Shown here: positions 1 through 60,034 of the stretch, in pieces
Position numbering within the stretch: the stretch's first letter is position 1
Layout of the letters: every line of letters starts with the position of its first letter
Source of the DNA: Nitrospira sp.
GTDB lineage: Bacteria; Nitrospirota; Nitrospiria; Nitrospirales; Nitrospiraceae
Direction: 5' to 3'
Assembly: GCA_029865345.1 (NCBI GenBank)
Contig: JAOUHD010000003.1
Coordinates: 1 to 60,034 of the forward strand
DNA: 60,034 bases
Program-made: the position numbers and the translations under genes
The notes under the pieces: model-generated
What the model was told of the DNA's origin: nothing
The model's database searches: none
The model's input: the letters and a program-made list of their open reading frames with translations, nothing else

Positions 1-150
1 CCATCGCACGATGGGTGTGCGTCACAAACAGGCTCTCGCAACAGCGGCTACCCACTGAATTTGCCCTGGTGGTCAGTCCAGGAACAGCTGGCCGAGTGAA
101 AACGTGAATTAATCAGACCTTCCCTAGGAATGAAGATATGGTGTTGGCAC

Positions 151-164
151 GTGATCGATATCAC
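151..164. promoter_or_regulatory. Small palindrome upstream of HTH gene (possible operator)
   Basis: The sequence GTGAT-CGAT-ATCAC is a short inverted repeat ending 17 bases before the start codon of the HTH protein at 182. Antitoxin-like HTH proteins often autorepress through such palindromes. Only the symmetry and position are seen; operator function is inferred. Confidence 0.25.
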
Positions 165-181
165 CAGATTGGAGACCGGTC

Positions 182-466
182 ATGAAGAAAAAAACCACGA
201 AATCCAGCGGCAATGTTTTTGTGGATCTCGGGTTTGATCCGGCTGAGGCGGCCGTTCTCCAGATGCGTTCTAACTTGATGAGCGATCTTCGTCTCCGCAT
301 CGAGAAGCAGAAGCTGACTCAAGCGGACGCTGCCAAGCGCCTTGGCATTGCACAATCGCGCGTCTCTGACCTCGTGCGCGGCAAATGGGACAAGTTCAGC
401 CTAGAAATGCTGATCACGCTGGAAGCCCGTTTGGGCCGTACTGTTCGAGTCGAGTTTGCAGCGTAA
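182..466 (+). CDS. XRE-family helix-turn-helix protein, HigA-type antitoxin-like
   Basis: A 94-residue protein with a Cro/C1-type helix-turn-helix in its second half (LTQADAAKRLGIAQSRVSDL, about residues 46-65). The length and the N-terminal segment ending in a DLGFDPAEAA stretch resemble the HTH partner of RelE/HigB-type toxin-antitoxin pairs. The ATG at 182 has a GGAGA ribosome site about seven bases upstream. No toxin ORF follows (the next gene is on the other strand at 2185), and the 181 bases before it hold no complete ORF, so a partner would have to lie outside the window. DNA binding is well supported; the antitoxin role is inferred. Confidence 0.75.
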   Translation: MKKKTTKSSGNVFVDLGFDPAEAAVLQMRSNLMSDLRLRIEKQKLTQADAAKRLGIAQSRVSDLVRGKWDKFSLEMLITLEARLGRTVRVEFAA

Positions 467-640
467 TGAGAGCTGCCTGAACCGAGGACGTTTCCTTCTA
501 CCACCCACTCTGTTGAGGGTGGCCTGGTTGGTTCCTCACTGCGCGCATTGACCGGGCACCGCCCTTGATCTGAGAATTTGGTCATTCTTGTGTGCGCGGT
601 CGGCGAGCCCGGGGAACTAATCAGGCTAGCCCCGGCCCCT

Positions 641-2185
641 CTATTTCTGCGAATACCATCGATAGCCTTTGTTCTCGGTGAATTGGGCTTTCGGTGTCCC
701 ACCTGGTTTTTCGAGCAACAGCACTTTGAAGTCTTGGAGGCCGAACCAGGCCGGGTCTGCCAGGTCGTGATAGTGGAGGCCTTGCAATTTGGGGAGCATG
801 TCCTCTAAGGCCAGCTGCAATTCTTTTTCGGTATAGGCACGCACAGCAAATGGCTTATTGATGGCCTGACAGAACCGCTGGATGGTGTAGGTGGCGCCGG
901 TGCAGAGGACTTTTGTGTCCGGCTTCAGTCCTAGGAATTGTGGAAGAGACAGATACCGCTCCTGAAAGCCGAGCCAACGGACTGCTTGCCGCAGGTGGCT
1001 GTATTGGACCTCGTATTCTGTATGTCCCGGCAGCTTCACGGGCGCGGGCCATCCAGTTTCAATGCCAAACTCGGTAAGAAAGGCCCGGCCACCTGGCTTG
1101 AGCACTCGCCACAGTTCGGCGACGAAGCGAATCGGTCCTAGGTTAAAAATCACTGATTCAGGCGGGTCCTGTTCGATTGGAAGGCGAAGCCGTCTGATCC
1201 AATCCAGTGCTTCTTGGTGTTGGGCAGTCTCTCCAACCCCGGATGTCAGCTCTTTCCTACTTAGTTGCGCCGGTGTCATGTCCGCCATGTTCTCATTGTC
1301 GACCACCAGATCGACCGACTGATCCACAAACGGGAGCGATTCGGCGTTGGCCCTGGTGCCGGCGACATGCCAACCCCCGGCTTTGGCTCGAGTGACTTGG
1401 AGTGTGAGGAATGGTTGCGTGATGTCGAGTGACAGGTATGTGATGTCCTGCTTTTCGAAGGGCAACAGATCCTTGCCGAGTTCCTGCGCGAGATAACCCA
1501 GTCCCCCACCGATTTCCAGGAGGACCTTGGGCTTGGGACTGAACCAGCCGAGTCGACGTAGTTGCCGCATGAGGAGCCGCCCGTAGGTCAAGCCGGTCAG
1601 TGCTTCGCTCGGTTCACGGAAGAGATGTGAGACGGTGGTTTCGATCAGGTCAAAGTGGCTGTCATCTTCTTTGCTTTGGGCAAGCTCGTGATGATGGAAT
1701 GATTCCAAATGCTCTTCGCCTTCGAACCCGTCCTGACCAGACCAGCCTTCACGGATCTGCTGGAGCAGGACATCCCACTTAGCGTTGTGTCGATGGCCTC
1801 CGGGTGGGTCCGTTCCGAAATAGCAGAGGGAATAGTTAGGCGTGGCCCATCGTTCAAGATGCCAGGACCCTGGTTGCCCGTCCGGCCCGCAGATTTTCGC
1901 GCCGTATTGTTCAACGAGCATACCGACCGTCGTATGGCCGTTCATGGCTTTGAGCATATCCAGGCCGGTGCGGTTCAGTCGGATGAGCGGCAGGTTGTCA
2001 TCGAGCGGAGCAAACCACCATTCGTCGAGGTGATAGTGATATGCGACGAGGTCGGGCATGTGCCAGGCCAGGAGGCTTAGGGCCTCTCCAGTCAAGCTCC
2101 AGGGTGGATGGACAGCGGCAGCGGGTTTCATGACGAGCAGTTTTTTCGTGCTGAGCACCGGCAGCCTACAGGAGCGATCAGCCAT
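641..2185 (-). CDS. SAM-dependent methyltransferase (class I) with N-terminal extension
   Basis: A 514-residue protein. The Rossmann-type SAM-binding motif VLLEIGGGLG is at residues 221-230, and a later LKPGGRAFLTEFG stretch is typical of the strand near the end of class I methyltransferase domains. The first 200 residues are an extra region with a short segment (roughly residues 68-96) resembling PqqD-like modules. An internal ATG (MKPAAAV, residue 19) is an alternative start. It lies 20 bases downstream of the cupredoxin gene on the same strand, so the two are probably cotranscribed. The substrate cannot be read from the sequence. Confidence 0.7.
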   Translation of the reverse strand: MADRSCRLPVLSTKKLLVMKPAAAVHPPWSLTGEALSLLAWHMPDLVAYHYHLDEWWFAPLDDNLPLIRLNRTGLDMLKAMNGHTTVGMLVEQYGAKICGPDGQPGSWHLERWATPNYSLCYFGTDPPGGHRHNAKWDVLLQQIREGWSGQDGFEGEEHLESFHHHELAQSKEDDSHFDLIETTVSHLFREPSEALTGLTYGRLLMRQLRRLGWFSPKPKVLLEIGGGLGYLAQELGKDLLPFEKQDITYLSLDITQPFLTLQVTRAKAGGWHVAGTRANAESLPFVDQSVDLVVDNENMADMTPAQLSRKELTSGVGETAQHQEALDWIRRLRLPIEQDPPESVIFNLGPIRFVAELWRVLKPGGRAFLTEFGIETGWPAPVKLPGHTEYEVQYSHLRQAVRWLGFQERYLSLPQFLGLKPDTKVLCTGATYTIQRFCQAINKPFAVRAYTEKELQLALEDMLPKLQGLHYHDLADPAWFGLQDFKVLLLEKPGGTPKAQFTENKGYRWYSQK

Positions 2186-2205
2186 CCTGCAAGATGATCG
2201 ATGTT

Positions 2206-2583
2206 TTACAGCTGCGACGGTGTTGAGGGATCGTCAGTCACGACCAGCTGGCCTCGCATGATGGGATGGATACCGCAGTGATAGGGGTACCGGCCGGCCG
2301 GCAAGCCCGGAACCGTAAAGTGTCCTCCTGGTGCCACTGTCCCCGAATCGAACAGGCAGGGACCTTCTTCCTTCACGCAGTCACTGTGGGTGACGGTATG
2401 GTGGGTTGGTGTCGGATTATTCCAGCGAATGGGCATGCCGCTCGCCACGGTGGCGGTGGCAGGAATGTAATAGGGCGATCCGTTCTCCATCAGAATCTGT
2501 GTGGCAGGGGAGAGGTCCAGGGCGGGTCCACCTGTGGCGGTTCCGATCCCTAGGGCAATCGTCATGATGCGTAAGCGGTTCAC
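2206..2583 (-). CDS. Small secreted cupredoxin (plastocyanin/amicyanin-like)
   Basis: A 125-residue protein with a short hydrophobic N-terminus consistent with export. Type 1 copper ligands are recognisable: a His in the PTHHTVTH segment and the C-terminal YHCGIHPIMRG loop, giving Cys-x2-His-x2-Met. A WNNPTPTHHTVTH stretch preceding the copper loop is typical of amicyanin/plastocyanin-like proteins. It is probably a periplasmic one-electron carrier or copper-binding protein. It leads a two-gene minus-strand unit with the methyltransferase. The fold and copper site are well supported; the redox partner is unknown. Confidence 0.85.
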   Translation of the reverse strand: MNRLRIMTIALGIGTATGGPALDLSPATQILMENGSPYYIPATATVASGMPIRWNNPTPTHHTVTHSDCVKEEGPCLFDSGTVAPGGHFTVPGLPAGRYPYHCGIHPIMRGQLVVTDDPSTPSQL

Positions 2584-2894
2584 GTCGGCGTTACTCCATG
2601 CTCAATAAGGCGGTTTCTTCATAAGAGCCTGAAATGCAAGAGAGGATTCAGGCTCGTGCTCGAGGCGCCGCGTCATAATAGCATGGGATTAAGCCGGATC
2701 GCTTGGGGGTGCCCTGCCATCTGCCCACCGTACCTCACCGCGTAGGATGCCAGAATCGTTCTCTATTCAATCCTAAGAACGGGCGAACGAGCCAATCGAT
2801 GGAAGCCAAGAAGCGGGGTGTGGTTGCAAGAGGTTGTTCGTTCATGCTAGATGGAGGCCGTTGCGCCGGGCTGAAACGAAGAGGAGGGATCGGA
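2584..2894. other. Divergent intergenic region with small hairpin
   Basis: About 310 bases separate the cupredoxin gene (minus) from the polybasic protein gene (plus). The only structure seen is an 8-bp inverted repeat, AGCCTGAA at 2626-2633 and TTCAGGCT at 2647-2654. It could be an operator or transcript hairpin. An in-frame extension of the downstream gene back to 2703 exists, but the strong ribosome site favours the start at 2895. Confidence 0.35.
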
Positions 2895-3359
2895 ATGGCG
2901 AACAAGAAGAAGAAAGCCGTCACGAAAAAATCGTCGCGGACGAAAAAAGCTACACCGTTGCCGAAGAAGAAGGCTGTCAAGAAGACAGTGAAGAAGCGGG
3001 CGGCCGTCAAGACGTCCAAGTCGGCCTCGAAGAAAAAGCCCGTCAAGAAAGCGGCTAGCAAACCTGCGAAGAAGGCTGCACCCAAGGTCAGCCCACCGAG
3101 CGCGCCCGCGAAGAAATTCGTGGCGGAGCCGGACGTAGCTCCACGCAAGTCCGTAGCGACGAAACCAGCTATGCCCATGGAGCCGGATGAGGCTGATCTT
3201 GACGATGAAGATGAAATGGACAGCGATGAGCTGGGGATTGAGGACGAGGTCGAAGAAGATGACGCCCAAGAAGAGCTGGATCTTGATGCCGATGACGACA
3301 GGGACGGGTTAATCAATAAATCCGAAGATTTATTGGACGACGACTATCGAAATAACTGA
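2895..3359 (+). CDS. Polybasic/polyacidic low-complexity protein with EF-hand-like loop
   Basis: A 154-residue protein from the ATG at 2895, chosen because a strong GAGGAGGGA ribosome site lies just upstream. Residues 1-75 are Lys/Ala-rich repeats of KKAVKK and KKAASK type, like histone H1-like bacterial nucleoid proteins. Residues 95-154 are Asp/Glu-rich. The acidic tail contains a stretch at residues 133-144 fitting the EF-hand loop pattern (Asp at 1, 3, 5; Gly 6; Ile 8; Glu 12). The basic half could bind nucleic acid and the acidic half could mask it or bind calcium. No enzyme domain is seen, and the function is unknown. Confidence 0.7.
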   Translation: MANKKKKAVTKKSSRTKKATPLPKKKAVKKTVKKRAAVKTSKSASKKKPVKKAASKPAKKAAPKVSPPSAPAKKFVAEPDVAPRKSVATKPAMPMEPDEADLDDEDEMDSDELGIEDEVEEDDAQEELDLDADDDRDGLINKSEDLLDDDYRNN

Positions 3360-3470
3360 TATCTCATGGCTTCTTGGGCTTCTGGCTAGGTCCCTCGTAT
3401 CTTCTGTTCGATGTAAACACTTGTGCAAGAGCGAGGGCTCTCAGGTTGGAGTCGCTCAGTGTGTTCACTG

Positions 3471-3504
3471 ACCGCCGCTGGAACTGATCGGTTCCAGCGG
3501 CGGT
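3471..3504. other. Perfect 14-bp stem-loop (possible terminator)
   Basis: The arms ACCGCCGCTGGAAC (3471-3484) and its exact reverse complement (3491-3504) enclose a 6-base loop. It lies about 110 bases after the polybasic protein gene and about 95 before the next gene. No T-run follows on either strand, so if it ends transcription it is not a standard intrinsic terminator. Confidence 0.5.
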
Positions 3505-3599
3505 GTCTCATCATCTTCCGAATGTTTCGTCTCTCTCCTCCATGAAATAATGTGGACAGCACCTTGTTCCATCGCCGCTCTGATCGTTCACCCACCGCC

Positions 3600-4688
3600 A
3601 TGCTGAAGACGAGACGGTCTCGCTGGTGCCTGGCGCTGATGCTTGTAGGTGCCATGGTGACTTGTCCACGAGAGGCCAATGCTGGTTGCATTGCCGAGAC
3701 AGCTGCAACTGGAATTGACGCGGGGCTCGTGATCCATCTCTCGCCCAGCTGCACGCAGACAGAGCGGGAGAGCCATGCCGTGCGTGGCGAAGTGATTATG
3801 GATGCGATCGCCAAGGGGCGTTCCGTGGATCTCCTTGGTGTATTGGTGCGCGGGGATCTGATCTTCGATCGCCTCGCCGTACAGACGACGGCAGGCTCAC
3901 CAGGGCGTACCTCGGAGAGAGCGAACCTTGAAGATCATGTCAGCGGCAACGGGCAGCGAATTGTTCGTGAGGCACTGAGCCTGCGAGATTCCGTGGTGGT
4001 GGGCGCAGTGCGCCATCGGGCAACCGACAGCACGCTTCAGTTTGAAGGACCTGTCGACTTTTCTGGGTCCCATTTCAAGGAAGGTGTGGATCTCTCCCGG
4101 TCGGTGTTCCACAAGCCGGTCGAGCTCTCACGAGCCACATTCGAAAAAGAAGCCTATTTTGTCCAGGGACAGTTCACCATGCCGGTGGGGTGTCGGGAGA
4201 CCAAGTTTGGCCCCAGCACCAGATTTCACCAATCTACATTTCGAGGTTCGGTGGACTGTACCAGCGCGCTCTTCGACGGTATGGCGGAATTCCTAGAAGT
4301 GACGTTCGAGCAGCCTGCGGTATTTGAGCGGTCGAGGTTCGGCCTGGGGACAGGATTTTCAGGGAGTCGCTTCAAGGGGCGGGTCAGCTTCAGTGAAGCG
4401 ATTTTCAGCCGCGAGACGTTCTTTGGCTTTGCGGCCTTTGAGAGCGAAGCGGTCTTTGCGGGCGCCCAGTTTTTAGGATCAGCTGACTTCTCCCATGCTG
4501 AGTTTCGGCAACAAGACGATCTGGTAAAGGCACGGTTCGATCACCCGCCTCTGTTAGACGAAACAAAACGACTTGAATCAGCTCAGCCTGGCGGTCTTCT
4601 TCAAACTAGCAATGGACAGTATGCGCTCACGGCGATTTTTCTCATTGTGGCCGCTTTGCTCGTGGCGTATGCCGCAAAGCTCAAATGA
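3600..4688 (+). CDS. Exported pentapeptide-repeat-like protein with C-terminal membrane anchor
   Basis: A 362-residue protein from the ATG at 3600; a GTG at 3552 is an alternative, and neither has a clear ribosome site. The N-terminus is a signal peptide (RRSRWCLALMLVGAMV, cleavage likely after ANA). The middle, about residues 150-330, carries repeated five-residue-periodic F/L motifs such as VDFSGSHF, VDLSRSVF and ADFSHAEF, typical of the right-handed beta-helix of pentapeptide repeat proteins. A hydrophobic helix near residues 340-358 would anchor it. Such repeats mediate protein interaction; no catalytic motif is seen and the role is unknown. Confidence 0.7.
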   Translation: MLKTRRSRWCLALMLVGAMVTCPREANAGCIAETAATGIDAGLVIHLSPSCTQTERESHAVRGEVIMDAIAKGRSVDLLGVLVRGDLIFDRLAVQTTAGSPGRTSERANLEDHVSGNGQRIVREALSLRDSVVVGAVRHRATDSTLQFEGPVDFSGSHFKEGVDLSRSVFHKPVELSRATFEKEAYFVQGQFTMPVGCRETKFGPSTRFHQSTFRGSVDCTSALFDGMAEFLEVTFEQPAVFERSRFGLGTGFSGSRFKGRVSFSEAIFSRETFFGFAAFESEAVFAGAQFLGSADFSHAEFRQQDDLVKARFDHPPLLDETKRLESAQPGGLLQTSNGQYALTAIFLIVAALLVAYAAKLK

Positions 4689-4759
4689 AGAGTACTCGAT
4701 TGTCCCCAACATATAGAATCAGGCTTGCCCGTCACCCCATAAGTTGATATAAACACGCC

Positions 4760-5569
4760 GTGGACTCTCAGGCCGAAGATTTTGAGCAACCAGAGCTCCC
4801 GTACCAGGTCCGTATCGAAAATTTCGAGGGACCACTGGATCTCTTGCTGCACCTCATCAAGAAGAATGAGATCAACATCTACGATATCCCCGTTGCGATG
4901 ATCGCCCGGCAATACCTCGAGTATCTGGAAGCGATGGAAGAACTCAATCTCAATGTGGCGGGGGATTTTTTGGTCATGGCGGCGACGCTCTTGCAGATCA
5001 AATCCAAAATGCTGCTACCGGTGGATGAGACGTCCGACGATGACGAGGAAGGGCCAGACCCCCGGGAAGAGCTCGTTCGACGGCTGCTGGAATATAAGGG
5101 TTTCAAAGAAGCGGCCCGTCAGCTCGACGACCAGGAAAAGGTGTGGCGCGAGATCTTTTGGCGTGAGCAAGCGCTCTTAGTAGAAGCAGCGGTTGAGGAG
5201 GATCTTTCGCTGGAGAATGTCTCGCTGTTTGATCTGGTCGATGCGCTCAAGGGAGTGCTTGAGCGGAATCCTGGCAGCAAGCTTATTGAGATTGCGCCCG
5301 ACAATCTCACGGTACGCGAGCGAATGAATCTCATTTTGGAAATACTTGAAGGCAAAGACTCGGTCTCATTTGCTGCGCTGTTTGAGGGATCGAGTCATCG
5401 GCTGGTGGTCGTCGTGACGTTCTTGGCGTTACTTGAATTGATGAGACTGCGGGTGGCTCGTGTATTCCAAGCGGAAACATTCGGATCGATTTTAGTCTCA
5501 CGGATGTTCTCCTTGGTGCCTGATCCGGCAGAACTTGACGATGTCGATATGGAATGGAGGGGGACATGA
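4760..5569 (+). CDS. scpA: Segregation and condensation protein A
   Basis: A 269-residue ScpA (kleisin) of normal length. The N-terminal block YQVRIENFEGPLDLLLHLI and the NEINIYDIPVAMIARQYLEYL stretch are hallmarks of the family. The C-terminal winged-helix segment that contacts the SMC head is present (FAALFEGSSHRLVVVVTFLALLELMRL region). The start is a GTG at 4760. ScpA bridges the SMC ATPase heads and works with ScpB in chromosome condensation. The 3' end overlaps scpB by four bases, indicating translational coupling. Confidence 0.96.
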   Translation: MDSQAEDFEQPELPYQVRIENFEGPLDLLLHLIKKNEINIYDIPVAMIARQYLEYLEAMEELNLNVAGDFLVMAATLLQIKSKMLLPVDETSDDDEEGPDPREELVRRLLEYKGFKEAARQLDDQEKVWREIFWREQALLVEAAVEEDLSLENVSLFDLVDALKGVLERNPGSKLIEIAPDNLTVRERMNLILEILEGKDSVSFAALFEGSSHRLVVVVTFLALLELMRLRVARVFQAETFGSILVSRMFSLVPDPAELDDVDMEWRGT

Positions 5570-6363
5570 CGCCACTGACGGCGGATCTGGTTCATGATAT
5601 GCCGGAGACGAGTACGGTGAATATAGAAGAGGCGAATGGATCGCCGTCTGATCAGAGTATCCATGGCCCTCAGGTTCAAGGCATGGGGGAACTCCAAGCG
5701 ATTCTGGAAGCACTGCTCTTTGTTTCTTCCGAACCGTTGTCTGTGGCTCGCCTTGTGACCGTGATGGGGAATGTGCCGAAGATTGATGTGGAAGAGGCGC
5801 TGCGACATCTTGGCCAAGCGCTCGATCAAGATGGGCGCGGGGTGCGACTGGCTGTCGTCGCGGGCGGATACCGCCTCGTGACGAAGTTGGACTATGCGCC
5901 CTGGATCAAACGGCTGGACAAGGCCAAGACATCGGCGAAACTGTCCCGGTCCGCGCTGGAGTCATTGGCAATCATTGCTTACAAGCAGCCGTTGGTGCGG
6001 TCGGAGGTCGAAGAAATCCGTGGAGTGGAGACGTCCGGCGTCTTGCGCACGCTGTTGGAGCGAAAACTGGTGCGAATCGTCGGACGCAAAGAAGTTCCCG
6101 GTCGTCCGATCATGTATGGGACGACCAAGTTCTTTCTTGAACATTTCGGTTTGAGCGACCTCTCGCAGCTGCCGCCCCTTCGTGAATTCAAGGAGCTTGG
6201 TGAGGCAGAGCAAGCATTCCTTCCGATGGACGGTGGAGAGGTGTTGTCTGAGGAGGGATCGATTGAGACGATCGAGACAAGTGTGGAGCCCTCAGTGAAC
6301 GATGATCTTCAAACGTCTACCTCTCTGGATGAAACGTTGGACCCCCTTCCTGCCGCTCAATAG
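5566..6363 (+). CDS. scpB: Segregation and condensation protein B
   Basis: A 265-residue ScpB. Tandem winged-helix domains span about residues 40-210, with family signatures EALLFVSSEPLS, SALESLAIIAYKQP and EVEEIRGVETSGVLRTLLER. The ATG at 5566 forms an ATGA overlap with the scpA stop and has a GGAGGGGG site just upstream, so it is preferred over the ATG at 5554. The last 55 residues are an acidic, Ser/Thr-rich tail of variable type. It dimerises and binds ScpA in the SMC-ScpAB condensin complex. Confidence 0.95.
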   Translation: MTPLTADLVHDMPETSTVNIEEANGSPSDQSIHGPQVQGMGELQAILEALLFVSSEPLSVARLVTVMGNVPKIDVEEALRHLGQALDQDGRGVRLAVVAGGYRLVTKLDYAPWIKRLDKAKTSAKLSRSALESLAIIAYKQPLVRSEVEEIRGVETSGVLRTLLERKLVRIVGRKEVPGRPIMYGTTKFFLEHFGLSDLSQLPPLREFKELGEAEQAFLPMDGGEVLSEEGSIETIETSVEPSVNDDLQTSTSLDETLDPLPAAQ

Positions 6364-6478
6364 TCAACGAAACTCAACGAACAGATCGTCGGGAGCTCAG
6401 GCGCAGGCTGGTGTGTGGGGATGAGCCTTCGAACCGTCACCAGACTCTTCACGTCCGTCAGCTTCCGTAGTGAGGGCG

Positions 6479-7408
6479 TTACTTTTTTCTGGGTGCTGGG
6501 TTCCTGAGTCGCTGGAGTTCGGCGCTCTGTTCGTCCACCTTTTTCTGGAGCGCTTTCAGCTCTTCCTTAAACGCCTGCAGGTCGGCCTCATTTCTGCCAC
6601 CTGGTGCGGCTTGCACGGGAATCGATGGGGGTTGTTGTGGCGCGGGCGCTGCGACCGTGGGGATCGGCTGTGCAACGGGGGCGGATGGTGGAGGTGTGGC
6701 AAGGACTCTCGCCAGCAGTTGATAATCAATGGCGAGTGATCGATCTTCCGATTTTCCAATCCAGCTCGATCGGTCATATACGTCCGGTCGGAGGGCTGCT
6801 TCCGGCAGGAAGGTCACTTCACGGTCGCGCAGGCCATCCGTATCCGGGAGTGGACGTGGCTCCTTCTGGCTCGCGGTGGGTTTTTTCCCTGGATAGTATC
6901 GATAGTGAGTCAACGTGAAATGCAGCGAGAGACCGTCAGCGAAGAGATGCCCCGAGGTCGTCTCTCTATTTTGATTGACCTTTGGAGCCTGTGATAGCTG
7001 CGGTGTGGAATAGATATGAAAACCCACTCGTTGATTGGGCGCCGCTTGCCCAAGGGCGGTGGCAATATGAGGGGTGAGGAATGCAATGTCGTCTTCGGAG
7101 AAGGTGCGAATATCGTTCAGGTTCGTTGACTTCAAGGCTTTGCCGAGCAGCAGTAAGAGTCCGCTTTTTTCTTTCGTGTGTACCCCGCGCAAGATATCTG
7201 CGACGGTGGTTTCGGACAATTTGATGGGATGTGCGGCTTGGAAGGAGTTGTCCGAGACATTCTCGAGGAACACTGTGCCAAGAGGAGCCTCGTGAATGGG
7301 GGTGATAGGGCGAGGTCCGGCGCAGCCGACAGCCATGAGGTGCAGACAGCCGAGCGTCAGGAGACCGAGAACCGACTTAAAAAGAGAAGAGTAATGCGTA
7401 GAAACCAT
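6479..7408 (-). CDS. Predicted lipoprotein with C-terminal coiled coil
   Basis: A 309-residue protein starting with a lipoprotein signal peptide (hydrophobic stretch ending MAVGC, lipobox Cys near residue 29). The middle shows no recognised domain. Residues about 225-265 are Pro/Ala-rich, like a periplasmic linker. The last 40 residues (LQAFKEELKALQKKVDEQ and following) form a heptad coiled coil. It is probably attached to a membrane and involved in envelope protein contacts. It converges with scpB. No ribosome site is obvious before the ATG. Confidence 0.65.
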   Translation of the reverse strand: MVSTHYSSLFKSVLGLLTLGCLHLMAVGCAGPRPITPIHEAPLGTVFLENVSDNSFQAAHPIKLSETTVADILRGVHTKEKSGLLLLLGKALKSTNLNDIRTFSEDDIAFLTPHIATALGQAAPNQRVGFHIYSTPQLSQAPKVNQNRETTSGHLFADGLSLHFTLTHYRYYPGKKPTASQKEPRPLPDTDGLRDREVTFLPEAALRPDVYDRSSWIGKSEDRSLAIDYQLLARVLATPPPSAPVAQPIPTVAAPAPQQPPSIPVQAAPGGRNEADLQAFKEELKALQKKVDEQSAELQRLRNPAPRKK

Positions 7409-7712
7409 AATGTTGTATTGCTAGGATGAGCCCAAGCGATACGTAGTGTAGCAGGAACCTTCGGTAAAAACAAAAAGGACAATCGCTCGCGGTGTTTATC
7501 TCTCTGTGTAGATTTCCACATCGATGTGTGGATTTGTCTGTACTGAAACAATAAGCAGGGAGAGCGCTAGGAAGCGTGCGATGTCTAGATCATGTCTCCA
7601 CTTCCGGATAGAGTGATCTTGAGAAAGGGAGGGAATTATGCACATCGCCGGGGAAGGTTTCCTAGTTTAGGTTTGCTGGGAGAGTAACCTGGCGATTCAG
7701 GGTGAAGAACTC

Positions 7713-7742
7713 TTGACGTCATGAGCCCAAAATGTATACAAT
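7713..7742 (+). promoter_or_regulatory. Sigma-70-like promoter upstream of the urea operon
   Basis: TTGACG (7713-7718) and TATACA (7735-7740) are separated by 16 bases; TACAAT (7737-7742) gives an alternative 18-base spacing. The -10 region includes the palindrome TGTATACA, which might also be a regulator site. It lies about 360 bases before urtA and 30 before the small ORF at 7772. Predicted from sequence match only. Confidence 0.5.
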
Positions 7743-7771
7743 CTCGTCGCCTTGTGGAGGATAGGAGTTGA

Positions 7772-7939
7772 ATGAGAGCTCATTGCGAGCACATCGGCCA
7801 ATCACTCAGTAAATCCCTTCCTGGTCAACGATCTCACATCAAGTATAACGAGTCATTCTTCGCGCTCACACATCAGTCGAGCGGTTTCCACTGGTTTCTT
7901 GACGCGCTTAGCGAAAGGAGGGAATGGACCTGTGCATGA
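7772..7939 (+). CDS. Possible 55-aa leader ORF upstream of urtA
   Basis: The ATG at 7772 follows a GGAGGATAGGAG ribosome-site-like stretch and opens a 55-codon frame ending at TGA 7937-7939. The product begins MRAHCEHIGQSLSKS and ends SERREWTCA. It has no signal peptide, membrane segment or recognised domain. It sits just downstream of the promoter-like site and 160 bases before urtA, so it could be a leader peptide or a small protein. The rest of 7409-8099 shows no other gene. The coding call is tentative. Confidence 0.3.
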   Translation: MRAHCEHIGQSLSKSLPGQRSHIKYNESFFALTHQSSGFHWFLDALSERREWTCA

Positions 7940-8099
7940 GCCAGGTGGGTCGGTCTAGTGCTGTGCAGCAGTCGTGATCAGAAGAGCTCCACGTTTGAAC
8001 GACTGGTGCCTGGGCTGCCGATTGTTCAGGAATGGGTCTAAGGAGAAAGCATCAACCGACAGTTTGCAACTCACGGCATACACAAAGGAGTGATGCAAC

Positions 8100-9470
8100 A
8101 TGGACAAGAAAGCCCCACAGGATTCACCAAACGTCAAGGAAGTGGCAACCCCCACGGAACAAACTGGGTCGTCGCGAAGAGAATTTCTCGGGCAGAGCGG
8201 GCGCGTGGCGGCCGGCGTCGGCGTCGCGGCGCTCTTGGGCAACCTCGGCCAGTATGCCCTGTCGTATGCGGCGGGCGGCCCACCGATCAAGATTGGAATC
8301 CTACATTCGCTGAGCGGCACCATGGCCATCAGCGAAGTGTCGTTACGCGATGTCGTGCTGATGGCGGTCGAGGAAATCAACAAAGCCGGCGGCGTCATGG
8401 GCCGACAGGTGGAGGCGAAAGTCGTCGATCCGGCCTCGAATTGGGACCTCTTCGCCGAAAAAGCCAAGCAGCTGCTGTTGGAAGACAAAGTCTCGGTCGT
8501 GTTCGGCTGTTGGACCTCGGTCAGCCGCAAATCCGTGCTGCCCGTGTTTGAAAAGAATAACGGCATGCTGTTCTATCCCGTGCAGTATGAAGGCGAAGAA
8601 TGCTCGCGCAACGTGTTCTATACCGGGGCGGCGGTCAATCAACAGGCGGCCCCGGCCGTGGAATACTTGATGAGCCCTGAAGGCGGCGGCTACAAGAAGT
8701 TCTATCTCCTCGGGACCGACTACGTCTATCCCCGCACGACCAATAAGATTCTGCGGGCCATGCTGTTGGCGAAAGGCGTGCCGGCGTCCAACATCGGGGA
8801 AGAATACACCCCGTTCCATCACCAGGACTATCAAACCATCTGCGGGACGATTAAGAAGTTTGCCGCAGGCGGCGGGGCCGCCGTGATCAGTACGATCAAC
8901 GGGGACAGCAACGTGCCGTTCTATAAAGAGTTCGGCAACCAAGGCCTGCGGGCCGAAGATGCGCCGATCATGGCGTTCAGCGTGGCGGAGGACGAGTTGC
9001 GCGGCATGGATACGAGTGCGCTGGTTGGGCACTTGGCGGCGTGGAACTATTATCAGAGCGTGGATACGCCGCAGAACAAGAAGTTCGTGGCAGCCTTCAA
9101 GGCCTATTGCAAGCGGAACAATCTGCCAGACGGCGAAAACCGCGTGACCGACGATCCGATCGAAGCCGCGTATTTCGGCGTCTATGTGTGGAAGCAGGCG
9201 GTGGAAAAGGCCGGGTCGATCGAGGTGGACAAGGTGCGCAAGGCGGTGTATGGGCAGAAGTTCCTGGCACCGGGCGGCCAGATCATGATGGATGAGGCCA
9301 ACCAGCATACCCACAAGCCGGTGCTGATCGGGGAAATTCTGAAGAATGGCCAGTTCAAGACGATATGGCGGTCAAAGGGATTGGTCAAGCCGGAACCCTG
9401 GAGCGAGTACACCAATCCCGAGAAGGGGTGCGATTGGATTAATCATCAAGGGACCTATCAGAAGAAATAG
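8100..9470 (+). CDS. urtA: Urea ABC transporter, substrate-binding protein
   Basis: A 456-residue periplasmic binding protein of the branched-chain amino acid/amide type. A twin-arginine export motif (SRREFL, residues 25-30) precedes a hydrophobic segment. The mature part begins IKIGILHSLSGTMAISEVSL, and the WTSVSRKSVLPVFE and LFYPVQYEGEECS blocks are typical of UrtA rather than amino-acid-binding LivJ. The ATG at 8100 has an AAAGGAG site upstream. It delivers urea to UrtBC. It is first in the urt-ure block and is separated from urtB by 571 bases with a hairpin, an arrangement that often lets the binding protein be made in excess. Confidence 0.95.
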   Translation: MDKKAPQDSPNVKEVATPTEQTGSSRREFLGQSGRVAAGVGVAALLGNLGQYALSYAAGGPPIKIGILHSLSGTMAISEVSLRDVVLMAVEEINKAGGVMGRQVEAKVVDPASNWDLFAEKAKQLLLEDKVSVVFGCWTSVSRKSVLPVFEKNNGMLFYPVQYEGEECSRNVFYTGAAVNQQAAPAVEYLMSPEGGGYKKFYLLGTDYVYPRTTNKILRAMLLAKGVPASNIGEEYTPFHHQDYQTICGTIKKFAAGGGAAVISTINGDSNVPFYKEFGNQGLRAEDAPIMAFSVAEDELRGMDTSALVGHLAAWNYYQSVDTPQNKKFVAAFKAYCKRNNLPDGENRVTDDPIEAAYFGVYVWKQAVEKAGSIEVDKVRKAVYGQKFLAPGGQIMMDEANQHTHKPVLIGEILKNGQFKTIWRSKGLVKPEPWSEYTNPEKGCDWINHQGTYQKK

Positions 9471-9534
9471 GAGCGGGACGCAAGGCGGTTCGCCGGTTCA
9501 CGGGCCGTTCTGACCATGGGTCCATCGTCTGTCA

Positions 9535-9577
9535 GGGAGGGGCTGGAATCGTTCGTGACGAAGATTCCAGCCCTCCT
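9535..9577 (+). terminator. Long stem-loop between urtA and urtB (attenuator-like)
   Basis: The left arm (about 9535-9550, core GGGCTGGAATC) pairs with the right arm GATTCCAGCCCTCCT (9563-9577); a TTCG/CGAA pair extends the stem into a 3-base loop. One base bulges. No T-run follows, so it may act as an mRNA 3'-end stabiliser or partial terminator. The rest of 9471-10041 shows nothing convincing; a 119-codon open frame there looks non-coding. Confidence 0.5.
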
Positions 9578-10041
9578 GTTGGGGCTATCCGTTGCCAAAG
9601 TTCATGCATGGAGGTTTGTTTGTGATGAGCCTGGCCCCCTCCCTATGCATGTGTGCATCGCTTGTGTGAGATTCGCTGACCGCTCGGTCAAACTTGCGCG
9701 TATCAAGCTCAAGAGCGAGGACGCAGCTCTCCATAATGAGCGGCGGTTGGGCCCCTGTAGCAAACTCGGCGGCTCCACTTCCCTAGGGGATCTCCCAGCA
9801 ATCTTTCAGGATTTCCCCGATAGGTCTACGCTGTCTTTTATGAGATATCTGGAGCCGCAACATGCGGTAGAATAATTCCTGCATTAATCAGGAGTAGCGA
9901 TAGGGCTGGTTCGATTGCGAATGTGGGCTGCGTTTCAGACTTTGTCCGGTGGTCTATGTCTGATCCTGTGTATTCGGTGAAGAACGGCGCGTAAGCGCCT
10001 GGCCGATGGTGAGTTGGGCGGTATCACCAAAATGGAGATCC

Positions 10042-11604
10042 ATGCGTAGAGGATTTGTTCCATTCTCCAAAATCGTTATTGCTCTTTTTCTCCTGATCAT
10101 TTCACAAGGAACGGCAGTGGCAGAGCAACCGGTGGCCTCGGAGGTTGTCGCAGGAGCCGCCTCTCCGATCGGACAAGCACTTCTCGACATCAAGAGTGAG
10201 GATGCGGCGGTCCGGAGCGCGGCGGCGGCGCTCCTCATCGAAAAAGGAGATGCCAGTCTTCTATCGGCACTTGATGCAATCCGTGCCGAGGCAGATCGGG
10301 CGACCCGGCAAGCCATCAAGCCCGTGATCGATCTGCTGAAGAACCATGCCAATCTCACCAGTGACCAGTCGGATACCAGACGGTCAGCCGCCGCCGATCT
10401 GGTCGGCACTGGCCGGCCGGAAGCCATCGTCTGGCTTGAAGAGGCTGCCGCAAAGGAGCCCGTCTGGTGGGTCAAGTACACGATGGAGGAATCCGCACAG
10501 CTGCTCCGGCTTCGTGCTGAGGATCACACGGTCCGAGTGGTTGCTGTCAAGAAGCTTGGGGAGCTCAGAAGCCAGAACGGGCTGTCTGCGCTCAAAGAAT
10601 TGGTTGAAGCCGGCTCCCAGAGTGGAGCCACTGACGAGCAGCGCGCGTTGGCGGACGCGGCCCACGCGTCAATCGGGCAGATTGACGCATGGTTCTGGTG
10701 GGCGGATGCCATCGAGACATTCTTTCGGGGCATCAGCCTCAGTTCTATTTTGTTGATGATGTCTCTGGGCTTGGCGATCGTCTTCGGCTTGATGGGCGTC
10801 ATCAATATGGCGCACGGCGAGTTGATGATGATCGGCGCCTATGCCACGTTTGTGACGCAACAAGCGTTTATCGCCTGGGTGTCTCCCGAGATGTTTGACT
10901 GGTACTTCCCTGTGGCGTTACCCGTCGCCTTTCTTGCGGCCGCGGCATTCGGGTGGCTGCTCGAGGCCACCGTCGTTCGCTTTCTCTACGGCCGACTGCT
11001 GGAAACCTTGTTGGCGACGTGGGGCGTGAGTTTGATCCTCATGCAGGCGGCTCGGGTGTACTTCGGCGATCTGACAGCGGTCATTGCGCCGCAGGCGCTG
11101 CGAGGTGGGGCGCAGGTGATGGTCGGAGTCTACCTTCCGTACAATCGGATTTTTATCATCCTGCTCTCGATCGTGTGCGTGCTTGGGATTTATTTCTTAT
11201 TGTTCCGATCCAACCTCGGCATTCGGGTCCGGTCGGTCACGCAAAACCGCAATATGAGCGCCTGTCTCGGGATCCCGACCCGCAAGGTGGATTCCTATAC
11301 CTTTGCCTTTGCCTCCGGGTTGGCTGGAATCGCTGGTTGGGCCCTCACGATGGTGGGGAATGTCGATCCCGGACTCGGGCAGAACTATATCGTCGATGCC
11401 TTCATGGTCGTGGTGACTGGGGGAGTGGGGAAACTCGCCGGCACGATCTGGGCCTCGTTAGGCATCGGCGGGCTGAACAAGCTGATTGAGCCGGTCACTG
11501 GAGCCGTCTATGGAAAGGTCTTTATCCTGGTCGGTGTGATTTTATTCTTGCAATGGCGGCCGCAGGGGTTGTTTGCCGCAAAAGGACGCAGCGCCGATGC
11601 CTGA
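10042..11604 (+). CDS. urtB: Urea ABC transporter, permease UrtB
   Basis: A 520-residue protein from the ATG at 10042 (TGGAGA site upstream). A signal peptide (residues 1-28) is followed by a periplasmic domain of about 210 residues containing HEAT-like helical repeats, a known feature of long UrtB proteins. The C-terminal 290 residues form a LivH-type permease with about eight membrane segments, including MSLGLAIVFGLMGVINMAHG. It pairs with UrtC to form the urea channel. Its last eight bases overlap the urtC start. Confidence 0.95.
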   Translation: MRRGFVPFSKIVIALFLLIISQGTAVAEQPVASEVVAGAASPIGQALLDIKSEDAAVRSAAAALLIEKGDASLLSALDAIRAEADRATRQAIKPVIDLLKNHANLTSDQSDTRRSAAADLVGTGRPEAIVWLEEAAAKEPVWWVKYTMEESAQLLRLRAEDHTVRVVAVKKLGELRSQNGLSALKELVEAGSQSGATDEQRALADAAHASIGQIDAWFWWADAIETFFRGISLSSILLMMSLGLAIVFGLMGVINMAHGELMMIGAYATFVTQQAFIAWVSPEMFDWYFPVALPVAFLAAAAFGWLLEATVVRFLYGRLLETLLATWGVSLILMQAARVYFGDLTAVIAPQALRGGAQVMVGVYLPYNRIFIILLSIVCVLGIYFLLFRSNLGIRVRSVTQNRNMSACLGIPTRKVDSYTFAFASGLAGIAGWALTMVGNVDPGLGQNYIVDAFMVVVTGGVGKLAGTIWASLGIGGLNKLIEPVTGAVYGKVFILVGVILFLQWRPQGLFAAKGRSADA

Positions 11605-12730
11605 ACAAATGGTTGCTCGCCAGGACAGCAGAGAAACATTGTCCTTCTATGTGACAGGGCTCATTTTGCTGCTGGTCCTGCCGTTATTGAATGTGCTGAC
11701 TCCTGAAGATTCCTGGCTCCACCTCTCAGATTTTCGCTTGAATCAATTCGGCAAGTTTTTGTGTTTTGCTATTCTCGCGCTTGGGCTTGACCTGATCTGG
11801 GGCTATTGCGGTGTGCTCAGTATGGGGCAAGGGGTCTTTTTCGGGTTCGGCGCCTATTGCATGGGGATGTATCTGGCCCTGCAGATCGGGAAGGAGAGTG
11901 TGTATGGAAGTGAGCTCCCGGACTTTATGGTCTGGACGCAGGTCAAAGAATTGCCGTTCTTTTGGTATCCATTCAAGAGTTTTGCAGGCGCTTTCTTAGG
12001 GGCTATTCTTGTTCCTGTGCTCTTCGCGACGATATTCGGGTTTCTGGCGTTTCGCAGCCGCATCAAGGGCGTCTATTTTGCCATTATCACCCAGGCCTTG
12101 GCCTTTGCCGCCTGGCTGGTATTCAATCGGAACGAGACGCGGCTGGGTGGCACGAATGGGTTGACGGATTTTAAGCAATTGCTCGGGTACCGTCTCTCAG
12201 ACCCGTCGACCCAACGAGGACTGTATATCATCACGGTTCTCGCGCTTGGGGCGGCGTATCTCTTCTGTCGGTGGATTGTGGCCTCACGCGCGGGGAAGGT
12301 CCTCATTGCGATCCGCGACAGTGAATCTCGCGTCACGTTTTCAGGTTACACTCCCTGGATGTACAAGCTCTTTGTCTTCGTGGTCTCCGCGGGACTGGCT
12401 GGATTGGCGGGCATGCTGTATGTGCCGCAGGTGGGCATCATTACCCCTGCCCAGATTGGGGTGTTGCCATCGCTGGAGGTGGTCATCTGGGTGGCGGTCG
12501 GCGGGCGTGGCACGTTAATCGGCGCCATCTTGGGCGCGGTGGCTGTGAACTATGGCCGCAGCGTGTTGACTAACTACTTCCCGGAGGCCTGGCCGTTTAT
12601 CCTCGGCGGACTCTTTGTGGTCGTGGTGACGATGTTCCCGGACGGACTGCTGGGGATGATTCGGAAGGTGACCGAGCGCAAGCAGACCCCGGCGCCGGTG
12701 ATCAAGGCAGAAGGGAGAACCGCGGCGTGA
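11597..12730 (+). CDS. urtC: Urea ABC transporter, permease UrtC
   Basis: A 377-residue LivM-type permease. The ATG at 11597 overlaps the urtB end and is preceded by an AAAGGA site; a TTG at 11573 in the same frame is less likely. Around ten membrane segments are visible, with the family block LDLIWGYCGVLSMGQGVFFG near residues 57-76 and GGRGTLIGAILGAVAVNYGR near the C-terminus. It forms the membrane channel with UrtB. The stop overlaps the GTG of urtD. Confidence 0.95.
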   Translation: MPEQMVARQDSRETLSFYVTGLILLLVLPLLNVLTPEDSWLHLSDFRLNQFGKFLCFAILALGLDLIWGYCGVLSMGQGVFFGFGAYCMGMYLALQIGKESVYGSELPDFMVWTQVKELPFFWYPFKSFAGAFLGAILVPVLFATIFGFLAFRSRIKGVYFAIITQALAFAAWLVFNRNETRLGGTNGLTDFKQLLGYRLSDPSTQRGLYIITVLALGAAYLFCRWIVASRAGKVLIAIRDSESRVTFSGYTPWMYKLFVFVVSAGLAGLAGMLYVPQVGIITPAQIGVLPSLEVVIWVAVGGRGTLIGAILGAVAVNYGRSVLTNYFPEAWPFILGGLFVVVVTMFPDGLLGMIRKVTERKQTPAPVIKAEGRTAA

Positions 12731-13491
12731 CCGACGGAGGCCTGATTCTCAACTGTGAAAACGTCGTCATGGACTACGACGGATTCAAGGCACTGAATAA
12801 CTGTAACTTTAGTGTTCGTTATAACGAGTTGCGTGTCGTCATCGGTCCGAACGGAGCCGGCAAGACGACGCTCTTGGACGTGATTTGTGGGAAGACCAAA
12901 CCCACTTCCGGGAAGATCCTGTTCGGCAAGGGGATCAATTTAGTAGGGAAGAACGCGGAAGATATCACGAAGCTCGGGGTTGGCCGGAAGTTTCAGGCTC
13001 CGTCGGTATATGGCAACTTGTCAGTCTGGCAGAACCTGGATCTGTCGGTCAAGCGTGCGAGTAAGGGCGTCTTCCCGACCTTGATAGGCCGGTCGTCGCC
13101 GGCAGAGCGCGTGCGCATTGAGGAGACGTTGGAGACCATCGGCTTATCACTCCATGCCCATGATCGTGCCGGGTCCTTGTCGCATGGCCAAAAACAATGG
13201 TTGGAGATCGGCATGGTCATTTTGCAAGAGCCCTCGTTGCTCTTGGTCGATGAGCCGGTCGCCGGCATGAGTGATAAGGAAACGGAGCAGACTGGGCGCT
13301 TGCTGACGTCCTTGTCGGAGAAGCAGGCGATCGTCGTGATCGAACATGACATGGACTTTGTCCGGCAGATTGCAAAGATCGTGACGGTGTTGGCGGAAGG
13401 CACGGTCATTTGCGAAGGAACGGTCGAAACGGTGCAAGCGGACGATCATGTCCGCGAAATCTACCTCGGACGGGCCAAGGTCGCGCATTAG
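12727..13491 (+). CDS. urtD: Urea ABC transporter, ATP-binding protein UrtD
   Basis: A 254-residue LivG-type ATPase. Walker A GPNGAGKTT is near residues 39-47, a variant signature LSHGQKQWLEIGM replaces the usual LSGGQ and is characteristic of UrtD, and Walker B is LLLVDEPVAGM. The GTG start overlaps the urtC stop in a GTGA arrangement, so translation is coupled. It powers urea uptake with UrtE. Confidence 0.95.
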   Translation: MTDGGLILNCENVVMDYDGFKALNNCNFSVRYNELRVVIGPNGAGKTTLLDVICGKTKPTSGKILFGKGINLVGKNAEDITKLGVGRKFQAPSVYGNLSVWQNLDLSVKRASKGVFPTLIGRSSPAERVRIEETLETIGLSLHAHDRAGSLSHGQKQWLEIGMVILQEPSLLLVDEPVAGMSDKETEQTGRLLTSLSEKQAIVVIEHDMDFVRQIAKIVTVLAEGTVICEGTVETVQADDHVREIYLGRAKVAH

Positions 13492-13515
13492 CTTCAGAAC
13501 GGAAACGATCAGCGT

Positions 13516-14250
13516 ATGGCACAAGAGACAACTCGAGTCACGTTGGCACTGGAAAACATCAACGCGTACTACGGCGAAAGTCATATTCTGCGGGATGTCT
13601 CCTTCACCATTGAGCCGGGTGAGGTGGTGTGCCTGATGGGCCGAAACGGGATGGGCAAGACGACCACGTTGAAGACGCTGACGGGCTTGCTGCCGGCTCG
13701 GTCAGGCACCATTACGTTTGATGGGCGAGACATCACGCAGGATCGCACGGATCTCCGGGCCAAACGCGGGCTGGCGTATGTGCCGCAAGGGCGAGAGATT
13801 ATCCCGCACCTGACCGTGCATCAAAATCTCTTGCTCGGGTACTGGAACCGCCCGTCCATCACGGGCGATGTCTCCGAACAAGAGGCCTTCGATGAGGTCT
13901 ATCATCTCTTTCCAAAGTTGACGCAGATTCTCCATCGTCCCGGTGGGGTGTTGAGTGGTGGGGAACAACAGCAGTTGGCGATCGGCCGCGCCATTCTCTC
14001 CAGCCCCAAGCTCCTGCTGCTGGATGAACCGACGGAAGGGATTCAACCCTCGATCGTCGATCAGATCGAGGACGTCATTATCGGCTTTAAGCAGTCGCGC
14101 CGGTTCGCGATTCTGTTGGTGGAACAAGGCCTCCACTTCGCCGCCCGGCTGGCCGAAAAGTACGTCGTGATGGCCAAAGGGGCCGTGATGGCCCAGGGTA
14201 AGAGCACGGAGTTGAATGCCGACATGGTGCGGCAACATCTGACGGTGTAG
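13516..14250 (+). CDS. urtE: Urea ABC transporter, ATP-binding protein UrtE
   Basis: A 244-residue LivF-type ATPase. Walker A is GRNGMGKTT, the signature is LSGGEQQQLAIGRA and Walker B is LLLLDEPTEGIQPS. The ENINAYYGESHILRDVSF start is typical of UrtE. It begins 24 bases after urtD and completes the five-gene transporter. About 200 non-coding bases then separate it from ureA. Confidence 0.95.
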   Translation: MAQETTRVTLALENINAYYGESHILRDVSFTIEPGEVVCLMGRNGMGKTTTLKTLTGLLPARSGTITFDGRDITQDRTDLRAKRGLAYVPQGREIIPHLTVHQNLLLGYWNRPSITGDVSEQEAFDEVYHLFPKLTQILHRPGGVLSGGEQQQLAIGRAILSSPKLLLLDEPTEGIQPSIVDQIEDVIIGFKQSRRFAILLVEQGLHFAARLAEKYVVMAKGAVMAQGKSTELNADMVRQHLTV

Positions 14251-14451
14251 TGGGTGCGATAGGAAGGTATCTCCTGCCTCTTGTTTGTTTGGACTTGCCT
14301 TGATGAACTATCGGGATTGCCAATCGTCTAGACAGGGATTGCAATTCTACAGTAGGAATCCTTGGGTTACAGTAAGAGAGAGGATGCTCTTGCCCACATC
14401 GAGTGTTCTTGCCAAGAAATGGGAGAGTCATTGCGCTAGGGAGGGAAACTC

Positions 14452-14754
14452 ATGCATCTGACCCCGAGAGAACAGGAAAAATTACTTATTTATGTTGCGG
14501 GACAACTGGCCACTGATCGCAAGAAGCGAGGCCTCAAACTCAATCATCCGGAATCCGTTGCGTATCTCACTGCCGCTGTCCTGGAAGGTATTCGTGACGG
14601 AAAAACCGTCGCCGAGTTGATGACGTACGGCACTACGCTCCTCAGGCGGAAAGATGTGATGCCTGGTGTGCCGGAGATGATTCATGAATTTCAAGTCGAA
14701 GGGACCTTTCCTGATGGGACCAAACTGGTGACCGTCCACAATCCAATTCGATAA
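14452..14754 (+). CDS. ureA: Urease gamma subunit
   Basis: A 100-residue UreA, the usual length. The start [20 protein letters not shown] and the [20 protein letters not shown] block are family signatures. A GGGAGGG site precedes the ATG. It is the first structural gene of urease, which hydrolyses urea to ammonia and carbamate in the cytoplasm, and is followed 48 bases later by ureB. Confidence 0.97.
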
Positions 14755-14802
14755 GCGCAACTTGTGCCCAACCACCTATCTGTATCCCTGTAGGAGGGAG
14801 CC

Positions 14803-15285
14803 ATGCCGAAGAAGACGAAGCGAAGTTCGGCGAAGCGTCAGAAGTCGCCGCAGAAAACCGTGAGATCGCTTGCCGCCGTGATCAAAGCTGAGCTGGGGAA
14901 GCCGGTTGTTCCAGGGGAGATTCTGGCCGCCGCTGGCGAGGTAGAGGCGTTCAACGGGCGTGAAACAAGGGAGCTGACCGTCAAGAATGTCGCGGATCGA
15001 CCTATCCAAGTTGGTTCCCACTGCCACTTCTTCGAATCCAATCATGCGCTCACATTCGACCGTGCACAAGCGTTCGGATTTCGGCTCTGTATCCCCGCCG
15101 GCACGGCGGTTCGGTTCGAGCCGGGAGAGGACAAGCGAGTGACGGTTGTGGCCTTAGCCGGGAAGCGGGTTGCCTATGGCATCAATGGATTGACGGAAGG
15201 ATCACTTGATGATGCGCAGGTCAAGGCTCGCGCGCTATCGCTCGCGGGTACCCGCGGGTTTTCTGGAAAAGGAGGCGTCCGGTGA
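14803..15285 (+). CDS. ureB: Urease beta subunit with basic N-terminal extension
   Basis: A 160-residue UreB. The conserved part begins at VVPGEI (about residue 35) and contains [18 protein letters not shown] and the [20 protein letters not shown] block. About 34 Lys/Arg/Ser-rich residues precede it; typical stand-alone beta subunits of about 100 residues start near this motif. The TAGGAGGGAG site at the ATG supports the long start. The last four bases overlap ureC. Confidence 0.95.
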
Positions 15286-17006
15286 AAATTCCAAGAAGGC
15301 AATATGCCTCACTCTATGGCCCCACCACTGGTGATCGTGTCCGGCTAGCGGATACGGAACTGCTTATCGAAGTCGAACAAGACTTTACGACTTACGGAGA
15401 GGAAGCGGTGTTCGGTGGCGGGAAAGTGATTCGAGACGGGATGGGCCAGTCGCCGCGGGTGACGAACGCGAATGGTGCGCTTGACACGGTCATCACCAAT
15501 GCCCTCATCCTCGACTACACCGGGATTGTGAAGGCAGACATCGGGATCAAAGACGGGCGGATCGTTGGTATCGGGAAGGCAGGCAATTCCGATCTGATGC
15601 CGAACGTGACCAAGGGAATGGAGATCGGTGCTGGAACGGAAGTGATCGCGGGAGAAGGGCATATCGTGACGGCCGGCGGAATCGATACCCACATTCACTT
15701 CATCTGCCCGCAACAGTATTGGGATGCATTATCGGCTGGCATTACGACCATGATTGGTGGCGGCACTGGTCCTGCGACGGGCACCAACGCGACGACCTGT
15801 ACGCCAGGACCATGGAATATCCATCGCATGCTGGAGGCATCTGAGGGCATTCCTATCAATCTGGGATTTCTGGGTAAAGGCAACTCGTCCCATCCCGATG
15901 GATTGAACGAGCAGGTTGAGGCCGGCGCCATCGGTCTCAAGCTGCACGAAGATTGGGGGACGACCCCGGCGGCCATCGATACCTGTCTGAGCGTGGCGGA
16001 GCATTACGATGTGCAGGTTGCGATTCATACCGATACGTTGAATGAGGCAGGGTTTGTCGAAGACACGATCAAGGCGTTCAAGGGCCGAACGATCCATACG
16101 TTTCATACAGAAGGTGCCGGTGGTGGCCATGCCCCAGATATCATCAAGGTGTGTGGTGAGCCGAATGTGCTTCCTTCGTCGACGAACCCCACCATGCCGT
16201 TTACGACCAACACAATGGACGAGCATCTGGATATGTTGATGGTGTGCCATCACCTGAATCCAAGAATTCCCGAAGATGTGGCCTTTGCCGAATCCAGAAT
16301 CCGGCGAGAAACCATTGCAGCGGAAGACATTCTCCACGATCTGGGCGCCATCAGCATCATGTCGTCTGACTCGCAAGCCATGGGTCGCATCGGAGAAGTC
16401 ATCATCCGGACCTGGCAAAACGCGCACAAGATGAAGGTCCAGCGGGGCCATCTGTCGCCGAATGAGGGGAAGGACTCATCGCAGAACGACAACTTCCGCG
16501 CCAAGCGGTATGTGGCCAAGTACACGATCAATCCCGCCATCACGCATGGTATTGCCCATGAGGTTGGGTCCGTGGAGGTCGGGAAGTTCGCCGACCTGGT
16601 GCTCTGGAAGCCCGCGTTCTTCGGTGTCAAGCCGGAAATGGTGCTGAAGGGCGGGTTTATCGCTCAGGCACAGATGGGCGATCCGAACGCGTCAATCCCC
16701 ACGCCGGAGCCGATTATTAGCCGGCCCATGTTCGGTGCCTTTGGGAGGGCGCTGTCCAGCACCAGTCTGACCTTCTTGTCGCAGGCAGGACTGGATCGAG
16801 GGGTCCCAAAGAAGCTTGGATTGCAGAAGCGCGTGGCTGTGGTCAAGCATTGCCGGAATATCAACAAACGAGACCTTAAGCTGAACGACTATCTTCCCAA
16901 GATCGAGGTTGATTCGGAGACGTACGTCGTGACGGCTGACGGGGTGCGGCTTATCTGTGAGCCAGCCGCCGTGCTCCCGATGGCGCAGCGGTATTTCTTG
17001 TTCTGA
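15282..17006 (+). CDS. ureC: Urease alpha (catalytic) subunit
   Basis: A 574-residue UreC of normal length. Nickel ligands and active-site residues are in place: H137 and H139 (HIHF), the carbamylated lysine K220 in [10 protein letters not shown]249, H275, the mobile-flap segment MVCHHL around residues 320-325, and D363 in SSDSQAMG. The GTG start overlaps the ureB stop. It should be catalytically competent once loaded with two nickel ions by UreDFG. Confidence 0.98.
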
Positions 17007-17088
17007 CGAAAATGACGACTGGCTTGGCTACCTGTAGCGGATGTAGTGTGAAGGTTGCTGACTGGCTGTTTTTGTTTCTGCATGCCCC

Positions 17089-17775
17089 ATGAATACGTCT
17101 GCATTGCTTGAAGGGTTGCGGTTTGTTGATACGTTTTTCCCGTCTGGCGGGTACGCATTTTCGTCGGGTTTGGAAGCTGCCGTTCAAGGTGGTGCTGTAA
17201 AAACCTCCGATCAACTTGCCGGGTACATCGAGGATTTGCTCCGAGGTGGCATGAGCCGCCGAGAAGCCCTGGCAACGAAAAGAGCCAATCGAGCAGGGGC
17301 TGCCGGACAAATTTCGGTGGCGCTGGCTATCGATCGAACGCTCGAGGCGGCGAAGCTCAGTCGAGCGTCGCGATTGGCCAGCCGTCAAATGGGGCGGCAA
17401 GTCATCCGGGTTGCGGCGGATCAAATCCGAGAAAAACCGATCCTTGCGGCATATTGTGACGAGGTCGAGACCGCGCGCGCTCCGGGCCATTTAGCGATCA
17501 CGTTCGGACTCACTCTCGGTGCAGCAGGTTGGAGCCAAGAGGACACGGCGGCTGCCTTCCTGTATCAAACTGCGGTCGGGTTTGTCTCCGCTGCCATGCG
17601 ACTCAGCCCTCTTGGACAGCATGAAGGGCAGCGCATCTTGGGCGAATGGCTGCCATTGATTGAGCGGATCAGTCGAGACGTTGACTCAGATACCGCAATG
17701 AGCTCGTGGTCGCCGATTCAAGACATTTATGCAATGCGGCATGGCGCCCTGGAATGGAGACTCTTTCGGTCTTAA
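17089..17775 (+). CDS. ureF: Urease accessory protein UreF
   Basis: A 228-residue UreF. The N-terminal DTFFPSGGYAFSSGLE motif and the GHLAITFGLTLGA block are diagnostic. It bridges UreD on the apo-urease to the GTPase UreG during nickel insertion. It follows ureC by 82 bases; ureE, which often lies in this position, is absent. Confidence 0.95.
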   Translation: MNTSALLEGLRFVDTFFPSGGYAFSSGLEAAVQGGAVKTSDQLAGYIEDLLRGGMSRREALATKRANRAGAAGQISVALAIDRTLEAAKLSRASRLASRQMGRQVIRVAADQIREKPILAAYCDEVETARAPGHLAITFGLTLGAAGWSQEDTAAAFLYQTAVGFVSAAMRLSPLGQHEGQRILGEWLPLIERISRDVDSDTAMSSWSPIQDIYAMRHGALEWRLFRS

Positions 17776-17859
17776 TCGTGAGTCAGCGAGCCTGCGTGAC
17801 GCATAGAAAGGAACAGAACGGCCGTTGAGGGCCTTCGGTCTCAACTGTCCGCTCGTGGG

Positions 17860-18537
17860 ATGACCATGCATGATCTAAATCGTGAGCACAGTCACAATTG
17901 GACTCCGACCCAAGCGCGAAAACAAGGCATTCCGGTCATTGGTATTGGAGGTCCCGTTGGGTCAGGGAAGACAGCACTTGTCGAAGCGCTGTGTCAGCGG
18001 TTGCGCGATCGATTCAGCCTTGCCGCCGTGACAAACGATATTTTTACGAAAATCGACGCAGAAATCCTGACCAAGCGCGGTGCCTTGCCGGTCGACCGGA
18101 TTCTTGGTGTTGAAACTGGGGGGTGTCCACATACGGCGATTCGGGAAGATGCCTCGCATAATCAGGAAGCCATTGACGATCTGATTCGTCGCCATCCGGA
18201 CGTTGAATTGATCTTTCTGGAAAGCGGGGGCGACAACTTGGCTGCGACCTTTAGCCCTGAGCTCGTCGATCACGTCATCTATGTGATTGATGTGGCGGGT
18301 GGTGACAAGATCCCACGAAAAGGTGGACCAGGGATCACTCGATCCGATTTTCTCGTCATCAACAAGATGGACTTGGCTCCGCATGTGCGCGCGGATCTGT
18401 CTGTCATGGATCGGGATACCCGCAAAATGCGCGGGGATCTGCCTTTCGCGTTCACGAATATTCTTTCTGGCCAGGGCATGGATACCGTAATGGCTTGGGT
18501 GGAGCAGCGCATCCCGCAACGAGCCAGGCGCTCCTAA
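17860..18537 (+). CDS. ureG: Urease accessory GTPase UreG
   Basis: A 225-residue SIMIBI-class GTPase. The P-loop [10 protein letters not shown] is at residues 30-39, the [13 protein letters not shown] metal/switch block is present, and NKMDLA provides guanine recognition. The N-terminus has three histidines (H4, H10, H12), which could help hold nickel. It drives GTP-dependent nickel delivery with UreFD. The ATG at 17860 is chosen from the length; no strong ribosome site is seen. Confidence 0.95.
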
Positions 18538-18539
18538 CC

Positions 18540-19499
18540 ATGCCGACTCGGGAGGGACAGCACAAGAGGACGTCTCGGGAAACCGGTACATCCTCAAAAA
18601 GAATACCTTCGGGGAAAAGAAAGTCTTCCTTGAAAAAGGAGGCCCCAGGACGGTTTGAGACGGAATTGGTCGGGCGGGTCGGCGAGCTTAAGCTCGACTA
18701 CGCGAAGCGCGATCACCGAACCATTATTTCGCACGCCTATTTCACAACGCCTTGGAAACTACTCCCTCCCATCTATCTTGATGACACGGGAGCCGCCTAC
18801 ACATTGCTGGTCAACCCCTCCGGGGGTCTGGTGGGGGGTGACCATTTGTCCATCGACATGAACGTGGAGCAGGATGCGCATGTCCTGATTTCTGCTCCTT
18901 CTGCCAACCGTGTCTATCGGACGGAGGGCAAGGTGTCCGAACAGCACGTCAATATTACGGTCGGGCCTGGCGCGGTGCTCGAGTGGTTCCCTGAACATAC
19001 CATCCCTTTTGCCGGCTCTCGATTTCGGCAGACTCTCCAAGCCACTCTGGCACCTGGTGCGACGCTCTTGTTGTGGGATGCCGTTGCATCTGGCCGTATC
19101 GCCAGAGGGGAGCGATGGGCATTTACGGACCTGGAGAACGACATCCGAATTATGATGGCGTCCGGCAGTACGCTGCTTGAGCGATATGTTCTTGATCCAT
19201 CTGCGGATTTAGGACGTGTTGGTTTGGCAGAAGAATGGAACTATGTGGCTTCGCTTTATGTGGTGAACGACAGTACGCCATCAGAGGTGTGGAACGGATT
19301 GGAGTCAAAAATCGCCACGATCTTGGACACTCGTCCAGGGGAAGTCTTGGGAGGTGTGTCTGTTGGACCTGTCCCGGGGCTTGCCGTCAAGATACTAGCT
19401 CGAACGGCCCCTGACCTCAACGCCATACTTGATGCGTTATGGGCGGCCGTGCGTGAAGGGTTATTGAATCTCCCTCCGGTGTCTTTGCGGAAATACTAA
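18540..19499 (+). CDS. ureD: Urease accessory protein UreD (UreH)
   Basis: A 319-residue UreD from the ATG two bases after the ureG stop. The first 38 residues are Lys/Arg/Ser-rich and precede the family core (ETELVGRVGELKLDYAKRD). Signatures LVNPSGGLVGGDHL, SAPSANRVYRT and GAVLEWFPEHTIPFAGS are clear. It binds apo-urease and provides the tunnel for nickel from UreFG. It is the last gene of the urea block and converges with the desaturase. Confidence 0.95.
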   Translation: MPTREGQHKRTSRETGTSSKRIPSGKRKSSLKKEAPGRFETELVGRVGELKLDYAKRDHRTIISHAYFTTPWKLLPPIYLDDTGAAYTLLVNPSGGLVGGDHLSIDMNVEQDAHVLISAPSANRVYRTEGKVSEQHVNITVGPGAVLEWFPEHTIPFAGSRFRQTLQATLAPGATLLLWDAVASGRIARGERWAFTDLENDIRIMMASGSTLLERYVLDPSADLGRVGLAEEWNYVASLYVVNDSTPSEVWNGLESKIATILDTRPGEVLGGVSVGPVPGLAVKILARTAPDLNAILDALWAAVREGLLNLPPVSLRKY

Positions 19500-19552
19500 G
19501 CACACCGCTCATTTGCCTGCTGCGAATGGTGGTACAGAGGGTCTGGTAACGG

Positions 19553-20431
19553 TTAGGAGTGTAAGGCTTTGCCCTCAGCGGCGGAAGCGGTGCGGAGCGA
19601 CCAGGCTAATCCGAGTAGTGACAGCGTGAAAATAAGCCATTTCGATGGGTCGAAATTATACCAGCGGGGACCGTTTCGGTAGTCGCTTTGGTAGGTGTGA
19701 TGGTAGTTGTGATACCCCTCCCCAAACGTCAGGAGCGAGACCAACCAGCTGTCGCGGCTTGAATCCGCTTGGCCATGGGGTTGGCTTCCCCACAAATGGC
19801 AAACTGAATTGATGCAAAAAGTCGAATTCAGCACGGCAAATGTCCGGCCGACGCCAGCGAGCATAAAACAGCCGAAGCCACCGACCCAACCGCCGTAGAG
19901 AAAGCCCACCACGAACGGGAGTGCCAATCCTGAAAGGAAGATGAGCCCATAGTACCGGTGCTGCCACATGACAACCGGATCTTGCTTGAGCCGTGAGGCA
20001 TATTTTTCATCCGAGTATCGCCCGTCGGAGAAGAGCCATCCGCAATGGCTATGCCAGAATCCTCGTTGAGCGTTGTAAGGATCGGCATCTTGGTCGCACG
20101 CGGCATGGTGGCGAATGTGATCGGCCCCCCACTTGAGGGCGGAATTCTGGAGCGCCCATCCTCCGGCGATCAGGAGTACGGCCTTGACCCAATCGGGACA
20201 CTGGAAACTCCTGTGCGAAATCAGCCGATGGTAGCCAACCGTAATGCCAAGTCCGGTAATCATGTACAGGAGCCCAAACATGGTCCAGTCCAACCAATTA
20301 TACCCATAGACAAAGGCGAAAGCGGGTACCCCGATGAGTGCGCTCCCCACAACAAGGGTGAACAGTACTACTGTCACGTAGATGGGATAGGTACGCCTGA
20401 GCGTGACGCCGGATTGTGCGGGTGTTACCAT
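19553..20431 (-). CDS. Membrane fatty acid desaturase (acyl-CoA delta-9 type)
   Basis: A protein of about 293 residues from the ATG at 20431 (the frame stays open to 20512). Three histidine boxes that bind the di-iron centre are present: HRLISH, HIRHH and HNYHH. Four or more hydrophobic segments span the membrane around them. Order and length match bacterial delta-9 acyl desaturases, which introduce a double bond into saturated acyl chains to adjust membrane fluidity. No strong ribosome site marks the start. Confidence 0.9.
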   Translation of the reverse strand: MVTPAQSGVTLRRTYPIYVTVVLFTLVVGSALIGVPAFAFVYGYNWLDWTMFGLLYMITGLGITVGYHRLISHRSFQCPDWVKAVLLIAGGWALQNSALKWGADHIRHHAACDQDADPYNAQRGFWHSHCGWLFSDGRYSDEKYASRLKQDPVVMWQHRYYGLIFLSGLALPFVVGFLYGGWVGGFGCFMLAGVGRTFAVLNSTFCINSVCHLWGSQPHGQADSSRDSWLVSLLTFGEGYHNYHHTYQSDYRNGPRWYNFDPSKWLIFTLSLLGLAWSLRTASAAEGKALHS

Positions 20432-20589
20432 AAATGCACTACTGAGGGAAGGAGCATACCTACCTATGGAACAGAGGCTCTTGCAGATAGACCGGCCTGA
20501 GGAATCAGGCAATCACTTATTTCAAGTCTACCAGTACTAAGGGCAAAAAAGCTACTGTAGAAAGGCCGATGGTAGCCTCTTGTTTCACA

Positions 20590-20619
20590 TTGACAGCGGG
20601 CGGTAAGATTTCATATACA
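20590..20619 (+). promoter_or_regulatory. Near-consensus sigma-70 promoter
   Basis: A perfect -35 TTGACA (20590-20595) and -10-like TATACA (20614-20619) are separated by 18 bases. It would give an untranslated leader of roughly 140 bases before the gene at 20765. The 333-base intergenic region holds no other structure that I can see. Confidence 0.6.
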
Positions 20620-20764
20620 TACTTCACCTATATCGGCCTCACCAGTCGTGGAATCGGAGTGTGTTTAAGATCTCAGGTTGTGTTCTGAGAAATTGTTCAG
20701 TGGAGAGAAAAGAGAGCAACGGGTAAGTCAGGAACTAGGTGGTCTATCACAAGGAGGCAGTCCA

Positions 20765-21565
20765 ATGAAGAGTGCGTTATCAATAATGTTTGGTGTGGCA
20801 GCCGTCGCGATGGTCGCGGCGCCTCTCACCTCGTATGCGGGCGGAACGATCAGCGGGAAGGTGACCTATGCCGGGAAGGCGGAGACTAAGGAATTTCTCT
20901 TTTCAAAGTTCCCCAATCCAAAGTTCTGTCCCAAGATTGCTGAGAAGGATAAGAGCAAGGCGGATGGCGACAAGCGGTTCTTGAAGCAGATCGAAGTCGC
21001 CAAGGATGGTGGCCTCAAAGGTGCAGTTGTTGCGGTTGCGGATATCGAGGATAAGGCGTGGATGGATGGGTATGCCGGGACGGAAGTTGTGGCAGAACTC
21101 TGTGACTTCCAGCCGTTCAGCGGGATCGTTGTTAATACTCGGCCCTTCAAGGTCGAAAACACCGATGCAGATGCCGATGATCCTAAGTCGGTGGCCGGTG
21201 TGCTCCACAACCCACACAGTTTCACGGTGAAGGGTGTCTCCTCGGCAACCGGTTTCAACATTGGTCTTGCGAAGAAGGGTGACAAGCTGGACAAGCCGGT
21301 GACCTTCCGTGGTGGTGCAGAGAAGGACGGATACTATCGGTTACAATGCGACCAGCATGAGTTTATGCAGGGGTTCTTCCTGCCAGTGTCGAATCCACAT
21401 TTTGCGGTCGTGAAGGACGATGGTTCGTTTGAGCTCAAGGACGTTCCTGCTGGGAAGCATAAGGTCATTGCCTGGCATCCGTTTGCTGGCAAGGCCAAGA
21501 AGATTGAGTTCGAGGTGGATGTGGCCGATGGTGGTACCGCCAACCTCAAGGCTGAAATCAAGTAA
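20765..21565 (+). CDS. Periplasmic cupredoxin-like protein with carboxypeptidase-regulatory-like domain
   Basis: A 266-residue protein from the ATG at 20765, which has an AAGGAGG site. A signal peptide ends at about SYAGG. A C-terminal segment (residues about 200-220) shows LQCDQHEFMQG, a Cys-x2-His-x2-Met arrangement like a type 1 copper site, with an upstream His in LHNPHSFTVKG. The last 50 residues (GSFELKDVPAGKHKVIAWHP) fit a carboxypeptidase-regulatory/transthyretin-like fold. A strong promoter and terminator flank this single gene, suggesting high, independent expression. It is probably a copper or electron-transfer protein; the partner is unknown. Confidence 0.75.
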   Translation: MKSALSIMFGVAAVAMVAAPLTSYAGGTISGKVTYAGKAETKEFLFSKFPNPKFCPKIAEKDKSKADGDKRFLKQIEVAKDGGLKGAVVAVADIEDKAWMDGYAGTEVVAELCDFQPFSGIVVNTRPFKVENTDADADDPKSVAGVLHNPHSFTVKGVSSATGFNIGLAKKGDKLDKPVTFRGGAEKDGYYRLQCDQHEFMQGFFLPVSNPHFAVVKDDGSFELKDVPAGKHKVIAWHPFAGKAKKIEFEVDVADGGTANLKAEIK

Positions 21566-21589
21566 GCCTGGTTTTATCGATGTATTGTC

Positions 21590-21626
21590 GAAGGGCAGCG
21601 GGTGATCCGCTGCCCTTCTTTTTTTA
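21590..21626 (+). terminator. Intrinsic terminator
   Basis: The 12-bp stem GAAGGGCAGCGG (21590-21601) pairs with CCGCTGCCCTTC (21607-21618) over a 5-base loop and is followed by a T-run to 21625. It ends the transcript of the gene at 20765. Confidence 0.92.
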
Positions 21627-21653
21627 TCCTGTTTTTACAACAAGTTTGTCGCT

Positions 21654-22406
21654 GTGCCTGTATATCTCCGCTGCAAGAAATCAAAGATCAGCCCACTGCT
21701 CTTACTCCCCATCCTGCTGACGCTTGCGTCCTGTTCGGTGATCGAAGGGACCTTCTCAGCGATCAAGACTACCTTCTCGGTCCTCAAGACGGGCTATCGT
21801 GTCGCCAAAAAGACGGTCAAAGGCACGATCTGGGTTGTGCGCGGCACCTATGAATTGACGAAGGGGGCCACCAAACTGGTCTATCACATCGGGAAGTTTA
21901 CCTTTGAGGTAGTCAAGGCTCCGTTGGAGTATCCCTTGATCCGGGACGATATTCAGACCATGGATGGGCTTCCAGTCAAGGAGGCGATCCGGCTTGGACG
22001 GGTCAAAGCCGCTCCGTATACCGTCAAGGGCCAGCATTATGTGCCAATGAGTCTGGCCAGCGCACAGACGTATGAAGAAACAGGCTTAGCCTCGTGGTAT
22101 GGGGAGGAAACCAGGCGGTTGCCGGGAGGCCACATGACGGCCAACGGTGAGCTGTTCAACCCCAACGGGTTGACGGCGGCGCACAAGTATCTGCCGCTGC
22201 CGATCCATGTTCAGGTGACGAACCTGGAAAACGGCAAGGCGATCATTGTTCGAGTAAATGACCGCGGCCCCTTCCCCAGTGATTACAACCCTGATTCTGG
22301 AAAGCGGATCATTGACCTTAGCCGGGGAGCCGCCGAACAACTCGGATTTGTCGAACAGGGCACCGCCCAGGTCCATGTGGAAACCATCCAGTTAGAAGAA
22401 GCCTGA
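21654..22406 (+). CDS. rlpA: RlpA-type septal ring lytic transglycosylase lipoprotein
   Basis: A 250-residue protein starting at a GTG. The N-terminus is a lipoprotein signal peptide (lipobox LASC). The C-terminal double-psi beta-barrel carries RlpA signatures: GLASWYGEE, TANGELFNPNGLTAAHKYLP, VRVNDRGPF and IIDLSRGAAEQLG. It lacks a SPOR domain. RlpA cleaves peptidoglycan strands devoid of stem peptides at the septum. The 100-residue middle segment after the lipobox is not recognised. Confidence 0.9.
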   Translation: MPVYLRCKKSKISPLLLLPILLTLASCSVIEGTFSAIKTTFSVLKTGYRVAKKTVKGTIWVVRGTYELTKGATKLVYHIGKFTFEVVKAPLEYPLIRDDIQTMDGLPVKEAIRLGRVKAAPYTVKGQHYVPMSLASAQTYEETGLASWYGEETRRLPGGHMTANGELFNPNGLTAAHKYLPLPIHVQVTNLENGKAIIVRVNDRGPFPSDYNPDSGKRIIDLSRGAAEQLGFVEQGTAQVHVETIQLEEA

Positions 22407-22573
22407 ACGGAAATCTGACCTCGTCGCATAAGAAGTACGAAGAAGGGTCAATTCCCAAGCACATTCAAAGCGGTCTTCTTTGTCCATCGGAGAGGGCATT
22501 CCCTGCCTTGTGTTTTCGTTTCCGATCTAGGTAAGATCCCATGTTTGTGAACTGTTTATAGAAGGGGCGTGGT

Positions 22574-23554
22574 GTGTCACGAGAGCTCTCCCTCGCAGAA
22601 GTTTTCCAGCTTGGCTACTACTGGGAGACCAAAGTCCTCCTGACGGCCGTGAAGCTGGACGTCTTTTCTGCCATCGGTGAGCGACCGAAGGCAGTCCAGG
22701 ACATTGCGGGTCGACTTCAGGCCGATCCTCACACGTTGAACCTCCTTTTGAACGCCCTCGTGGCAATGAAGTTGCTGACGAAGGAGGGGGACCTGTATGG
22801 CAACTCGTCGACGGCGTTGACACACCTCGTTCGGCAGTCGCCAAAGTATGTTGGCCACTTGCTCCTTCTGCACGATGCGGAGTGGAATAACTGGGGAAAG
22901 CTGGAAGAGACGATTCGGACAGGGAAACGGACAGTCGATCGTCATGTCTTTGAGACTGATCCAGAATTGGGAAGCAACGTGCTAGCGGTGCTCAATCGGA
23001 TTGGACAGCAAAGTGGTCCTGATTTAGCCAAGCGACTGAAGCTGGGTGGCCGCGAGCGGCTACTAGATCTTGGTGGTGGCGCTGGGACCAACGCCATCGC
23101 GTTTTGCCAAGTGTATCCAGAGTTGCACGCGACGGTCTTTGATCTCCCGGCGACGTTGAAGTTGGCGGAAAAAACGATCAAGGACGCCGGGTTGGAATCA
23201 CGAGTCGCCCTGCATCCCGGTGATTTCAATCAAGACCAACTTGGGGGACCATACGATGTGGTCTTGATGTCCGATATCTTGCACTATCAAACGTTTCAGA
23301 TGAATCAGGATCTGGTCAAAAAGGGCTTCGGATCGCTGGCGCCGGGCGGGCGGTTGGTGATTAAAGATCGATTTCTAGACGAAGCTGGGACCGGCCCAGC
23401 GTGGACGACCGCGTTCGCGGTCCATATCCTTGTCAACACTCAGCAGGGCAGCTGCTATCGGGCGGGCGAGGCTATGCAATGGCTTCAGGCCACCGGGTTT
23501 GTCTCTGTTGTGGAGTTGGAGAAGACGGCAGTGGTGCAAGGCACGAAGCTGTAG
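22574..23554 (+). CDS. O-methyltransferase (plant/caffeate and hydroxyneurosporene type)
   Basis: A 326-residue SAM-dependent methyltransferase with an N-terminal winged-helix dimerisation domain (residues 8-85: VFQLGYYWETKVLLTAVKLD and following) and a catalytic domain from about 95. The SAM motif LLDLGGGAGTNAIAF is near residue 160 and DVVLMSDILHY near 235. This architecture matches acetylserotonin/hydroxyneurosporene O-methyltransferases. The start is GTG. The substrate cannot be read from the sequence. Confidence 0.85.
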   Translation: MSRELSLAEVFQLGYYWETKVLLTAVKLDVFSAIGERPKAVQDIAGRLQADPHTLNLLLNALVAMKLLTKEGDLYGNSSTALTHLVRQSPKYVGHLLLLHDAEWNNWGKLEETIRTGKRTVDRHVFETDPELGSNVLAVLNRIGQQSGPDLAKRLKLGGRERLLDLGGGAGTNAIAFCQVYPELHATVFDLPATLKLAEKTIKDAGLESRVALHPGDFNQDQLGGPYDVVLMSDILHYQTFQMNQDLVKKGFGSLAPGGRLVIKDRFLDEAGTGPAWTTAFAVHILVNTQQGSCYRAGEAMQWLQATGFVSVVELEKTAVVQGTKL

Positions 23555-23626
23555 AAAGCATGCGTGGTATCGAACGCGAGAGAGTTCGCGTAGGTGTGAG
23601 AAACGAGGAAGTAGGGGCAGGGTTTG

Positions 23627-24343
23627 ATGCTGGATTGGTTACGAGAACCAGGCTTCTTTGGAACGTATGCGACGGCGGGTGCGGACCTCAGTCAGCTGAT
23701 GGCAACGCTCTTCACCGGGCTGTTCATCATGGGATGGTTCCAAGCTCGTCGGCGAAAGGCCGATGCACACCATTGGTTGATGTTGGGCGGCATGATTGCC
23801 ATGCTCAGCTTCTTTATCGCCTATTATCTGTTTCGTCAGCTGGGGGTCCTGGCGTTTGAGGGCAAGGAAGGGTTTGGTGGCTCGCAGTCGCTCTATGATT
23901 ATGTCTTCATCCCCGTCCTGACGCTCCATATCATTCTCGTCATGATTGGGCTGATCATGGCGGTGTATATGATCGTGTTGGGGTTTCGCTCTCAGCAGTT
24001 CCTCGACGGAGTCCGATCCTTACGGGAATCACGGCTGCTCACGACGTGGAAGAAGATCGGCCTTATCTTTGGCAGTATTGCGGTGGTGGTACTCGGTTTG
24101 TTTTTCTCGCGTGTCGTCACGGCCGGGTTTTCGATGCGGAAGCTGGAAGTGTATATGATTTTTCTTGTCATCGTGGCTTTTGTGTTTGCGATCGAGATGA
24201 CGATTCAACGGATTTGGCCCGATGGCGCGCGGCGGCATCGGGCGCTCGGCCGATTTACGATGGTCATTTACTGCGTGCTGTTCGTCACGGGCAGCTTCAC
24301 TTACACGATGTTGTACATCCTGTATCCAGGGAAGATCGGATGA
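23627..24343 (+). CDS. DUF420-like membrane protein
   Basis: A 238-residue protein with about six membrane helices. Conserved-looking polar residues inside helices (AHHWLM, LHIILVMIGLIM, HRALGRFTM) resemble the DUF420/YozB/CtaM group, some of which assist haem-copper oxidase assembly. The ATG at 23627 is preferred over the TTG three bases earlier. It opens the respiratory block and lies upstream of the bd-like oxidase genes, consistent with a role in oxidase maturation; that role is inferred. Confidence 0.6.
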   Translation: MLDWLREPGFFGTYATAGADLSQLMATLFTGLFIMGWFQARRRKADAHHWLMLGGMIAMLSFFIAYYLFRQLGVLAFEGKEGFGGSQSLYDYVFIPVLTLHIILVMIGLIMAVYMIVLGFRSQQFLDGVRSLRESRLLTTWKKIGLIFGSIAVVVLGLFFSRVVTAGFSMRKLEVYMIFLVIVAFVFAIEMTIQRIWPDGARRHRALGRFTMVIYCVLFVTGSFTYTMLYILYPGKIG

Positions 24344-24350
24344 ATGGCAT

Positions 24351-24450
24351 GAGTGCTGCGATGCGAGTGCTGAGAGTTGAGACGAGGAATCTTCAGGGCA
24401 AGACATTCCTAGGCCACTCAGTCAGTCATCAGCACTCGCCACTCGGCACT
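24351..24450. repeat. Imperfect inverted repeat element, left of PCP_red gene
   Basis: The left arm (24352-24380, with two AGTGCTG units) pairs well with the right arm (24417-24450, ending GCCACTCGGCACT). The central part holds a second pair, AGGAAT and ATTCCT. The whole could fold into one hairpin of about 100 nt. It resembles the element at 24958-25047. Confidence 0.6.
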
Positions 24451-24461
24451 GGGTACTTCCC

Positions 24462-24953
24462 ATGCTGACGTGTGGCTGTGGTCGATGGATGCATACGGAG
24501 GGGATTGAGGAGCGAGGTGGAGAGACCGGTCTGCTGTTATGGTTTATCCGTTCGGAATGCCGTGGCTGTGGGCTGAAAGTCGGTGTCGATGTGCGGGAAG
24601 AACAGGCCCACGGCCTCGTTGATCGGTTGCTCTGGACTGATGAAGCCTTGCATCGATTGGAGCGCATGCCACCGTATGTGGCTGGGCTGGTTCGAGAAGA
24701 AGTGGAGCAGGATATTCGTCGGCAAGGCGAGCGGGTGGTCACATATGAGACGCTGCTCCGTCCCCGAACTGGGGAGCGTATTGCATGGGACCCGAAGGCG
24801 AAACAGCGGTTAGATCGAGTGCCGGCGGCGGTTCGTGCCATGGCACGGATTGAACTTGAGCGTACCGCGGCCGATCGTGGGTTGTCTCGTATCACCGTGT
24901 CGCTGATGGAAGAGATCAAGGCGAAGTATTTCGGGATGGCCGCTTCAAAATAG
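24462..24953 (+). CDS. PCP_red-domain protein with N-terminal Cys motif
   Basis: A 163-residue protein. The first 40 residues contain a CGC and a CRGC motif that could bind a metal. Two copies of a 45-residue helical module follow: WTDEALHRLERMPPYVAGLV (from about 64) and WDPKAKQRLDRVPAAVRAMA (from about 109). They match the small PCP_red domain named after the C-terminus of the light-independent protochlorophyllide reductase B subunit. No chlorophyll genes are nearby, so the domain is used in another context. The function is unknown. Confidence 0.7.
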   Translation: MLTCGCGRWMHTEGIEERGGETGLLLWFIRSECRGCGLKVGVDVREEQAHGLVDRLLWTDEALHRLERMPPYVAGLVREEVEQDIRRQGERVVTYETLLRPRTGERIAWDPKAKQRLDRVPAAVRAMARIELERTAADRGLSRITVSLMEEIKAKYFGMAASK

Positions 24954-24957
24954 TCAC

Positions 24958-25047
24958 GAGTGCTGAGGACTGAGTGCTGAGAAGGAGAGAAGAAATGAAA
25001 CAATCTCCTCTCCCAGTTCGGCCCTCAGTCCTGCTGGCTCAGTTCTG
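24958..25047. repeat. Imperfect inverted repeat element, right of PCP_red gene
   Basis: GAGTGCTGAGGACTGAGTGC and following bases pair with a right arm containing CTCAGTCC and GGCTCAGTTCT (to 25047). The AGTGCTGAG units are shared with the element at 24351-24450, so the two belong to one family flanking a single gene. Confidence 0.6.
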
Positions 25048-25053
25048 AACATT

Positions 25054-26121
25054 ATGCTGCATCGAATGGCATTGCGCGTGATTCCTAGCTTGAGCCTGGC
25101 GGTGACGGAAGATGCCGTCCGTCGGACAAAGCGAATCGTCATGTTTGTGCCCGGACTGATCGCCTTCGGGGTGTATCGGCTGGCGAAACATCTTGTGCCG
25201 ATCACTGAGCCCTTGGTCTTGCTGGCGATCAGCAGTCTCGTCGCAATGGTCACGGCACTCTTGGCCTATCGAGTGGGGCGTGCAGCATCCTGGTCTGCCA
25301 TTGTTCGACAGGATGGTCTGAAGCTCCTTAGCTGGCTGGGCGGCTGGATCGGAGCCGTATATGGCGTTCAACTATCCCTATTGGTGCTTACTCTGTTATG
25401 GATCATGCACTACAGTTATCTCGAGCATCCCGATGGGCCGGCTATGATGGCGATCATCATCTCCTGCACATCTGTCGCGCGGGATGCGTTTGAGATTGGC
25501 CATGTACGCAAGTTATCAGTGCTGGGGCGTCCATTTTTGACATTCCCGGATGGGGAGCAGCTGCGTGTGCTGGTGCAACGCCGGGCATGGCAATTAGGAC
25601 CGTGGGCTCTCGTAGGGCTGGGTGTCGGTGCGTTGACATCGTTGCCTGGGCTGGTGATTACGGATGAGCAGGGTGCTGCCTTGGCACAACTGGTGACCGT
25701 GACGCTTCTCGGGGGAGGTCTTGCACTCTGTGCGTATTTTGGAGGACTCTATCCGGCCAGTTCGTGGCTGCACTCGCTCCGGCAGACTGTGCCAGGTGAA
25801 CTGCTGAAGTATTGGTGGTGGCCTGGAATGGCCTTTGCGTCGACCTATTATTTGGTGGCGATGGGTGTGTTGTTGTTTGTCGTCCGTCAGCCGGCTATGA
25901 CAGTGGGTGCCACGGCAGTGATGGGTGCGCTGGTTACAGCGATGATGGCGGTGTATGGGTACTATCTCGGTGATCGGCGTCACATTGAGGATGAGCAGGC
26001 GCCACAACTGTCGCCTGGCATGTTACGGTGCCCGTTTATGATGGGAATTCTTGGGAAGTCGATTGGTGCTGACGATGCAGCTGGGGGCTTCGCGCTCGGC
26101 AAGACTGGACCGAAGGGGTAG
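25054..26121 (+). CDS. Polytopic membrane protein of unknown function
   Basis: A 355-residue protein with roughly seven hydrophobic segments and no recognised domain. It has paired charged/aromatic motifs such as TSVARDAFEIGHVRKL between helices and a cytoplasmic-looking C-terminal tail. It ends five bases before the ATG of the first bd-like oxidase gene, so the two are almost certainly cotranscribed. It may be an oxidase partner subunit or assembly protein; this is inference from position only. Confidence 0.6.
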   Translation: MLHRMALRVIPSLSLAVTEDAVRRTKRIVMFVPGLIAFGVYRLAKHLVPITEPLVLLAISSLVAMVTALLAYRVGRAASWSAIVRQDGLKLLSWLGGWIGAVYGVQLSLLVLTLLWIMHYSYLEHPDGPAMMAIIISCTSVARDAFEIGHVRKLSVLGRPFLTFPDGEQLRVLVQRRAWQLGPWALVGLGVGALTSLPGLVITDEQGAALAQLVTVTLLGGGLALCAYFGGLYPASSWLHSLRQTVPGELLKYWWWPGMAFASTYYLVAMGVLLFVVRQPAMTVGATAVMGALVTAMMAVYGYYLGDRRHIEDEQAPQLSPGMLRCPFMMGILGKSIGADDAAGGFALGKTGPKG

Positions 26122-26125
26122 AGAT

Positions 26126-27991
26126 ATGGGCCGAGGATTCTTGATGATGACACGTTCCTCGATTGCTGTTGCGATGGTTGCGATCGTCCTTGGGTTTGCG
26201 TGGAATGGACCCGATCTGTCATTCGCGGAATCATCGACGGATGTGTACTTCGGCACGGAGGGGACTCCGCAGGGACCGGCGGCTCCTGCTCCTCATGAAA
26301 CGGTCTATCCGAGAATCGGTTCGTTAGACAGTCGGTTGGTGGTGTGGTTCATCACACAGCAACATACCTATTTCGGTGGATTTGTCCTTGCGCTGCCCTT
26401 GTTTTGTGCGCTGCTCGAATTTCTTGGATTGATCACCAAAAAACCAGCCTTGGCCCTTCGCTATGATGGTTTGGCACGAGATCTCGCAAAGGTGGCAGTC
26501 TTGGCCTTGTCGGTGACCGCGCTCATCGGCAGCCTGATGCTGACGATGTTCATCACGCTGTATCCCAGTTTTATGAAGTATATGGGCGGAACCTTCAAAG
26601 GGTTCATGCCCGCCTACGCGGCTGTATTTGTGGGAGAATCGCTGCTCCTGATCGTCTATTACTACGGGTGGAATCGGATGACAGGCCGGGGCGTGAAGTG
26701 GATCCACGCCGCGATCGGGATTCTGACCAACATTGTGGGAACCGCGTTATTGATGATGGCCAATGCCTGGTCGGCCTTCATGATGTCACCAGCTGGGGTG
26801 GATGCGCAGGGGCGGTTTCTGGGAAATGCCTGGCATCTGCTGCACTCTGCCCTGTGGAACCCGCTGAACGTCCATCGTTTTCTTGCGGATATCATGTCCG
26901 GTGGAGCGGTGGTGTTGGCCTATGCCTGTTATCGGTTTTTCACCAGTAAGACGGATGAGGAGCGAGCCTATTTCGATTGGGTCGGCTATATCTTTCTGTT
27001 TGTGACAGTGTTTGCACTGATTCCCATGCCGTTTGCCGGCTACTGGCTGATGAAGTCGGTGTTCGTGTTTCGCCAGACCATGGGTGTCACTATGATGGGT
27101 GGCTTGCTCACCTGGCTGTTTGTGGTTCAGGCACTCTTGATCGGCGTCCTGTTTTTGGGGATTAACTACTATCTATGGCAGAGCATGGGGCGGATCAAAG
27201 GTGGTGAGCGCTATCAGCCCTATTATCAATTCCTATTGGGGGTGCTGATGCTGGCGCTCTTCGTCTGGCTGACGCCTCACACGCTGCTCACGTCTGCCAG
27301 TGAAGTCAAGGCGATGGGCGGTGCTCAGCATCCCGTGATTGGCAACTATGGAGTGATGTCGGCCAAGAACGGAGCAGTGAATATCCTGATTCTCGTCACG
27401 GCGTTGAGCTTTTTGTACTATCGTCGGGCGAATCGCACGATGACCATTTCCTGGGTCAAGACCGGGAATACGCTCCTCACGGTGTTGTACGTGGTCGGGG
27501 CGCTCAATATCATCTGGCTGTCGATCTACGGGTTTTACTTGCCTGCGAAGGTTCGCGTCGGCCTGTCCGCTCCCCAGGCTTTCACGACGTTCACAGTCAT
27601 CGTGCTCGGTGTGGTGATGAACCGGCTCATGCTTCGAGGCGCGGTGGTGCACGGCCCGATTCAGTGGGGGAAAATTCCGCTGCGTGGCATGGTGGGATTG
27701 TTTGGGTTGGCGGCGTCCTTCAGTTGGGTGATGGGCTTGATGGGGTATATTCGTTCATCGGGGCGACTGTCCTGGCATGTGAGTGAGTTGATGGCGGATG
27801 TCTCACCCTGGGCCTTTACCCCGGACCTTCAATACGCCACAAAAATGGTGACGCTGAACATGGTGGTCTTCTGGGCCGCTGTACTTGTCTTGTTCTGGAT
27901 GTGTGAACGAGGGCAGCGGCCAGTGATGGGTGAGGAATTTGAGGAGGAGCAGGTGCCTTTGTTGTCACCGGTTCCCTCGCAGGAAACATAG
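26126..27991 (+). CDS. Cytochrome bd-like oxidase subunit I (copy 1)
   Basis: A 621-residue protein from the ATG at 26126. An N-terminal hydrophobic export segment is followed by about 14 membrane helices. It aligns along its length with the gene at 31557. Shared blocks include QQH-x-YxG in the first helix (equivalent to the CydA low-spin haem region), WHxxHxALWNPLNxHR, and a late WHVxExMxDxSPWAFT. The canonical CydA GRQPW motif is absent and this last block sits where it would be expected. This type is reported from Nitrospira as a bd-like terminal oxidase. No CydB gene is adjacent. The electron donor and true activity are unproven. Confidence 0.8.
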   Translation: MGRGFLMMTRSSIAVAMVAIVLGFAWNGPDLSFAESSTDVYFGTEGTPQGPAAPAPHETVYPRIGSLDSRLVVWFITQQHTYFGGFVLALPLFCALLEFLGLITKKPALALRYDGLARDLAKVAVLALSVTALIGSLMLTMFITLYPSFMKYMGGTFKGFMPAYAAVFVGESLLLIVYYYGWNRMTGRGVKWIHAAIGILTNIVGTALLMMANAWSAFMMSPAGVDAQGRFLGNAWHLLHSALWNPLNVHRFLADIMSGGAVVLAYACYRFFTSKTDEERAYFDWVGYIFLFVTVFALIPMPFAGYWLMKSVFVFRQTMGVTMMGGLLTWLFVVQALLIGVLFLGINYYLWQSMGRIKGGERYQPYYQFLLGVLMLALFVWLTPHTLLTSASEVKAMGGAQHPVIGNYGVMSAKNGAVNILILVTALSFLYYRRANRTMTISWVKTGNTLLTVLYVVGALNIIWLSIYGFYLPAKVRVGLSAPQAFTTFTVIVLGVVMNRLMLRGAVVHGPIQWGKIPLRGMVGLFGLAASFSWVMGLMGYIRSSGRLSWHVSELMADVSPWAFTPDLQYATKMVTLNMVVFWAAVLVLFWMCERGQRPVMGEEFEEEQVPLLSPVPSQET

Positions 27992-28007
27992 AAAGGGAAG
28001 GGAGTCT

Positions 28008-28661
28008 ATGGAGCGCCGTGGGTCGAAGTGTGCAACCGTTGTTCTCAGTCTCCTAATGGGCGTGTTGATGTGGCAGGTTCCTGGCGGTGCCCACGGGCAG
28101 GTTCTGGTACTGGAAGATTTCCAGGCAAAGGAAGCGGACGGGTTCCCTTCTCTGTGGGATCACGAAAATCAACGGAGTCAATCGAAAGGCCGTGATGCCT
28201 ATAAGGTGCAATCGGAGAGCGGCGTGAACTTTCTGTCGGCCAAAGATGCAGGGCAGCGAATTAAGAAAAAGAAAATAGATTGGGATCCCAAGGCCTATCC
28301 AATTTTGACCTGGCGGTGGCGTCTCAATAAGGCAGCGACTGGAACTGAGCCGCTGGCCGCAGTGTATGCGTCACTCGATACGGATCTTCTCTTTATCCCG
28401 GTGTTCACGAAATATGTGTGGAGCGAGTCGAAACCGGATGGCACCGTGACGGAAGGGGGCATGTTTAGTGGCTCCGAGATCGTTATCCAGACTGGGACGA
28501 AGGAGATCGGGCAATGGTTTGAGGAGCGGGTGAATGTCTACGAGGATTTCAAACGGATTCATAAACATGAGCCGGCGGAGAAGGCCTGGGGAATCTCCAT
28601 CATCGCGGCGCCTGGGGTTGAAATCGATTTTGGCCCGTTGATTGCCGCTCCGGCTAAGTAG
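28008..28661 (+). CDS. DUF3047-type periplasmic protein
   Basis: A 217-residue protein from the ATG at 28008, which has a GGGAAGGGAG site. A signal peptide ends at about GAHGQ. The core has VLEDFQ, YPILTWRWRLNKA and IIAAPGVEIDFGPL segments characteristic of DUF3047 proteins, which adopt a carbohydrate-binding-like beta-sandwich. It lies 16 bases after the bd-like gene, in the same apparent operon. The function is unknown. Confidence 0.7.
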   Translation: MERRGSKCATVVLSLLMGVLMWQVPGGAHGQVLVLEDFQAKEADGFPSLWDHENQRSQSKGRDAYKVQSESGVNFLSAKDAGQRIKKKKIDWDPKAYPILTWRWRLNKAATGTEPLAAVYASLDTDLLFIPVFTKYVWSESKPDGTVTEGGMFSGSEIVIQTGTKEIGQWFEERVNVYEDFKRIHKHEPAEKAWGISIIAAPGVEIDFGPLIAAPAK

Positions 28662-28695
28662 CGGTCTGCCTCTCGGTCTATGAAGGACCAGCGTA

Positions 28696-29058
28696 ATGGC
28701 GACAAGCAAGGTGTTTGATATTGCGCTCGGGATAGTCGTGATGGGTACCGTCGGGACTCTGATCGGTATGACCATGGGTGGTGGGCTGATGCCAGTCGCC
28801 ATTGCGATCGGGATTGTTCTTGGTGTGGTGATCGGCTTTCTGGGTGGGCGTAGATTTCTCATCAGTATCCTGGTCGGGACTGTGTTGGGTGGTGTTTTAG
28901 CCTGGGTGATGGCTGATGTCGAGCGGATCTGGGTTGGCGCCGGAGCAGGAGCTGCCATGGGTGGGTTTCTCGGTGTCCAGATTTCAATGTTGCTCGACAT
29001 GCGTGCTGCGAAGAAGGCGGCGTCTGAACAAGCGGAGACGTCCCCGTCCTATCGGTAG
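28696..29058 (+). CDS. Small Gly-rich membrane protein
   Basis: A 120-residue protein with four hydrophobic segments rich in Gly/Val/Ile (residues about 8-25, 28-46, 54-72 and 80-100) and a charged C-terminus. Glycine spacing suggests tightly packed helices. No family was recognised. It is in the same run of plus-strand genes as the bd-like oxidase and the SUMF1-like proteins. Confidence 0.55.
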   Translation: MATSKVFDIALGIVVMGTVGTLIGMTMGGGLMPVAIAIGIVLGVVIGFLGGRRFLISILVGTVLGGVLAWVMADVERIWVGAGAGAAMGGFLGVQISMLLDMRAAKKAASEQAETSPSYR

Positions 29059-29081
29059 GTACTTTCGTTAAAGAGGTGCTC

Positions 29082-29999
29082 GTGGAAAACAAGGGTGTCT
29101 TAGTCGGGTCCATCGTCTTTGTGTTTACATCGTTCTTTCTCATGATTGGTCTGCTGGCCTATGAGTCCTATAAGGCAAAGCAGATGAAACAGCTCGCGGC
29201 ATCAGTGAAGTCAGAAGCTCGACCGACGGCGAGCAGTCTACCTTCTCAGGATTTCTCGATGTATAAGACGAAAGTAGGAGATGAGGGCCGGGAGATGGTT
29301 CAGATCCCGGAAGGTCCGTTTACGATGGGGAGTCATGATGGTGATCCGGACGAGGTGCCAGAGCATCAGGTCTACCTGAAGGGATTCTACCTCGACCGAA
29401 AAGAAGTCACACAAGAGGAGTATACGCGGTTCGCGAAGATGACCAAGCGAGCGATGCCGAGAATCGAGGTGTTCGACGATGATCAGTCAAAGATCTTGAA
29501 GCCGGAGTTTGCAGCGATGAGTGTCTCGTGGGACGAAGCGGTCGCCTACTGCAAGTGGGCCGGCAAGCGATTGCCCACGGAAGCTGAGTGGGAAAAGGCT
29601 GGGCGTGGCGAGAGCAAACGAAAATATCCGTGGGGGGAGAAGTTTGTCACGACTGCTGCCAATGTCGACGGCAGCGAGGACGGATATAAATACATCGCTC
29701 CGCCTGGGTCGTTCGACGGGGGACGAAGCCCCTACGGCCTCTATGACATGACAGGCAATGTCGCTGAATGGGTCGAGGACTCCTATGACGAACACTACTA
29801 CAAGAGGTCACCATTTAGAGATCCTAAGGGACCGGAGAATGCTGATCTCAAAGTTGTGCGCGGCGGCTCATGGCGAGAAACGGAACATAATGCAAGACTG
29901 TCAAAGCGGTTTACCGCGAAACATTGGCGGACGGATGTAACGATTGGTATTCGCTGTGCGAGCGATCTTGATCAAGCAGGAGGGGCTTCTGAGTCTTAG
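29082..29999 (+). CDS. Formylglycine-generating-enzyme-like (SUMF1) membrane-anchored protein, copy 1
   Basis: A 305-residue protein from the GTG at 29082, which has an AGAGG site; a GTG at 29076 is also in frame. One N-terminal membrane helix is followed by the FGE-sulfatase domain: VQIPEGPFTMGS, DEVPEHQVYLKGFYLDRKEV, VSWDEAVAYCKWAGKRLPTE, LYDMTGNVAEWV and VRGGSW. The paired catalytic cysteines of true FGE were not found near the C-terminus, so a structural or binding role is more likely than sulfatase activation. It is followed six bases later by a paralogue. Confidence 0.85.
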   Translation: MENKGVLVGSIVFVFTSFFLMIGLLAYESYKAKQMKQLAASVKSEARPTASSLPSQDFSMYKTKVGDEGREMVQIPEGPFTMGSHDGDPDEVPEHQVYLKGFYLDRKEVTQEEYTRFAKMTKRAMPRIEVFDDDQSKILKPEFAAMSVSWDEAVAYCKWAGKRLPTEAEWEKAGRGESKRKYPWGEKFVTTAANVDGSEDGYKYIAPPGSFDGGRSPYGLYDMTGNVAEWVEDSYDEHYYKRSPFRDPKGPENADLKVVRGGSWRETEHNARLSKRFTAKHWRTDVTIGIRCASDLDQAGGASES

Positions 30000-30005
30000 T
30001 CCGAT

Positions 30006-30953
30006 ATGCTCGAATCAAAATTTAAATTCGTCTTTCTACTCGTGGTGCTGGCTTGTGCCGCCATGCCAATCATCGCCATTATGCGTGGTACGATTTCGAC
30101 TCCGTATGAAGCGCCGATGCCTGGAGCCAGTGCTGATGTTGAGCCGACACCCGAGAATGCTCCCGGCGAGGAGCCTATTGCGGATGAGATGGTGACGATT
30201 CCGGCGGGGCCGTTCGTTCGTGGCACCGAGAGCGGGGGGTTCGATGAGGGGCCACAGCGAACCATCCACTTGGATGCGTTTTCTATTGATCGGTACGAAG
30301 TGACGAATCATCACTATCAGCAGTTCATCTCGGCGACCGGCCATCGCAAGCCAGGGTTGCCTGCGCGTTACGCCAAGAGCGGGGGAAGGGTGAGGGGAAC
30401 CAATCAGCCGGTCGTCTACGTCTCGTGGGATGATGCCATGGAGTATTGCCGCTGGAAAGGGAAGCGACTTCCGACGGAAGCAGAATGGGAAAAGGCGATG
30501 CGAGGTGGAGACGGAAGGCTCTGGCCATGGGGGACCAAAGAGCAGGCCAGTGGTGCTAATTGGGCCAGGGTGCAGGATGGGTATGAGGTATCTGCGCCTG
30601 TGGGGAGCTTTCAGTCTGATACGAGTCCCTATGGTGTGATGGATGGAGCGGGGAACGCCATTGAGTGGGTGGACGATTGGTATGATGAGACATACTACAA
30701 ACGTTCGCCAGAACAGAACCCACCGAGTCCTGAGTATGGCACCTATCGGGTGCTTCGCGGCGGAGGTTATACGACGACCGGAGGTGATGTTCGAATTACC
30801 AGTCGAAGCAAGATGATGCCAGATTTCAGAGATGAAACGATCGGATTTCGCTGCGCGATTTCGAAGGCGGGAATGAGAGAAGAAGAAAAGAAAAATCCGG
30901 ATGAAGTTACAGAAAATCAAAGTGGTAGAGGATCAAAAACACGGCCAAAATGA
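30006..30953 (+). CDS. Formylglycine-generating-enzyme-like (SUMF1) membrane-anchored protein, copy 2
   Basis: A 315-residue paralogue of the preceding gene: one N-terminal helix (FVFLLVVLACAAMPIIAI), an acidic/Pro linker, and the same domain order (VTIPAGPFVRGTE, YVSWDDAMEYCRWKGKRLPTE, VMDGAGNAIEWV, LRGGGY). The C-terminal tail is Lys/Glu-rich. Tandem duplication beside a bd-like oxidase gene is notable. The last 47 bases overlap the 3' end of a small minus-strand gene. Confidence 0.85.
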   Translation: MLESKFKFVFLLVVLACAAMPIIAIMRGTISTPYEAPMPGASADVEPTPENAPGEEPIADEMVTIPAGPFVRGTESGGFDEGPQRTIHLDAFSIDRYEVTNHHYQQFISATGHRKPGLPARYAKSGGRVRGTNQPVVYVSWDDAMEYCRWKGKRLPTEAEWEKAMRGGDGRLWPWGTKEQASGANWARVQDGYEVSAPVGSFQSDTSPYGVMDGAGNAIEWVDDWYDETYYKRSPEQNPPSPEYGTYRVLRGGGYTTTGGDVRITSRSKMMPDFRDETIGFRCAISKAGMREEEKKNPDEVTENQSGRGSKTRPK

Positions 30954-31011
30954 TATTGACAACCATTCCGACCAAAACTATAATGTCAAACACTTTTGAG
31001 TTTTTTGCCAC
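30907..31011 (-). CDS. Small single-span membrane protein, convergent to SUMF1 copy 2
   Basis: A GTG at 31011 with an AGGAG site five bases upstream gives a 34-residue protein (MAKNSKVFDIIVLVGMVV..., one membrane helix of about 22 residues). An ATG at 31032 (41 residues) or a TTG at 31095 (62 residues) are longer alternatives in the same frame. It overlaps the end of the SUMF1-like gene in antisense. It resembles small accessory subunits of respiratory complexes by size only. Confidence 0.45.
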   Translation of the reverse strand: MAKNSKVFDIIVLVGMVVNIILAVFLILYHFDFL

Positions 31012-31143
31012 GGTTTCTCCTGTTTTCTGCATGGAAGCGACGAAATTTTGATAACACAGGGTCTTGTACCTGTCAAGTAATGCGGAATGCGCCAATTCTG
31101 ATTTTCTATCAAAAAAACTATCTTAATCGGGAGTACGGTAACA

Positions 31144-31266
31144 ATGGCAACGGCAGCCCCTGACAGCGAAATTAAAGTAAAAATCGGGAAGATGATTTTC
31201 TACATCACCTGTGCTGTTGGACTATGGTTTTTCTATTGGTTTGCCGGTATCCAGTGCCCCTGTTGA
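31144..31266 (+). CDS. 40-aa single-span membrane protein ending in CPC
   Basis: The ATG at 31144 opens a 40-codon frame. The product begins MATAAPDSEIKVKIGK, has one hydrophobic helix (MIFYITCAVGLWFFYWFAGI) and ends in QCPC. A GGGAG-like site lies upstream. It precedes a second tiny membrane protein and the second bd-like oxidase gene in the same orientation. By analogy with CydX or CcoQ it could be a small oxidase subunit; the C-terminal Cys-Pro-Cys could bind metal. No homologue was identified. Confidence 0.55.
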   Translation: MATAAPDSEIKVKIGKMIFYITCAVGLWFFYWFAGIQCPC

Positions 31267-31348
31267 GTTGAAGGTCTTGTGTAGTTGCCAGGGGGTGGCG
31301 GTACAGTTTAATCAACGGCTGGACTTGGTGGCAGAGGAGAAGAAAGAA

Positions 31349-31480
31349 ATGAGTGCGCTGAATAATCCTGTTGTCGCAGTGATTGTCTCTCTTATTATTT
31401 CGGTTGGTTACTTTGTTTTTGTCGATCACTACCTTATGGACATGCAGGGGTTGGATTTCTGGTACCTCTTCCGGAACTAA
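31349..31480 (+). CDS. 43-aa single-span membrane protein upstream of bd-like oxidase
   Basis: The ATG at 31349 has a GAGGAGAAG site six bases upstream. The 43-residue product has one membrane helix (VVAVIVSLIISVGYFVFV) followed by a short aromatic/charged tail (DHYLMDMQGLDFWYLFRN). It lies 76 bases before the bd-like oxidase start. Good ribosome site, compact gene spacing and a sensible membrane topology support coding. It is a candidate small subunit of the oxidase. Confidence 0.6.
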   Translation: MSALNNPVVAVIVSLIISVGYFVFVDHYLMDMQGLDFWYLFRN

Positions 31481-31556
31481 ACCTCTACATGAGGGTGTGG
31501 TCGGGCATTATCAGTAATTTGTGAATCTTAACGTAAGAGTATCAAGGAGGTATTCC

Positions 31557-33473
31557 ATGGGCCTTTTAGCCGGCAAGCGCGTCTTTTCGATTATGGCGCT
31601 CTGCATGATGGTTGGCCTCCTTCTGCTTCCGATCGTCGTAGCTTTACCTTCACTGGCAATCGGTGAAGAGGCTCCTGCTGGCGATGCGGCTAAGAAGGAT
31701 GGGGATAAGGTTGAAAAGGGTCGAGATGTCTATTACAAAACCGAGGGCATTGTCGTCGGTGCTCCCGCCCCTAAGACGGTGGATGGTCCCAGGGACTACC
31801 CACGATACAACTTTGAAAGTCGTGTATTGCTCTGGTTTGCCAATCAGCAGCATCTTTATTATGGCAGCTTTGTATTGGCCGTCCCGATCTTCTGCATGAT
31901 CATCGAGTTCATGGGTGTCGTGACGAAGGATAAGGCGCTCGCCAAGCGCTACGATCAGCTCGCCTATGACTTCATTAAGATCAGCCTAACGGCATACTCT
32001 CTCACGGCTATCCTTGGTGGTATTCTGATCTTTACCTTTCTGACCTTGTATCCGGCGTTTTTCTCTTATCTGTCAGGTATTTTCCGTCCCGTCATGCACA
32101 TCTATGCATTGATGTTTGTGGCCGAGAGCGGGACTCTTTACATCTACTATTACGGCTGGGACAAGATGAAGGAGGGGTTCCTGAAGTGGATTCATCTGAG
32201 CATGTCCGTGATCTTGAATATCATCGGCACATTGCTGATGTTCCTGGCGAACTCCTGGATTGGCTTCATGATGTCGCCGGCTGGTGTTGACGAGCAGGGG
32301 CGGTATCTTGGAAATATCTGGCACGTGATTCATACGGCCTTGTGGAACCCTCTCAATCTGCATCGAATTCTTGGCAATATGGCATTCGGCGGTGGCGTTG
32401 TTGCTGCCTATGCTGCCTATAAATTTTTGGCATCCAAGACCGATGAGGATCGGGCTCATTATGATTGGATGGGCTACATTGCCATGGCGCTCGGTGTGGC
32501 ATTCTTGATCCCGTTGCCATTTGCAGGCTATTGGCTCATGCGAGAAGTGTATGCCTATCGTCAGCAGATGGGCATCACGCTGATGGGTGGTCTGCTTGCC
32601 TGGCTGTTTATTATCCAGGCTACGATGATTGGGATTCTGTTTCTGAGCACGAACTATTATCTCTGGCAGGCAATGGGCCGCATGCGTGGTGCCGAAAAGT
32701 ACCAACGCTATATTAAGTACCTTGTTTTCATCCTTGCCTGCGGATACATGGTCTTTATTACCCCTCACACCATGGTTATGACCCCGGCTGAATTGAAGGC
32801 CATGGGAGGCCAGCAGCATCCTGTTCTTGGCAATTATGGAGTCATGTCGGCGAAAAACGGTGGGATCAATGTCATTATTACAACCACTGTATTGAGTTTC
32901 GTCTGGTACATGAGGGGAAACAAAGTTTCCACCGTATCGTGGGCGAAATTCGGTAATATCTTTATGGGTATATTTTTCGGTGCCGCCTACTTCAATATTA
33001 TTTTTCTAGCCATATATGGGTATTACATTCCAGCAAACGTTCGCGTTGGTTTGTCTGTTCCTCAGGTGGCAACAACCTTATCATGTCTCTTCTTCATGTT
33101 TGCCCTCAATAGCGTCATGATGAAGGGGGCCAAGCAGTTAGGGCCGATTGAGTGGGGCAAGATTTCTGCCCGGTCTCAGTACGCGCTTATTATGTTGGCA
33201 ACGGCCTTTACTTGGATGATGGGATTGATGGGTTATATTCGCTCGTCAGTCAGGCTCTTCTGGCACGTCAATGAGATCATGAGGGATAACTCACCATGGG
33301 CGTATACTCATACGGTGGGCTTTGCGGCCAACATGATTTCATTCAATGTTTTGTTTTTCTGGATCACGATCCTATTTGTCTTCTGGCTTGGCAGCTTGGG
33401 CGCGAAGAAGGTTCCGGTTGAATCCAAGGCTGGAATCCCTGGTGGTGTCCCGCAGCCAGCTGCCAGTCATTAA
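31557..33473 (+). CDS. Cytochrome bd-like oxidase subunit I (copy 2)
   Basis: A 638-residue protein from the ATG at 31557, which has an AAGGAGG site. It has a signal/anchor segment, a hydrophilic periplasmic stretch with AAKKDGDKVEKGRDVYYK, then about 14 membrane helices. It is a paralogue of the gene at 26126 and shares NQQHLYYGSF, WHVIHTALWNPLNLHR, TPHT and WHVNEIMRDNSPWAYT. Classical GRQPW and an adjacent CydB are both absent. It is followed by membrane cytochromes c, suggesting that this form takes electrons from cytochrome c rather than, or as well as, quinol. That is inference. Confidence 0.82.
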   Translation: MGLLAGKRVFSIMALCMMVGLLLLPIVVALPSLAIGEEAPAGDAAKKDGDKVEKGRDVYYKTEGIVVGAPAPKTVDGPRDYPRYNFESRVLLWFANQQHLYYGSFVLAVPIFCMIIEFMGVVTKDKALAKRYDQLAYDFIKISLTAYSLTAILGGILIFTFLTLYPAFFSYLSGIFRPVMHIYALMFVAESGTLYIYYYGWDKMKEGFLKWIHLSMSVILNIIGTLLMFLANSWIGFMMSPAGVDEQGRYLGNIWHVIHTALWNPLNLHRILGNMAFGGGVVAAYAAYKFLASKTDEDRAHYDWMGYIAMALGVAFLIPLPFAGYWLMREVYAYRQQMGITLMGGLLAWLFIIQATMIGILFLSTNYYLWQAMGRMRGAEKYQRYIKYLVFILACGYMVFITPHTMVMTPAELKAMGGQQHPVLGNYGVMSAKNGGINVIITTTVLSFVWYMRGNKVSTVSWAKFGNIFMGIFFGAAYFNIIFLAIYGYYIPANVRVGLSVPQVATTLSCLFFMFALNSVMMKGAKQLGPIEWGKISARSQYALIMLATAFTWMMGLMGYIRSSVRLFWHVNEIMRDNSPWAYTHTVGFAANMISFNVLFFWITILFVFWLGSLGAKKVPVESKAGIPGGVPQPAASH

Positions 33474-33500
33474 TCGACGTTGATTGTTGCTAGCTTAATG

Positions 33501-33518
33501 GTGGGGGTTATCCCCCAC
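33501..33518. other. GC-rich hairpin just before cytochrome c ribosome site
   Basis: The 7-bp stem GTGGGGG/CCCCCAC has a 4-base loop and lies 12 bases before the GGAGG of the next gene. It could stabilise or process the transcript between the oxidase and cytochrome genes. No T-run follows. Confidence 0.45.
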
Positions 33519-33543
33519 AGCCTAGCTGTAGGAGGTTAAGACC

Positions 33544-34848
33544 TTGAGTAACATGATTGCAGAGGCACTCTCTATGGGCTGGATGGCTTTCGCTATCCTG
33601 GCCGGGTTATTGGTTTATTTTCAGGTATCTATAAGCGATCCAGCAGCCAAGAAGCGCGCAGTTTTCAAAACATTCATCGGTATTATTGCGACGTTTTTGC
33701 TGTTTATGGCTATCGCGAACTATGCGAACAATTTCTACGGTGAAAATAGGCTTTTGCCAGTATCACTGGTGATTATTACGGTAAGCACCTTTGTTATGGC
33801 GCTGTATTTTACCAACCTCAGTGCTCTCTTGAAGATCGGGGGGCTGATGTTCTTTGTCGCTGCGTTTCTATCCGGCTATGGAAACTGGCTTCCGCAAGTC
33901 GAGGGTGGTTTTCCACCAGTAGAAGAGAAGAAGACTTGGGATTCAATGACCCCCCAACAGTTAGCTGATGAAGGGGAGAAGATTATTTTCGGCGGTGTAG
34001 GGAAGAATAAAGAGCAAGGGGCAATAGGCAAGGGGCAATGTCCGCTTTGCCATGCATTTCATGCCGGAATGTTGGGGGAACGAGCACCAAATTTAGCAGG
34101 CCTCCCTGGGCGAGGGAAAGAGCGATTGGAGGATCCTAAGTATTCAATGGGTAATCCTTCCAAGCGTGAATATGAGCAGAAAGAGGCGTTCCCAGGATCA
34201 GGAACTGCAGAAAATGCTCAAGAATATATAGCAGAATCGCACGCATGCCCTAGCTGCTATGTTGTCGCTGGGTATGGGGTTAAGGGAACCAACGACAAGC
34301 AGAGTCCAATGCCTTCTATTCATAAACCTCCAATATCACTCAGCCTTGCAGAGCTTGCTGCAGTGGATACCTGGATGTATTTGCGCGAAGGAATAGATGC
34401 TCCGTCGTTTGAAGAGATCGTAAAGTCGTACGAGAAGTTTATTCCAGAAGCAGATCGTCCTAAGCAGGCCGATGAAAAGCCTGCTGGAGCCACATCACTG
34501 ATGGCGGATGGAACAGAGCCGATTGACCAGATTTTTGCCAAAGGACAATGCATTTCTTGTCATACGATCCCTGGCATCCCAGGAGCGGTGGGCACCATCG
34601 GGCCTAAACTGGAAGAAGGGACAACAGCTCCGCAGCGTATTAAGGATCCCACTTATAAGGGAACAGCCAAGTCACCTGCCGAATACATTATGGAGTCTAT
34701 CGTAGACCCCAGTGCCTATGTGGTGAAGCCGTTCCCAGATAACACGATGCCCAAAGTCTTTGGACAAAAGCTGAGTGCTGGCGCGTTGAAAAAAATTGTC
34801 GATTATTTGTCTCAGGTGAAAACCGGAGCGCCTCCACCAAAAATATAG
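33544..34848 (+). CDS. Membrane-anchored di-haem cytochrome c
   Basis: A 434-residue protein. The TTG at 33544 fits the GGAGG site eight bases upstream; an ATG at 33553 is too far from it. Four membrane helices occupy residues about 10-120. Two c-type haem sites follow: C166-PLC-H170 and C336-ISC-H340. A CPSCY sequence near residue 235 is not a haem site; it aligns with DPSAY in the second domain, so the two halves are an internal duplication. It probably passes electrons to or from the bd-like oxidase next door. Confidence 0.88.
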   Translation: MSNMIAEALSMGWMAFAILAGLLVYFQVSISDPAAKKRAVFKTFIGIIATFLLFMAIANYANNFYGENRLLPVSLVIITVSTFVMALYFTNLSALLKIGGLMFFVAAFLSGYGNWLPQVEGGFPPVEEKKTWDSMTPQQLADEGEKIIFGGVGKNKEQGAIGKGQCPLCHAFHAGMLGERAPNLAGLPGRGKERLEDPKYSMGNPSKREYEQKEAFPGSGTAENAQEYIAESHACPSCYVVAGYGVKGTNDKQSPMPSIHKPPISLSLAELAAVDTWMYLREGIDAPSFEEIVKSYEKFIPEADRPKQADEKPAGATSLMADGTEPIDQIFAKGQCISCHTIPGIPGAVGTIGPKLEEGTTAPQRIKDPTYKGTAKSPAEYIMESIVDPSAYVVKPFPDNTMPKVFGQKLSAGALKKIVDYLSQVKTGAPPPKI

Positions 34849-34893
34849 TAGCCTCCGAGTGTCTGTCATGCGGAGAGTAAAGGGAGTTTGCCG

Positions 34894-35931
34894 ATGAAAG
34901 CGTTGATGTCGCTCGGTGCCCTGATCGGAGTGGCTGGTCTTCTCCTTCTGGGCGGAATGGTTCTTGATGTCGTCCCTTCAACCTACATACGGTTGGTGGA
35001 AGGCTACATGCCGATTCAAATGCTGCTCGAAGTGGCATGCTATGTGATCGGATTTACAGGATTGAGCTATACGTTGAATGCCATGGGTATGGCTATTCCA
35101 CGGTTTTGGCAGGGCATCGGTTTCTGGGTATTTTTTCTGCTCTATCTGAAGTACCGTATGTACCCGCCTATCCCATTCAGCGTGCGAGCAATGTATGGCA
35201 CAGTGTCATTGGTGGCAGTTTTCATGTGGGTCTCCGCTAGTGAAGAGGACTGGCAGAAGTTTAAGCAACCCATCATGAATGTTCTTGATGCTCAGACAGG
35301 GGGGAACCGGATCTTACGGTATCTCTATCTTGTGCTCCTGCCCATCCTCATCGGCGGATTTTCATTTAATGCCATGATGCCAAAGTCAGAGGAACCAATC
35401 GAGTTGCGAACGGTTCATCCAGCACCACCTGCGAGTACTAAGGTCCACGGGAAGACCTATACGTTACAGACCTCTCAGAATCCCTATCGTGTGAATCCAG
35501 AAGGAAAATACGATCAAGAGTTTTCTAATGCCAACATTGTTGAGCAGGGTATGGGGCGTTTGATGAAGCCTAATGCCAACCCCTGGGATGATAAGAATCA
35601 GGGGTATCTAAAGTATGTGCGGGAGGGTGGTGAGATATTCTTTCAGAACTGCCATTTTTGTCATGGTGATAATTTGAATGGACGAGGACTCCACGCCTTT
35701 GCCTTCAATCCAATTCCAGCGAACTTTACCGATCCAGGAACCATCGCACAGCTGCAAGAAACCTTTATCTTTTGGCGTGTTTCGAAGGGTGGAATTGGGT
35801 TACCCAACGAAGGGTTCCCGTGGGCATCAGTTATGCCACCCTGGGAGCAACACCTGACGGTGGATGAAATTTGGAAAGTTGTTTTGTTTGAATATTGGCA
35901 CACCGGCTACTATCCGCGGACCTGGGATTAG
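34894..35931 (+). CDS. Membrane-bound mono-haem cytochrome c
   Basis: A 345-residue protein from the ATG at 34894 (GGGAG site upstream; a TTG six bases earlier is less likely). Five membrane helices lie in the first 170 residues, followed by a periplasmic cytochrome domain with one haem site, C253-HFC-H257, and a likely distal Met in VMPPWEQHL. The gene spacing (45 bases after the di-haem cytochrome, 56 before the next) supports one operon. Confidence 0.88.
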   Translation: MKALMSLGALIGVAGLLLLGGMVLDVVPSTYIRLVEGYMPIQMLLEVACYVIGFTGLSYTLNAMGMAIPRFWQGIGFWVFFLLYLKYRMYPPIPFSVRAMYGTVSLVAVFMWVSASEEDWQKFKQPIMNVLDAQTGGNRILRYLYLVLLPILIGGFSFNAMMPKSEEPIELRTVHPAPPASTKVHGKTYTLQTSQNPYRVNPEGKYDQEFSNANIVEQGMGRLMKPNANPWDDKNQGYLKYVREGGEIFFQNCHFCHGDNLNGRGLHAFAFNPIPANFTDPGTIAQLQETFIFWRVSKGGIGLPNEGFPWASVMPPWEQHLTVDEIWKVVLFEYWHTGYYPRTWD

Positions 35932-35987
35932 TCGCCATATTTCTGAAGAATGCCAAACCAGACATAATGAAGATTATGAGGCCAAAC

Positions 35988-37760
35988 ATGATGGACAGTA
36001 TAACTCAGAAGGCCGGGCTCATCGCGGCTACTGCCTTCGGAGTGGTTCTAGTGTCGAGTGCAGTGTATACGTCAGTTTCTGCTCAAGGGCTTCCTGAGGG
36101 CTTTAAGAAAGGTGATCTTTCGCCTGCACCATCAGCAGAAATGATTGAAGCAGGGAAGCGAGTCTATTTCACTAAGTGCGTGTGGTGTCACGGAGTGGAT
36201 GGAGCCGGTGATGGACCTGGAGCCGACCGGCTTTGGCCACGCCCGCGGAACTTCAATCAAGGCACATTCAAAATTCGCCATACTGCAAGCGGCGAACTCC
36301 CACTCTTCGATGCTAAGAAGCCTATAGCTGGGCAGAACGATCTGTTTGAAACGGTCACGCATGGATTGCCTGGTTCTGCCATGCCACCTTGGGAAGGTAT
36401 TTTGAGCGAGGAACAGCGCCTACAAGTCCTATCTTTTGTTACGACCGAACTCGTCAAAGACCGAAAGTTTACCGATAAGCAGTCAGAAACACAGACGATT
36501 TTACAACTAGCGGAGCTTAAGCCTAAACCCGCCACTGACGAAAGTAAGAAGCGGGGTGCCGAGTTGATCGTAGAGAAAAAGTGTGTCGAATGTCATGGAA
36601 TGGAAGGGCGTGGCGATGGAAACGCCTTCAATTTAAAGGATGACTGGGGTTTCTCAATCCAACCGGCCAATTGGCATAAGTGCTGGAACTTCAGGGGGAG
36701 TCGTCAAGATCCGTACAATGTTGCCAACATCTTCCGTACTTTTTCTACGGGTGTAAATGGCACACCGATGCCATCTTTTGCGGATAACACGAGTGTTGAT
36801 GAACGGTGGGATATCGCCAACTTTGTCAGTTCGCTGTGTGAAAGAGATACACTGGGTAATCCACTGCCCATTGATCCATTAACCGATAAGCCTAAAATCA
36901 ACTTCGTCATCCCCTCAGATCTCTTTGAGGGGGAAATCCCGGCTGAGATTGAGCATGAGGCCTGGCAAAAGGCTCCAAAACGACTTGTGGCGATGGGAGG
37001 ACAGATCACCCATAAGCCAAGAAACTTTGTTAATCGAATCGATGATATCTGGGTTCGGTCGCTCTACAATGACAAATATATTGTCTATCTTCTTGAATGG
37101 GATGACCGAACGAAAAGTATAGCTGAAGGCAAGCTTCCGTGGGCCCCCACTCAGGTGAACATCGATATTAAAGAGCAGGACCCTAAGACGGGTGAAGAGG
37201 GGTCTATTGCGGCGAATCAAAATAATTACGCGGTCTACAACGACGCAATTGCCATTGAGACGGCGGTGAAGTGGAAAGAATTACCGGCTCCAATTAAGCC
37301 GCGCTATCTCTTTGGGACGAACGACCAATATCCCATGGATATAGTGAAGTGGGAAGCTGACGGCTCCCTTCGGGCATTCAAAGGTACCGGATGGGATAAG
37401 GACTTCGAGGAACGTGATAACTACGAAGAGGCCATGAAGCTCGTAAAGAGCGAATGGAAGAATGGTCGCTGGTATGTCATGATTCAACGGCCTGTAGGAA
37501 ATAAAAAAGACCAGGACTACGATGAAGACACCTTTTTTGAAGTGGGTCAATATATTCCCACTGTCTTCTTTGCATGGGATGGTCACAATGGTGATGCAGG
37601 ACGAAAGATGGCCGTGTCCGCATTTTACTACACCTTTATGAATCCACCGGTTCCTCAGGAAACGTACATCTATCCAGTTGTTATCGCTGTCGGAGTGGTA
37701 CTGCTGGAGGGTTGGGTTCTGACTCGTCGCGCAAACAGGAAAAAGGGGAAGACGCTGTAG
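35988..37760 (+). CDS. Di-haem cytochrome c fused to ethylbenzene-dehydrogenase-type haem-binding domain (NXR gamma-like)
   Basis: A 590-residue protein. The ATG at 35988 has a GAGG site six bases before it; further in-frame starts lie upstream. A signal peptide is followed by two cytochrome c domains (C64-VWC-H68 and C199-VEC-H203), then about 250 residues resembling the EB_dh haem-b-binding domain of dimethylsulfoxide-reductase-family gamma subunits (GEIPAEIEHEAWQKAP, DIWVRSLYNDKYIVYLLEWDD, WKNGRWYVMIQRP). A C-terminal membrane helix anchors it. In Nitrospira such proteins are candidate NXR gamma subunits or electron mediators. No alpha or beta subunit lies in this window. Confidence 0.85.
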   Translation: MMDSITQKAGLIAATAFGVVLVSSAVYTSVSAQGLPEGFKKGDLSPAPSAEMIEAGKRVYFTKCVWCHGVDGAGDGPGADRLWPRPRNFNQGTFKIRHTASGELPLFDAKKPIAGQNDLFETVTHGLPGSAMPPWEGILSEEQRLQVLSFVTTELVKDRKFTDKQSETQTILQLAELKPKPATDESKKRGAELIVEKKCVECHGMEGRGDGNAFNLKDDWGFSIQPANWHKCWNFRGSRQDPYNVANIFRTFSTGVNGTPMPSFADNTSVDERWDIANFVSSLCERDTLGNPLPIDPLTDKPKINFVIPSDLFEGEIPAEIEHEAWQKAPKRLVAMGGQITHKPRNFVNRIDDIWVRSLYNDKYIVYLLEWDDRTKSIAEGKLPWAPTQVNIDIKEQDPKTGEEGSIAANQNNYAVYNDAIAIETAVKWKELPAPIKPRYLFGTNDQYPMDIVKWEADGSLRAFKGTGWDKDFEERDNYEEAMKLVKSEWKNGRWYVMIQRPVGNKKDQDYDEDTFFEVGQYIPTVFFAWDGHNGDAGRKMAVSAFYYTFMNPPVPQETYIYPVVIAVGVVLLEGWVLTRRANRKKGKTL

Positions 37761-37798
37761 CGTTTCATCACGACGCGCTTCAGTGCAGCAAGAAGATG

Positions 37799-37832
37799 GA
37801 GGGGGTGGGGAAACCTACCCCCTCTTTTTTTT
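37799..37832 (+). terminator. Intrinsic terminator
   Basis: The stem GAGGGGGT (37799-37806) pairs with ACCCCCTC (37817-37824) and is followed by eight T. It ends the cytochrome operon. Confidence 0.93.
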
Positions 37833-37849
37833 AGACAGGTTACGTTCTT

Positions 37850-38467
37850 ATGATCACTGACGTGACAGGTGTTCTACTGGCTGGCGGGAAAAGTAGGAGG
37901 ATGGGAGAAGACAAGCGATTCATCCGTGTCGGTCAGGAGACTCTCTTTAATCGGAGCTTGACGGTTCTCCGTGAAGTGTTTGAGACGGTCTGTGTCGTCA
38001 TCGCTCAAGATAGTCCGCCCCTGCAGGCGGACGTGCCGGTAGTCCGTGATCTTATTCCGGACTGTGGGAGCCTTGGTGGATTGTATACGGGGCTTCGATT
38101 GGCCAAGACCCAACATATCTTCGTCGTGGCCTGTGATATGCCATTTCTCAGCCCAGATGTCATACGGCATATGGTTCAACTGAAGGATTCAGCTGATATT
38201 GTCATCAGTCGCTGGGCGATTCGTCTTCAGCCAACCCATGCGCTCTATGGCCGAAACTGCCTTCCGGTTATTGAGGAAATGATGACTCTCCATAATAGGA
38301 AGATTCACAGTATGGTCAGCCATCCATCTCTTCGCGTCTGTGTGGTTCCCGAAGTAGAGATCAGGCAGATCGATCCTGATGGGCACTCCATGTTCAACCT
38401 CAATACGCCGTCGGATTTAGAACAGGCTCGATCAGTGTGTGATCCTGGTACGGGGATTGAGTCGTAG
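37850..38467 (+). CDS. mobA: Molybdenum cofactor guanylyltransferase
   Basis: A 205-residue nucleotidyltransferase. The N-terminal LLAGGKSRRMG (residues 9-19) binds the nucleotide, and VACDMPFLSPD provides the metal-binding Asp. It attaches GMP to molybdopterin to form the bis-MGD cofactor of DMSO-reductase-family enzymes such as nitrite oxidoreductase. Its position directly after the EB_dh cytochrome, though beyond a terminator, fits that use. Confidence 0.9.
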   Translation: MITDVTGVLLAGGKSRRMGEDKRFIRVGQETLFNRSLTVLREVFETVCVVIAQDSPPLQADVPVVRDLIPDCGSLGGLYTGLRLAKTQHIFVVACDMPFLSPDVIRHMVQLKDSADIVISRWAIRLQPTHALYGRNCLPVIEEMMTLHNRKIHSMVSHPSLRVCVVPEVEIRQIDPDGHSMFNLNTPSDLEQARSVCDPGTGIES

Positions 38468-38483
38468 TGTGTAGGTCTGACAG

Positions 38484-39500
38484 GTGAAACGTACCCTCCT
38501 TATCATTCATCCGGGTGCACTGGGGGATGTCCTGCTGGCTGTCCCAGCAATAAGGCGTCTAAGTCTGAAATTTCCTCAGCATGAGATTGTGCTCATAGCT
38601 GCTGCCGCCGTGAGCCGACTCCTATTGGAATGTGGGGTGATCAGCAATGGCCTTCCATTGGAAGGCCACGTATGTCTGAGGCTGTTTTCAAGGACCGTAT
38701 TGATCTCCAGGGAACTCTCTTCATGCGTGAACCGTTGTGATCTTGCTGTGGCCTGGATGGAAGATAAAGAAGGTATGCTTGGTGCTTTCTTCCAGGAGTT
38801 TGGTGTGGCGAGGGTTCAGATTCAGTCGCCATTTTCCACGGGACTACGTGCAACGCATCAGAGTGACCGTTTTCTTGAGACGTTGGGTGAACGGACCAGA
38901 GATAGTGTATCGGAGAGCACGCTACAGGTTCACCCGCATCTCTTGGAGCGGGGGAAGGACTCTCTTGACGCGCTGAGGATCTCCCAGGAGCAATCGCTGG
39001 TTCTTGTGCATCCAGGGAGTGGAAGCGTTCACAAGTGCCTTGAACCCAGAAGAATGGCCTCGCTGATTGAAGGGTTGTGGGAGAAGGGGATGTATCCCCT
39101 CATCGTGGAGGGGCCGGCTGATCAGGATGCCGTAGCACAGACACTGCATTTTGTGAGTCGGCCACCTCTTGTGCTCAGAGACCTTGATCTGTCGCAGCTG
39201 GCAGGAGTGTTTGCGCAGGTGGCCTTGTATATCGGCCATGATTCAGGTGTGACTCACTTGTCTGCTTTGTTGGGTGTGCCGACCATTGCCCTATTTGGTC
39301 CTACGGACCACAATCGCTGGGCACCTCAGGGTCATCATGTGACGATCCTTCGAGGTTCTCCCTGTATCTGTGAGTCGTGGGCTACCGTTAAAATGTGTGA
39401 GGGGAAGCCCTGTCTTCAAGTGCCGATCGAAAAGATTCTGATAGCATCGGGACTTGCGATACGGAGGGCGAGTAGTGCAAACCCTCGTTATTCCACGTGA
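38484..39500 (+). CDS. Glycosyltransferase family 9 (heptosyltransferase-like)
   Basis: A 338-residue protein from a GTG. The N-terminal LLIIHPGALGDVLLAVPAI motif and the C-terminal block YIGHDSGVTHLSALLGVPTIALFGPTD are hallmarks of GT9 enzymes, which add heptose to the lipopolysaccharide inner core. It begins 16 bases after mobA. The exact sugar acceptor is unknown. Confidence 0.85.
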   Translation: MKRTLLIIHPGALGDVLLAVPAIRRLSLKFPQHEIVLIAAAAVSRLLLECGVISNGLPLEGHVCLRLFSRTVLISRELSSCVNRCDLAVAWMEDKEGMLGAFFQEFGVARVQIQSPFSTGLRATHQSDRFLETLGERTRDSVSESTLQVHPHLLERGKDSLDALRISQEQSLVLVHPGSGSVHKCLEPRRMASLIEGLWEKGMYPLIVEGPADQDAVAQTLHFVSRPPLVLRDLDLSQLAGVFAQVALYIGHDSGVTHLSALLGVPTIALFGPTDHNRWAPQGHHVTILRGSPCICESWATVKMCEGKPCLQVPIEKILIASGLAIRRASSANPRYST

Positions 39501-39580
39501 ACCGCCTTGTCTCTGCCCAATTCCATATGATAGATTAACGAGCTAATTTCCTTTTTTGGTAAGGACTTAGAGGAATTATT

Positions 39581-41305
39581 GTGTCTCAAGGATTTGTGCA
39601 AGAGAGGGTCACAACGGCCCTACTTGGCGCCCTCAATGGCGCGAGGCAAAAGGGGCAATTGAAGACGGCGGCTTGGCCCACGCTGAGTCTTGATGCGCCC
39701 AAACGACCAGAATGGGGCGATCTCGCTTCCACAGTAGCCATGTCATTAGCCTCATCTGAGCACAAGGCACCTCATGATATTGCCCAGATCATCGTAGAAA
39801 ATATTCCTCAGCGAGAGCAGCTGTTTGATCGTGTTGAAATTGTTCGTCCCGGTTTTTTGAATTTGACGGTTAAACCGGCTCTCTGGCAGGAGGTTCTTCG
39901 TGAAATCGAGTTGCAAGGGGCTCGTTATGGCCGGACAGCTGTCGGGGCCGGCCGTCGAGTGTTGGTTGAGTATGTGAGCGCCAATCCGACCGGGCCGTTG
40001 CATGTTGGCCATGGCAGGGGGGCGGCGGTCGGGCAGGCGGTCGTTCGATTGCTGGATGCGATCGGATACGAGGCCGTCAGCGAGTACTATATCAACGACG
40101 CAGGTCGCCAGATGAAATTGTTGGGCGCGTCCGTGTATGCCCGTTACCAGGAGTTGTCAGGGCAGACGATCGCGTTTCCTGAGGACGGCTATCATGGTTC
40201 CTACATCACATCGCTGGCACAGCAGCTCAAGGAGGAACTCGACCGAGTCGCAGATGAACTGACTCCTGCTGACCTTGAAACTCGCTGCCGATCCCTTGCC
40301 TATCAAAAACTGCTGGGACTCATCCGTGACGATCTTAGGTCCTTTGGAATCGAGATCCAATCCTGGTTCAGCGAAACGTCGCTTCTAGAGTCCAAAGCTA
40401 TCGAATTGGCTCTGGAAGAATTGAAAACCCGCGACCTCCTATTCCAAGAGGATGGTGCCTGGTGGTTTCGGGCATCCACGTATGGTGACGAAAAAGACCG
40501 TGTCGTCAAGAAGCAGGACGGGGAGTATACGTACTTGGCCTCCGATATCGCCTACCATCATGACAAGCTGAGGCGTGGCTACGATCTGCTGGTCGATGTC
40601 TTTGGTGCCGACCACCATGGGTATATCCCGCGCATGGAAGCCGTCATGCAGGCCTATGGACATCCCAAAGATCGTCTCCATGTCGTGCTGGTCCAGTTGG
40701 TGAAATTATTGCGAGATGGAGTCGAAGTGAAGATGTCCAAGCGGACCGGGGAATTCATCACGATGCGGGAAGTCCTGGATGAGGTCGGAGCGGACGCCGC
40801 GAATTTCTATTTTCTCATGCGCGACTCCAATACGCATTTGGAGTTCGATCTGGAGCTGGCGAAGCAACGGTCCGCCGACAATCCGGTGTACTACGTTCAA
40901 TATGCCCACGCGAGAATTTGCAGCCTGTGGCGTGTCGCGTCCGCCAGGGGGATTGCCCGTCCAGCTGCGGAGGGCACGGACCTGACAGTGTTGATGGATC
41001 CCGATGAATTAGGGTTGATCAAGAAGCTGTCTTCTTACCCTGAAGTCGTTCAGGCGAGTGCCCTGGCTTTTGAGCCGCACCGTGTGACGTACTACCTTCA
41101 ACAATTGGCGGCGCTTCTCCATACGTTTTATAACAAACACCGTGTGTTGCCTCCCGAACTTGATCAGGAGAACAAGGAGTCAGCCTCTACTGAAGTGCTC
41201 ACATCCAAACGGACGGCGGCGCGACTGGTTTTGATGGGGGCGGTCCAGCAAGTTCTTCGGAATGGACTCAATGTGCTCGGCATCTCAGCGCCGGAGCACA
41301 TGTAG
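39581..41305 (+). CDS. argS: Arginyl-tRNA synthetase
   Basis: A 574-residue class I synthetase. The N-terminal Add-1 domain, the HIGH-type motif HVGHG in VEYVSANPTGPLHVGHGRG, the KMSK motif (VKMSKRTGEFI) and the C-terminal DALR anticodon-binding domain (residues about 450-574) are all present. The start is GTG with an AGAGGA site. It charges tRNA-Arg; a normal full-length gene. Confidence 0.97.
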   Translation: MSQGFVQERVTTALLGALNGARQKGQLKTAAWPTLSLDAPKRPEWGDLASTVAMSLASSEHKAPHDIAQIIVENIPQREQLFDRVEIVRPGFLNLTVKPALWQEVLREIELQGARYGRTAVGAGRRVLVEYVSANPTGPLHVGHGRGAAVGQAVVRLLDAIGYEAVSEYYINDAGRQMKLLGASVYARYQELSGQTIAFPEDGYHGSYITSLAQQLKEELDRVADELTPADLETRCRSLAYQKLLGLIRDDLRSFGIEIQSWFSETSLLESKAIELALEELKTRDLLFQEDGAWWFRASTYGDEKDRVVKKQDGEYTYLASDIAYHHDKLRRGYDLLVDVFGADHHGYIPRMEAVMQAYGHPKDRLHVVLVQLVKLLRDGVEVKMSKRTGEFITMREVLDEVGADAANFYFLMRDSNTHLEFDLELAKQRSADNPVYYVQYAHARICSLWRVASARGIARPAAEGTDLTVLMDPDELGLIKKLSSYPEVVQASALAFEPHRVTYYLQQLAALLHTFYNKHRVLPPELDQENKESASTEVLTSKRTAARLVLMGAVQQVLRNGLNVLGISAPEHM

Positions 41306-41322
41306 CGGGTCAGGCCCCGTAG

Positions 41323-42501
<1,179 letters not shown>

Positions 42502-42519
42502 AAGAAGGGGATTGGCTTG

Positions 42520-42894
42520 ATGTTGATGGAATCGATTGCATGGGCTGAGGGGACGAGCGGAGGCGTGGCATCTGTCACTGGAGGGACGAGCGGGATGTTA
42601 TCGTTGCTCCCGTTCCTCTTGATCTTTGTCATTTTTTATTTTCTTCTGATCCGGCCTCAACAGAAGAAGCAAAAGCAGCAGCAGTCCTTGTTGGACGCCT
42701 TGAAGAAGGGCGACAAAGTGATCACGACGTCAGGAATCTGGGGCACCATCACCAACATCGGAAAAGAGACGGTGACCTTGCAGATTGCCGATAATACCAA
42801 GATCAAAATGCAGCGTGAGAATGTTGGGCGCGTGCGTGGCGAAGAAGAAGATAAAGACAAGGACAAAGATAAGGACAAGGACAAAGACGCGTAG
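42520..42894 (+). CDS. yajC: Preprotein translocase accessory subunit YajC
   Basis: A 124-residue protein from the ATG at 42520. One membrane helix (LPFLLIFVIFYFLLI) is followed by RPQQKKQKQQQ and the conserved GDKVITTSGIWGTITNI block. The C-terminus ends in alternating Asp-Lys pairs encoded by a hexamer repeat. YajC associates with SecDF in the Sec translocon; secD follows. Confidence 0.95.
   Translation: MLMESIAWAEGTSGGVASVTGGTSGMLSLLPFLLIFVIFYFLLIRPQQKKQKQQQSLLDALKKGDKVITTSGIWGTITNIGKETVTLQIADNTKIKMQRENVGRVRGEEEDKDKDKDKDKDKDA
42850..42888 (+). repeat. Hexanucleotide-like microsatellite in yajC 3' end
   Basis: Six and a half units of the degenerate hexamer GAY-AAR encode a run of Asp-Lys pairs at the YajC C-terminus. 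Synonymous third-position changes between units show that the repeat is not recent. Confidence 0.85.
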
Positions 42895-42923
42895 TTCACA
42901 CGGGATAAGGGGTCACGGACGAC

Positions 42924-44561
42924 ATGAAAAAGGTAAGTGGGCGGCTCTGGTTATTAACACTGGTCATCTTGGTATCGGTGGTGGCCTTTCTCCCGTCCTA
43001 TCAGCCGGTGTATCAAGCCTTGCCGGGCTGGCTGAAGGCAGTGCTCCCGAACAAAGGGATTACGTTGGGGCTGGATTTGCAGGGCGGCATCCATATGGTT
43101 CTGGAGGTGGACGAGGATCGCGCCGTGGAGATCGCGGTTGACCGTTCCGTCACCGCGCTGCAGGATCTCATGACCGAAAAGAAACTCGCGGTCGATTCAG
43201 TCAAGCGAACCGGACATGAGCAGATTGTGATTCAGCTGCAGAATGCCGATACGAAGGCCTCCGCCCAGAAACTGATCGATGATTTCCCCATGTTTGTCGA
43301 GAAGGAGTCGGCGGGGTCGACGAATAGCATGGTGTGGGAGCTTCGTGAGCTAGAAACCAAGCGCATCAAGGATTCCGCTATCAACCAGGCGTTGGAAACC
43401 ATCCGGAACCGCATCGATCAGTTCGGCGTCGCGGAGCCAATCGTTCAGCGCCAAGGGTTGAAGCAAATTATTGTGCAGTTGCCCGGTGTCAAGGATCCGA
43501 AACGTGCCAAGGGTCTGATTAAGGAGACGGCGCTGCTCGAATTCAAAATGTTGGACGAAGACCTCCACCTCGATCTCCCGGTGCGTGTTCCGAAAGACAA
43601 AGAAGCCGAGGTGCTTCAGCAGTTTGCCGGAAAACTGCCGGAGAGCGACCAGATTTTATTCGAGCGAATGGTCGACAAGGACACAGGTGTCGAGTTTCGC
43701 ATGCCCTATGTCGTCAAGAAGCGGGTCATGTTGACCGGTGACGTGCTGAGCGATGCACGTGTTGCCATCGGTCAATTCAACGATGCGTATGTGTCCATCA
43801 CATTTGACTCCAAGGGTGGGCAGGAATTCGAACGGATTACAAGCGAGAACGTCAAGAAGCGTATGGCTGTCGTCCTGGATAACACCATCTACTCGGCGCC
43901 GGTTATCCAGGAACGTATTTCAGGAGGACGTGCGCAGATTACCGGGACGTTTACCACGCAGGAGGCCAATGATTTGGCGATTGTTCTCCGGGCCGGTGCG
44001 CTCCCGGCACCGCTGAAGATCGTGCAGGATCTTACGGTCGGTCCGTCCCTCGGCCAAGATTCTATTGATAAGGGGATCAAGGCTACTCTCATCGCCGGGA
44101 CGATGGTGGTGATTTTCATGATCGTCTACTACCGTCTGTCTGGACTGATCGCGGACTTTGCCTTGGTATTGAATTTGGTGTGCCTGATGGGGGCCCTTTC
44201 CGCCGTGACCGCCACGTTGACCCTGCCCGGAATCGCCGGTATCGTGCTCACGATTGGAATGGGTGTCGATTCGAACGTCTTGATTTTTGAGCGGATTCGT
44301 GAAGAGCTGCGTGGCGGAAAGGCGGCGCGATCTGCCATCGATGCTGGTTACGACAAGGCGCTCTTGACGATTATCGATTCGCACGTGACGACGCTGATCA
44401 CCGGAGTCGCCCTGTTTCTCTTTGGGACTGGGCCGATCAAGGGATTTGCCGTGACGCTGTGCCTAGGGATTGCCATCAATCTCTTCACGGCATTGATCGG
44501 GACAAAAGTCATTTTTGATCTGTTGTATCATCGACGAAAAGTCGAGGCGTTGAGCATCTAA
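42924..44561 (+). CDS. secD: Protein translocase subunit SecD
   Basis: A 545-residue SecD. One N-terminal helix, a large periplasmic domain with LGLDLQGGIHMVLEV and the C-terminal block of five helices (GIVLTIGMGVDSNVLIFERIREEL) are typical. It uses the proton motive force with SecF to complete protein export. It is 29 bases after yajC. Confidence 0.97.
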   Translation: MKKVSGRLWLLTLVILVSVVAFLPSYQPVYQALPGWLKAVLPNKGITLGLDLQGGIHMVLEVDEDRAVEIAVDRSVTALQDLMTEKKLAVDSVKRTGHEQIVIQLQNADTKASAQKLIDDFPMFVEKESAGSTNSMVWELRELETKRIKDSAINQALETIRNRIDQFGVAEPIVQRQGLKQIIVQLPGVKDPKRAKGLIKETALLEFKMLDEDLHLDLPVRVPKDKEAEVLQQFAGKLPESDQILFERMVDKDTGVEFRMPYVVKKRVMLTGDVLSDARVAIGQFNDAYVSITFDSKGGQEFERITSENVKKRMAVVLDNTIYSAPVIQERISGGRAQITGTFTTQEANDLAIVLRAGALPAPLKIVQDLTVGPSLGQDSIDKGIKATLIAGTMVVIFMIVYYRLSGLIADFALVLNLVCLMGALSAVTATLTLPGIAGIVLTIGMGVDSNVLIFERIREELRGGKAARSAIDAGYDKALLTIIDSHVTTLITGVALFLFGTGPIKGFAVTLCLGIAINLFTALIGTKVIFDLLYHRRKVEALSI

Positions 44562-44592
44562 CCATGAAGCCATCAGCGATGACTATTCATGG
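44562..44592. other. Hairpin between secD and secF
   Basis: CCATGAA (44562-44568) pairs with TTCATGG (44586-44592), and an inner CATC/GATG pair extends the structure. It starts immediately after the secD stop. It could modulate relative expression of secD and secF. Confidence 0.4.
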
Positions 44593-44623
44593 AGAAGCTC
44601 AGGGTTATTAAAAGGGAGTGCGC

Positions 44624-45541
44624 ATGTTAGAGATTCTTGGGAAGACCAACTTTGACTTCATGGGCAAGCGCACGTTCGCGTTTCTCTTTTCTGGCGTGAT
44701 GGTCTTGCTCGGGCTCATCGCACTGGTCCAGATTGCGCGAGGTTCTGCCAATCTGGGCATCGACTTTTCTGGTGGGACAGCTGTCCAGCTCAAGTTTGAG
44801 CAGATGGTCCGGATCGATGAGGCCCGTAAGGCCCTGCAGAGCAACGGCCTGGGTGATGCGGAGCTGCAGGAGTTCGGACAGGATAACAAGCTCCTCATCC
44901 GGGTGAAGACCTCCACGACGATCGAAGAAAAGATAGCCGAACGTGTGGTGGGAGTCTTCTCCAAGGAGTTCCCGAACAACAAGTTCGTGGTTGATTCCAC
45001 CACTGAGATCGGACCAACCATCGGGAAGAAGCTTCAGGAAGATGCGCTCGTCGCGATCGTCGTCTCATTTGTGGGCATTATTCTGTACATTGCGGCACGA
45101 TTCGAACTTCGTTTTGGCGTTGCGGCCGCGCTGGCGACGTTTCATGATGTCTTGGCTGTGGTCGGGGCGTTCTATCTCCTGGACAAAGAAATTACGCTTC
45201 TGATCGTGACGGCACTCTTGACGCTGGCTGGATATTCATTAACCGACACAGTGGTGGTGTTCGATCGGATCAGAGAGAATTTAAAATCGCGCCGTCGGGA
45301 AAGCGAAGAAGCAACGATCAACACCGCCGTCAATCAGGTCTTGAGCCGCACCATCGTCACCAGTTTGACGGTCGTACTGGTCCTGATCCCCTTGACGTTG
45401 GCAGGTGGAGAAGTTTTGCACGATTTCTCACTGGCCCTGCTCTGGGGCGTGATTTTCGGCACCTATTCCTCGGTCTTCGTGGCCAGCCCTCTCTTATTGT
45501 TGTGGCCGGGAGCGTCGGGTCGCCTCTTGAAACGCAGCTGA
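44624..45541 (+). CDS. secF: Protein translocase subunit SecF
   Basis: A 305-residue SecF. The NLGIDFSGGTAVQLKF motif, six helices and the TALLTLAGYSLTDTVVVFDRIREN signature are clear. The ATG at 44624 has a GGGAG site at a better distance than the GTG at 44618. It forms the SecDF complex. Confidence 0.97.
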   Translation: MLEILGKTNFDFMGKRTFAFLFSGVMVLLGLIALVQIARGSANLGIDFSGGTAVQLKFEQMVRIDEARKALQSNGLGDAELQEFGQDNKLLIRVKTSTTIEEKIAERVVGVFSKEFPNNKFVVDSTTEIGPTIGKKLQEDALVAIVVSFVGIILYIAARFELRFGVAAALATFHDVLAVVGAFYLLDKEITLLIVTALLTLAGYSLTDTVVVFDRIRENLKSRRRESEEATINTAVNQVLSRTIVTSLTVVLVLIPLTLAGGEVLHDFSLALLWGVIFGTYSSVFVASPLLLLWPGASGRLLKRS

Positions 45542-45689
45542 GGGGAATGCTGGAATAGAGGGTCGCGCATCGCCCGTCTGTCTCGTCCTATGGCTGGTGC
45601 GTGGTGGGTCGGCTGCACTCCGAACGTCGACCTCCAACAGGAACGTTCCTCGAATGGAAGCCTAGTTTCCACGTCTCCGTGGTATAGCC

Positions 45690-48600
45690 ATGACACTCTG
45701 GAGCCGGTCTCACAGTCTCCAGCAGAAGACCATCGCGGCGATCGTGATGGTCGGTCTCCTGCCGCTGACCCTCATGCTTGCCCTCATTTATGTCGAAGAA
45801 CGACGCGCCCTGCAGGAGTCGACGGGGACGAATTTCAAAGAAGTGGCCGTCGAGGCCGCCCGCCGGATCGAAATGCATGTTACGCGGGGTATGAACGAGG
45901 CCCAACAACTCGCGACCGCGCCCTTTCTTCGCACCGCCGTTTTGGAAGCCAACCGAACGTACGAGGGCAAAGACGCTCAGAGCATTTCGGACATCATTCA
46001 GGGTTGGCAACAGCGGTGGAGGCAGCGAGACAAGCGAAGCGAATTCCCCCTCTTCGTTAACCGGATTGTCACCAATTATTTGATTCGATGGCACGAGATT
46101 CGAAAGTCAGACTATGTCGGCATCTTGGTGACCGATGGACAGGGAGCGTTGGTGGTCAGTTCGATTCCCCAGGTCGAATATTCTTATGCCAAGACCGCCT
46201 GGTGGCAGGCCGTGGTAAAAGGCGGCAGCCAGCATCCTTATGTGGGTGAAATCGCCTTCGACCCAGCGTTTGGGACTCACGTCGTCATCGTCGCTGCACC
46301 GATTTTGGATGATCAACATCGGGTGGTGGTCGGCGCCGTGACGATCCTTCTTCGGCGTGACACATTGTTTCAGTCCATTGCTGAGGGTTCGTTCGGCGTG
46401 ACAGGCCATGCCATGTTGTTCACCTCGGACGGGGGTGTTGTGATTTGTCCTGTGCTTCCGCCAGAAGCCCACTCGATCGATTCTGAATTGATCAGTACGC
46501 TGGGGGCTCCGAAGCCAGGATGGGCAGTGGCCGCTGACGACTCGCACGGAAACAAGCGCGCCCTGATCGGGTTTGCACCGGTACGGTTTGCCGATCAGCT
46601 TGCAATAGGCAGTATTGGTGGGAAGCGCTGGATTACAGTAGTTCGCCAAGATCCATCAGAGACTTTTGCCCCACTGGGGGAGTTGATGGTCAAGGTCTTG
46701 TTATTTGGCATGATGGTGTTAGTCGTGCTCTCTGTAACAGGAGTGATCGTCGCCCGCCGAATCGTTCGACCGATCCGGATGTTGCATGATGGTGTCCATC
46801 AGATCGGGAGCGGACGCTTAGAGCAAAGACTGGAGATCAAGACTGGTGACGAAATTGAACGTTTGGCTCAAGCGTTCAATCAAATGGCGAGCAATCTGCA
46901 ACGCTCATTCAGGCAGATCGAACAGCAGATGACAGAGGTTCGACAGTTGGAAGAGAAGTATCGGGATTTGATCGAACATGCACCGGAAATGATCTGTCAA
47001 TTTGATCGAGATGGTCGGCTGGTCCATGTCAATAAAACCGGCCTCGATAAGCTCGGATATACCCATGGCGAAGTGTTGGGGATGAAGCTTTTGGACCTCG
47101 TTCCGACCGGACAGGAATCACAGGTGTCCCACTTTCTGGAGCAGCTGGCTTGTTTGGGGCAGGCCGCAATCGAAACGATGCTGTTGGCAAAAGATCACCG
47201 ACCGCTCGACGTGGAAATTCATGCGACGGCACTCTTCGATCAAGCACGAGGGGGACTGGTCCACTCTCGTGCGTTCGTTCGAGATGTGACCGAACGGCGC
47301 CAGTTAGAGCAGGAACTTCAGCGGTACACGATTGGGCTTGAGCAGGCGGTCTCGGAGCGTACACAGCAGCTGACAGCATCGCAAGCCCGCTATAAGTCCC
47401 TTTTCGATTTCGTCGCTGATTCGGTGTTTATGGTGAGTGCGACGGGGGCTGTCGTGGCCGTCAATGAACGGGAACAACAGGTACTGGGCTATGCCGAGTC
47501 GGAGATTATCGGGAAACACTTTCTTGATATTGTCCCGAACCTGCACCACCGAGCCTTCACAGGCTGGTTGTGCGATGTCAGCACGGCGCAACGTCAGGTC
47601 GCGACTCAGGACATGACCGTGTACCACGCCGATCGCCATGAGGTCCCGGTGGAAATGGATCTGATTCGCGTGGGTGGGACCGAACAATTGCTGGTGATGG
47701 TCCAGCTTCGCGATATTACCGATCGGAAAAAGCTCGAGCACCAACTGCAATCACACCGCGAAGATCTTGAACTGAACGTTCGGGAACGCACAAGAGAAAT
47801 CGAAGAGACTAAGCAGTATCTCGAGAATCTGCTCGAGAATGCCAACGATGTCATTTATACACTCGATCTGGATCAGCAGTTTACCTATGTCAACAGTAAG
47901 GTCAATGCTTGGGGCTATCGCAAGGATGATTTGATTGGACGGCCGTATCTCTCACTGCTCTCCCGGCGTCATCGGGGACGACGTCTCAAGAGTACGCTGG
48001 ATATCGGGGCCAAGCAGGTGTACGAGGTCGAAGTCGTGACTCGGCTGGGTGAAGTGCGTGCCGTCATGGTCAGTGTCTCTCCCCTTCAAGGGGCCGACGG
48101 GGAGATTCTTGGAGTGCTTGGCATCGCGCGTGACATGACGGAGACCAAGAAGCTGGAGCGACAGATTCGCAATGCGGAAAAACTGGCCTCAATCGGCCAA
48201 CTGGCAGCGGGGGTGGCCCATGAAATCAACAATCCTCTCGGAGGAATCCTAAATTGTCTCTACAACCTTCGAAAGGGGACCCTTTCCCCGGCACGTCAAG
48301 AGGAATATTGGACTTCCATGGAACATGGCGTCCGTCGTGTTCAAAAGATTGTTCGGCAGTTGCTCGATTTTTCACAGCAGCACGAACCGGCTTTCAGCCC
48401 GGCTGATATCAATCGAATCGTTGGCCAAGTGTTAGGGCTAACCACGCATCTCTTTGCCTCCAATCGCATTCATTTGGAAACATTTCCAACCCATGACTTG
48501 CCCAGCGTGATGGTTGATCGGCATATGATCGAACAAGTCTTGATGAATTTGATCTTGAACGCCGTGCAGGCCATGAAAAACGGCGGAGTGTTGACGATCA

Positions 48601-48869
48601 GAACTTCTGTGGCTGAGGGTATTTGCCGAGTCGAGGTGAGCGATACGGGGTCTGGCATTCCTGCATCGGTGCTCCCACGGATCTTTGATCCCTTCTTCAC
48701 GACCAAAGGGGAAGGAGAGGGGACGGGGCTTGGTCTCTCGGTCAACCTTGGTATCGTGGAGCGGCATGGCGGAAAAATTTTAGTCGAGAGCGAAGTTGGA
48801 AAAGGAACGACGTTCACGCTGTGCCTGCCAGTGTCACGAGACCGTTCCTTTGCGGAGAGGGAAACATGA
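45690..48869 (+). CDS. Membrane sensor histidine kinase, dCACHE-HAMP-PAS3-HisKA-HATPase
   Basis: A 1059-residue sensor. TM1 is at about 15-35 and TM2 at about 332-353, with a periplasmic double-Cache ligand domain between them. Then follow HAMP (355-410), three PAS domains (about 430-540, 570-690 and 715-830) separated by coiled coils, HisKA with phospho-acceptor H844 in AHEINNPLGG, and an HATPase domain with NLILNAVQAM, DTGSGIP and GEGTGLGLSV. It is NtrB-like in its catalytic core. The stop overlaps the response regulator start, so the two form a two-component pair. The ligand is unknown. Confidence 0.93.
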   Translation: MTLWSRSHSLQQKTIAAIVMVGLLPLTLMLALIYVEERRALQESTGTNFKEVAVEAARRIEMHVTRGMNEAQQLATAPFLRTAVLEANRTYEGKDAQSISDIIQGWQQRWRQRDKRSEFPLFVNRIVTNYLIRWHEIRKSDYVGILVTDGQGALVVSSIPQVEYSYAKTAWWQAVVKGGSQHPYVGEIAFDPAFGTHVVIVAAPILDDQHRVVVGAVTILLRRDTLFQSIAEGSFGVTGHAMLFTSDGGVVICPVLPPEAHSIDSELISTLGAPKPGWAVAADDSHGNKRALIGFAPVRFADQLAIGSIGGKRWITVVRQDPSETFAPLGELMVKVLLFGMMVLVVLSVTGVIVARRIVRPIRMLHDGVHQIGSGRLEQRLEIKTGDEIERLAQAFNQMASNLQRSFRQIEQQMTEVRQLEEKYRDLIEHAPEMICQFDRDGRLVHVNKTGLDKLGYTHGEVLGMKLLDLVPTGQESQVSHFLEQLACLGQAAIETMLLAKDHRPLDVEIHATALFDQARGGLVHSRAFVRDVTERRQLEQELQRYTIGLEQAVSERTQQLTASQARYKSLFDFVADSVFMVSATGAVVAVNEREQQVLGYAESEIIGKHFLDIVPNLHHRAFTGWLCDVSTAQRQVATQDMTVYHADRHEVPVEMDLIRVGGTEQLLVMVQLRDITDRKKLEHQLQSHREDLELNVRERTREIEETKQYLENLLENANDVIYTLDLDQQFTYVNSKVNAWGYRKDDLIGRPYLSLLSRRHRGRRLKSTLDIGAKQVYEVEVVTRLGEVRAVMVSVSPLQGADGEILGVLGIARDMTETKKLERQIRNAEKLASIGQLAAGVAHEINNPLGGILNCLYNLRKGTLSPARQEEYWTSMEHGVRRVQKIVRQLLDFSQQHEPAFSPADINRIVGQVLGLTTHLFASNRIHLETFPTHDLPSVMVDRHMIEQVLMNLILNAVQAMKNGGVLTIRTSVAEGICRVEVSDTGSGIPASVLPRIFDPFFTTKGEGEGTGLGLSVNLGIVERHGGKILVESEVGKGTTFTLCLPVSRDRSFAERET

Positions 48870-50314
48870 AAGGGTTGACTGTTCTGCTGGTCGACGATGA
48901 GCCCTTGATGCGTCTTTCCATGATGGATGCTTTGGAGGCTGTTGGCTGCGAGGTTCAGGCGGCTTCGACCGGCACGGAAGGGCTCGAAGCGATACGAGAG
49001 AAGACCTATGACGTGGTGATCACCGACCTGCGATTGCCGGGTGTGGATGGGTTGACTGTGCTTCAGACGGCCAAAGGTAAAGAGCCCCAGACCGAGGTGC
49101 TCGTGATTACCGCACATGGATCAGTCGAAACGGCTGTTGAGGCGATGAAGCTGGGGGCATTTGATTACATCACGAAGCCATTCCAGATGGACGAATTACT
49201 GCTGATCGTTGAGCGGGTCGGTGGCATGATCGCGCTGCGTCGGGAGAATCAGGATCTCAAACATCAGCTCGAGGACAAGTTCTGCTTCAATGGCATTTTA
49301 GGGGCGAACAGTCAGATGCGCGGTGTACTGGACAAGATCAAGCTCGTGGCTGAGACCGATTCCACCGTCCTGATCGTGGGGGAGAGTGGAACAGGCAAGG
49401 AACTTGTCGCCAACGCGCTGCATCAGAACAGCCCACGGAAAGGGTATCCGCTGATCAAAGTCAGTTGCGCCGCGTTGCCGGAGACGCTGCTGGAAGCGGA
49501 ACTCTTCGGCCACGAGAAAGGGGCCTTTACGGGCGCGTTGCGCCAGCGACGGGGGCGATTCGAAATGGCGAATCGAGGGACCTTGTTCCTTGACGAAATC
49601 GGCGAAATCTCGCCCGTAGTACAGGTGAAACTTTTGCGCGCCCTGCAGGAACGTACCTTCGAACGGGTCGGGAGCAATGAGTCGATCGAAACGGATGTGC
49701 GACTTGTGTGCGCCACACAGAAAGACCTACGCAAAGAGGTGGCGCAGGGTCGGTTCCGCGAAGACCTCTTTTACCGGCTCAACGTCGTGCCGATCATCGT
49801 TCCCCCGCTCAGACAACGGCAAGAAGATATTCTGGTCATCGCCGAGTACGTCCTCGAAACATGTTCGCTGAAACTGAACAAACAACTGCCTGGGTTTTCC
49901 CAGCAGGCGCGGGAATTGTTGCTCCGCTATTCCTATCCGGGAAATGTGCGAGAGTTGGAAAATATGGTTGAGCGGGCCGTGGCGCTTGGACGGGACAGAA
50001 CGACGGTGCAGCCGGCTGACCTCTGTGGATTTCAATCCTGCCCATATCTGGGGGGTGCTCCACAGGAATCTTGCGGCTTCTGCGGTGAAGGTTTGACCGG
50101 AGGGAAGAAGAAGAAGGATATGTCCCTCACCTCACTTGCCACTGCGCGAGAAGGCTTCGAAAAGGACTATATCGTTTCCGTGTTGGAGCGCGTGGATGGG
50201 AGTCGAACGACAGCATCGAAACTTTTAGGGTTGTCCAGAAAGGCGCTCTGGGAAAAGTGTAAACGCTACGGCATTCCTTCAGCGCATCGCGAGGTCGAAG
50301 AAACGGAAAGCTGA
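48866..50314 (+). CDS. Sigma-54-dependent NtrC-family response regulator with Cys4 insertion
   Basis: A 482-residue activator. The receiver domain has acidic D10/D11 and phospho-acceptor D54. The AAA+ domain has Walker A GESGTGKE (172-179), the sigma-54 contact loop GAFTGA (219-224) and Walker B LFLDEIGE. A Fis-type helix-turn-helix occupies about 435-470. Between AAA+ and HTH lie four cysteines (387, 392, 403, 406; C-x4-C-x10-C-x2-C), which could hold zinc or a redox-active cluster. The ATG overlaps the kinase stop. Targets must have -24/-12 promoters; none was convincing in this window. Confidence 0.95.
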   Translation: MKGLTVLLVDDEPLMRLSMMDALEAVGCEVQAASTGTEGLEAIREKTYDVVITDLRLPGVDGLTVLQTAKGKEPQTEVLVITAHGSVETAVEAMKLGAFDYITKPFQMDELLLIVERVGGMIALRRENQDLKHQLEDKFCFNGILGANSQMRGVLDKIKLVAETDSTVLIVGESGTGKELVANALHQNSPRKGYPLIKVSCAALPETLLEAELFGHEKGAFTGALRQRRGRFEMANRGTLFLDEIGEISPVVQVKLLRALQERTFERVGSNESIETDVRLVCATQKDLRKEVAQGRFREDLFYRLNVVPIIVPPLRQRQEDILVIAEYVLETCSLKLNKQLPGFSQQARELLLRYSYPGNVRELENMVERAVALGRDRTTVQPADLCGFQSCPYLGGAPQESCGFCGEGLTGGKKKKDMSLTSLATAREGFEKDYIVSVLERVDGSRTTASKLLGLSRKALWEKCKRYGIPSAHREVEETES

Positions 50315-50398
50315 CGATGTCTGAGCTGTCCACACCTGTGCGTTTGGCGATGAGTGTACCGGGCGGACGCTGCCACTAATGGCAAGGAGGGAGATCCG

Positions 50399-50797
50399 AT
50401 GAAACGACTAGGAATGATGTGGTGCCTGTGCCTGATGGCTGTGCTACCAGGATGTGTGGGCGGAGGAGAAAAGGCAGAAATCAAGGAAGACCGGCTGACC
50501 GTGGGGACAGTGCAGGGTGAGGTCAAAGTCGGCATGCCGGCCTCTCGAGTCGCTGAACTGCTAGGCAGCCCCAACATCGTCACGACCGATGAGAAACGAC
50601 GAGAAGTCTGGATCTACGATAAGGTATCCAGCGATCGAGTCGATACGGCGAGCTCATCATTTGCCGGGATCATCATCCTTGGTGCGGCGTCACGGAATAG
50701 CTCCAGTTCTCAGCGCCAACGCACGCTGACCATCATTATCAAGTACGACGAAGATAAAATGGTCCGAGACTTCGCCTATAACGCCACACAGTTTTAA
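50399..50797 (+). CDS. Small lipoprotein, BamE/SmpA-like fold
   Basis: A 132-residue protein from the ATG at 50399, which has an AAGGAGGG site. The lipobox VLPGC is followed by a segment with VKVGMPASRVAELLGSPNIV and EVWIYDK, resembling the BamE/OmlA-like fold. A hydrophobic stretch (FAGIIILGAA) interrupts the domain. It is the first of several lipoprotein genes in this region. Confidence 0.6.
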   Translation: MKRLGMMWCLCLMAVLPGCVGGGEKAEIKEDRLTVGTVQGEVKVGMPASRVAELLGSPNIVTTDEKRREVWIYDKVSSDRVDTASSSFAGIIILGAASRNSSSSQRQRTLTIIIKYDEDKMVRDFAYNATQF

Positions 50798-50805
50798 TAG
50801 GATGC

Positions 50806-51100
50806 GGAAGAAATCCGCCAGCGGCGTTATCGCTTCGCTCAGAGGCTCAACGTACGGCTTGAGCAAACGCCTGTTTAGACAGGCGATAGGTGGACGGGTG
50901 AAAACAGTCTACGCGTCGCTTCTTCGCTCGCTGCGGCCTTGTTCGCGGAACGGCGCGTCTTGGCGCGCCGAGGTTGGGCGGGTGAGAAGTCTGGCCTTTT
51001 TGTCGTGCCCTGCATGGCGATTCAACGCTGTCTCGCACCTCGATATTCATGACGGATTCCGTAGTGAGCATAAGTTTTTCCGCAGCCTGTTAGGGAGCAT
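50806..51100. repeat. Intergenic palindromic element (REP-like)
   Basis: About 295 non-coding bases hold three consecutive hairpins: GCTCAA/TTGAGC (50845-50864), CGCCTGT/ACAGGCG (50868-50885) and CGGCGCG/CGCGCCG (50951-50970). A frame stays open through it into the next lipoprotein gene, but its product looks like translated repeat and the lipoprotein signal peptide begins only at 51108. Likely one copy of a dispersed intergenic repeat. Confidence 0.5.
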
Positions 51101-51107
51101 CGGTGGA

Positions 51108-51704
51108 ATGATGCCACGATGGAGTGTCGCGGCAGGTGCGATTGTGATGGCGATGGGGTTGATGGGCTGTGTCGCCCAGACGCACCCGCAGGACCTCTTT
51201 CAGCTGCAGGAAGAGAGCCTGCGGAACAGGGCGATGCAAACCCGTGTGTTTGAGACCAAAGATGAAGCCGAACTCCTCTCTGCCTCGGCAGCGGTGCTCC
51301 AAGATTTGGGGTTTCAGATTGAAGAGAGTGTGCGCGAGGTGGGATTTTTGCGTGCGGCGAAGGAGCGGAGCGCCAGGGAATATGGGCAGGATATCAGCCG
51401 CTTTGGGATCTTTGTCCTGAGCACCGGATTGATCTTCGTTCAGCAACCTCCAATCATTATTGCCGTCGATCTGCATCAAAAAATCGCTGCGACGTTGGTG
51501 ACTCGTCCCATCAATGCCGACGCCACGCGGCAGGAAGTCCGGGTGGTCTTTTACCGGGTCGTCTGGAAGGGGGACGGATCGGCAGGGAATCAGTCGATTG
51601 CACCGGGAGAACAGCGGATGGAAATGTTACGCGATCCGGTCATGTACCAGACCTTTTTTGCAAAACTGTCCAAGGCGGTGTTTCTCGAACCGTTTGCACT
51701 CTAA
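51108..51704 (+). CDS. Lipoprotein of a tandem paralogue set, member 1
   Basis: A 198-residue protein from the ATG at 51108, where a lipoprotein signal peptide (lipobox GLMGC) begins. The shared core is MQTRVFETKDEAELL, AVLQDLGFQIEESVREVGFL, followed by a hydrophobic strand and a C-terminal VMYQTFFAKLSKAVFLE segment. Members 2 and 3 follow immediately. No function is known. Confidence 0.7.
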   Translation: MMPRWSVAAGAIVMAMGLMGCVAQTHPQDLFQLQEESLRNRAMQTRVFETKDEAELLSASAAVLQDLGFQIEESVREVGFLRAAKERSAREYGQDISRFGIFVLSTGLIFVQQPPIIIAVDLHQKIAATLVTRPINADATRQEVRVVFYRVVWKGDGSAGNQSIAPGEQRMEMLRDPVMYQTFFAKLSKAVFLEPFAL

Positions 51705-51717
51705 GTATGAGGTCATG

Positions 51718-52152
51718 ATGCGCCACCGTGTCGTTGAGACTCTCATTGCGTGGGTTGTCGTTGCCATAACATTTGGCTGTACCCCTCCACAGCCTACTCC
51801 GGACTTGCTTGCGCCGACCGACGCACAGATGAAGATTCGGAGCATCCAAACTCATTCGTTTGATGTGAAGGATCGACAGACGGCGATGCGTGGTGTGATT
51901 GCCGCATTGCAGGATCTTGGCTTCATTATCGAACGGGCGAATGAGTCGCTGGGGCTGATCACGGCCGCACGTTTTGCCGAGCCGAACTTTTATGACATTG
52001 TGGGGATCAGTGTGACGATCCGTTCTGAAACCGATGGGCGAACGACGATCCGTGCGAATGCCATCTATAATAATAAGCCGATTGAAGATCCCAAGGTCTA
52101 CCAGAATTTCTTCGCCACACTGGAACGATCACTGTTCGTTGTCAAGCAATGA
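51718..52152 (+). CDS. Lipoprotein of a tandem paralogue set, member 2
   Basis: A 144-residue lipoprotein (lipobox TFGC). The ATG at 51718 has a GAGG site five bases upstream. The core reads IRSIQTHSFDVKDRQTAMRG, AALQDLGFIIERANESLGLI and KVYQNFFATLERSLFVV, clearly related to members 1 and 3. The stop overlaps the start of member 3. Confidence 0.75.
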   Translation: MRHRVVETLIAWVVVAITFGCTPPQPTPDLLAPTDAQMKIRSIQTHSFDVKDRQTAMRGVIAALQDLGFIIERANESLGLITAARFAEPNFYDIVGISVTIRSETDGRTTIRANAIYNNKPIEDPKVYQNFFATLERSLFVVKQ

Positions 52153-52772
52153 GTCGAGCGGGTATGGCCGCCATGAAACGAGATCGAGACAGCTCCTTGA
52201 CGTCGAGCGGTAGGCGCCGAGTGCAGCTTGCAATCAGTGGTCTGTTCTGTCTCCTCTTGCAAGGCTGCCCGATGCCCTATGAATTGCGACATCACAATCA
52301 ATGGGACTCGCGCGATCAAATCTGGCTCTCCGATGAAAGTCAGGTCAAAATTCGATCCGCCCAGTCGCGGGTGTTCGATACCACCGACCGACAACGGATG
52401 CTGAGCGTCATCCTGGCCACTCTGCAAGACCTGGATTTCAAGGTAGAGGTCCTCGACGAAGAACTGGGAATCGTGTCCGGACGGAAATATGTCGAGACCG
52501 AGCAGGTCTATGGTGGAGATGTGAGCTATGTGTGGTATCAACCTGATGCACTCTTGGTGCTCAACCGCAATTACCGAACATGGGGCCCGTTCTATAACCG
52601 GAGCAATTTAGTTCGTGTTACGGTGACGGTCCGTAAGCGGAACGAGACTCAACTGGTCGTACGCGCGAGCGCACAGTTTTACCTTCGCGCCGTGGAGGAG
52701 CCGGATCTTTATCAACAGTTCTTCCGTACGGTGGAACAAGCGCTTTTTCTCCAAGGACAATCAGTCGAGTGA
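52149..52772 (+). CDS. Lipoprotein of a tandem paralogue set, member 3
   Basis: A 207-residue lipoprotein (lipobox LLQGC; an N-terminal extension of about 25 residues precedes the hydrophobic segment). The core reads IRSAQSRVFDTTDRQRMLSV, ATLQDLDFKVEVLDEELGIV and DLYQQFFRTVEQALFLQ. Translation is coupled to member 2 by an ATGA overlap. It is the longest central region of the three. Confidence 0.75.
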   Translation: MSRAGMAAMKRDRDSSLTSSGRRRVQLAISGLFCLLLQGCPMPYELRHHNQWDSRDQIWLSDESQVKIRSAQSRVFDTTDRQRMLSVILATLQDLDFKVEVLDEELGIVSGRKYVETEQVYGGDVSYVWYQPDALLVLNRNYRTWGPFYNRSNLVRVTVTVRKRNETQLVVRASAQFYLRAVEEPDLYQQFFRTVEQALFLQGQSVE

Positions 52773-52885
52773 AAGTGACGATCGCGGCCCCTTCTGCTCC
52801 CGTGCATCCGTACCTACACGGACGGTATGATGAGCATAGTGTGGGAGCGACCATCGTGTAGGACAACGTCAAGAGGAGCAAACCC

Positions 52886-53293
52886 ATGAATCTACGACTG
52901 AGAGTGATCAATGTGTTGGTGGGGGTTCTTCTCTTCGCCGGGCCGGCGTGTGCCGCTGAGCCGGCTGAAGTGGAAAAGTTTGTCAATGCGCGCATTGAGA
53001 TCGGTGAGATGATGACGAACTATTTCAAAGGGGGCGCAAGTTATGGTGAGGGACAGCGTCCGTCACAGGAACGCATGCAACAGATGGGAGCGGATATCAA
53101 TGCCAAGCTCACGGCGCTCCTGGCGAAGCACGATCTGACGCTTGAAGAATATCGCAAGCGTAGTCCTGAAGTGTTTGCGGATGATGCGGCGGTCAAGCAC
53201 TATCTCGGCGAACATCCGGATCTCAAACAACGTTATGATGCCCTCCCACTCGATCGCATGGGGCGTGGGGGGAGTACCGGGCGGGGCTACTAG
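52886..53293 (+). CDS. Small exported protein
   Basis: A 135-residue protein with an AGAGGAG site before the ATG. A signal peptide ends at CAAEP. The mature part is mainly helical with a LTLEEYRKRSPEVFADDAAV segment resembling small periplasmic helical proteins. No domain is assigned with confidence. It may belong to the same operon as the lipoproteins upstream. Confidence 0.6.
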   Translation: MNLRLRVINVLVGVLLFAGPACAAEPAEVEKFVNARIEIGEMMTNYFKGGASYGEGQRPSQERMQQMGADINAKLTALLAKHDLTLEEYRKRSPEVFADDAAVKHYLGEHPDLKQRYDALPLDRMGRGGSTGRGY

Positions 53294-53390
53294 GTTAGTC
53301 CGACTAGGATGACCTCCAAAGTACGGATCGCTCACGGTCCTGGTGGAGGTTCCTCCTCATAGTTGCTTCCGGATAGAAGGTTATTAGCCT

Positions 53391-54362
53391 ATGGAATATA
53401 CACATCTTGGCCGGTCAGGGGTGAAAGTCAGTCGGCTCTGCCTCGGCACGATGAATTTCGGGCCGCAGACGAGTGAACAGGACAGCTTCGCCATAATGGA
53501 TCGAGCGTTAGATCTCGGGATCAACTTTTTCGATACAGCCAACGTGTATGGGTGGAAACTCGGCGAAGGGTGGACAGAGCAGATCGTCGGTCGGTGGTTT
53601 GCGCAGGGTGGAGGCCGTCGAGAGAAGGTGGTGCTGGCCACCAAAGTATTCGGCCGTATGGGGGAGTGGCCCAATCAGTCTCGCCTTTCGGCCCGCCATA
53701 TCAAGCAAGCCTGCGAAGAGAGTCTGCGTCGGCTTCAAACAGACTGGATCGATCTGTATCAGATGCATCATGTCGATCGCGGAACACCATGGGAAGAAGT
53801 TTGGCAAGCGATGGAGCAGTTAGTCAGAGAAGGCAAGGTGGTCTATGTGGGCAGCAGCAACTTTGCCGGGTGGCATTTGGCTCAGGCTCAGGAGGCCGCG
53901 CGCAGCCGCCATTTCTTTGGACTTGTCTCGGAGCAGAGTCTCTATAATCTCAACGAACGTACGATCGAGCTGGAAGTTATTCCTGCTTGTGAAGCCTATG
54001 GCATTGGTCTGATCCCGTGGAGTCCGCTTGGGCGTGGGCTCTTGGCCGGGGTCCTGCAATCCGCAGGTAGTGGGCGTCGAGCCGACGAGGACCTACAAAA
54101 AGAGGTGGTCAAGTCTCGTTCAAAACTGGAAGCCTACGAGGCGTTGTGTGGGAAGATTGGCGAACGACCGGCTGATGTCGCACTGGCCTGGCTGCTGCAT
54201 CAGAAGGCTGTGACGTCGCCGATCATTGGTCCTCGCACGATGGAACAGCTGGAAGGAGCTATGCGAGCGCTCAGCCTTGCTCTGGACCAGGACACCTTGA
54301 AACAACTGGATGAGATTTTCCCAGGCCCGGGTGGCGCCGCACCGGAAGCCTACGCGTGGTAA
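53391..54362 (+). CDS. Aldo/keto reductase
   Basis: A 323-residue NADPH-dependent reductase. The N-terminus MEYTHLGRSGVKVSRLCLGT and catalytic residues Asp and Tyr (GINFFDTANVYG), Lys (LATKVFG) and His (LYQMHHVD) are present. The C-terminal cofactor block SPIIGPRTMEQLEGAM is standard. It belongs to the YajO/Tas-like group. The physiological substrate is unknown. It converges with the POR operon. Confidence 0.92.
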   Translation: MEYTHLGRSGVKVSRLCLGTMNFGPQTSEQDSFAIMDRALDLGINFFDTANVYGWKLGEGWTEQIVGRWFAQGGGRREKVVLATKVFGRMGEWPNQSRLSARHIKQACEESLRRLQTDWIDLYQMHHVDRGTPWEEVWQAMEQLVREGKVVYVGSSNFAGWHLAQAQEAARSRHFFGLVSEQSLYNLNERTIELEVIPACEAYGIGLIPWSPLGRGLLAGVLQSAGSGRRADEDLQKEVVKSRSKLEAYEALCGKIGERPADVALAWLLHQKAVTSPIIGPRTMEQLEGAMRALSLALDQDTLKQLDEIFPGPGGAAPEAYAW

Positions 54363-54423
54363 CGGTGGATCAATGGAAGTCATGTCGTAGATGAGGTGAG
54401 AGATTTCGCAGGTCGCAGGGCTG

Positions 54424-54840
54424 TCAGTGCGGGACAGCGTCTGCAGCCTGGCCGCTGTCGGTTTCCTTAGATGGCTGAGGATACAGTTGCGCGAGTCGTT
54501 CGATGAGGGGTTTGGCTTCAGGTGTGCTGGTACGTGTTGGCTCGCTGGGTGCATGTTCCCAGGCCAAGATTTGAATCCCTGCCTCCATGAACGCCACGCG
54601 TATAGTCTCTGCCATCGCCTCGACGGTGAGCTCAGTCCAGGGGCTGAGGTCCAGGACCCGTTCCTCCGGTCTGCCGGGCGGAGGGTTTTCATGAATGAGC
54701 GTCCAGCACCGGTTGAAAATCGTGGCACGGAGGACATAGGGAATATTGATTGCGGTGAGACGAGACGTGCAGAGTGCCGTCACGAAGAGGACGAACTGTA
54801 GATTTGGCATCTCGGGGCGATGAATGTCGAGTGTTTGCAT
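54424..54840 (-). CDS. Small protein at the end of the POR operon (ForE-like candidate)
   Basis: A 138-residue protein with no signal peptide. The central block (TAINIPYVLRATIFNRCWTL, then PEERVLDLSPWTELTVEAMA) is not assigned to a family with certainty. It is the last gene of the minus-strand porA-porB unit. Five-subunit 2-oxoacid:ferredoxin oxidoreductases of Hydrogenobacter type have two extra small subunits (ForD, ForE); position and size suggest equivalence, but this is inference. Confidence 0.55.
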   Translation of the reverse strand: MQTLDIHRPEMPNLQFVLFVTALCTSRLTAINIPYVLRATIFNRCWTLIHENPPPGRPEERVLDLSPWTELTVEAMAETIRVAFMEAGIQILAWEHAPSEPTRTSTPEAKPLIERLAQLYPQPSKETDSGQAADAVPH

Positions 54841-54915
54841 TATTGAGGGCCTCCCACCAAAGACGTCGGAAGGATCTTGAACGATACCGACGCCTCGGTC
54901 ACGGACGGTTGAGCC

Positions 54916-55164
54916 TTACACGTCGGCGTACACATCGGCGTAGATGTCGAAGAACGCGTCGATGCTGTCGAGGAGCTGCGCCTTGATTTCATCCGCCGTG
55001 CCGTTCATCACGTGCAGTGTCATGTTGCCGACCGAGCCATCCGGCAGGAGAATGGGCACACGCGGGTGGGTGAGCTCGCTTGCTGTGCCTTGATCTAGCC
55101 GTAAGCCATAGCTCAGTGCATAGCGGGGCTTCGTACTGATATCAGTTGGTTGCATGTCCGTCAT
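54916..55164 (-). CDS. 82-aa protein in the POR operon (ForD-like candidate)
   Basis: The ATG at 55164 has an AGGAGGGG site. The product has LRLDQGTASELTHPRVPILL and a NGTADEIKAQLLDSIDAFFD stretch; it has no Cys and no Fe-S motif. It lies between porB and the 138-aa gene in the same orientation. It may be a small non-catalytic subunit of the oxidoreductase. Confidence 0.6.
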   Translation of the reverse strand: MTDMQPTDISTKPRYALSYGLRLDQGTASELTHPRVPILLPDGSVGNMTLHVMNGTADEIKAQLLDSIDAFFDIYADVYADV

Positions 55165-55264
55165 GATTCCCCTCCTGTTTGATCGTCGACAGGGTGTATC
55201 GGCCGACGGGTGGAAGATTCGAGCGGGTCGTATGGGCCATTTCTTGAATCTTCCACCCATGTGA

Positions 55265-56155
55265 TTACACCGTCGTGACTGCCGCCACCGGCTTCTGGAT
55301 GAACTCCTTGTAGCCATAGCGCTCGGCCAGATAGGCCTTGGCGTCCTCGCTGACGTACTCGGCAAACTTGTACCGGTCATCCTCGACGGTCTTGGCGTCT
55401 GCCATCACCTGGTCGGTCGGGATCGCGTACTCGATATTGCAGGACGTATAGGCCTGGATGTAAGTCGGACCGACTTCGCGAGCAATCAGCACGGCCTTCT
55501 TGATGCAGCTTTCCACCCGACGCGGGTTATTCGGCACGACGGTGGCGATGTAGGCGCAGCCGGCGATCTTCGCCATGGCGACCATGTCCATTTTCTCGAA
55601 CTTCTTGCCGAGCGGGGCCATCTTGAGCACCGCCCCTCTGGTCGTCATACCGCTTTCTTGTCCGCCCGTATTCCCGTAGACCTCATTGTCCAGCATGATC
55701 GTCGTGAATCGCTCCTTCCGGAACCAGGAATGGAGAACTTGCTGGAATCCGATGTCGGCGGTGCCGCCGTCACCGGCCATCACGACGACGTCCTTGGGTT
55801 TGTCGCCGAAACGAATCCGCAATCCGCGTGACAGTCCACTGGCGACCCCGTTTTGGTCACCATAGTTGCCGTACACGAATGGAATCGCCGCCTGCGAAAT
55901 CGCCAGCCGACCGCAGCCTGCTGTCCCGACGGTAATCGTGTCTTCGGGATTTGGGAATGCGATGATCGCAAGCCGGATGAACAGGGTCATCGCACAGCCG
56001 GCGCACATGGGGTGCTCTTCAAGGATTTCTTTGAAACTCCCCATCTGCGACACGGTCGTTTTCTTCCCAAAAGGCCCGTGCGCCACCATATCCCGATATT
56101 CTTTCGGCATGAAGGATTCGAATCCTGGGGTGAATTTTACATAATCAAGACTCAT
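55265..56155 (-). CDS. porB: 2-oxoacid:ferredoxin oxidoreductase, beta subunit
   Basis: A 296-residue protein from the ATG at 56155 (GAGGT site). Cysteines C51, C54 and C81 (MCAGC, GTAGCGR) match the [4Fe-4S]-binding pattern of POR beta subunits, and the TPP motif GDGGTADIGF starts at residue 128. It oxidises or carboxylates a 2-oxoacid/acyl-CoA with ferredoxin, together with PorA. Substrate specificity (pyruvate or 2-oxoglutarate) cannot be decided from the sequence alone. Confidence 0.93.
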   Translation of the reverse strand: MSLDYVKFTPGFESFMPKEYRDMVAHGPFGKKTTVSQMGSFKEILEEHPMCAGCAMTLFIRLAIIAFPNPEDTITVGTAGCGRLAISQAAIPFVYGNYGDQNGVASGLSRGLRIRFGDKPKDVVVMAGDGGTADIGFQQVLHSWFRKERFTTIMLDNEVYGNTGGQESGMTTRGAVLKMAPLGKKFEKMDMVAMAKIAGCAYIATVVPNNPRRVESCIKKAVLIAREVGPTYIQAYTSCNIEYAIPTDQVMADAKTVEDDRYKFAEYVSEDAKAYLAERYGYKEFIQKPVAAVTTV

Positions 56156-56252
56156 CGGATACCTCGCTTTTTCTGTAATCCGCAAATGCGGTGTGTGGGT
56201 ACATCTCGTCCGCAGCCAACTGCTGTGCCCTCGTTCTGTCCGTGTGTCCGGT

Positions 56253-57461
56253 TCATCCGCCACGTCCCGCTAGCACACCGGATCGTATGCCGATCGCCTT
56301 CTTGACTTCTTCTACGATCACCTCCGGTGGCAAGGTCATGCCGCCGCAGACGCGCGGTCCGGCGACGACTCGCTTGCTGTTTGGGATCGTGGCTTTGATT
56401 TCTTTGGCCAGCCATCCAATGACATTGAACTCGGGCACGATGATATGCGAGGCATGTTTGGTCGCCTCGAGCAGTTCTTCCTCCGGCCATGGGCGCAGAG
56501 TCTTGATTTTCACCAGCCCGACGCGAATGCCTTCATCGGCCAGCAGGCGGATGGCTTCCCGTCCTTGGGAGACGGCGGTTCCTGAGGAGACGATGAGGAT
56601 GTCGGCATCGACGTCCTCTGTCTCGATCAAGCCATTCAGCCACGCGATGGTGTGCTTGCGCGAGCGTTCTGCGGCGGCCCAGACTTCCTGCTGCCAGCTC
56701 GCGTGCGTAGCGTAGCTGATGTAGTTGCTCTTCATCACAAAGGGATCGCGCATCATCCGAACCGGGGGACATTCCATATCCATGCAGGGAACGGGTGAAC
56801 GATAGGGATCATAGGGCGGCAGGCACATGTCGACAGGCGTTAAGTCGACGACGTCTTTCGTATGAGTCACGAAGAAGCCGTCGCAACAGAGGGCCAAGGG
56901 TAAATGGACGTCCGGCTCTTCCGACACCATGTAGCCCTTCAGAATCCAGTCGTAAAAATCCTGCGCGGTTTCCGCATGCCAGACGAGCATGCCCGTATTC
57001 ATGAGGTAGGCGATCTCGATCGTGTCCGGTTGGATCGACAAGGGGGAATTGATGCCCCGACAGGTGACGATACATTGGATCGGCAATCGGGATCCGGCCC
57101 ACATCGGAAAGTTTTCCATGGCCCGCATCGTGCCTGGTCCGGCGGTCGTCGTGAAGACACGGGCTCCGCCGAAGGCGGCGCCGGCGCACTGCGACATGAC
57201 TGCAAATTCGCTCTCCCCACGGAAATAATCGCCGATATAGCCCTCGGCAAAGAGCTCGCCGCACAGGGCGGCTGCCTCGCTCTGAGGTGTGATGGGATAG
57301 GCCACCATCACATCGACGTTCGCGCGCCTGACGGCTTCCTTAATGACTTCGCTGCCGGTAAAAAACGACGGGGTGCGAGGCGCGTCGTTCATCATCACGC
57401 GTGGATCGGTGATGACTTGCCCCTTCTTATTCGTGGTTCCAATGATGGCTGTGCTGTCCAT
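56253..57461 (-). CDS. porA: 2-oxoacid:ferredoxin oxidoreductase, alpha subunit
   Basis: A 402-residue POR alpha subunit. The family blocks MVAYPITPQSEAA, GESEFAVMSQCAGAAFGGAR and TTTAGPGTMRAMENFPMWAG are at residues about 50-130, and the C-terminal domain has VPEFNVIGWLAKEI. A gamma subunit, which most POR enzymes need, is not present in this window. Confidence 0.94.
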   Translation of the reverse strand: MDSTAIIGTTNKKGQVITDPRVMMNDAPRTPSFFTGSEVIKEAVRRANVDVMVAYPITPQSEAAALCGELFAEGYIGDYFRGESEFAVMSQCAGAAFGGARVFTTTAGPGTMRAMENFPMWAGSRLPIQCIVTCRGINSPLSIQPDTIEIAYLMNTGMLVWHAETAQDFYDWILKGYMVSEEPDVHLPLALCCDGFFVTHTKDVVDLTPVDMCLPPYDPYRSPVPCMDMECPPVRMMRDPFVMKSNYISYATHASWQQEVWAAAERSRKHTIAWLNGLIETEDVDADILIVSSGTAVSQGREAIRLLADEGIRVGLVKIKTLRPWPEEELLEATKHASHIIVPEFNVIGWLAKEIKATIPNSKRVVAGPRVCGGMTLPPEVIVEEVKKAIGIRSGVLAGRGG

Positions 57462-57527
57462 GGCTAGTCCCTTTCTATCGAACGGCGGTGGCCGGCGATC
57501 CAGCGCACCCTGTGATGACGTTATGCG

Positions 57528-57848
57528 CTATGCGCTGAATGAACTGCCGCACCCACAGGTCGTTTTGGCTTGTGGGTTCTTGATCTCAAAGCCGGAGCCT
57601 TGCACCGTGTCGCGAAAATCAACTTCGCAGCCGGCCAGTAACGGGGCGCTCTGGGAGTCCATGATGACCTTGACGTCACCTTTCTCGATGACGGTGTCGT
57701 CTTCGCTCATGACGGACTCGAAGGCCATCCCGTACTGATAGCCATGGCACCCACCGCCCTTCACGTAGACGCGCAGGCCGACCGTGTCTTTCTCTTCCTG
57801 CATGAGTTCCCGGATCTTGCCCTCTGCCGTCGGTGTGATCGTAATCAT
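57528..57848 (-). CDS. erpA: A-type iron-sulfur carrier, ErpA/IscA
   Basis: A 106-residue protein with the three conserved cysteines C34 (GGGCHGYQYG), C98 and C100 (TCGCG). It accepts and delivers [4Fe-4S] clusters. It is 66 bases upstream of porA in the same orientation and could serve the Fe-S cluster of PorB. Confidence 0.93.
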   Translation of the reverse strand: MITITPTAEGKIRELMQEEKDTVGLRVYVKGGGCHGYQYGMAFESVMSEDDTVIEKGDVKVIMDSQSAPLLAGCEVDFRDTVQGSGFEIKNPQAKTTCGCGSSFSA

Positions 57849-58328
57849 GGCGTTGCTCCTTATATCTGCGTTGACTGATGTGATCGATAGACCTCAGCTC
57901 CACTCCCGTGCGGAGGCACCTCTGCCACCCCAAGCGACGATGGTGCTTGGATAGAAGACGTCTACAGAGGTATTTCGAGGAATATGCGGCGCAAAAGCGG
58001 CGGAGACCAGGGAATCGGTCGCGCAAGACATGGGAGGGAGAGAATGTGACGCGCGAGGATGGGAGGGTCGGCGTGGCTCAATACACCATAACATCACCCT
58101 GGGCGCATTAGGCATGAGAGTCAAGCGCTATTAAGGGGAAGGGAGCGAAGAAGAGAATGGTGCTGGTGACAGTTATATACTGCCGTTGCAACGTACCAGT
58201 ATCGTTGGACTATTCAGGCTTGCATGAGGTGTAAAAGCGTATGATCTGATGTTCGGCATCGGATTGGATCGAGAGTTTTGGTTGAGAAACGGCAAGATTG
58301 ACCGTCCGCTTGCTGGACGGATTAGCTG
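57849..58328. other. 480-base intergenic region; one small hairpin
   Basis: No gene is supported. CCGTCC (58302-58307) and GGACGG (58315-58320) form a hairpin just past the stop of the gene at 58329. It could be that gene's terminator, or the remnant of one arm of an attC-like site. An open frame of 67 codons at 57908 looks non-coding. Confidence 0.5.
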
Positions 58329-59036
58329 TCATTGGGGAACCTGCAGTACCTCGGCGAACTGTGGTTTGTACAGGAGCACCCGCTCGAACGGCGAGCTACC
58401 GAGCACTTCGCCAGGCGGCCAGTGAAGGTCTTGGTCCTGAGCCGAGTCCATGAAGTCGACCACAAGCAATAGCCAGTACGCGTCGCACGGCTGGTATGCG
58501 GAAAGCTTTTTGGTCTTGTCGCTGATGAGCTCGCGAAGACGCCCAAGCGACAAACAAGGAACGCTGTGGCACTGTACCGAGCGCCACTTGGCGTCCGGGT
58601 ACTCCTTCCGGTTGTGGTAGACGAAACGCAGCTCCGGCACTTGTGCAAACAGGGTTGGGTTGACTTGACCACTCGGAGAGTGATCAACCTCCGTCGCGAT
58701 GGCAGTAAGCGACCGTGCGAGGGGTTCAATGTCGCGGATTGGGTATTTAGGATCGAAATCAACGGAGAGTTCGATGTGCCTCCCGCCTGACTCGTGGTGT
58801 AGCGCCTGCGCTCGTTCGAGGACCTGCAGCCTGCGCACACGTTGAACCTGTTCACTCGCGGGATCGGCGCCACTGTCGACGTACAGATTGGCGATTTCGA
58901 TTCCGATCGCGCGTTCCCCGCGCACGATTACATCCGGCTTGTCGGTGAACACGACGGCTCCCGCGGGCATGTCATAGTGTGACGCGAACAGCTTGAAGTA
59001 GCACCGCTCGATCGTCTGGTTGGTCGGGCGGCTCAT
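58329..59036 (-). CDS. Hypothetical accessory protein, cassette-like
   Basis: A 235-residue protein with no family recognised. A DKPDVIVRGERAIGIEIANL stretch near residues 31-50 resembles the PD-(D/E)xK nuclease fold start, but the lysine-bearing strand is not evident. The start codon lies seven bases after an attC-like site, and the gene runs in the same direction as its neighbour, as in integron cassettes. It has no obvious promoter of its own. Confidence 0.6.
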   Translation of the reverse strand: MSRPTNQTIERCYFKLFASHYDMPAGAVVFTDKPDVIVRGERAIGIEIANLYVDSGADPASEQVQRVRRLQVLERAQALHHESGGRHIELSVDFDPKYPIRDIEPLARSLTAIATEVDHSPSGQVNPTLFAQVPELRFVYHNRKEYPDAKWRSVQCHSVPCLSLGRLRELISDKTKKLSAYQPCDAYWLLLVVDFMDSAQDQDLHWPPGEVLGSSPFERVLLYKPQFAEVLQVPQ

Positions 59037-59043
59037 TTGTGAC

Positions 59044-59111
59044 GGCTAACGTGGGAGTGAGCGGCCTGCGCGGCTTTTTTTGCGCAGGTATGCTCAACTG
59101 TAGTGTTATGC
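59044..59111 (-). mobile_element. attC-like integron recombination site
   Basis: On the minus strand the site starts with GCATAAC and ends with GTTAGCC, close to the attC core sequences RYYYAAC and GTTRRRY. Inside are two nested arms: TGAGC/GCTCA and CCTGCGC/GCGCAGG (59065-59088). It lies exactly between two minus-strand genes, containing the stop of the first and ending seven bases before the start of the second. No integrase gene is in the window. Confidence 0.5.
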
Positions 59112-59978
59112 ATTGCGTATGCTCGAAAGGTTGTCGCCAATTTCATGAATAGCAGCTCGTAATACTTGCAGGCAAATCTTCGCCGTATGTTCTCGTGGAG
59201 AAAAGCCAGAACTCATCTGCTCAAACGGATGTATGTAGTTTCGGAAGTCTCTAAGTGAGTGACTGAATTTGTGTGTGTCCTGCTGTATCAGGCCCAACTC
59301 CTTGGCAACATCAATGAAACCGCTAAGGCTCCACTCATGAAAGGGCTTTACTTTCGAACTGCTATATTTCGGCGATGACTTGGCGGAATTGAATTGCCTT
59401 GTGTGTCGAATAGCCAAACCAAGGAGGATGCCTTCCAGTGCGCTTCCTGCCAGAAGTATTACCGCCAGCGGCGAGCCAGAGCTGAAGCACTTTTCAATTT
59501 CCTTAATCCTGTACTGAAGCACATCGGTGATCGCGTTTTCTAGCTGTAACGCCGTTAGATCAACGTTCGTGAACTCGCGACTCAGAAACTCATTCTCGGA
59601 ATCCTTCGGCTCCCCGGATTCAATTTCAACCTTTTCGAGTTTCTGAAAACCAATGTCTGCTTCTTGTCGAACAAACTTCTATTTGTCGAATGCAAGATAC
59701 TGGTTAAACTCTTTGATTAAGAGATCTAGCTCTTGAATTCGCCCGACGAAATTGACGGGAGCAAAAGTGTTTCTGATGCACTGATCCAGGGCGGGCGTTC
59801 CATTGATTTTTGCCAAGCGCTCGTCAGTGAAGAACCAGCAAGATGGAAAACCTTGTCCGTATGAGTCACTGAACCCTAGATCATTGAAGAATTGAACTAA
59901 CTTTGGGCCAGAGCGATATTCTGATTTTTCATTGATCATTTCTCGAAGACATTCGAGCGTCTTTTTGCAGAGGATCAT
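59106..59978 (-). pseudogene. Abi/HEPN-like protein, interrupted by one in-frame amber codon
   Basis: A frame of 290 codons with a single TAG at 59679-59681 (codon 100); the frame is the same on both sides, so only one base change separates it from an intact gene. The N-terminal part (LVQFFNDLGFSDSYGQGFPS) resembles the AbiJ N-terminal domain group. The C-terminal part (ALEGILLGLAI, then SLRDFRNYIHP) resembles HEPN/DUF4145 helical domains with an Rx6H arrangement. Such combinations occur in abortive-infection proteins. It could be a recent pseudogene, a sequencing error, or a read-through case. Confidence 0.6.
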
Positions 59979-60034
59979 CGGTTAATGGCTCGCAACTGAC
60001 AATGCATAAAAATGTTTAGGCGGATCCATATATG

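Follow-up and report, generated by a model that had tools for sequence, protein, structure and literature searches.

A CydA-like gene pair of Nitrospira, one copy a candidate core of a cytochrome-c-linked complex

Nitrospira bacteria carry out a large share of global nitrite oxidation. To our knowledge most of them possess no heme-copper oxidase, and the protein by which they reduce O2 is unproven. The stretch of DNA analysed here (the window, 60,034 nucleotides) belongs to a genome of 3.33 Mb, and a near-identical contig is assigned to Nitrospiraceae Hainich-H41-bin216. It holds two genes resembling CydA, the large subunit of cytochrome bd, which raises the question whether either of them may encode an oxygen reductase. 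The genes under discussion are listed below in window coordinates:

23624..24343, + strand: DUF420 membrane protein (PF04238), conserved in the neighbourhood
25054..26121, + strand: polytopic protein of 355 amino acids directly before copy 1; accompanies only copy 1, in the order Nitrospirales
26126..27991, + strand: copy 1, OR-N CydA-fold protein of 621 amino acids, ATG start at 26126; orthologue of N. moscoviensis bd-like_4
27996..28661, + strand: DUF3047 protein (PF11249), after copy 1, Nitrospirales only
29076..29999, + strand: formylglycine-generating-enzyme-like protein 1 (PF03781), conserved upstream of copy 2
30006..30953, + strand: formylglycine-generating-enzyme-like protein 2 (PF03781), conserved in synteny
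31144..31266, + strand: smA, 40 amino acids, single transmembrane helix, ends in CPC; candidate small subunit
31349..31480, + strand: smB, 43 amino acids, single transmembrane helix (...MDMQGLDFWYLFRN); candidate small subunit
31557..33473, + strand: copy 2, OR-N CydA-fold protein of 638 amino acids; orthologue of N. moscoviensis bd-like_3
33544..34848, + strand: CytA, four N-terminal transmembrane helices followed by a dihaem cytochrome c
34888..35931, + strand: CytB, membrane monohaem cytochrome c
35967..37760, + strand: alt-NxrC (published as alt_NxrC_2), two haem c sites, ethylbenzene-dehydrogenase-type haem b domain, C-terminal transmembrane helix

The pair is known at family and locus level, since the same arrangement has been published and the cluster has been reported in other groups. 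The exact pair has been named bd-like_3 and bd-like_4 (PMC6606698, PMC12342949); two cytochromes c and alt_NxrC_2 are described as accompanying bd-like_3, and bd-like_4 as a duplicate a few genes away in all Nitrospira (PMC6606698). At family level, both belong to the OR-N family ("CydAA'") of the cytochrome bd superfamily (Murali et al. 2021, as cited in PMC10839748 and PMC12342949), whose oxygen reduction with a cytochrome c donor has been described as uncharacterised (PMC10839748). The same cluster is reported in Nitrospinae and anammox bacteria (PMC8026999, PMC3578206; for anammox bacteria also PMC6606698), whereas hits in our scan of a genome collection were confined to Nitrospira and close relatives. 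Our additions to this are smA and smB, a fixed Glu-to-Ser difference (E342S) in copy 1, a recurring gene module, and four homologues that have jointly lost the proposed active site. Neither the small proteins nor the residue differences were found in the parts of PMC6606698 consulted. A targeted literature search, with subscription papers mostly outside its reach, found no report of a purified or solved bd-like complex, of spectroscopy or of a mutant.

Both bd-like genes are real and conserved, and both have a CydA fold without the Q-loop. As the first-pass annotation had proposed, they are full-length reading frames, each matching Pfam PF01654 (Cyt_bd_oxida_I) above cut-off in its N-terminal half only (copy 1: 63.7 bits, residues 69-314; copy 2: 72.9 bits). 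Neither matches the heme-copper oxidase domain COX1 (PF00115) in Pfam, and the copies are 50% identical to each other. The frame of copy 2 is open from GTG 31521, and ATG 31557 behind AAGGAGG is the likelier start; copy-2 residue numbers (H111, E342, S575 etc.) count from GTG 31521. AlphaFold models reached pLDDT 82.7 and pTM 0.82 for copy 1, and pLDDT 84.6 and pTM 0.83, with about 14 transmembrane helices, for copy 2. Compared with solved structures, the copy-2 model matched ten CydA chains best (Z 31-35, about 350 residues aligned, 13-17% identity); the next folds were ACIII ActF/ActC (Z 21-23) and then PsrC (Z 14).

The active-site residues were assigned by a profile alignment of OR-N proteins against 32 canonical CydA sequences, in which residues 100-343 of copy 2 aligned with a probability of 98.6. 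In copy 2, H111 corresponds to H19, Y195 to E99, E202 to E107 and H281 to H186, and hence the haem ligands H19 and H186 have counterparts. The QQH and WHxxHxALWNPLNxHR stretches to which attention had been drawn earlier are indeed shared by both copies and correspond, in the alignments, to the parts of E. coli CydA around H19 and H186. Further assignments, S575 to E445, R578 to R448 and W581 to W451, come from a weak C-terminal profile alignment (E 0.0066) that was reproduced by a joint alignment. The stretch aligned with CydA A444-W451 reads RSSGRLSW in copy 1 and RSSVRLFW in copy 2. The GRQPW signature was thought to have given way to an SPWA-[YF]-T block. However, SPWA starts ten residues past W581 within the same loop, and the profile alignment rules it out as the substitute: the GRQPW position is [G/V]RLxW, R448 and W451 are kept, and the relevant change is the one from E445 to Ser (S575 in 28/28 copy-2 rows, its counterpart in 25/25 copy-1 rows). 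By eye, E342 could be conceived as a shifted E445 (IPLPFAGYWLMRE versus IPLPWIAVEAGWFVAE), for which the alignments give no support.

The Q-loop with K252 and E257 is missing; the confident profile alignment stops at CydA residue 245, and only about residues 330-358 of the copy-2 model occupy its place. According to the model, the loop would be replaced by a short broken helix (332-355) containing E342 and M355, and the counterparts of TM7 and TM8 would be separated by four extra helices (392-533), with a periplasmic loop among them carrying H416 and H433. A published count gives 14 helices and assigns three of them to the position of the Q-loop (PMC3578206). M355, conserved at 99%, sits, by model position and not by direct alignment, at the helix start expected for M393; a ligand of M393 type for b558 is probably also retained. 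For E. coli bd-II the published ligands are H19 for haem d, E445 for b595, and both H186 and M393 for b558, with E99 at a distance of 5.1 A from haem d (PMC8585947). By this comparison the OR-N pair has kept the haem d ligand and H186 but has neither the b595 ligand nor E99, and therefore its canonical dihaem O2 site is not intact.

Copy 2 had been described as coupled to membrane cytochromes c. Two of these do follow it, and a third partner, alt-NxrC, had gone unnamed. CytA has two CxxCH motifs, 4 transmembrane segments and a cytochrome c Pfam match, and is conserved beside copy 2. CytB has homologues in other instances of the module described below, with E values down to 1e-119. alt-NxrC matches PF09459 and Cytochrom_C above cut-off and DMSO_red_II_gam partially, below cut-off; it is homologous to a gamma subunit of an NXR-type operon. 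Upstream of copy 2, smA recurs with matching length in 81/85 loci and smB in 80/85, and substitutions fall mostly on the third codon position (301/148/1104 and 712/416/1508 by codon position, respectively). smA is found there across Nitrospirales and, like smB, is diverged in other Nitrospiria families, where many operons have diverged single-helix reading frames at the two places; its tail is CPC within Nitrospirales and often contains His outside the order. Neither protein has a Pfam or NCBIfam match. Some Nitrospirales have extra copy-2-like genes (L162, L163; 74-78% identical) that lack cytochrome partners, and no frames of smA/smB type were found before these operon-less second copies. 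The pair of formylglycine-generating-enzyme-like genes (29076-30953) keeps its place ahead of copy 2 in much of the class. The polytopic protein before copy 1 has no Pfam or NCBIfam match. As a hidden CydB it was rejected, showing no profile similarity to CydB, CydA or OR-N in a weak test that fails to link even CydB with CydA; a 334-aa membrane protein before one of the paralogues on contig C22 shows no similarity to it either.

Only two bd-like genes had been noted before. By Pfam the genome encodes four CydA-superfamily proteins, the second pair lying on contig C22, and PF00115 has no match in the whole genome. The claim that CydB is missing holds for the surroundings of copy 1 and copy 2. 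The genome does encode a single CydB at the edge of contig C190 (174-1217; L005). As this gene starts at base 174, its cydA, missing from the assembly, was presumably cut off with the contig, and the gene is presumably part of a canonical CydAB distinct from the window pair. Next to its two bd-like proteins, contig C22 encodes an NxrC-like protein, cytochromes c and, to judge from the sequence, the cytochrome b of a complex III. In this it matches the N. moscoviensis locus with bd-like_1, bd-like_2, CIII_1 and alt_nxrC_1 (PMC6606698). In the literature, this other pair beside complex III is the terminal-oxidase candidate, and an NXR-related or reverse-electron role is proposed for the window pair. 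We regard the C22 paralogues as the better terminal-oxidase candidates.

An OR-N protein, a CytA-like cytochrome c, a membrane cytochrome c (CytB) and an NxrC-like gamma subunit form a recurring module, present in the window, on contig C22, in the class Nitrospiria (L149-L159) and in distant families (L203, L209; L212 without clear CytA). A window protein without Pfam match (20678-21565) has homologues (24-29%) that adjoin the module in distant Nitrospirota (L203, L209, L211, L212). Elsewhere, an OR-N gene lies about 2.5 kb from a heme-copper oxidase gene (genome G006, contig C140, L208). Almost all Nitrospirales genomes covered by the phylum search have a copy-2 orthologue (G181, G212 and G269 gave weaker matches only). 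Outside Nitrospirales, 15/15 Nitrospiria genomes carry copy 2 and no NxrB (short ferredoxin-type matches only). The operon was inspected in eleven of these 15, and 3/15 encode a full heme-copper oxidase. In one of them, G131 (96% complete), the copy-2 orthologue is the only bd-superfamily protein and neither a heme-copper oxidase nor NxrB was found; an orthologue of the DUF420 protein, 44% identical, lies near its operon.

Natural variants of the module were found in four distant Nitrospirota (G111, G174, G176, G266; L198, L199, L200, L201), whose OR-N proteins carry H111M, Y195F, H416R and S575A. The joint change at all four sites is confined to these homologues. Proteins with His at position 111 (H-type) keep H111, Y195, H416 and S575 together; exceptions occur chiefly in the P0003-like group, at H416 and S575. 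In G111, G174 and G176 the variant lies in a gene run with NxrA-like and NxrB-like genes and, where checked, TorD-like and NxrC-like genes; the alpha subunits of G174 and G176 are 42-47% identical to the C-terminal part of the window genome's NxrA, and the beta subunits 44-45% to its NxrB. G266 resembles them in layout, its alpha frame being broken or gapped. Among the loci read, no H-type module protein stands beside NxrAB; a P0003-like protein in G203 adjoins another molybdoenzyme pair of the DMSO-reductase family (L210:6891-12441; alpha 24%, beta 34% identical to NXR-type subunits). As the numbers are small and the four Met-type variants form one clade in the joint alignment, they represent one evolutionary event and not four. 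They do not mark oxidase-free genomes, as PF00115 proteins occur in 4/4 of them.

From the observed sequences, synteny and residue changes and the predicted fold, we infer a cytochrome-c-linked complex that has copy 2 as its membrane subunit and probably reduces O2, a reading to which we give about an even chance. Such a complex would comprise copy 2 as core, smA, smB, CytA, CytB and the membrane-anchored NxrC-like haem b/c subunit. High-potential electrons would reach the periplasm from nitrite via NXR in Nitrospira and from other donors in NXR-free relatives. They may enter through alt-NxrC, CytA and CytB, pass to a b558-type haem held by H281 and probably M355, and from there to a haem held by H111 beside Tyr195. 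O2 would most likely be reduced at the latter haem, by a cytochrome-c-linked reductase that has neither quinol site nor Q-loop nor CydB. Copy 1 would be a Nitrospirales-specific duplicate that shares the predicted haem sites but lacks E342. The CydA fold, the kept counterparts of H19, H186 and E107, the conserved module and the joint retention of sites in H-type proteins, with joint loss only in the four homologues beside NxrAB-type genes, speak for oxygen reduction, as do the gene content of G131, the window genome's lack of a heme-copper oxidase, and the reported expression of TO_1, taken to be this operon (see below). Against it count the published preference for the C22 pair, the canonical CydB in the genome, and the loss-of-site homologues, which show that the module is able to act without the H111 site. 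The missing E445 and E99 and the reports of the cluster in anammox bacteria weigh against it as well.

The main rival is reverse electron transport, in which electrons from nitrite via NXR, or from another periplasmic donor, would be driven by the proton-motive force into the quinone pool with no reduction of O2. It has been proposed before (PMC3578206, PMC6606698), and the anammox reports suit it. The Met-type proteins in NxrABC operons with related cytochromes point to a module role that does not need an H19-type haem, the closest folds after CydA are the quinone-linked NrfD-type ones, and E342 is invariant in copy 2 within the segment replacing the Q-loop. However, the known quinol-site features (Q-loop, GRQPW) are all gone, and nothing else in G131 from the two superfamilies is a candidate for reducing O2. 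Moreover, H111 and Y195 are strictly kept where NxrAB does not adjoin, a site that quinone chemistry alone would not need; for this reason we favour oxygen reduction and regard reverse transport as a serious but less probable possibility.

We tentatively suggest that OR-N proteins are the core of modular complexes (with cytochrome c, membrane cytochrome c, NxrC-like gamma subunit and, in Nitrospiria, two single-helix subunits) that switch electron sinks: attached to NxrAB, the module would be a conduit without O2 site; detached, it would reduce O2 with Tyr for E99 and Ser for E445, by a chemistry unlike that of known cytochrome bd or heme-copper oxidases. This is speculative.

A further proposal concerns composition only and is compatible with the other readings: copy 1 and copy 2 may be the halves of one CydAA' heterodimer, with copy 1 taking the place of CydB. 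Copy 1 lies about 5 kb upstream of copy 2 in the Nitrospirales loci that reach that far, and such an arrangement has been proposed for OR-N1/OR-N2 (PMC10839748, PMC12342949). Only eight fixed sites separate the copies, most strikingly E342S: position 342 holds Glu in all copy-2 rows (24/24) and in the P0004-like rows whose site is intact (6/6), and Ser (Ser311 of copy 1) in 25/25 copy-1 rows. Yet copy 1 retains all putative haem ligands in the alignment, the published pairing involves an NIDE0901-like protein that we place on contig C22, and copy 1, a single clade (support 100/98), was seen only in the order Nitrospirales, while the copy-2 operon occurs without it in Nitrospiria outside that order. 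On balance, such a heterodimer appears unlikely.

It appears more doubtful still that the operon is a mere membrane anchor docking soluble NXR, as proposed in PMC6606698. The homology of alt-NxrC to the NXR-type gamma subunit fits such a role, but copy 2 persists in the 15 genomes without NxrB, hence its operon is not tied to NXR and a pure anchor idea is weakened. Finally, divergent but ordinary quinol-oxidising cytochrome bd subunits, as the fold and the kept H19, H186, R448 and W451 might indicate, are already contradicted and highly improbable, given the missing Q-loop, E445 and CydB, the conserved cytochrome c partners, and a tree in which canonical CydA (31 rows, nearly all Nitrospirota; no OR-C reference, root not inferred) and OR-N proteins are separated by a branch supported at 100/100. 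The earlier suggestion of a separate class without quinol-site features is thereby supported; nesting within canonical CydA with every haem ligand aligned was not seen, E445 being absent.

What this analysis adds to a known pair is a fuller parts list of the operon and residue differences which allow direct tests of an oxidase against a complex feeding the quinone pool. E342, the sharpest separator of the copies, and the natural homologues without the proposed O2 site provide further handles for such tests.

Among known systems, the N. moscoviensis locus of bd-like_3 and bd-like_4 (alt_NxrC_2 is NITMOv2_3640) has the same gene order and content as the window, and at locus L067 copy 2 is about 92% and copy 1 about 82% identical to the window copies. 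With the OR-N family the pair shares likeness to CydA, the lack of a quinol site and of CydB, the cytochrome c context and occurrence in Nitrospirota. TO_1 of Ca. Manganitrophus, a bd-like protein with a periplasmic cytochrome b subunit, is a relative within the class, equated with the copy-2 operon by description only; strong expression of it is reported for the Mn(II)-oxidising organism (PMC9040806). ACIII ActF/ActC and PsrC (NrfD-type) have a related membrane fold (Z 14-23) at 7-9% identity, and CydX-type subunits resemble smA and smB in size and topology only. Canonical E. coli CydA has in common with the window pair the fold and the counterparts of H19, H186, E107, R448 and W451; the pair differs from it by Ser for E445, Tyr for E99, a short segment for the Q-loop, the absence of CydB and, as the model suggests, four additional transmembrane helices.
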